Positions 1-21,771 of a stretch of 21,771 bases of DNA are shown in pieces. Under the pieces are notes generated by a model. It had not been told where the DNA came from and made no database searches. It saw nothing but the letters and a program-made list of their open reading frames with translations. The DNA lies in the IMG/VR virus record IMGVR_UViG_3300034121_000542, positions 1-21,771 of that record; one strand, written 5' to 3'. The DNA comes from a virus. The position numbers were made by a program, and so were the translations under genes. The stretch's first letter is position 1. Every line of letters starts with the position of its first letter.

Positions 1-1
1 G

Positions 2-505
2 ACGCTGGCCGTAGGTATCGGCACGAAAGAGAAGGCGTGCAGCGTCGCTGCGCTTAATCTCGCGCTTACGGGCACATTGACAGACGCCGTGCCCGACTGC
101 ATGAGCCGCGTGATCGGGCGCTGGATTATTCGCGTGCAAGACCGCATGCCAGCGACGATTCGCGACAGCCGAGCATGGCGCGATCTGCTGGTGCTGTCGG
201 CGGGCACCGGGCGCGAGCGTGAGGCAAAGCGGCTGGCGCTGGTCATGGCGTGGATGTGGGAAGCGCTGGCACTTGTGCAGCCGAGAGCCGCAGACGCAGC
301 CGCAGCCGCATACGCAGCCGCATCCGCAGACGCAGACGCATACGCAGCCGCATACGCATCCGCATCCGCATACGCAGACGCAGCCGCATACGCAGACGCA
401 GACGCAGACGCATCCGAATACGCATGGACGACCATCGACCCCGTGGGGCTGCTGCGGCGGCTGGTGGCGGTCACGGATGAACGGGCGCTGGCGGTGCAGC
501 CGTGA
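2..505 (+). CDS. Ala-rich repeat phage protein, 5' end cut by the window edge
   Basis: The reading frame is open from the first bases, so the protein starts outside the window. A TTG at 77 lies inside this open frame and is probably not the real start. The visible N-terminal part is an ordinary globular sequence rich in Trp and Arg (for example VIGRWIIRVQDRMP and SAGTGREREAKRL). Then comes a low-complexity Ala-X array encoded by 290-415, where X is only Asp, Ala, Tyr or Ser. A short tail (TTIDPVGLLRRLVAV) closes the protein. Hypothetical phage proteins with a similar layout, a conserved head and a variable Ala-rich tract, are known to me, but their function is not. The stop overlaps the next GTG start by four bases (GTGA), so the two genes are translationally coupled. 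Real coding is supported by the open frame, the coupling and the codon-level pattern of the array. Confidence 0.75.
   Translation, partial: TLAVGIGTKEKACSVAALNLALTGTLTDAVPDCMSRVIGRWIIRVQDRMPATIRDSRAWRDLLVLSAGTGREREAKRLALVMAWMWEALALVQPRAADAAAAAYAAASADADAYAAAYASASAYADAAAYADADADASEYAWTTIDPVGLLRRLVAVTDERALAVQP
290..415 (+). repeat. 21-copy hexanucleotide array encoding Ala-[D/A/Y/S]
   Basis: There are twenty-one in-frame hexamers of the form GCA-KMC (K is G or T, M is A or C). The first codon is GCA in all 21 units. The second codon is GAC (7 times), GCC (5), TAC (5) or TCC (4). All variation is therefore at two neighbouring positions and consists only of G/T and A/C transversions. Ala in the variable slot is always GCC and never GCA. 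The array ends at GAA TAC GCA TGG. Confidence 0.95.
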
Positions 506-708
506 GTGCCCCGCTGATCTTCTGGCGCGACGGGTTTGACAGCGGCAAAAGCGGTGCCTACGTTCGGGCGGTTTCGCTTAACGCGGTCATCCCGCAATGG
601 ATCGCGGAGGGCATCCAAGTCGCCGGAATCCGCATCGACCCCGAGAACGAGAGCAACGTGGATGTGCTGATCTATCCTCGCTCCGCCGCGATGGGGGTGC
701 AGCCGTGA
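502..708 (+). CDS. Small hypothetical phage protein (68 aa)
   Basis: The gene starts with GTG inside the stop of the preceding gene (GTGA overlap) and ends in the same way on the next GTG. The product begins MSAPLIFWRDGFDSGKSG. It has alternating hydrophobic stretches (IPQWIAEGIQVAGIRID, NVDVLIYP) that suggest a small alpha/beta fold. No membrane segment, signal peptide or catalytic motif is visible. I do not recognise the family. The tight overlaps on both sides are the main reason to call it real. Its last codons and the junction to the next gene repeat 13 bases found at the previous junction (493-505 and 696-708). Confidence 0.65.
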   Translation: MSAPLIFWRDGFDSGKSGAYVRAVSLNAVIPQWIAEGIQVAGIRIDPENESNVDVLIYPRSAAMGVQP

Positions 709-1361
709 CCATTGACCCCCGCATCGACCCGAAAATGCCACACATCAACATCGTGCAGCGGGTCGTGGACATCATCCGCGAGGAGGGGCCGCTTCCGTTT
801 GTTGAAATCTTCACGCATCTGCCCAAAACGACCGGGCTAACCGGCAGTTATATCAGCTTCATCTTGAAAAAGCTGAAAAGCTTTCAGGTCGTGGAATGCA
901 CGAAGAAAGGCTATCCGAAGTTCGTCTGGGTGTTCATTCCCGAGGGTCAACCGGCCCAATTTGCGCCCAAAACGAGGGAAAAGCAGGTCATGCTGAAGAA
1001 CATGGGCGCATATCGGGTGATCTGCCGCGATGGCCGGACATTCGACCGCATGGAGTTTCACCGGCGCGATCTGACGTGGAGCAACAAACGGGTGACGGTG
1101 GAGATCGACGAGGTGGCCGAACTGTCGTTCGTCCCAGACCACGCGGCGTATAAAAGCGGCGTGAAGCACCTCGACATTTACGCGCATCCGTTTGTTAGCA
1201 TCGACGATTGCATCGTGCCGAAGCTGAAGCCGTCCGACGACGACGACCACCCGAAGTGGGTCCACCCGATTCGGGCGAGGGCGTTGGGGATACCTGTCCC
1301 GCAACGTCCTGACAAGCCAGTCTTTGAGATAAAGAAAGACTTTGGCGAGGCTCTCCGATAA
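705..1361 (+). CDS. Winged-helix (DNA-binding-like) phage protein
   Basis: The 218-aa product starts at the GTG overlapping the previous stop. The frame is open further upstream to 597, but that stretch would lie inside the preceding gene. Residues about 12-75 look like a winged helix-turn-helix: a first helix (NIVQRVVDIIREEG), a second (PFVEIFTHLPKTTG), a recognition-type helix (SYISFILKKLKSFQVVE) and a beta wing (CTKKGYPKFVWVF). The rest is a basic and acidic domain of unknown function (GAYRVICRDGRTFDRMEF). It includes an Asp run (PSDDDDHPKW) near the C-terminus. A role as a transcriptional regulator or DNA-binding accessory protein is inferred from the fold guess only. It is the last gene of the left rightward operon and is followed directly by a terminator. 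Confidence 0.7.
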   Translation: MTIDPRIDPKMPHINIVQRVVDIIREEGPLPFVEIFTHLPKTTGLTGSYISFILKKLKSFQVVECTKKGYPKFVWVFIPEGQPAQFAPKTREKQVMLKNMGAYRVICRDGRTFDRMEFHRRDLTWSNKRVTVEIDEVAELSFVPDHAAYKSGVKHLDIYAHPFVSIDDCIVPKLKPSDDDDHPKWVHPIRARALGIPVPQRPDKPVFEIKKDFGEALR

Positions 1362-1362
1362 C

Positions 1363-1397
1363 AAAAAGCCCCCCGATACTGAGTATCAGGGGGTTTT
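1363..1397 (+). terminator. Rho-independent terminator, probably bidirectional
   Basis: It lies two bases after the stop of the winged-helix gene. Six C (1369-1374) plus GATAC (1375-1379) pair with GTATC (1383-1387) and GGGGG (1389-1393) around a TGA loop, with one C-A mismatch. The stem is followed by TTTT (1394-1397) and preceded by AAAAA (1363-1367), which gives a U-tract on the opposite strand too. This fits its position between a rightward operon and the leftward gene at 1494-1760. Confidence 0.88.
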
Positions 1398-1404
1398 CTG
1401 TTGC

Positions 1405-1472
1405 CCACACTTCGGGTTTATCCGATGACACCCCCGCCAAGGAATGTCTAGCAAAGAATGTACGAAGTGTGG
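1405..1472. repeat. Long-range inverted repeat in the convergent intergenic gap
   Basis: CCACACTTCG at 1405-1414 is the exact reverse complement of CGAAGTGTGG at 1463-1472, with 48 bases between the arms. It lies just past the terminator and before the 3' end of the leftward gene. The function is unknown. It could be a second terminator-like stem, an RNA structure or a remnant of a lost element. Confidence 0.6.
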
Positions 1473-1493
1473 ACTTCCCCCGCAATGGCGAGA

Positions 1494-1760
1494 TTAGCTC
1501 TCTAAGTTGCCAAGGGCGCCAAGCGCTTCGTCCACGTTTCCGCTGTCACACGCGCTAGCAGCATCCGCGAGGCAGTGCGTTGACTCTGCCAGTGCAGTGC
1601 CGCGATCAGATTCTTGCGCCTTCTCGGTCATGCTGTCATACGCCTCCTGCGCGGCGTCTGCAATGTCGTTGAGCGTGGACGACAGTTCTTCCATCTCGGC
1701 CTTCATGCCTTCCAGCTTGGAAATGATGCTGGCGACGGCCTTGCGGTCTTTGGCGTTCAT
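1494..1760 (-). CDS. Small coiled-coil phage protein (88 aa)
   Basis: The product begins MNAKDRKAVASIISKLEGMK and consists mostly of acidic helices with heptad-like spacing (SKLEGMKAEMEELSSTLNDIADAAQEAYDSM). A less helical section around ESDRGTALAES is followed by a final helix ending in GALGNLES. This layout matches a widespread family of small phage hypothetical proteins that I recognise by pattern but that has no known function. The start is well supported by AGGAG at 1765-1769 on the minus strand, four bases before ATG. A good sigma70-like promoter lies at 1802-1830. Short and highly acidic, it may bind or inhibit a host protein, but this is a guess. Confidence 0.85.
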   Translation of the reverse strand: MNAKDRKAVASIISKLEGMKAEMEELSSTLNDIADAAQEAYDSMTEKAQESDRGTALAESTHCLADAASACDSGNVDEALGALGNLES

Positions 1761-1801
1761 GGCTTCTCCTGTTGGCGTTGGTGTGGTGCGGTTGAGCCGT
1801 T

Positions 1802-1830
1802 AATATGTGGTGCGTGGTCCCAGGTGTCAA
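1802..1830 (-). promoter_or_regulatory. Sigma70-like promoter for the small coiled-coil gene
   Basis: On the minus strand TTGACA (1825-1830, perfect -35) is followed after 17 bp by CATATT (1802-1807, four of six matches to TATAAT). Transcription would start about 35 bases before the ATG at 1760. The flanking bases TATTGTTGAC also occur upstream of the DUF3846-like gene. Confidence 0.7.
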
Positions 1831-1856
1831 CAATAGAGCCTAATTTATGTTGGCGC

Positions 1857-2258
1857 TCATGCTGCCACCTCCTTAGCGGAGGTCAAATCCAGTCCCCAGA
1901 CGCGCATCGTGTCCAGCCCTGCGGGGGTCATTTCCATAACCAGCCCACAGTTTTCAGACACCCAAGCCAGTTCGGTAGCCGACAGCGGCACCGTGTCGCC
2001 CGTGCTGTAATCCAGCCCTACGATGATGCACGGGCCACTGTAGGAGCCTCCGTCAGCCGTAATGAGGCACATCGGGAGGCCCAGCAGCAGCCCTTCCTCA
2101 TTGACGTATCCCGTCACGAAACGGCTCCCGCCATCGGGAGACGGCACCGTAAATGCCGCTTCGATATATCCCCCCACTTCTTTCTGAAGTGATTTCAAAC
2201 CGAGGGGAATCTGGACTGCTTCGGCGGTCTGGCTGGTGATGCGGAAAGCGTTAGGCAT
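1857..2258 (-). CDS. DUF3846-like phage protein
   Basis: The 133-aa product contains the hallmark order of DUF3846 phage proteins: LQKEVGGYIEAAFTV (about residues 24-38), then YVNEEGLLLGLPMCLIT (about 51-67), then GPCIIVGLDYSTGD (about 75-88). The C-terminal part (TELAWVSENCGLVMEMTPAG) is specific to this protein. DUF3846 proteins are common in phages as small early genes of unknown function. The ATG at 2258 fits the family's usual start, but no clear Shine-Dalgarno precedes it. Translation may depend on a short leader. A promoter-like pair of boxes lies at 2307-2335. Confidence 0.8.
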   Translation of the reverse strand: MPNAFRITSQTAEAVQIPLGLKSLQKEVGGYIEAAFTVPSPDGGSRFVTGYVNEEGLLLGLPMCLITADGGSYSGPCIIVGLDYSTGDTVPLSATELAWVSENCGLVMEMTPAGLDTMRVWGLDLTSAKEVAA

Positions 2259-2306
2259 GGCGGGTAGGGCTAGTGGTTTAGAAAGAACGTCGTGCGGCTT
2301 GAGTCA

Positions 2307-2335
2307 ACAATACAAACACGCCCCGCTAATGTCAA
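2307..2335 (-). promoter_or_regulatory. Sigma70-like promoter for the DUF3846-like gene
   Basis: Minus-strand TTGACA (2330-2335) is followed by 17 bp and TATTGT (2307-2312, four of six matches to TATAAT). A second TTGACT overlaps the end of the -10 box (2302-2307). The leader to ATG 2258 would be about 40 bases. Confidence 0.6.
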
Positions 2336-2367
2336 CAGCAATCTTCACGAAAGTTTCCCGTCCGTTC

Positions 2368-2496
2368 GCCCGCTCGCGGAGATCACCTAGTAGGACGTTC
2401 GCGGGCACCCGCTCGCGGAGACGCCCTAGTAGGGGCCTACGCGGGTATACGCGGGCGCACCTGCGCGGAGACGCCTTAGTAGGGGGTATAGCGGAT
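2368..2496. repeat. Three consecutive hairpin-like repeat units
   Basis: A 24-base block (core CGCGGAGACGCCCTAGTAGG) recurs at 2371-2394, 2410-2433 and 2460-2483 with few changes. In unit 1 it is framed by GCCCGC (2368-2373) and GCGGGC (2401-2406). In unit 2 it is framed by ACCCGC (2407-2412) and GCGGGT (2441-2446), so the outer G-C pair became A-T and kept pairing. Unit 2 begins directly after unit 1. Unit 3 has weaker arms (2459-2464 with 2491-2496). Unit lengths are 39, 40 and 38 bases. They could be protein-binding repeats or structured RNA. Confidence 0.75.
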
Positions 2497-2563
2497 AGGT
2501 CGGGGATATATGACGGAGGCTGTCTGGGTGGTCCCCCGGCGTCGGGTTCCCGCGCTTTTCGGG

Positions 2564-3030
2564 CGCTTGCCAGCGTTGGCCAGCGCTTGCCAGCGCTACC
2601 CGTTGCCAGCGTTAACACGTTGCCAGTCAACGGGTTAGTCGTTTGCCAGTGCCAACGCTTGCCAGCCGTTGCCCCTGCCCTGCCAGCGTCCCCAGCTTGC
2701 CAGCGTGGGCAGCTTGCCAGCCCCTACGCTGGCCCTGCTGGCTGGCACTGGGCAGCGTTGCCAGTGGGACAGCTTGCCAGCCCCAGCCGTTGCCAGCGTC
2801 CAGCGTTGCCAGCAGCAGCAGCGCCAGCCGTTGCCAGTGGCAGGGTTGAAGCAGCTTGCCAGCGTTACACACGCTGGCCCGTAATGGCCCGTAGCAGCCC
2901 CGTAGACGCCAGAACGGGGGCAGCTTGCTAGGCTGGCCCCCGTTTGTCGGTTTGCTACGCTGGCAGCGCTTGCCAGCCCTGCCCAGCCCCTACGCTGCTG
3001 CCCCCGTTGCCAGCGCTCGAACGCTGGCCA
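2564..3030 (+). repeat. TTGCCAG-rich arm, all copies in one orientation
   Basis: I count about 16 copies of TTGCCAG on the plus strand in about 450 bp and no CTGGCAA (the reverse complement). Copies are usually preceded by CG, CGC or AGC and followed by CG, CC or TG. Spacing is irregular, so this is neither a tandem array nor a CRISPR. The right end runs into the 3' end of the AAA+ partner gene. It shares CGCTCGAACGCTGG (3014-3027) with the right arm (5906-5919). Confidence 0.8.
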
Positions 3031-3883
3031 GCGCTGCCCGTAGGTTCGCGATGGCAGCGTAGCGGCTGTACGCTTGCGGCACGATCAGGCTAACGGGGTG
3101 GACCATGCCAGCGTCAGCAGCTTTAGCAACGGCTGCCGTCAGATCGTGCCCCGTCAGGACAGTGCCCATGCCGTAGGGCACTTTGATCGACGTATGGTAG
3201 TTCCCTGCCCAGCCGTAGACGCGGTACACGCCAGCGTGACCGAAGAGGGCCATAACCGCGTCATCGCGCATGGGCTGATCAGCCAGCTTAACCGTGATAT
3301 CCTGAATGTGCGTACCAGCGCTGCCCATTTCGTTCGCTTTGACTGCCCGTAGTTCGACACGCCAGCCCTGCCCTTCAAGAAGGTCAGTTAGGCAAGCCAT
3401 TTGGACGCCCGTCCAAAAAAAGTCATCGTGACTGGTCCCCCCGCAAGCGCCGAAAGCGCAAGCGATAGAGAGGGCAGCAGGGGCAGACGACAAGCGCTTG
3501 GCCCGTCCTTCGAATGCACGATCCCAGTCCCCAGCTAACGCCGATTCCACGCGCACCGTGTCGCCAGCGTCACGGTAGACGCGGCGGCGACGCATAACCA
3601 GCGCTTCAGGCGTCAGGTCAGCCAGCGGCAGGGCCGCAATGGCCCCCCGTGCTTTCTCAGCCCCAGCGTCCCAGCCAGCCGCAAACAGTGCCTTAACGTC
3701 GTCTAGGCTGGCCACGTCGCCCCACTGCCAGCCCGTATGAATGCCGGACCAGTTCCCCCGTAGTCCGTCAAATTTCTGGGCGTTGACGGGGGGCACTTGG
3801 TCCCCCGTCAGCAGCGTAGGAAGGTCCAGAGGGGACGGTACCCGTAGTACCGTCATTCCCTTGCCAGTCTCTTGAGTAATCAT
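2990..3883 (-). CDS. Partner of the MoxR/CobS-like ATPase, degenerate VWA-like protein
   Basis: The 297-aa product starts at MITQETGKG, where ATG overlaps the TGA stop of the ATPase gene (ATGA). The frame is open further upstream, but that would lie inside the ATPase gene. A basic run MRRRRVYRDAGD lies at about 96-107. After it, residues 137-178 look like the start of a von Willebrand A fold: a strand LSIACAF, a glycine-rich loop GACGGTSHDD, a helix FFWTGVQMACLTDLLEGQG and a second strand WRVELRAV. The metal-site motif DxSxS of true VWA proteins is absent. Phages often carry a protein of this kind beside a CobS/MoxR-type ATPase, as CobT accompanies CobS. The coupling suggests a complex with the ATPase, perhaps as its substrate adaptor. 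The family assignment is inference. Confidence 0.75.
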   Translation of the reverse strand: MITQETGKGMTVLRVPSPLDLPTLLTGDQVPPVNAQKFDGLRGNWSGIHTGWQWGDVASLDDVKALFAAGWDAGAEKARGAIAALPLADLTPEALVMRRRRVYRDAGDTVRVESALAGDWDRAFEGRAKRLSSAPAALSIACAFGACGGTSHDDFFWTGVQMACLTDLLEGQGWRVELRAVKANEMGSAGTHIQDITVKLADQPMRDDAVMALFGHAGVYRVYGWAGNYHTSIKVPYGMGTVLTGHDLTAAVAKAADAGMVHPVSLIVPQAYSRYAAIANLRAALASVRALATGAAA

Positions 3884-5256
3884 AGTCCGCACGCCTGACG
3901 ATCTTCCGTCGTCCAGCTTTGCGTAATGGCCTTGAGCGCTTCGGGCACCGTGTAGGCACATTGGTTGACCAGCAGATCAGCCGTCAGCAGCCCCCGCATC
4001 GTCAGCCAGCGCCGAATCTGGGGACGCTGGGCCAGTACTTCACGGGCTGCATGGATGCGGTCTACAATCGCCGACGTGACGCACAGCGAACGCTCAAGGG
4101 CCAGATCATAGCCCACTTCAACCTGAAACCAGCGATCAACAGACGACGCGTCCAGTTGAGTCCGTCCAGAGTACAAACGGTTTGCCCCCAGCCCGAACGT
4201 ATTAGCAGCGCTCAACAGATAGAAATCAGAATGACGGGCAACCCACTGGCCGTCAGGCGCTTGCCACTTGGTAGAGTCTACCAGATTGTTCACGCTCAAC
4301 ATGACGTTTTCATCCATGGCGTCGATTTCGTCCATGAGATAGACGCCCCCGTCACGATAGCAGCGCACTAGCTGAGACGGGGCGTAGACTTGCTCCCCCG
4401 TTGAAAGGTTCGGCGTCATCGTGCCCAGTAACCGCCCTTCCGTCAGCCCAGCAGAGCCATTGACCGTACCAAAAGGCACCCCGAACGCCTCAGCAGCTTG
4501 AGACGCCAGCGTCGTCTTGCCAGTGCCAGCAGGCCCCACCAGCATAACGTTTAACCGTTTGCCAGTGGCAGGGCTGACAGCCCCCAGCAGGGGCAACAGC
4601 TTGCCCAACATGGCGTGGGAACGGGCAGCAGAAAGGGGACGGGGTTCAGCTTGATTGATCTGGACGTGAACGACTGACGGGCCAGCAGGGGCAGCAGCGC
4701 TGGCAACTTTCGCCTCTAATTCTGAAATCCGAGTTTCGACAAGCTGGGAAACAACGCCAGCGATCAGGGCGTCGAAACCGGAGGCAACGGGGGCAGCAGT
4801 GGCGGGGGACATAGCGGCGGGGGCTGGGGTGGGGGACTGGACGGGGGCAGGGGTAGCGCTGGGGGCAGCTTTCGGGGCCGGATAATTCTCCCCTACCATC
4901 GGGGGCGCGCCACGGCTGGTGATGATTTTTTCGGCTGGCAGCTTTGCTAGGTGAACGGCTACTGATTCCTTCCCCCGTTGAAATACGAAAATGATTTCAA
5001 GGGTACCGTAGTAATGCTCACAATCGACGACGATACCCCAGCTATCGGCAGGGATTAGCACGTTCGATATATCAATGTGCAGCCGAGAAGTGTCCCCCTT
5101 ATATCCATTGTCGGCCAGCTTCTGTCGGGTTGCTGCTGAATCTGTATGAAGCATCGTGATGGGCGTGATTTGGTAATCACTGCCCAGCTTCAGTCTTCGC
5201 CCTGACACAATGCCAACGGTGCCAGTTAACGGGGTACGGGGCAACGGGGTAGACAT
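3880..5256 (-). CDS. MoxR/CobS-type AAA+ ATPase
   Basis: The 458-aa product starts at MSTPLPRTPL. The start is chosen because GAGGAA (5261-5266, minus strand) lies four bases upstream. The frame stays open to 5427, but the added residues have no family features. Residues 1-117 form an N-terminal domain of unknown type. Residues 118-160 are a Pro/Ala-rich linker (PAPVQSPTPAPAAMSP), and 165-188 form a short helix. The AAA+ core follows: Walker A GPAGTGKT at 241-248, Walker B VYLMDEID at 305-312, sensor-1 SAANTFG at 349-355 and an arginine in SSVDRWF at 371-377. The combination DEIDAMDENVM and AANTFGLGANR is typical of MoxR/CobS ATPases, which remodel proteins with a VWA-type partner. The next gene, coupled by ATGA, is probably that partner. 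The phage target is unknown. Confidence 0.92.
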   Translation of the reverse strand: MSTPLPRTPLTGTVGIVSGRRLKLGSDYQITPITMLHTDSAATRQKLADNGYKGDTSRLHIDISNVLIPADSWGIVVDCEHYYGTLEIIFVFQRGKESVAVHLAKLPAEKIITSRGAPPMVGENYPAPKAAPSATPAPVQSPTPAPAAMSPATAAPVASGFDALIAGVVSQLVETRISELEAKVASAAAPAGPSVVHVQINQAEPRPLSAARSHAMLGKLLPLLGAVSPATGKRLNVMLVGPAGTGKTTLASQAAEAFGVPFGTVNGSAGLTEGRLLGTMTPNLSTGEQVYAPSQLVRCYRDGGVYLMDEIDAMDENVMLSVNNLVDSTKWQAPDGQWVARHSDFYLLSAANTFGLGANRLYSGRTQLDASSVDRWFQVEVGYDLALERSLCVTSAIVDRIHAAREVLAQRPQIRRWLTMRGLLTADLLVNQCAYTVPEALKAITQSWTTEDRQACGL

Positions 5257-5389
5257 AGGGTTCCTCTGGCGGGGGTTGTCTTGCGGGTTCCAACGGTACT
5301 GGACTGTCAAGGTATCGGCTGGCGTGTGCAATGTCAACGGTAGGGCAGGGGGCAAAATACAAGGGACAACAGCCCAGCCCCTGACTCTC

Positions 5390-5395
5390 ATTATA
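5390..5395 (-). promoter_or_regulatory. Candidate -10 box (TATAAT) upstream of the AAA+ operon
   Basis: A perfect minus-strand TATAAT lies about 135 bases before the ATPase start, but its -35 region (TCGAAC at 5413-5418) is poor. Alternative signals are minus-strand TTGACA at 5332-5337, followed after 17 bp by TACCTT, and another TTGACA at 5305-5310. One of these probably drives the operon. I cannot tell which. Confidence 0.4.
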
Positions 5396-5585
5396 TAGGG
5401 GCGCTTTTCAGTGTTCGAATCAGTCAACGAAAGCAGTGGAAATCACTGGCAAACCAGCGCCAAACTGGCCCGATTAAATCCCGAAAGCGAAATCGATTCT
5501 AACGCGTTTACCCCCCTCCCCCGTACAGAGCCATTGACATCACCCCGTTCGTCGATCTGGGGGGAATTTCACTTTTTGGAAAAAG

Positions 5586-5685
5586 GGCGAAATATCACAA
5601 ATCTGATGGCGAAATATCACAAATATTTGTGACATTGCCTCTGTTTCGGCGTTCATTCGGGGAAATTGCCTATATCACAAATCTG
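5586..5685. repeat. Iteron-like direct repeats with a perfect 16-bp palindrome
   Basis: GGCGAAATATCACAAAT occurs at 5586-5602 and again at 5608-5624, exactly 22 bp apart. ATATCACAAATCTG occurs at 5592-5605 and 5672-5685. The second copy continues into a perfect palindrome TCACAAATATTTGTGA (5617-5632). The 22-bp spacing puts the sites on one face of the helix, as in initiator iterons or cooperative operators. Confidence 0.8.
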
Positions 5686-5692
5686 CTCTCAA

Positions 5693-5726
5693 AACTGCCC
5701 CCAGTTTTTGGGCAGTTCATGAACTG
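5693..5726. repeat. Hairpin with an overlapping 14-bp palindrome
   Basis: AACTGCCC (5693-5700) pairs with GGGCAGTT (5710-5717) around a nine-base loop ending in TTTTT. The right arm overlaps the perfect palindrome CAGTTCATGAACTG (5713-5726). The two structures are mutually exclusive in a single strand. Confidence 0.7.
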
Positions 5727-5777
5727 GCGTTCATGTAGGGGCAGGGACTGGGCAGCAGGGGGAAGCGCTGGAAATAC

Positions 5778-5828
5778 CCTTAGCGCTAAGGCACTGGGGC
5801 GCTGGACTGACACCCCTTAGCGCTAAGG
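5778..5828. repeat. Pair of identical 14-bp palindromes
   Basis: CCTTAGCGCTAAGG is a perfect palindrome present at 5778-5791 and 5815-5828, with starts 37 bp apart. The flanks differ, but TACC before copy 1 mirrors GGTA after copy 2. This looks like a paired operator for a dimeric DNA-binding protein. Confidence 0.75.
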
Positions 5829-5876
5829 TATTGCCAGCCCACCCACCGCCAGCCGATGCAACGGGGGACGCTGGGG

Positions 5877-6190
5877 CTGGCAACGCTGGGGCGCTGGACT
5901 GGCAACGCTCGAACGCTGGGGGCGCTGGGGCGCTGCTGCTGCTGGGGGCGCTGGCAACGCTGCTCAGTTTGGGGACAGCTTCCCTAAGTGTCAGTGCCCA
6001 CGCCCCCGCGCGCGATCTATAGCGTGTCAAAGTGACACACCCCACGCTGGCCCGTAGTGGGCAGGGCCAGCAGCAGCCCCACGCCCCACGCCCACGCCCT
6101 GCCAGCGCTGGCAACGGGCAGCAGGGGCCAGCCAGCAGCCCAGACGGGGCAGCGCTGGCGTTCGAGCGCTGGCGCTGGCAACGCTGGCAA
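5877..6190 (+). repeat. CTGGCAA-rich arm, mostly opposite in orientation to the left arm
   Basis: CTGGCAA occurs at 5877, 5899, 5951, 6108, 6175 and 6184, usually as CGCTGGCAACG. The reverse form TTGCCAG occurs once, at 5831. The element GCGTTCGAGCG appears inverted at 6158-6168 relative to the copies at 3014 and 5906. CACGCTGGCCCGTA near 6042 also occurs near 2870 in the left arm. Confidence 0.75.
6024..6038. promoter_or_regulatory. GTGTC-n5-GACAC dyad, copy 1
   Basis: GTGTCAAAGTGACAC is a 15-base inverted repeat. The same architecture recurs at 6353-6367, upstream of terS. It is a plausible operator for a dimeric repressor or activator. Confidence 0.55.
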
Positions 6191-6227
6191 GTGGGCTAAG
6201 TGCTGACGCTGCAACGGGTTGCGCGTT

Positions 6228-6296
6228 CTCTCAGGGCTGAGAGTCTCAGGGGTGAGGGGTATACCCCGCCAGCGGCAGTGGCGAACGTGGTACCAC
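6228..6296. repeat. Cluster of short perfect palindromes
   Basis: CTCTCA (6228-6233) pairs with TGAGAG (6238-6243) around GGGC. GGGGTATACCCC (6256-6267) and GTGGTACCAC (6287-6296) are perfect palindromes. No U-tract follows, so a terminator is not supported. They may be protein-binding sites. Confidence 0.5.
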
Positions 6297-6352
6297 CCCT
6301 CCACGGTCAGCCGTTGCACGGTACAAGTCAACGGGAGCCATAGGGTGCGAGT

Positions 6353-6367
6353 GTGTCGTTTTGACAC
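6353..6367. promoter_or_regulatory. GTGTC-n5-GACAC dyad, copy 2, containing a -35-like TTGACA
   Basis: GTGTCGTTTTGACAC lies 68 bases before the terS start. Its right half contains plus-strand TTGACA (6361-6366). No good -10 box lies 16-18 bp downstream, where there is an A-run instead. If this is the late promoter, it probably needs an activator that binds the dyad. Confidence 0.45.
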
Positions 6368-6435
6368 GGGTGGGTACTGGCGCAAAAAAAACAAAAGGGC
6401 TACGTTGCTGTGTCAACACCAGCAAAGGAGTTAGC

Positions 6436-6987
6436 ATGGGGGGCAAGATTCGTGGGATGGACGTGCAAGGGGTCGAGAAGCGGAGTAAGCGGGGGGAGTG
6501 GGAGGAGGAGGAGCGGGTGGCGGTGGTGGAGCGGGTGCTGGAGGGCATGGCAGAGGGTCATACGCTCTCGGAGACGGTCAAGGCTGTATCGTCGGCGCTG
6601 GGTGAGCCACTGACGGCAGGGCTAGTTCGGCGCTGGATTGTGGCGGAGGAAGCGTGGTTTCAGCGATACCAACGGACCAAGACGATGCTCGGACAGGCGT
6701 TTGCCGAGGAAGCGATCTTGGTAGCGCGGGAGAGTACGAGTAGCACCACAGCGATGGATCGGGTGCTGATTGAAACGCTGAAGTGGGCCGCAGCCAAAGC
6801 GAATCCCGTGGAGTATGGGGAGAAGCAGACGGTGGAACACCAAGGCGCGCAGACGTTATCGGTGAAGATTGTGGAAGATGATGCGCCGGTCAGAAATGTG
6901 ATGGCGCTGAATGCAGCGGGGAAGGATGCCTTGGTTAGCGCCGTGGTCAGTGGACCAGCTTTCTTTGCGCTACCCTCAGGGGGGTGA
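6436..6987 (+). CDS. terS: Terminase small subunit
   Basis: The 183-aa product starts at MGGKIRGMD, with AAGGAG (6425-6430) five bases before ATG. The frame is open upstream to 6361 but has no ribosome-binding site there. Residues about 25-80 form a helix-turn-helix-like DNA-binding region (VLEGMAEGHTLSETVKAVSS, then LVRRWIVAEEAWFQRYQR). Residues 83-125 are helical and would form the oligomer core. NPVEYGEK (123-130) followed by QTVEHQGAQTLSVKIVEDD is the tail typical of many phage small terminases. TerS recognises phage DNA for packaging and hands it to TerL. It sits directly upstream of terL, separated by palindromes and an octamer array that may include its binding site. The assignment rests on these motifs and the position. 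Confidence 0.85.
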   Translation: MGGKIRGMDVQGVEKRSKRGEWEEEERVAVVERVLEGMAEGHTLSETVKAVSSALGEPLTAGLVRRWIVAEEAWFQRYQRTKTMLGQAFAEEAILVARESTSSTTAMDRVLIETLKWAAAKANPVEYGEKQTVEHQGAQTLSVKIVEDDAPVRNVMALNAAGKDALVSAVVSGPAFFALPSGG

Positions 6988-7016
6988 CTCCAGTGTCACC
7001 CCTGACTACGTAGTCA
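6981..7016. repeat. Two palindromes at the terS 3' end
   Basis: GGGGTGAC (6981-6988), which includes the terS stop, pairs with GTCACCCC (6995-7002) around TCCAGT. Immediately after comes the perfect palindrome TGACTACGTAGTCA (7003-7016). No U-tract follows, so full termination before terL is unlikely. Possible roles are attenuation, mRNA processing or protein binding. Confidence 0.65.
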
Positions 7017-7052
7017 CCCTAACGGTACTAGTTATTAGTGAACGTAGTAAAC

Positions 7053-7140
7053 GTGAACGAGTGAACGAGTAAACTCGTCAACGAGTAAACGAGTAGCTGC
7101 GTAAACGAGTAAACGAGTTAACGAGTTAACGAGGGAACGA
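7053..7140 (+). repeat. Eleven-copy octamer array ending at the terL start codon
   Basis: The 88 bases divide exactly into eleven octamers of consensus GTAAACGA. Variants include GTGAACGA, GTTAACGA, GTCAACGA and GGGAACGA, plus two more diverged units (7069-7076 and 7093-7100). A twelfth unit would begin with the GTG start of terL at 7141. Looser copies precede it (7038-7052). The last unit supplies the terL ribosome-binding site GAGGGA (7131-7136). Confidence 0.9.
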
Positions 7141-8475
7141 GTGGCGTCTGTACGTGGAAAGCATAAATCTGGCGCAACGGAGGTGGAGGTTCGCCTCCAT
7201 AAGCGCCACCCCGGTCAGGCGAAGATCGCCGTTCACCCTGCGCGGTTTAGGGTGGTCATGTGCGGGAGACGGTGGGGGAAGTCGGCCTGTGGGATTCGGG
7301 AAGCCAGCGATGTGGCGATTGCAGGACAGCCCGTAGGCTGGTTTGCGCCCACCTACAAGCTGGCGCTAGAAGCATGGCGGGAGTTGGTGGAGCGGCTGGC
7401 GCCCATTACAGCGCGGATGAACGAGCAGGACAAGCGGTTGGAACTGGTGACGGGTGGGATCATCGAAGTCTGGACGCTGGACACCCCAGATGCCGCCCGA
7501 GGCCGCAAATATGCGCTGGTGGTGATTGACGAGGCGGGTATTGCCCGTGATTTGCTGGAAGTCTGGCAAGCCGCCATCCGTCCCACACTGGTCGATTTGA
7601 AGGGTCGGGCGCTGATATTAGGCACGCCAAAGGGCCGCCGACACGGGTTTGTGGTGCTGTTTAACCGTGGATTGGGCGAAGACCCAGATTGGGCCAGCTT
7701 TCGGGCCTCGACGCTGGAAAACCCGTACATCCCCGCCGAAGAAGTCGAAGCGGCCCGAAAAGAGTTGCCACCCGAAGTGTTTGCCCAAGAATTTGAAGGC
7801 ATCCCCACGGACGATGGCGCAAACCCGTTCGGTCTGGAGGCGATCCGTGCCAGCCTTGGGCCGCTGTCGGACCAGCCCGTGGTGGTCTACGGCGTGGACT
7901 TGGCCCGATCCATGGACTTTACCGTGCTGGTGGGGTTCGACGCCTACCGCCGAGTGGCTTTCCTAGACCGCTGGCAGGCCCCGTGGGCCATTACGAAGGC
8001 CAAGATCAAGGCCAAGGTCGAAGACACGCCGATTGTGGCTGACGCGACCGGTGTGGGCGATGCCATCGTGGCTGATCTGCAAGTCATGGGGGTCAACGTC
8101 ACGCCTCATGTGTTCACCCAATCGTCCAAGCTCCGGTTGATGCAGCGGCTGGTGGCGGCGTTCCAAGGCAAGGAACTGACGTTGCCTGATGCCGACGATG
8201 CCCGCTGGCTGACCAGCGAGATGGAGGCGTTTGAGTTTACGTATACGGCCACCGGCGTCCGCTATGAGGCCCCGAGCGGGTTCCATGACGACGGCGTGAT
8301 GGCCGTGGCGCTGGCGCTACACGGCTGGGATCGGGTACAGGGAGCCGTCCCAGAAGCCCCGCCGGGATTGCGCGTAATTGTAGACGACCCCTATGTTTCT
8401 CCAGAGAACGGCCCTGCCATGGCGTTTCCGCCCGCAGGAGACTTCCAATCGCAACTGCCCGGATCGGGCTGGTAA
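7141..8475 (+). CDS. terL: Terminase large subunit (ATPase and nuclease)
   Basis: The 444-aa product starts with GTG at 7141, six bases after GAGGGA. The N-terminal ATPase has Walker A CGRRWGKS (41-48), Walker B ALVVIDE (125-131) and the coupling motif LILGTPKG (158-165). The C-terminal RNase H-like nuclease has the expected acidic residues: D253 in VVYGVDLARSMDF, D301 in VADATGVGDAI and D383/D384 in GFHDDGVMAVALAL. TerL docks on the portal, pumps DNA into the procapsid and cuts it. The length is typical of compact terminases and both domains are complete. It follows terS across the octamer array, and portal lies about 4 kb downstream, farther than in many phages. Confidence 0.97.
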   Translation: MASVRGKHKSGATEVEVRLHKRHPGQAKIAVHPARFRVVMCGRRWGKSACGIREASDVAIAGQPVGWFAPTYKLALEAWRELVERLAPITARMNEQDKRLELVTGGIIEVWTLDTPDAARGRKYALVVIDEAGIARDLLEVWQAAIRPTLVDLKGRALILGTPKGRRHGFVVLFNRGLGEDPDWASFRASTLENPYIPAEEVEAARKELPPEVFAQEFEGIPTDDGANPFGLEAIRASLGPLSDQPVVVYGVDLARSMDFTVLVGFDAYRRVAFLDRWQAPWAITKAKIKAKVEDTPIVADATGVGDAIVADLQVMGVNVTPHVFTQSSKLRLMQRLVAAFQGKELTLPDADDARWLTSEMEAFEFTYTATGVRYEAPSGFHDDGVMAVALALHGWDRVQGAVPEAPPGLRVIVDDPYVSPENGPAMAFPPAGDFQSQLPGSGW

Positions 8476-8493
8476 CGCATGGAGAGGACAGGC

Positions 8494-8835
8494 ATGGATG
8501 CAGTCCTAGCAAAGCTGGGCAAGAAACTGGGTCGCAAGCCCATGCTCCGTCGCAAAGGCTTGACCGACAGCAGCCCGATGAAGGAATCCGGCATGACGGT
8601 CGTAATCGGCATGGGCAAGCCAATGGGCGGTCGCGGCGCAATGGCGAAGCGGGATGACAAAGGCTACCCGATGGACGAGGAAGGACAGGACGACGAACCG
8701 ATCAAGGAGACCAGCCCTGAAGGCTTGTCGGCCAAGCTCGACGCGCTGATGGAACGCCTAGACGCCATCGAAGCCAAGATGGGCATGAACGAAGACGAAG
8801 ACGAAGAGATGGAAGACGAAGAGGAGGAAGACTGA
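8494..8835 (+). CDS. Small phage protein with basic head and very acidic tail
   Basis: The 113-aa product starts at MDAVLAKLGKKLGRKP. This start is chosen over an ATG at 8479 because GGAGAGGA (8481-8488) lies just before it. The first 25 residues are basic (KKLGRKPMLRRKG). The middle is Gly/Met-rich (VIGMGKPMGGRGAM). Residues about 80-100 form a short coiled coil (LSAKLDALMERLDAIEAKM) and the end is almost only Glu and Asp. No enzymatic motif is visible. The acidic tail and coiled coil resemble small scaffold-like or DNA-mimic proteins, but this is a guess. The stop overlaps the next ATG (TGATG). Confidence 0.7.
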   Translation: MDAVLAKLGKKLGRKPMLRRKGLTDSSPMKESGMTVVIGMGKPMGGRGAMAKRDDKGYPMDEEGQDDEPIKETSPEGLSAKLDALMERLDAIEAKMGMNEDEDEEMEDEEEED

Positions 8836-9140
8836 TGCTAGAGTCCGCTGCTCTATCCCTCGCGCTCAAGATCGTCTCTCCGATCCTGATCGGCTTTGTC
8901 ACCCCGTTTGCCCTCGACGCCATCAAGCGGGGCAGCACGTTGATTGACGCACTGCCCGCCTATGCCAAGCAGGGGTTGGCTATCGCCATCGCCGCACTAG
9001 CCACAGCGCTGACAGACTTCCTCGGTGTGGGCATCCCGACTGATCTGGCGCTGTGGGACGGCGAAGTTATCAAGGCGTTGGTCGCGGGCTTCTTGGCGAT
9101 CGCGATTAAGCAGCACCAGCAGCTCAAGGTCAAGCGGTAA
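8835..9140 (+). CDS. Holin-like small membrane protein
   Basis: The 101-aa product starts with ATG at 8835 overlapping the previous stop. Three hydrophobic segments are visible: about 7-27 (LSLALKIVSPILIGFVTPFAL), 47-66 (GLAIAIAALATALTDFLGVG) and 78-91 (VIKALVAGFLAIAI). A basic tail KQHQQLKVKR follows. Size, segment number and charged tail fit a phage holin, which permeabilises the inner membrane and times lysis. No endolysin or spanin is visible next to it, which weakens the assignment. It could be another small membrane protein. The gene is coupled on both sides. Confidence 0.6.
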   Translation: MLESAALSLALKIVSPILIGFVTPFALDAIKRGSTLIDALPAYAKQGLAIAIAALATALTDFLGVGIPTDLALWDGEVIKALVAGFLAIAIKQHQQLKVKR

Positions 9141-9141
9141 C

Positions 9142-9411
9142 GTGGCCTCGCCCGCATGGCAGCGGAAGGCAGGGCAAAACCCCGATGGCGGTCTTAACGC
9201 CGCCGGTCGTGCGAGCTTGCGTGCGGCTGGCAAAGACATCAAGCCGCCTGTCAAAGCCGCCGAAGCTGCCAAAAGCCCGAAGTCAGCCAAGCGCCGGATC
9301 GCCTTCTGTAAGCGAATGACGGGCATGAAGAACAAGCTGACCAGCGCCAAGACCGCGAACGATCCCAACTCACGCATCAACAAAAGCCTTCGGGCATGGG
9401 ACTGTAACTAA
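9142..9411 (+). CDS. DUF6321-like phage protein
   Basis: The 89-aa product starts at GTG 9142, one base after the previous stop. The frame is open further upstream but only within the holin-like gene. Recognisable blocks in order are ASPAWQRKAGQNPDGGLNAAGR (residues 2-23), KPPVKAAEAAKSPKSAKRR (34-52), FCKRMTGM (55-62) and SLRAWDCN at the end (82-89). This order matches DUF6321, a small basic protein common in phages and of unknown function. The high Lys/Arg content suggests binding to nucleic acid or an acidic protein, but no direct evidence exists. The stop overlaps the next ATG (TAATG). Confidence 0.8.
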   Translation: MASPAWQRKAGQNPDGGLNAAGRASLRAAGKDIKPPVKAAEAAKSPKSAKRRIAFCKRMTGMKNKLTSAKTANDPNSRINKSLRAWDCN

Positions 9412-9737
9412 TGGGCCAGATGAAGATCGTGGCGACCGCTACGCTGACCGCCGCGCAGCAAGCGGTGACAGCAGAGTTCCGTCATCTGTCAAACGGAGGA
9501 GCGGGCGTCCAGTTGACCGGCACGTTTGCGGGCACGTTCCTGATCGAAGTGACGATGGACGGGACGAACTGGAACACCTATGCCTTTATCAACTGCGCGA
9601 GTGGCGCGACCGAGACCAGCATCACGGCAGTCGGCCAGTACCGCACCGAGTTGGTCGGCGTGTCGAGTGTGCGGCTGCGGTGCTCTGCGTATACGTCAGG
9701 GACGGCATACGCCACGTTGGTCCTGCTGTCCAACTAG
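9411..9737 (+). CDS. Beta-rich phage structural protein, possible decoration or fibre component
   Basis: The 108-aa product is made of short beta strands with Thr, Ser and Gly turns: VQLTGTFAGTFLIEVTMDGTNWNTY, then TETSITAVGQYRTELVGVSSVRLRCSAYTSGTAYATLVLLS. The pattern resembles small jelly-roll or Ig-like virion proteins annotated as hypothetical. Its place in the late operon supports a virion role. Translation is probably coupled through the TAATG overlap, because no clear Shine-Dalgarno is present. Confidence 0.65.
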   Translation: MGQMKIVATATLTAAQQAVTAEFRHLSNGGAGVQLTGTFAGTFLIEVTMDGTNWNTYAFINCASGATETSITAVGQYRTELVGVSSVRLRCSAYTSGTAYATLVLLSN

Positions 9738-9740
9738 CCG

Positions 9741-10688
9741 ATGACGCCTATCGTCGTCACAAACAGCAGCCCTGCTGGTCGTGTCAGCCGCGTCAAGGCC
9801 GCTCCAAGTGGCGGTGGTGGCGGCGGCACCCTGCTTGCCAATTTTCAAGCGAGCGTGGACTTTGGCACGCCGTCGCTGATTGCTGGCACAAATTTCTCAG
9901 CGGTCACAAAAAACGGCGTGACGCTTTTCCGTGACGGCACTGGACAGATATATCCGTGCGATCATCCTATCCTCAAAGCACCAACGTACACTGGCGGCCA
10001 GTGGGTTTTCCGCATTAACAACAACGCTGGTCCGGGCGCAAACGAAATTGACTTTTCGCTTGCTACGTCAGTAACCGAGTTGTTTGTAGAGTGGTACGTC
10101 TACATGGCAACCGGCTCGGAAACACCGTCGTATGGTGGTCGTATAGCGTCTGGCACCGCCAATGGAACAGCGAACGACAAGGTGTTTCGTCTGTACGACG
10201 GACCCGGTGGGTTTGGTCCTGCGTACTCCTTCCCGAACACCACGGTGAAGATCGGTATGTCCATGAAAGGCACCGCCGCTAATACGGTGGAGAACGCCTA
10301 CATTGAGACACAAAAAACAATTAACGTCGTCTACCCTCCAAACACCGATCCGGCATTGGGTCCGGTAGATGTTGCAAACATTGGAGAGGTATCGCCCGTT
10401 GTGCGACACGCCTACGGTGGAGCGTCTGCCTACATTGGGCGCTGGGTGCGTCATCAATTACGCGCTAAAGCTGCTACGGCAGCCAACAACGATGGCATCG
10501 TACAGTTCTGGCTTGACAACGATCTTGTATTGTCCCGCACCGACTTGAGTATCTACGCGGTTACGAGCGGTCTCGGGGTGATGAACAGCTTCCGCTACGG
10601 CTATCTTTTCGGCTACCGTAATTCTGGTGTGCAAGATTCTCGGATTTACATGGACAACTTTTCGTTCTCGACGGGAGGGTTTGTCTAA
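9741..10688 (+). CDS. Concanavalin-A-like jelly-roll protein, probable appendage or receptor-binding protein
   Basis: The 315-aa product has a short N-terminal section, a run of six Gly (about 24-29) and then a long beta-rich domain. The C-terminal half has the order GRWVRHQLRAKAA, GIVQFWLDNDLVLSRTDL, FRYGYLFGYRNSG and RIYMDNFSFS. This resembles the concanavalin-A/LamG or polysaccharide-lyase type beta sandwich, which binds or cuts sugars. No catalytic residues can be assigned by eye. The Gly linker separating a short head from a globular sugar-binding-like domain fits a virion-attached protein. It lies among other beta-rich late genes between terL and portal. Confidence 0.6.
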   Translation: MTPIVVTNSSPAGRVSRVKAAPSGGGGGGTLLANFQASVDFGTPSLIAGTNFSAVTKNGVTLFRDGTGQIYPCDHPILKAPTYTGGQWVFRINNNAGPGANEIDFSLATSVTELFVEWYVYMATGSETPSYGGRIASGTANGTANDKVFRLYDGPGGFGPAYSFPNTTVKIGMSMKGTAANTVENAYIETQKTINVVYPPNTDPALGPVDVANIGEVSPVVRHAYGGASAYIGRWVRHQLRAKAATAANNDGIVQFWLDNDLVLSRTDLSIYAVTSGLGVMNSFRYGYLFGYRNSGVQDSRIYMDNFSFSTGGFV

Positions 10689-11398
10689 TGGCCGCGCCGC
10701 AACTTGCCAATTTTGTCACAACCGACAGCAGCACCACTTCTACCACACACGCACTAAATTTTCCAGCGTGTAGTGTGGGAGACTTGGTGCTGTTCCACGT
10801 CTCTATTTCGCAAGCAGCCACGATTACGCTCACAGGCACTGGCCCAAGCGGCGAAACCGTCGTGATGGTGGCGCAAGCGCGGGCGGTTGGCTTAAATGAC
10901 GGCTCAGGCGGCGTGTTTTATTTTATTGCCGAGGGGGCGTCGGGGGCTGGCACGGTCAGCGTGACCATTGATACGTCATCAGGGATGCGATGTACAACGG
11001 GGCGCGTGTTGAGTGGTGATTTTAACCAGAGTGCGCCGATTGACGCAGCAAGCGCGTTAAATCGCGCGTCAGCAACTACCGCAGCGTCATTGGCGCTAAC
11101 GGCAGGCGCTGCCGATGGGCGAGTTATCAATGCCCTTGCTCAAGACACCACGTCGGGCGGCGTGACGCCACCGGCAGGGTGGACATCGCAGTCTGGCATT
11201 AGCGCAGCAGGATCAAGCGTTGAGGTGTTTCGACGCGATGCAACAACAACGGCAGCAGAGTCCGTGCCCGCGTATACGTTCACACTGTCGGCTGCCCGTC
11301 GCACCACGACGATAACGTACATTATTGCACCGTTTAATGCTGTTGGTTCTGCTATCGTTGTTATCTCATCTGGGCATCATAACCGAGGACTACGCTAA
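10688..11398 (+). CDS. Beta-rich hypothetical structural protein
   Basis: The 236-aa product starts at ATG 10688 overlapping the previous stop, with GGGAGG at 10674-10679. It is rich in Thr, Ser, Ala and Val and shows many predicted strands (SVGDLVLFHVSISQAATITL, GTVSVTIDTSSGM, YTFTLSAARRTTTITYIIAPF). No hydrophobic membrane helix is seen. Phages often carry such Ser/Thr-rich beta-sandwich proteins as fibres or decoration proteins. I do not recognise the exact family. The next gene starts on its stop (TAATG). Confidence 0.6.
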   Translation: MAAPQLANFVTTDSSTTSTTHALNFPACSVGDLVLFHVSISQAATITLTGTGPSGETVVMVAQARAVGLNDGSGGVFYFIAEGASGAGTVSVTIDTSSGMRCTTGRVLSGDFNQSAPIDAASALNRASATTAASLALTAGAADGRVINALAQDTTSGGVTPPAGWTSQSGISAAGSSVEVFRRDATTTAAESVPAYTFTLSAARRTTTITYIIAPFNAVGSAIVVISSGHHNRGLR

Positions 11399-12165
11399 TG
11401 GCTTTTAACGGCTATCTCAAACAGAGTGCTACGCCTACCATCGTCCTTGGTCCTTTCCTAGACTCAACGGACGGCGTAACAGCAAAAACGGCGGCGTCTC
11501 CTGTGCCAAAGCTGTCAAAGAACGGGGCTGCGTTTGCGGCACGGTCTGATGCGACAGCCATCGCACACATGGAAAACGGTTACTACAGTTGTGTGTTTAA
11601 CGCGACAGACACCGGCACGCTGGGTATCCTTGCCATAGGTGCTACGGGCACGGCGTCTATCCCGATTCGGCAGGACTATCTTGTGGTCACGGCTGACGAA
11701 TGGGATCGTTTGCATGACACCGTGGGTGCCGTTCCTGCTATTGGCATCATCGACCGTGGCACGGCGCAGAGTGCAACGAGCACGACGTTAGTGTTGCGGG
11801 CTGCGGCTACGTTTGCGGACGACACGATAATCGGCGCAACGCTGATGGCGTTTGGTTCCACACAGGGCTACTGGCAGTCGCGGAGTGTGACCGACTATGT
11901 GCTCTCAACCGACACGGCGACGGTAGACGCATGGACCGTCACGCCATCCGGCACGATTACCTACGTCCTTTTTGCGGGTGCGCCAAACGGTACGTCGAGT
12001 TTGACCGCTATTGCCAACGCCGTAGTCGAGGCCGAGATCGACGCCTTGGAGACCTATAACCGCACGACCAACACGGCGGCAACGATTACGGGACCGACCA
12101 GCGGGTCGAACGCACTGACCATCACGACCGACGCGGCGTACCTGCCGATCAAGAGCATTACCTGA
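11398..12165 (+). CDS. Conserved phage structural protein (appendage or fibre-like)
   Basis: The 255-aa product starts at MAFNGYLKQSATPTIVLGPF, with GAGGA at 11384-11388. The N-terminal section (LGPFLDSTDGVTAKTAAS, KLSKNGAAFAARSDATAIAH, ENGYYSCVFNATDTGTLGIL, IRQDYLVVTADEWDRL) matches a common phage protein module of about 100 residues that I recognise by pattern, usually near tail or fibre genes. The C-terminal part is Thr/Ala-rich (STTLVLRAAATFADDTIIG). It probably forms part of a virion appendage. It is coupled to the following small gene by a TGATG overlap. Confidence 0.65.
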   Translation: MAFNGYLKQSATPTIVLGPFLDSTDGVTAKTAASPVPKLSKNGAAFAARSDATAIAHMENGYYSCVFNATDTGTLGILAIGATGTASIPIRQDYLVVTADEWDRLHDTVGAVPAIGIIDRGTAQSATSTTLVLRAAATFADDTIIGATLMAFGSTQGYWQSRSVTDYVLSTDTATVDAWTVTPSGTITYVLFAGAPNGTSSLTAIANAVVEAEIDALETYNRTTNTAATITGPTSGSNALTITTDAAYLPIKSIT

Positions 12166-12290
12166 TGCTGCTCTGGCTGACAATTTTGCTGCTGGGTGAG
12201 GGAGCGGGGGGGTCACCACCACCCCCCGTTACCCCGACCGTCAATATGTTCTTTCGTCGCCGCCGCCGGGACTGGACGCCCAAGGCATGA
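12165..12290 (+). CDS. Very small membrane-anchored-type protein (41 aa)
   Basis: ATG at 12165 overlaps the previous stop (TGATG) and the TGA stop at 12288-12290 overlaps the next ATG (ATGA). The product has a hydrophobic N-terminus (MLLWLTILLLGEG), a Pro run (GGSPPPPVTP) and a basic end (FFRRRRRDWTPKA). Small proteins of this shape, a leucine-rich start followed by a Pro-rich part, occur just before portal or capsid genes in related phages. The function is unknown. Perfect end-to-end coupling is the main support. Confidence 0.6.
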   Translation: MLLWLTILLLGEGAGGSPPPPVTPTVNMFFRRRRRDWTPKA

Positions 12291-12571
12291 TGCCCCTGCT
12301 TGAGACCGTGGCATGGCCCCTCGTCGCACTCTTTGCTATTGTGCGACTGGGGGAGGTCGTCTCTCTGTTTGCGCCCGTTCGTGAAACGGAGCAAGTCGAA
12401 GAAGACCCGTATGACGCAGCGGTGCCCGAGGATTTGATTGCGGTGGCGATGCAGTACCCTGACGCATGGGCGCAAGAAGATATGGTCAAGGCCATTCGGG
12501 AAAAGTATGACGCACTGCGTGACTGGAATCTGGTGCGTGCCGCCTTTGGCGTAGGGAGAGTAGACGCATGA
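12287..12571 (+). CDS. Small phage protein with one membrane segment
   Basis: The 94-aa product begins MMPLLETVAWPLVALFAIVR. Residues 8-27 form a probable membrane helix, and the rest is a charged soluble part (ETEQVEEDPYDAAVPEDLIAVAMQYPDAWAQEDMVKAIREKYD). The WAQEDMVKAIREKYDAL section looks like a short amphipathic helix pair. The ATG overlaps the previous stop and the gene's own TGA overlaps the portal ATG (ATGA). I do not recognise the family. It may be an accessory virion or lysis-related protein. Confidence 0.6.
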   Translation: MMPLLETVAWPLVALFAIVRLGEVVSLFAPVRETEQVEEDPYDAAVPEDLIAVAMQYPDAWAQEDMVKAIREKYDALRDWNLVRAAFGVGRVDA

Positions 12572-14853
12572 CCGGACCCGTATTTTTTGACGACGTTGAT
12601 CCGATGGGGATGTTGGATGAGGGGAGTGCGACGGTTCCGACCTTGGAAGGCCCGATTCTTGAGACAGAACTCGCCCGTGCCATGGAAGGCTTGTCAAACA
12701 ACCCGCTCGGCCCGAACGAGAAGGTTGCTCCGAATCCTCCATCGAATAACACGAACACGGCGTCAGAGAATGACGCTTTGCTGCGTCGTGCGCTGTACGG
12801 TCACGACTTCCCCGCCGCCGACGACGTAGAAGAGATCGACCCGTCCGCGTGGGCGTCGTGGTGTCGTGGCCTGTGGGACAGCCGCCGCGAGGCCGTGCAG
12901 ATGCACTTGCACTTAGTCGAGCGGAATCGCCTGTTTCGTGCTGGGCAGCAGTGGATTTCTGCCAGTGGCATGGGTCCGTGGCGGGAACCCGCTCGCCCGC
13001 GTGATGCCGCCCGCGTGGTCTACAACATGATTGACAAGGCGCTGGATCAGCGGCTCCAGATCATGATGGACCAGAAGCCGGGGTTCTCGGTCACGCCTGT
13101 CACGCAAGACCCAGAGGATCGGCGCAAAGCGCAGGCGCAACAGATGGCGCTGGAGTACCAGTATGAGCAGCAGGAGATGTCGCGCATGGCGCGAGAAGCC
13201 TCATTCTGGGCGCAAACGGACGGCATTTCCTTCTGGCACGAATTCTGGAATCCGAATCGTGGCCCGTGGGACGAGCGCATGGGCGACATCGCTGGGCAGA
13301 AGAAGCCAATGGGTGATATTGGCTGCCAAACGCTTCGGGTGGAGCAGGTTCGTGTCTCGCCTAACGCCACTGCCACTCAGAAACCGCATTGGGTCATTAT
13401 TCGGGAGGTGATCTCGCGGAGTGAAGCGGCGTATCGGTATGGCATTACGGGTCTGGATGCTGCCAATACGATGATGTCCACCGGCAATGGCCCGACGTAC
13501 AGCGGAAGTGAAGGGATCGGCGCATGGGTGCTCTCGCAGACGACGATTGGCGAAGGCCAGCGGCTGCGGGATGAAGATGTGACGGAACGGTTCACGGTCT
13601 ATCTGGAGCCGCACCCCGATGTGCTGCCCGAAGGCTTGCAGATGGTGGTCGTTGGCGATGAAGTCGTGTTTGGACCCTCGCCCTTAATGTGGAACGTGAT
13701 TCCCGTGGTCCCCATCCGCGACGGTTCCAGCGACCCCAGTTACTACCCCCGCCCTATCATGGAGCAGTGGGTAGACCACCAGATGCGGACCAATGCGCTG
13801 CTGTCAAAGTGGATCGAGAACATCCGGGTCAACGCGGGTGGTCGATTCCTGACGCGGCCCAACGCGATTGCCACCGAAACGTTCATGGGTGGCGTGACCT
13901 CCATGATCGAAATCCGTGGCGCTGGTCCGATGTCTGACAGCATCCAGCCGGTCAACGGGTTTAGTGTTGGCAACGATGTCAAAGAGGCGCTGGCGCTGGA
14001 AAAGTCTGCGTTTGAGAACGCCTCGGGCTGGAATACCGTCAGCCGTGGGCAGGTCACCGGCGAGTCAGGCCGTGCGATTATTGCCAGCCGTGAGCAGCTC
14101 GAACGGGTGTTCAGCCCGTGCGTGAGTGCGTTGGCGATGGCGTACACGGACTGGGGCAAAATCTCGTTGGCAGGCATGGCGTGGGGCTACGATATGCCCC
14201 GCTCCCTAGGCGCGATTGGCAAAGGCCGTCCCGATCTGGCTCGTGCCGTGTCGGCGTCGGACTTTGACGGGCAGAGCGATGTGAAGGTCGAAGCGACCAG
14301 CATGATGCCCATGCCGATGGCGTTCCGTATGTACCTGCTCGACAACTGGCTCCAGACGGGCGTGATCGACATGAAGGAATACCGTCGTCGCCAGATGTTT
14401 GCCGTGGCGACCAACATTGCCTCGCCAGACGACGATCAGGAATCACGGGCCAAGCGGGTGGCGGACGCGATTCGGATGCAGACGGATGTGCCAGAGATGC
14501 GGTGGGTGGATGACGAGAGTATCCACCAAGATGTGTTGCAGCGAGAGTTGCTGTTGCAGGACGATGTGGCACCAGAGATCATCGCGGCAGCTATGGCGCG
14601 GTGGACCGAGTTGGCAAATCAAGCGCAGCAGAAGCAGGGAGGGGCACCGCCGCAAGCGGGCGCTCCTGCTGGTGCTGGCCCAGCAAGCGGACCTTCCGCA
14701 GCCAGTGTACCGAATATCTCACCGGGACAGTTACCGCTTGCCAGTGGCAACCCGCCTCTTGGAATTACCAACCTCCTCCAACAGAGTTTGGCTGGCATTC
14801 CAGAGGAAGAGCAGGCCGCACAGCAAGCTGACATCTTATCCCGACAGCAATAG
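12568..14853 (+). CDS. Portal protein
   Basis: The 761-aa product starts at ATG 12568 with GGGAGAG (12554-12560) upstream. After a variable N-terminus comes a classic P22/T7-type portal section: RNRLFRAGQQWISASG, then VVYNMIDKALDQRLQIMMDQKPGFSVTP, then a long helical part with ALEYQYEQQEMSRMAREASFW. Downstream, PRPIMEQWVDHQMRTNALLSKWIENIR and SGWNTVSRGQVTGESGRAIIASREQLERVFSP match the conserved region that lines the channel. The C-terminus is a Gln/Ala/Pro-rich tail (QKQGGAPPQAGAPAGAG). Twelve copies form the ring through which DNA enters and leaves. The length is typical for podovirus portals. The tail may contact DNA or terminase. Confidence 0.93.
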   Translation: MTGPVFFDDVDPMGMLDEGSATVPTLEGPILETELARAMEGLSNNPLGPNEKVAPNPPSNNTNTASENDALLRRALYGHDFPAADDVEEIDPSAWASWCRGLWDSRREAVQMHLHLVERNRLFRAGQQWISASGMGPWREPARPRDAARVVYNMIDKALDQRLQIMMDQKPGFSVTPVTQDPEDRRKAQAQQMALEYQYEQQEMSRMAREASFWAQTDGISFWHEFWNPNRGPWDERMGDIAGQKKPMGDIGCQTLRVEQVRVSPNATATQKPHWVIIREVISRSEAAYRYGITGLDAANTMMSTGNGPTYSGSEGIGAWVLSQTTIGEGQRLRDEDVTERFTVYLEPHPDVLPEGLQMVVVGDEVVFGPSPLMWNVIPVVPIRDGSSDPSYYPRPIMEQWVDHQMRTNALLSKWIENIRVNAGGRFLTRPNAIATETFMGGVTSMIEIRGAGPMSDSIQPVNGFSVGNDVKEALALEKSAFENASGWNTVSRGQVTGESGRAIIASREQLERVFSPCVSALAMAYTDWGKISLAGMAWGYDMPRSLGAIGKGRPDLARAVSASDFDGQSDVKVEATSMMPMPMAFRMYLLDNWLQTGVIDMKEYRRRQMFAVATNIASPDDDQESRAKRVADAIRMQTDVPEMRWVDDESIHQDVLQRELLLQDDVAPEIIAAAMARWTELANQAQQKQGGAPPQAGAPAGAGPASGPSAASVPNISPGQLPLASGNPPLGITNLLQQSLAGIPEEEQAAQQADILSRQQ

Positions 14854-14861
14854 GATCGAGC

Positions 14862-15905
14862 ATGGACGTAGCTGAAGCCATTTCCAGCGCCATTGAAAGC
14901 GCCCTCCCACCGGCACAGGATAATGTGGCGGCGGATGACGCTGACGAGACACTGGCCCCAGACGCAGCAGATGATAGCGTAGACGGTTCAGAAGAATCTG
15001 ATGCGCCAGTAGATATGCCAGAGGGGTACGTTGCCGTTCGCACGGTGACGGACGATCTGGCAACGGAGTTCACGCTTCGTGATGCCGAAGGGGAGGTGGA
15101 AGTCCCCGACTTGATGGTGGAGTACAAGGCCAACGGCAAGGTGCGCCAAGATCGGCTGGATCAGGTGGTCAAGCTGGCGCAGTGGGGCGTGTACAACCAA
15201 GAGCGGGAGCAGAAAGTCCAGCAGGTTGAGCAACTGTCTCAACAGGTCCAACAGGAGCGCGAGGAACTCGCCGCCCTGCTGTCGGAACGAGAAGCACAGA
15301 TTGAAAAGCTGTTGTTAGACGACGACTTCTTATTGGCCGTGCGCGATGCGTATGGCGAACAGAACTCGCCGGAACAGAGGGCCACACGCGCCGAACAGCA
15401 GGTACAGGACATTCGTGTCCAGCACCAGATGTCGGCGATTGCGGAGAAAGGCGAGATGTTCTACACGAATGAAGTGATGCCAGCCCTCAACATGATTGCT
15501 GAGGCACTGCCATCCATTCCTGCGGAAGAACTGGCCGAGAAGTTCCAGATGGCGATGTACGCGCACGTCGAACGCGCTCCCAACGGAGAGGCGTATATCC
15601 CGGCGTCACGCTACGATGCTGTCCGACAGTACATCCTCGACGATTTGGCCGTCTGGGCACAGGCGCAGCATGGTCGCCGCTCTCGCGCAACCACCTCAAC
15701 TCCCCAGCGGGAGACACAGCAGGCGTTGGCAGAACGGGATCGCGCTCGCATTGAGTCACAGAAGGCAAAACGCGCCGTAGGACAGAAAACCCTCCCCGTT
15801 GGCAGTGCTGGCAAGCCGTCTGGCAAGCCCAAAGCCTACGCGGGCAACACCGTTGATGATGCCGTTGCCAGTGCGTTGAGCACGGCGTTGTCGTCATTCC
15901 GTTAA
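14862..15905 (+). CDS. Scaffold-like protein
   Basis: The 347-aa product starts after AGGA (14852-14855). Residues 1-57 are strongly acidic (ADDADETLAPDAADDSVDG). Residues about 60-110 look folded (EVEVPDLMVEYKANGKVRQ). Residues 112-150 form a coiled coil (QEREQKVQQVEQLSQQVQQ and on). A second helical section follows (MPALNMIAEALPSIPAEELAEKF). The C-terminal part is basic (QKAKRAVGQKTLPVG). Acidic and coiled-coil character, a basic end and a place between portal and capsid are typical of internal scaffolds, which shape the procapsid and are then removed. No protease gene is visible nearby. Confidence 0.85.
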   Translation: MDVAEAISSAIESALPPAQDNVAADDADETLAPDAADDSVDGSEESDAPVDMPEGYVAVRTVTDDLATEFTLRDAEGEVEVPDLMVEYKANGKVRQDRLDQVVKLAQWGVYNQEREQKVQQVEQLSQQVQQEREELAALLSEREAQIEKLLLDDDFLLAVRDAYGEQNSPEQRATRAEQQVQDIRVQHQMSAIAEKGEMFYTNEVMPALNMIAEALPSIPAEELAEKFQMAMYAHVERAPNGEAYIPASRYDAVRQYILDDLAVWAQAQHGRRSRATTSTPQRETQQALAERDRARIESQKAKRAVGQKTLPVGSAGKPSGKPKAYAGNTVDDAVASALSTALSSFR

Positions 15906-15925
15906 TTCATTCCAAGAGGTAACCC

Positions 15926-17236
15926 GTGGCTAACCCCACTTTAATCACCGATGCCGAACTAACCGGCCTCCTGAAGAACGTGTACTCGCAGTTCCGTGAG
16001 AAGGTGCAGAACCTTGTCACCCCACTCCTCGCCCAGTTGGAGAAAGGCCGCTCTGGTGGCCCTCGCAATATGCGGTGGGGCGGCAACAACGTGTTCTTTG
16101 ACGTGGTGACTGGCCGCCCGGCTGGTGCCACCTTCTCCTCGGCTGGTTACTTCCCGCCCGATACGACGGCGACGGAAGTGCAGGCCAACGTCGGTATCGT
16201 GCGGGCGTACACCACCCGTCAGGTGGACGGTCTGGCGTTCGTTGGCACGCAGTCCAAGGACGCGGCCTTCACGACCATCGCCAGCAAGACGATGGAAGAA
16301 ATCAAGGACGCCTCCATGCTGCTCATGCAGCAGGCGCTGCACAACAAGGCTGACGGTGTGGTGGCCTTGATCGGCACGGTCACCAGCACGACCGAGATCA
16401 TCGTCTCCTCGCCTTACGGTGTGGCAAACGCGGGTCAGGGTTCCCTCCTCCTCTCCGTGGGCGACTACATCGCGGTGCTGGATACGTCGGTGTCAAACGC
16501 CGTACTGGGTCGTTCGGCCATCACTGCCATCACGAACAGCGGCGACAACGCCACGCTGACGCTGGGCACGGCCATCTCGGGCATGGCCGCGACCGACAAG
16601 ATTGTCAAGGCGACGGCGAACGACACGTCGTTCAACAGCGCCATGAACGGTCTGATTAACATCACCAACCGTGGCAACGCCTACGCCTCGCTGCACAACA
16701 TCAGCAACGCGACGTACAGCATCTGGGATGCCACCCGCCTTGTTGCGGGCACGGACACGCCGGATGCGACCCAGCCGACCGAATCGGACATCTGGGACTT
16801 GATCCAGCGCATTGCCGGTCGCTCTGGCAAGGACGCCAACGTGAAGCCCAAGGACTTCCTCCTCATGACCACCCCCGGTCTGGCGAAGAAGCTCATGGAG
16901 AGCATGGTGGCGCAGCGCCGGTTCACCGCTGGCGAGTTTGGCACCACGATTAAGGGTGGCTACAAGGCCATCGAAATCTGTGGCATCCCGTGCGTGACGG
17001 ACTACTACGTCCCGGCTGGCACGATCTACCTCCTGCACATCCCGTCGCTGTCGTGGGTGGATGCGAAGGACTGGGGCTTCGTGGAGTTCGAAGGCGCGGG
17101 TCCGTGGCGTTGGTTGCAGGGCCGCGATGCGTTCGAGACGACGTATGGCTGGTACGGCAACCTCGCCTGCTTGGCGCGTAACGCGCACGGCAGCATCACC
17201 GGCTACACCGACACGGCTCGCTACAGCCACATCTAA
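15926..17236 (+). CDS. Major capsid protein
   Basis: The 436-aa product starts with GTG at 15926 after AGAGGT (15915-15920). Position after scaffold, length and sequence style fit the HK97 fold: an N-terminal helix (LTGLLKNVYSQFREKVQNLVTPLL), an extended arm region (VFFDVVTGRPAG), a helix (FTTIASKTMEEIKDASMLLMQQALHNKAD) and a central beta/alpha domain, with a variable inserted section around GDYIAVLDTSVSNAVLGRSA. The C-terminal half holds DFLLMTTPGLAKKLMESMVAQ and GYKAIEICGIPCVTDYYVP. Hundreds of copies build the head. No protease domain is fused. A strong hairpin follows the stop codon. Confidence 0.92.
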   Translation: MANPTLITDAELTGLLKNVYSQFREKVQNLVTPLLAQLEKGRSGGPRNMRWGGNNVFFDVVTGRPAGATFSSAGYFPPDTTATEVQANVGIVRAYTTRQVDGLAFVGTQSKDAAFTTIASKTMEEIKDASMLLMQQALHNKADGVVALIGTVTSTTEIIVSSPYGVANAGQGSLLLSVGDYIAVLDTSVSNAVLGRSAITAITNSGDNATLTLGTAISGMAATDKIVKATANDTSFNSAMNGLINITNRGNAYASLHNISNATYSIWDATRLVAGTDTPDATQPTESDIWDLIQRIAGRSGKDANVKPKDFLLMTTPGLAKKLMESMVAQRRFTAGEFGTTIKGGYKAIEICGIPCVTDYYVPAGTIYLLHIPSLSWVDAKDWGFVEFEGAGPWRWLQGRDAFETTYGWYGNLACLARNAHGSITGYTDTARYSHI

Positions 17237-17242
17237 AGTCGC

Positions 17243-17280
17243 GGTGGGGGGTGACAGCACTCCGGCTGTTGCCCCCCATT
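17243..17280 (+). repeat. Strong hairpin after the capsid gene, without a U-tract
   Basis: GGGGGGTGACAGC (17246-17258) pairs with GCTGTTGCCCCCC (17265-17277) around ACTCCG, using two G-U wobbles, and the stem can extend to 17243-17280. No run of T follows. It may partly terminate transcription, protect the abundant capsid mRNA or serve as a processing site. Confidence 0.75.
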
Positions 17281-17302
17281 GGGATCAACTTGGAGACTTC
17301 AG

Positions 17303-17734
17303 ATGGCCTATAACTTTTTTGCGCCGAAGCCGGGACGCTTGGGGACGCTGCCTGTCCCGCTCAACAGTGGCCGACTCAACACGGGCACGCTGGCGGCTGG
17401 CACGGATAACCACAACATTGGCGGGTTCCCTGCCAAGTCGTATGTCAATCGGGCGACCCTGTGTGCCGGGACGTTCCCGACCGCAGCCACGTCCTGCGTC
17501 GTCACGCTGTTCAAGATGACGGGTGCCACGGCGGTGGCCCTCACGGCGGGTCTCGACATCAACACCAAGACGGCTGACACGCCGTTGCAGTTTGTGTTTC
17601 TGACCACGACGACGGACGCCGAGCGGACCCTGACGCAGGCTGACAGCATCCGTGTAGCGATGGTGACCGTAGGGTCGGTCACGCAGCAGCCCGACGATGT
17701 GACGGTCACCGTGGAACTGTTGGTGCAGGAGTAA
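17303..17734 (+). CDS. Decoration-like phage head protein
   Basis: The 143-aa product starts at MAYNFFAPKPGRLG, with TTGGAG at 17290-17295. The frame is open upstream to 17279 but has no better site. The sequence is beta-rich (AATSCVVTLFKMTGATAVALTAGLDI, SIRVAMVTVGSVTQQPDDVTVTVELLVQE) and resembles the small head-decoration or cement proteins often encoded just after the capsid gene. No catalytic residues are seen. It lies between the capsid hairpin and a conserved hypothetical gene. Confidence 0.65.
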   Translation: MAYNFFAPKPGRLGTLPVPLNSGRLNTGTLAAGTDNHNIGGFPAKSYVNRATLCAGTFPTAATSCVVTLFKMTGATAVALTAGLDINTKTADTPLQFVFLTTTTDAERTLTQADSIRVAMVTVGSVTQQPDDVTVTVELLVQE

Positions 17735-17735
17735 C

Positions 17736-18179
17736 ATGACCTCGCCCGTGATTCTGGTGAATCCTGCGGGCATCCCCGAGCCGTCGTCTGAGATTCAGCG
17801 GCGGCTTCGGGAGGTGCATGGTGGACTCAAGTTGCGGCTCATTGATACAGGTGTCCCGACATGGGGCGTCTGCATGGAGTGGCAGCCTGACGACCGTCGC
17901 TGGGAGTGGGTGCAGAACGAGAGTTATGATGCCCGCATGGCCTACGACATTATTGGCTATCTTCCGCTTGGCTGCTCGATTGACGAAGCGCCAGCGTACT
18001 TGTCGAAGATGGTCCGCGCTTTCCCTCGGGAAGACATCCAGCGGCTGTCAAACTCCGTGGAGAACTACAACACAGGGGTTGTCAGGACCGCCGTAGAAGC
18101 CGCCATTGGGGATGTGCTCGACAGCGCCAATCCGTCCACGATCCGTCGTGGCCGTGGGCGTCCTCGTAAAGCCAGCTAA
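17736..18179 (+). CDS. Conserved phage protein of unknown function (147 aa)
   Basis: The product begins MTSPVILVNPAGIPEPSSEI. It then shows a helix IQRRLREVHGGLKLRLI, a Trp-rich section (TWGVCMEWQPDDRRWEWVQ), the block YDIIGYLPLGCSIDEAPAYL (20 residues) and a basic tail RRGRGRPRKAS that resembles an AT-hook. This block order is familiar from phage late regions, where the protein has no assigned function. The basic tail suggests DNA contact, possibly at the neck or in the head. The ATG lies one base after the previous stop. Confidence 0.7.
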   Translation: MTSPVILVNPAGIPEPSSEIQRRLREVHGGLKLRLIDTGVPTWGVCMEWQPDDRRWEWVQNESYDARMAYDIIGYLPLGCSIDEAPAYLSKMVRAFPREDIQRLSNSVENYNTGVVRTAVEAAIGDVLDSANPSTIRRGRGRPRKAS

Positions 18180-18190
18180 GGAGAGAAGAG

Positions 18191-18877
18191 ATGGCAGCCG
18201 TTTCCCTTCAGCAACTGATCTCGGATACACGCGAGTACATGGATGCGGTTGGCTCGACCCGGTGGTCAGACTCGATCATTACGACGATTCTGAACAGCGT
18301 CTTTGACAGCGAGTGGTCGAGCATCCTCAACGCTGCGCCGTACTATCGCTTCGCCCAGCGTCAGGTCACGACCGATGTGAACGGCCAGTTTGCGTTTACT
18401 ACGCTAGATGCTGGGTCTGGTGACTCGCAGCAGAACTTCTACCGCATCATGTCGGTCAGCGACGGCAACGTCCTGTACGGGCAGACGCGGTTTCAGGATG
18501 TCCCGCTGGCAACCACCACCAATTATCTCCCAACCTACCCGCGACTGTACTACATCGCTGGGCAGTCCGTGCAGATTTTGCCAGTCAGCCCAACGCAGTC
18601 GTTGTACGTTGGCGTGAACTACAAGCCTACGTCAATCTCCGATTTGGCGAGTGTGGCTTCTACCGTAGACTACCCGAACAACGCCCACCTGATCTTGGTC
18701 TGGAGTGCGGCGTCACAGTTGCTGCTCAAGGGTGGCACGGAAGCGTCGGCAGCGGCCAACCTTAAGGCACTGGCCGATGACGACCGCAAGACGCTGCTGG
18801 ACGACATTCGCCGCATGACGATCAACCCGACCATGATGGCGTATCCCGATCAGAAGTATGAATGGGGTGGCGGCTGA
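18191..18877 (+). CDS. Head-to-tail connector (neck) protein
   Basis: The 228-aa product starts after a strong AAGGAGAG (18178-18185). The N-terminal helices (LQQLISDTREYMDAVGSTRW, SIITTILNSVFDSEWSSIL) followed by a beta section (YRFAQRQVTTDVNGQFAFTT, LYYIAGQSVQILPVSPTQSLYVGVNYKP) and a closing helix (HLILVWSAASQLLLKGGTEASAA) fit phage adaptor proteins of the P22 gp4 kind, which attach under the portal and extend the DNA channel. Order after capsid and before a gp10-like protein supports this. The stop overlaps the next ATG (TGATG). Confidence 0.75.
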   Translation: MAAVSLQQLISDTREYMDAVGSTRWSDSIITTILNSVFDSEWSSILNAAPYYRFAQRQVTTDVNGQFAFTTLDAGSGDSQQNFYRIMSVSDGNVLYGQTRFQDVPLATTTNYLPTYPRLYYIAGQSVQILPVSPTQSLYVGVNYKPTSISDLASVASTVDYPNNAHLILVWSAASQLLLKGGTEASAAANLKALADDDRKTLLDDIRRMTINPTMMAYPDQKYEWGGG

Positions 18878-20421
18878 TGGCTGAGACACGGCAACGGCTT
18901 GTCGATGAGCAGCCAAGCATGGCTGGCGGGTTGAACAGTGTTTCCGATAATTTGGCGTTGCTGCCAAATCAGTTGCGAAAGACGGTCAATGCGCGGCTGA
19001 CCGACTTTGGCGCAATCACCAAGCGTGGTGGGACGCAGCGACTCCACACGACCTCCTTTGGGTCTGATATCCAGAACGGGTATACATGGGTAAAGTCTGG
19101 TGGGACATCGGAAATCATGGTTATTGCGAACGGAGTACTCCGAACCGCAACCTATGGAACGCCTCCGATAACGTTTACCACACGGTCTGGCGCACTTGCT
19201 ACCACGGGCATCCCAGCGTTTGCTGAGTTTCGCGACGCCTCAAACGAGGTGGTGTACATCGCGGATGGTGGGGCACTGAACAAATGGAACGGGACGACGC
19301 TGACCACGAACATCAGCGGCACGACAGACACCACCGTTTGTGTTGTCCATAACCAGCGCCTCTGGGGGTGTGGGGCGGCGAGCAGCCCTGATTCCGTGTT
19401 CTATTCTGCCTTGAACAATGGCGACACGTTAGGAAACGGGTCAGCCAATGGCGGGCAGATTGTCGTACGGACCTTTGGGGCAGAAGCGATCCAGACAATT
19501 GCCAGCGTTGGCACCTCGCTCTTGATCTTCCATAAGCGCGGTATCTCTCGCATTACGGGATACGGGCAGGACGACATTACGGTGTCGCCAGTTGGTCTGA
19601 CACCAGACGTTGGACTGATCGCTCCACAGTCAGTCACGGTCGTAGACAACATCTGCTATTTCGTGTCAGAGCGTGGGCTGTACCGCTGCACCGAAGCAGA
19701 AGTCGCACCCGTCTCGACGCCAGATCAGCCCGATCCGTTGCTGCCGTTGTTCCGCTCAATGACGACGGCAGAACTTGCACAAGTCGAGGCGATCATCAAC
19801 CGCTCTACTCGCGAGTTGTGGATCAGCCTCCCCGGTATTGGGTGCTATCAGTACCACACGATTCTTCGCGCATGGTCTGGTCCGTGGGTTGACGGATGGT
19901 TGACAGGCGACACTACGGCGTTGTTTGAGACGACCAACACGAACGGGTTGCCCATCGTCTTGCGGGGCGATGAAGATGGATGGGTGACACTGACCGATGC
20001 GTTTAACGACGGCGATGCGACCGTCGCGCACAAAGACAATGTGTCGGCAGACGGGACGGGTGGAATCATTTACACCATGAACGTGCGGCTGCGCCGTCTT
20101 TACTGCGGCGACGACTCGCTGTCAAAATCTCTGCGATTTGGCTATTTGTCTGCCAACCTCAATGGGACACAATCGTGTGCGCTCTCATGGCGCACCGATA
20201 CGGATGCGGGGACATGGACGTTCCCCGTGTCATCGCGAAGTCTCTGGGGCTTTGGCATATGGTCCCCCTCGCGGGTCTGGGGTGGTCCAATGAGCGAAAG
20301 CCTTAAGGTGCAGATGGGCGGCACTGGATACTACATCGACATATCAATCGTTGATTCGGGGAGTGCCATCCCCAACTTTAGCCGATTCAAGATGGAAACC
20401 TTTGCGCTGGGGAGGCGCTGA
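18877..20421 (+). CDS. P22 gp10-like tail protein (beta-propeller-type neck or nozzle)
   Basis: The 514-aa product starts at MAETRQRLVDEQPSMAGGLN, overlapping the previous stop. The frame is open to 18862, but that lies in the previous gene. The N-terminus contains GGLNSVSDNLALLPNQLRKTVNARLTDFGAITKRGG, a block typical of phage tail nozzle or stabilisation proteins. Then repeated beta blades appear (SEIMVIANGVLRTATYG, NEVVYIADGGALNKWNG, TSLLIFHKRGISRITGYG). The C-terminal part (SRSLWGFGIWSPSRVWGG) is also beta-rich. In P22 the comparable protein closes the head after packaging and links it to the tail. The assignment is by layout and motif, not by alignment. Confidence 0.75.
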   Translation: MAETRQRLVDEQPSMAGGLNSVSDNLALLPNQLRKTVNARLTDFGAITKRGGTQRLHTTSFGSDIQNGYTWVKSGGTSEIMVIANGVLRTATYGTPPITFTTRSGALATTGIPAFAEFRDASNEVVYIADGGALNKWNGTTLTTNISGTTDTTVCVVHNQRLWGCGAASSPDSVFYSALNNGDTLGNGSANGGQIVVRTFGAEAIQTIASVGTSLLIFHKRGISRITGYGQDDITVSPVGLTPDVGLIAPQSVTVVDNICYFVSERGLYRCTEAEVAPVSTPDQPDPLLPLFRSMTTAELAQVEAIINRSTRELWISLPGIGCYQYHTILRAWSGPWVDGWLTGDTTALFETTNTNGLPIVLRGDEDGWVTLTDAFNDGDATVAHKDNVSADGTGGIIYTMNVRLRRLYCGDDSLSKSLRFGYLSANLNGTQSCALSWRTDTDAGTWTFPVSSRSLWGFGIWSPSRVWGGPMSESLKVQMGGTGYYIDISIVDSGSAIPNFSRFKMETFALGRR

Positions 20422-21191
20422 TGGCTACAACCGTAGGACAGCATGGCGTCGTGGCATTTACCAACCCGACCAACGGGGATGCCCTTGATGCGACCATTGT
20501 CAAAAGCAACGACAACACGTTGCGAGAAGGATACGTCGATCACGACAGCGATCCCGGTATCCATGTGCAGTCGTCAACCACAGCCTCTCGCCCTGCGGCG
20601 GGGGAGGCTGGACGGAAGTGGATGACGTATGACGGCACCTCACCGCGCCTCTGGTATGACGACGGCACGGCGTGGCGCGAAATCAGCTATTTGTCTACAA
20701 CGCCGGGAAGCACCACGTTTACTGGGAATGTGACGGCGACAGGTGCAGTCAATACTTCAACGATATCAGCCGGTGGAGGGGGCTTTACTGTTAATTCTGC
20801 TGGTCTCGTAACGACTAACACATTAACTGTGAATGGCCCATTACTTATCGTAAACCCTCCTTGGTATATCGCCGCAAGAGATGTGCTCTATACACTCAAC
20901 AGCCCTACATGGACTGGCTCTGTTACCGCTCAACTGACTTCTCTTAACTTTATTAGCTTGACTGGCAGCGCGACGGTAACGTTAAGCAATCCAACGGGAT
21001 ATGCAGCCATGTATATCGCGGCAATCAAGCAAGACGCTGTTGGTGGTAGGACATTGGCTTTTACCAATGTGCTGTTCCCGGGTGGAACGACACCTACGCA
21101 AACATCAACGGCCAACAAGACGGACTTGTGGCTTTTCACTGCCAAGGACAATACGACGTTCTACGGCGCTCGTTTAGCTGCCAACCTATAA
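20421..21191 (+). CDS. Tail-fibre-like protein 1
   Basis: The 256-aa product starts after GGGGAGG (20409-20415) and overlaps the previous stop. Residues 1-85 form an anchor module (GQHGVVAFTNPTNGD, IVKSNDNTLREGYVDHDSDP, IHVQSS, RPAAGEAGRKWMTYD) shared with the next protein. A repetitive beta section follows (SLSTTPGS-like text, TFTGNVTATGAVNTSTISAG), typical of trimeric fibre shafts. The C-terminal domain (SLTGSATVTLSNPTGYAAMY, AFTNVLFPGGTTPTQTSTAN) is a common beta domain of phage fibre tips. Together these suggest a fibre attached at the tail end and used for host recognition. Confidence 0.75.
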   Translation: MATTVGQHGVVAFTNPTNGDALDATIVKSNDNTLREGYVDHDSDPGIHVQSSTTASRPAAGEAGRKWMTYDGTSPRLWYDDGTAWREISYLSTTPGSTTFTGNVTATGAVNTSTISAGGGGFTVNSAGLVTTNTLTVNGPLLIVNPPWYIAARDVLYTLNSPTWTGSVTAQLTSLNFISLTGSATVTLSNPTGYAAMYIAAIKQDAVGGRTLAFTNVLFPGGTTPTQTSTANKTDLWLFTAKDNTTFYGARLAANL

Positions 21192-21203
21192 GCGGAGACT
21201 GTC

Positions 21204-21771
21204 GTGGCAGCGGTTGGACAACATCAGTTGCTAACGTTTCCGAGTCCGGTTAACGGGGCGAGTTCGATTGACGCCAACATCGTGCGGACCAACGACAACA
21301 TCACGGCAACGGCTTTCAACGCGCATGATGCGGATGCGTCGATCCATGTGCAGTCTGGCACGCTGGCCGCTCGTCCAGCGACGGCGGTAAATGGAGCGAC
21401 GTACTTTTGCACGGATACCCGAGACACCTACACCTACGTCAGTCCCGCATGGGTGCAGTCTGGCTGGGCGCACTGGTACGGATCGTTTTCGGACTATACG
21501 GATCAGACGATTGCTGCGGTTAACACGGCCACGCGATTTACGTTTAATACGACGGACATCGTGCAGGGCTTTAGCCTTGCGAGTGGTTCTCGGATGACTG
21601 CGGCGTATGCGGGGACGTACAACTTCCAGTGGAGCGGCCAGTTTGCCAATTCTGACGCCTCTGAGCAGGACATTGATGTGTGGGTCCGCATCAATGGCAC
21701 GAACGTGGTGGGATCAACAGGGCGCGTGACGATCCCCAAGAAGCATGGCAGCATAGACGGCCATGTGTTGC
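21204..21771 (+). CDS. Tail-fibre-like protein 2, 3' end cut by the window edge
   Basis: It starts with GTG at 21204 after GGAG (21194-21197) and is open to the last base, giving 189 complete codons. The N-terminal module (VGQHQLLTFPSPVNG, IVRTNDNITATAFNAHDADA, IHVQSG, LAARPATAVNGATYF) is clearly related to that of the preceding gene, so the two are paralogues. The second part (HWYGSFSDYTDQTIAAVNTA, TRFTFNTTDIVQGFSL, AGTYNFQWSGQFANSD, IDVWVRINGTNVVG) resembles a C1q/TNF-like jelly-roll common in phage tail proteins and differs from the shaft-like part of protein 1. The C-terminus is not seen. Confidence 0.8.
   Translation, partial: MAAVGQHQLLTFPSPVNGASSIDANIVRTNDNITATAFNAHDADASIHVQSGTLAARPATAVNGATYFCTDTRDTYTYVSPAWVQSGWAHWYGSFSDYTDQTIAAVNTATRFTFNTTDIVQGFSLASGSRMTAAYAGTYNFQWSGQFANSDASEQDIDVWVRINGTNVVGSTGRVTIPKKHGSIDGHVL

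What the first reader, a model, noticed from the sequence alone, without database searches (positions are those of the whole stretch)
290..415. Ala-X array written in a pure KMC code
All 21 variable codons are GAC, GCC, TAC or TCC, and all 21 fixed codons are GCA. Each repeat thus carries two two-state positions (G/T, then A/C). All four states occur with similar counts (7, 5, 5, 4), and there is no transition and no third-position change. Drift in an Ala-rich tract should also give GCG, GCT, GAT or TAT. The set Tyr/Ala/Asp/Ser is the one that the KMT degenerate codon gives in synthetic binder libraries. This suggests either an unusual transversion-restricted mutation process or selection for a minimal recognition alphabet built by unequal exchange.
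Basis: partly seen in the sequence, partly recalled or inferred. Interest (0 to 1): 0.72.

Follow-up and report, generated by a model that had tools for sequence, protein, structure and literature searches.

The report
Fast-changing alanine-rich phage protein array
A small phage protein of unknown function carries an alanine-rich stretch of repeats that is copied, deleted and reshuffled far faster than the rest of its gene, so each phage writes it with almost one codon per amino acid; the odd 'KMC code' seen here is one instance of that general pattern, not a special mutation process.

Summary
In detail: 290-415 is 21 hexamers GCA-KMC (GAC 7, GCC 5, TAC 5, TCC 4). It lies in a gene (2-505) cut by the window start, whose head has no Pfam, PHROG or NCBIfam match. 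About 95 viral-contig relatives share the head, a short C-terminal motif and an Ala-rich array between them. Array synonymous-codon entropy is far below each phage's own codon usage in 61/61 distinct arrays (0.33 against 1.51 bits), and in 68/68 arrays of a second head family. Each array has its own frozen 'dialect' (GCA/NNC, all NNT, mostly NNG). The dialect sets which residues can be written (D/Y in NNY, E/W in NNG), yet acidic and aromatic content stays similar. Arrays are reshuffled between genes with near-identical flanks; 20 mycobacteriophages with heads 0-3/444 nt apart carry 12 different arrays. Transitions are common among alignable changes, so a transversion-restricted process is rejected. 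No reverse transcriptase was found. Best reading: rapid unit duplication and deletion removes synonymous variants, while selection keeps a mixed Ala/acidic/aromatic/(Arg/Ser) helical insert. AlphaFold2 shows it inside a compact helical domain with no PDB match. The molecular function remains unknown; a host-interaction role is a guess.

The parts
2..505 (+). Gene with the array, 5' end cut by the window start (the full gene is in L022, 5947-6501 plus stop, GTG start)
   Evidence: Open frame to the stop at 503-505; full-length in L022; L022 identical to the window over the 6283 bases compared
2..283 (+). Conserved helical head (ACS[IV]AA[IL]NLAL..L[TS]D..P.CMS..I..WII.VQD.MP motif)
   Evidence: About 95 relatives in viral contigs and 2 in bacterial MAGs; no Pfam, PHROG or NCBIfam match; AF2 pLDDT mostly above 90
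290..415 (+). Pure (GCA-KMC)x21 array, protein (A-[D/A/Y/S])x21
   Evidence: modelled as helices at lower confidence, about 66-80
284..289 (+). Left edge of the array (AGA GCC). The linker AD..GYG..W..M..RERT, conserved in most relatives, is missing here between head and array
   Evidence: L022 against L023; near-invariant linker columns in A2
416..424 (+). Imperfect right edge of the array (GAA TAC GCA)
425..502 (+). Conserved C-terminal motif W..hDP..LLxRLIxV, predicted to pack onto the head
   Evidence: Present in most complete relatives; pLDDT 94-98, pTM 0.83 for the whole model

Best explanation
The array is a hypervariable, Ala-rich helical insert between the head and the C-terminal helix of a small phage-encoded helical protein. 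Shown: units of a few codons are repeatedly duplicated, deleted and exchanged, far more often than single bases change in the flanks. Inferred from that: such turnover keeps replacing the array with copies of a few founder units. Synonymous variants are therefore lost and each residue ends up written with nearly one codon per array (here GCA for the fixed Ala, NNC for the variable slot). Selection on the protein keeps the variable slots mixed (Ala, acidic, aromatic, plus Arg/Ser/Asn), whatever third base the founder had. GCA-KMC is the dialect GCA/NNC carrying D, Y, S and A. Likely but untested: the array is a helical surface of variable length whose acidic and aromatic residues matter, perhaps for contact with a host factor; the sub-claim of a host-interaction role stands at about 0.3.
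For: Frozen codons: 61/61 arrays below expectation, mean 0.33 against 1.51 bits, 60 with p<=0.01; replicated 68/68 in a second head family, 0.29 against 1.53. Turnover: L049/L051 flanks 338/339 and 299/300 identical, arrays 48 and 65 codons and rearranged, all NNT; also L032/L036, L076/L085, L022/L023. Clean block deletions with 0/375 and 0/360 head differences (L247/L252, L275/L277). 20 isolated mycobacteriophages, heads 0-3/444 nt apart, 12 different arrays. Residue selection: codons two changes from Ala at positions 1-2 (mainly Y, W, R, N) make up nearly half of non-Ala codons, 313/648 and 303/666; acidic fraction 0.096/0.102 and aromatic fraction 0.082/0.062 are similar in NNY and NNR arrays although the residues switch from D,Y to E,W. 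Minimum changes per array give nonsynonymous:synonymous 4.8 and 3.8 against 2.3 expected. A toy simulation with duplication/deletion 10-30 times point mutation plus composition selection gives codon entropy 0.58-0.37 and residue entropy 1.67-1.50, near the observed 0.33/0.29 and 1.68/1.44. Codon preference does not explain the dialect: the dominant Ala codon is the phage's own favourite in only 28/68 second-family arrays, and GCA is 0.16 of Ala here.
Against: In event terms the shortage of synonymous changes is only about two-fold, so selection on residues is moderate rather than extreme. A few members lack the array or have it degenerate (L026, L047, L075), so it is not always needed. A few arrays mix Ala codons, and one (L221) is not significantly depressed. 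The simulation is a toy with arbitrary thresholds. Nothing here shows what the protein binds or does.
Confidence: 0.72

Rival explanations
1. Neutral low-complexity insert: slippage and unequal exchange alone make the array, the residue mix is a founder accident, and the protein merely tolerates it.
For: Turnover is directly visible; some members lack or have degenerate arrays; the array is the least confident part of the model; frameshifted versions exist (L033, L058, Ardmore).
Against: From Ala codons the easiest neutral changes are transitions to Thr and Val; instead D/E, Y/W and R dominate in both dialects. Acidic and aromatic content is similar whichever third base is used. Simulation without selection at high turnover loses synonymous and residue diversity together. 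Arrays of similar make-up occur in several different head families.
Confidence: 0.2
2. DNA- or RNA-level selection: the hexamer itself is a site (protein binding, structure, pausing or an overlapping frame), and the amino acids follow.
For: One base pattern runs through the whole array; all frames are open across it; the same GCA-KMC hexamer recurs in unrelated reading frames elsewhere (QPQP, RSRS).
Against: Relatives with the same head use wholly different DNA (all GCT/NNT, GCG/NNG, GCC/NNC) for chemically similar residues. No DNA motif or overlapping frame is kept.
Confidence: 0.05
3. A transversion-restricted mutation process acts on the two variable bases of each hexamer.
For: Within 290-415 only G/T and A/C states occur; codon-type trees are transversion-rich (140 ts, 275 tv and 95 ts, 256 tv).
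Against: The favoured residues (D, E, Y, W, S) are reached from Ala by transversions, so selection gives the same excess. Closest relatives contain GTC, CGC, CAC, ACA. Among near-identical mycobacteriophages most alignable changes are transitions.
Confidence: 0.03
4. Diversity-generating retroelement or similar targeted mutagenesis with a fixed third base.
For: DGR targets also vary codon positions 1 and 2 with a fixed pyrimidine third base (established knowledge).
Against: No RVT_1 (PF00078) in 35 of the records carrying these genes, while the control genomes rang (several records are fragments). The states are not adenine-derived, and whole units move rather than single bases.
Confidence: 0.02
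5. Assembly artefact of a repeat.
For: Contigs end close downstream of the head far more often than upstream (16 against 3 of 80; 14 against 2 of 80 within 300 bases).
Against: The same kind of array with the same behaviour is in many plaque-purified, deposited mycobacteriophage genomes, with identical arrays recurring in independent isolates, and the window array recurs unchanged in a second record.
Confidence: 0.02

Closest known systems
Intragenic variable-number tandem repeats, e.g. amino-acid tandem repeats of Borg elements (PMC9879509)
   Same: Tandem units within a reading frame, recently formed, fast-changing, kept in frame, similar composition in similar proteins (per the paper's abstract)
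   Different: Units are 2-4 codons with many variants rather than perfect repeats; predicted helical rather than disordered; Ala-based with a D/E, Y/W, R alphabet; in tailed phages
Caulobacter phage Cr30 AGS80886.1 and its family (second head family here)
   Same: Head + Ala-rich frozen-codon array + short conserved C-terminal helix; models of both families hit the same three viral models; head profiles align end to end (E 0.003)
   Different: Only weak sequence similarity; different C-terminal motif
phrog_3416 / mycobacteriophage cluster J proteins (Courthouse gp101, Halley gp112)
   Same: Unknown function, Ala-rich GCC/NNC array of D, Y, N, T, hypervariable between near-identical phages
   Different: No significant profile similarity of heads (E 0.35)
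Imm5_like (PF21805)
   Same: One array-bearing protein from the pattern scan (L204) matches this family and runs into an A/D/Y array
   Different: The window protein has no match to it
Diversity-generating retroelements
   Same: Codon positions 1 and 2 vary with a fixed third base
   Different: No reverse transcriptase found, unit-level exchange, restricted alphabet

Membership tests
Intragenic tandem-repeat array under concerted evolution | Head-to-tail units in one frame | tested here: met
   21 hexamers in register
Intragenic tandem-repeat array under concerted evolution | Units more alike within an array than expected | tested here: met
   61/61 and 68/68 arrays
Intragenic tandem-repeat array under concerted evolution | Copy number or order differs between close relatives | tested here: met
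   L049/L051, L247/L252, L275/L277, 12 arrays in 20 cluster J phages
Diversity-generating retroelement target | Reverse transcriptase in the genome | tested here: not met
   0 of 35 records; some records are fragments
Diversity-generating retroelement target | Adenine-templated substitutions | tested here: not met
   G/T and A/C states here; unit gains and losses in relatives
phrog_3416 (mycobacteriophage family) | Head homology | tested here: not met
   hhalign E 0.35
Cr30-like head family | Head homology or same fold | tested here: inconclusive
   hhalign E 0.003 over 112 columns but probability 10%; shared Foldseek hits, probability 0.82-1.00
Imm5_like PF21805 | Profile match above the curated cut-off | tested here: not met
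   No Pfam match for the window protein
Known anti-phage defence proteins (PADLOC) | Profile match | tested here: not met
   No match

The most novel reading that the evidence does not exclude
A widespread superfamily of tailed-phage proteins uses a retroelement-free way to diversify. Short units of an Ala/acidic/aromatic alphabet are shuffled by duplication, deletion and exchange between tandem paralogues. This remodels a helical recognition surface in an arms race with host factors, with the alphabet (D/Y or E/W) set by the founder's third base.
Probability: 0.2. Interest if true: 0.82.

Novelty: new variant of a known kind. Interest (0 to 1): 0.5.

Why it matters
Cluster J mycobacteriophages, propagated on a standard laboratory host, carry the same kind of array and differ almost only there within the gene. 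The speed, mechanism and purpose of the shuffling are therefore directly testable in the laboratory. If the array proves to be a selected contact surface, it would be a simple way for phages to diversify a protein without a retroelement. The switch from D/Y to E/W with the third base is a clean natural experiment separating selection on chemistry from codon history.

Tried and rejected
Transversion-only mutation: rejected by relatives and isolates. DGR: no reverse transcriptase. Codon preference: the dominant Ala codon is often not the phage's favourite. DNA site or overlapping frame: dialects differ completely between relatives. Horizontal spread of the GCA-KMC DNA between the two head families: shared runs no longer than unit shuffles in 14 of 15 comparisons; recurrence looks convergent. 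PDB fold relatives: none. PADLOC: none. Literature: no paper on these arrays found in the held library; the cluster J genome paper does not mention alanine. Bacterial genomes: only 2 relatives in MAGs; plasmids: none. A first-pass array delimitation by motif was replaced by a maximal-scoring Ala segment.

Full report
What is there. Positions 290-415 are 42 codons: GCA at all 21 odd places and GAC 7, GCC 5, TAC 5, TCC 4 at the even places. The array is inside an open frame at 2-505. The window begins inside the gene; record L022 (39,252 bases, identical over the 6283 bases compared) holds the rest. The protein there is 185 residues: a conserved head, the array, and a short conserved C-terminus. 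No Pfam, PHROG or NCBIfam model matches it.

Relatives. A profile scan of viral contigs found 95 encoding relatives (80 kept, L022-L101), and genome contigs gave two MAG contigs, named Gemmatimonas and Micrococcales. Among named phages only Synechococcus phage S-H1 matches, and its record ends inside the gene. Most complete members have head, Ala-rich array and the motif W..hDP..LLxRLIxV. Many have a linker AD..GFG..W..M..ERT before the array; the window's own protein lacks it, as if array events had removed it.

Frozen codons. In each relative the array has its own dialect: GCA with NNC (window clade), GCT with NNT, GCC with NNC, mostly GCG with NNG, and a few with a different third base per slot, such as GCC with NNT. 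Given the residues, codons were redrawn from each phage's own usage: 61 of 61 distinct arrays have lower synonymous entropy than expected, mean 0.33 against 1.51 bits, 60 with p<=0.01. A second head family, found through the hexamer pattern scan and represented by Caulobacter phage Cr30, repeats this in 68 of 68 arrays, 0.29 against 1.53 bits. Arrays with only A, D, Y and S occur elsewhere too (4 of 61, the window's own included, and 14 of 68).

Why it is frozen. Pairs with nearly identical flanks carry different arrays: L049/L051 differ at 1 of 339 bases upstream and 1 of 300 downstream, yet have 48 and 65 codons in different order, all ending in T; L076/L085, L032/L036 and L022/L023 behave alike, with heads 96-99% identical. 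Two pairs differ by one clean block of 32 or 26 codons with no change in 375 or 360 bases of head. Identical arrays with heads 84% identical (L063/L090), and arrays differing only by a short gap with heads 88% identical (L050/L077), point to recombination at the array. In 20 isolated cluster J mycobacteriophages, whose array gene has a different head family (phrog_3416), heads differ at 0-3 of 444 bases but there are 12 different arrays, with nearly all codons ending in C. In the nine aligned pairs of those arrays the point differences are nonsynonymous except one GGT/GGC, and most are transitions. A toy simulation with duplication/deletion 10-30 times commoner than point mutation and selection on composition gives values near those observed.

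Selection on residues. Non-Ala residues in NNY arrays are led by D 27%, Y 23%, R 14%, S 14%; in NNR arrays by E 25%, R 20%, W 17%. Nearly half need two base changes from an Ala codon, while the easy transition products Thr and Val are minor. Acidic and aromatic fractions are similar in the two classes although the residues themselves switch. Counting the fewest changes that connect the codons of each array gives nonsynonymous:synonymous 4.8 and 3.8 against 2.3 expected. That is a moderate excess, so most of the freeze is due to copying and not to an absence of synonymous mutation.

Structure and setting. AlphaFold2 models the protein with mean pLDDT 88.5 and pTM 0.83; head and C-terminal motif are mostly above 90, and the array is helical at about 66-80. 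The array is thus most simply an insert between two parts of one helical domain. No PDB entry resembles it. The model of the second family (mean pLDDT 80.5, pTM 0.82) hits the same three viral models, and head profiles align end to end with weak support (E 0.003), which suggests one fold. Upstream in L022 lie a primase/helicase, a Mom-like DNA modification protein, a Holliday-junction resolvase-like protein and a small protein of unknown function. That reads as an early, non-structural region. No reverse transcriptase was found in 35 records, and no PADLOC match.

Verdict. The transversion-restricted reading is rejected; the 'minimal alphabet built by unequal exchange' reading is supported in general form. 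What the protein does is unknown; a host-contact role is inferred only from fast change, tandem copies and the early setting.

Noticed in passing
L034 5905-7348; L037 5306-6621; L038 440-1341; L050 763-2819; L077 5436-7495: Two or three tandem copies of the same gene in one phage, each with a different array in a similar dialect.
   Followed up: partly
L076 4486-5199 and 6017-6889: Two genes with different heads in one phage carry arrays in the same AGC/GCG/TGG/AGG dialect and share an 18-codon run (P 0.02-0.002 against shuffles), suggesting exchange between genes.
   Followed up: partly
L204, L289, L290: Ala-rich arrays on yet other heads: L204 matches Imm5_like PF21805; L289/L290 carry a second array gene with a mixed dialect.
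   Followed up: partly
L199 5435-5683; L214 4639-4887: A second, different repeat (APATATATAT...) about 1.8 kb downstream of an array gene, on the same strand in the scan.
   Followed up: no
window 2563-2893 and 5858-5963: Clusters of degenerate repeats around CAGCGTTGCCAGC / CTGGCAACGCTG.
   Followed up: no
window 7037-7142: Repeat of about 4.5 copies of AGTGAACGAGTAAACTCGTAAACG just upstream of the large terminase gene.
   Followed up: no
window 3880-5427 (-): AAA_5 ATPase matching phrog_249 (labelled porphyrin biosynthesis); the frame has a Pro/Ala-rich N-terminal part.
   Followed up: no
families L022-L101 and L247-L326: Contigs end within 300 bases downstream of the head in 30 of 160 cases, against 5 of 160 upstream: arrays break assemblies.
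   Followed up: yes
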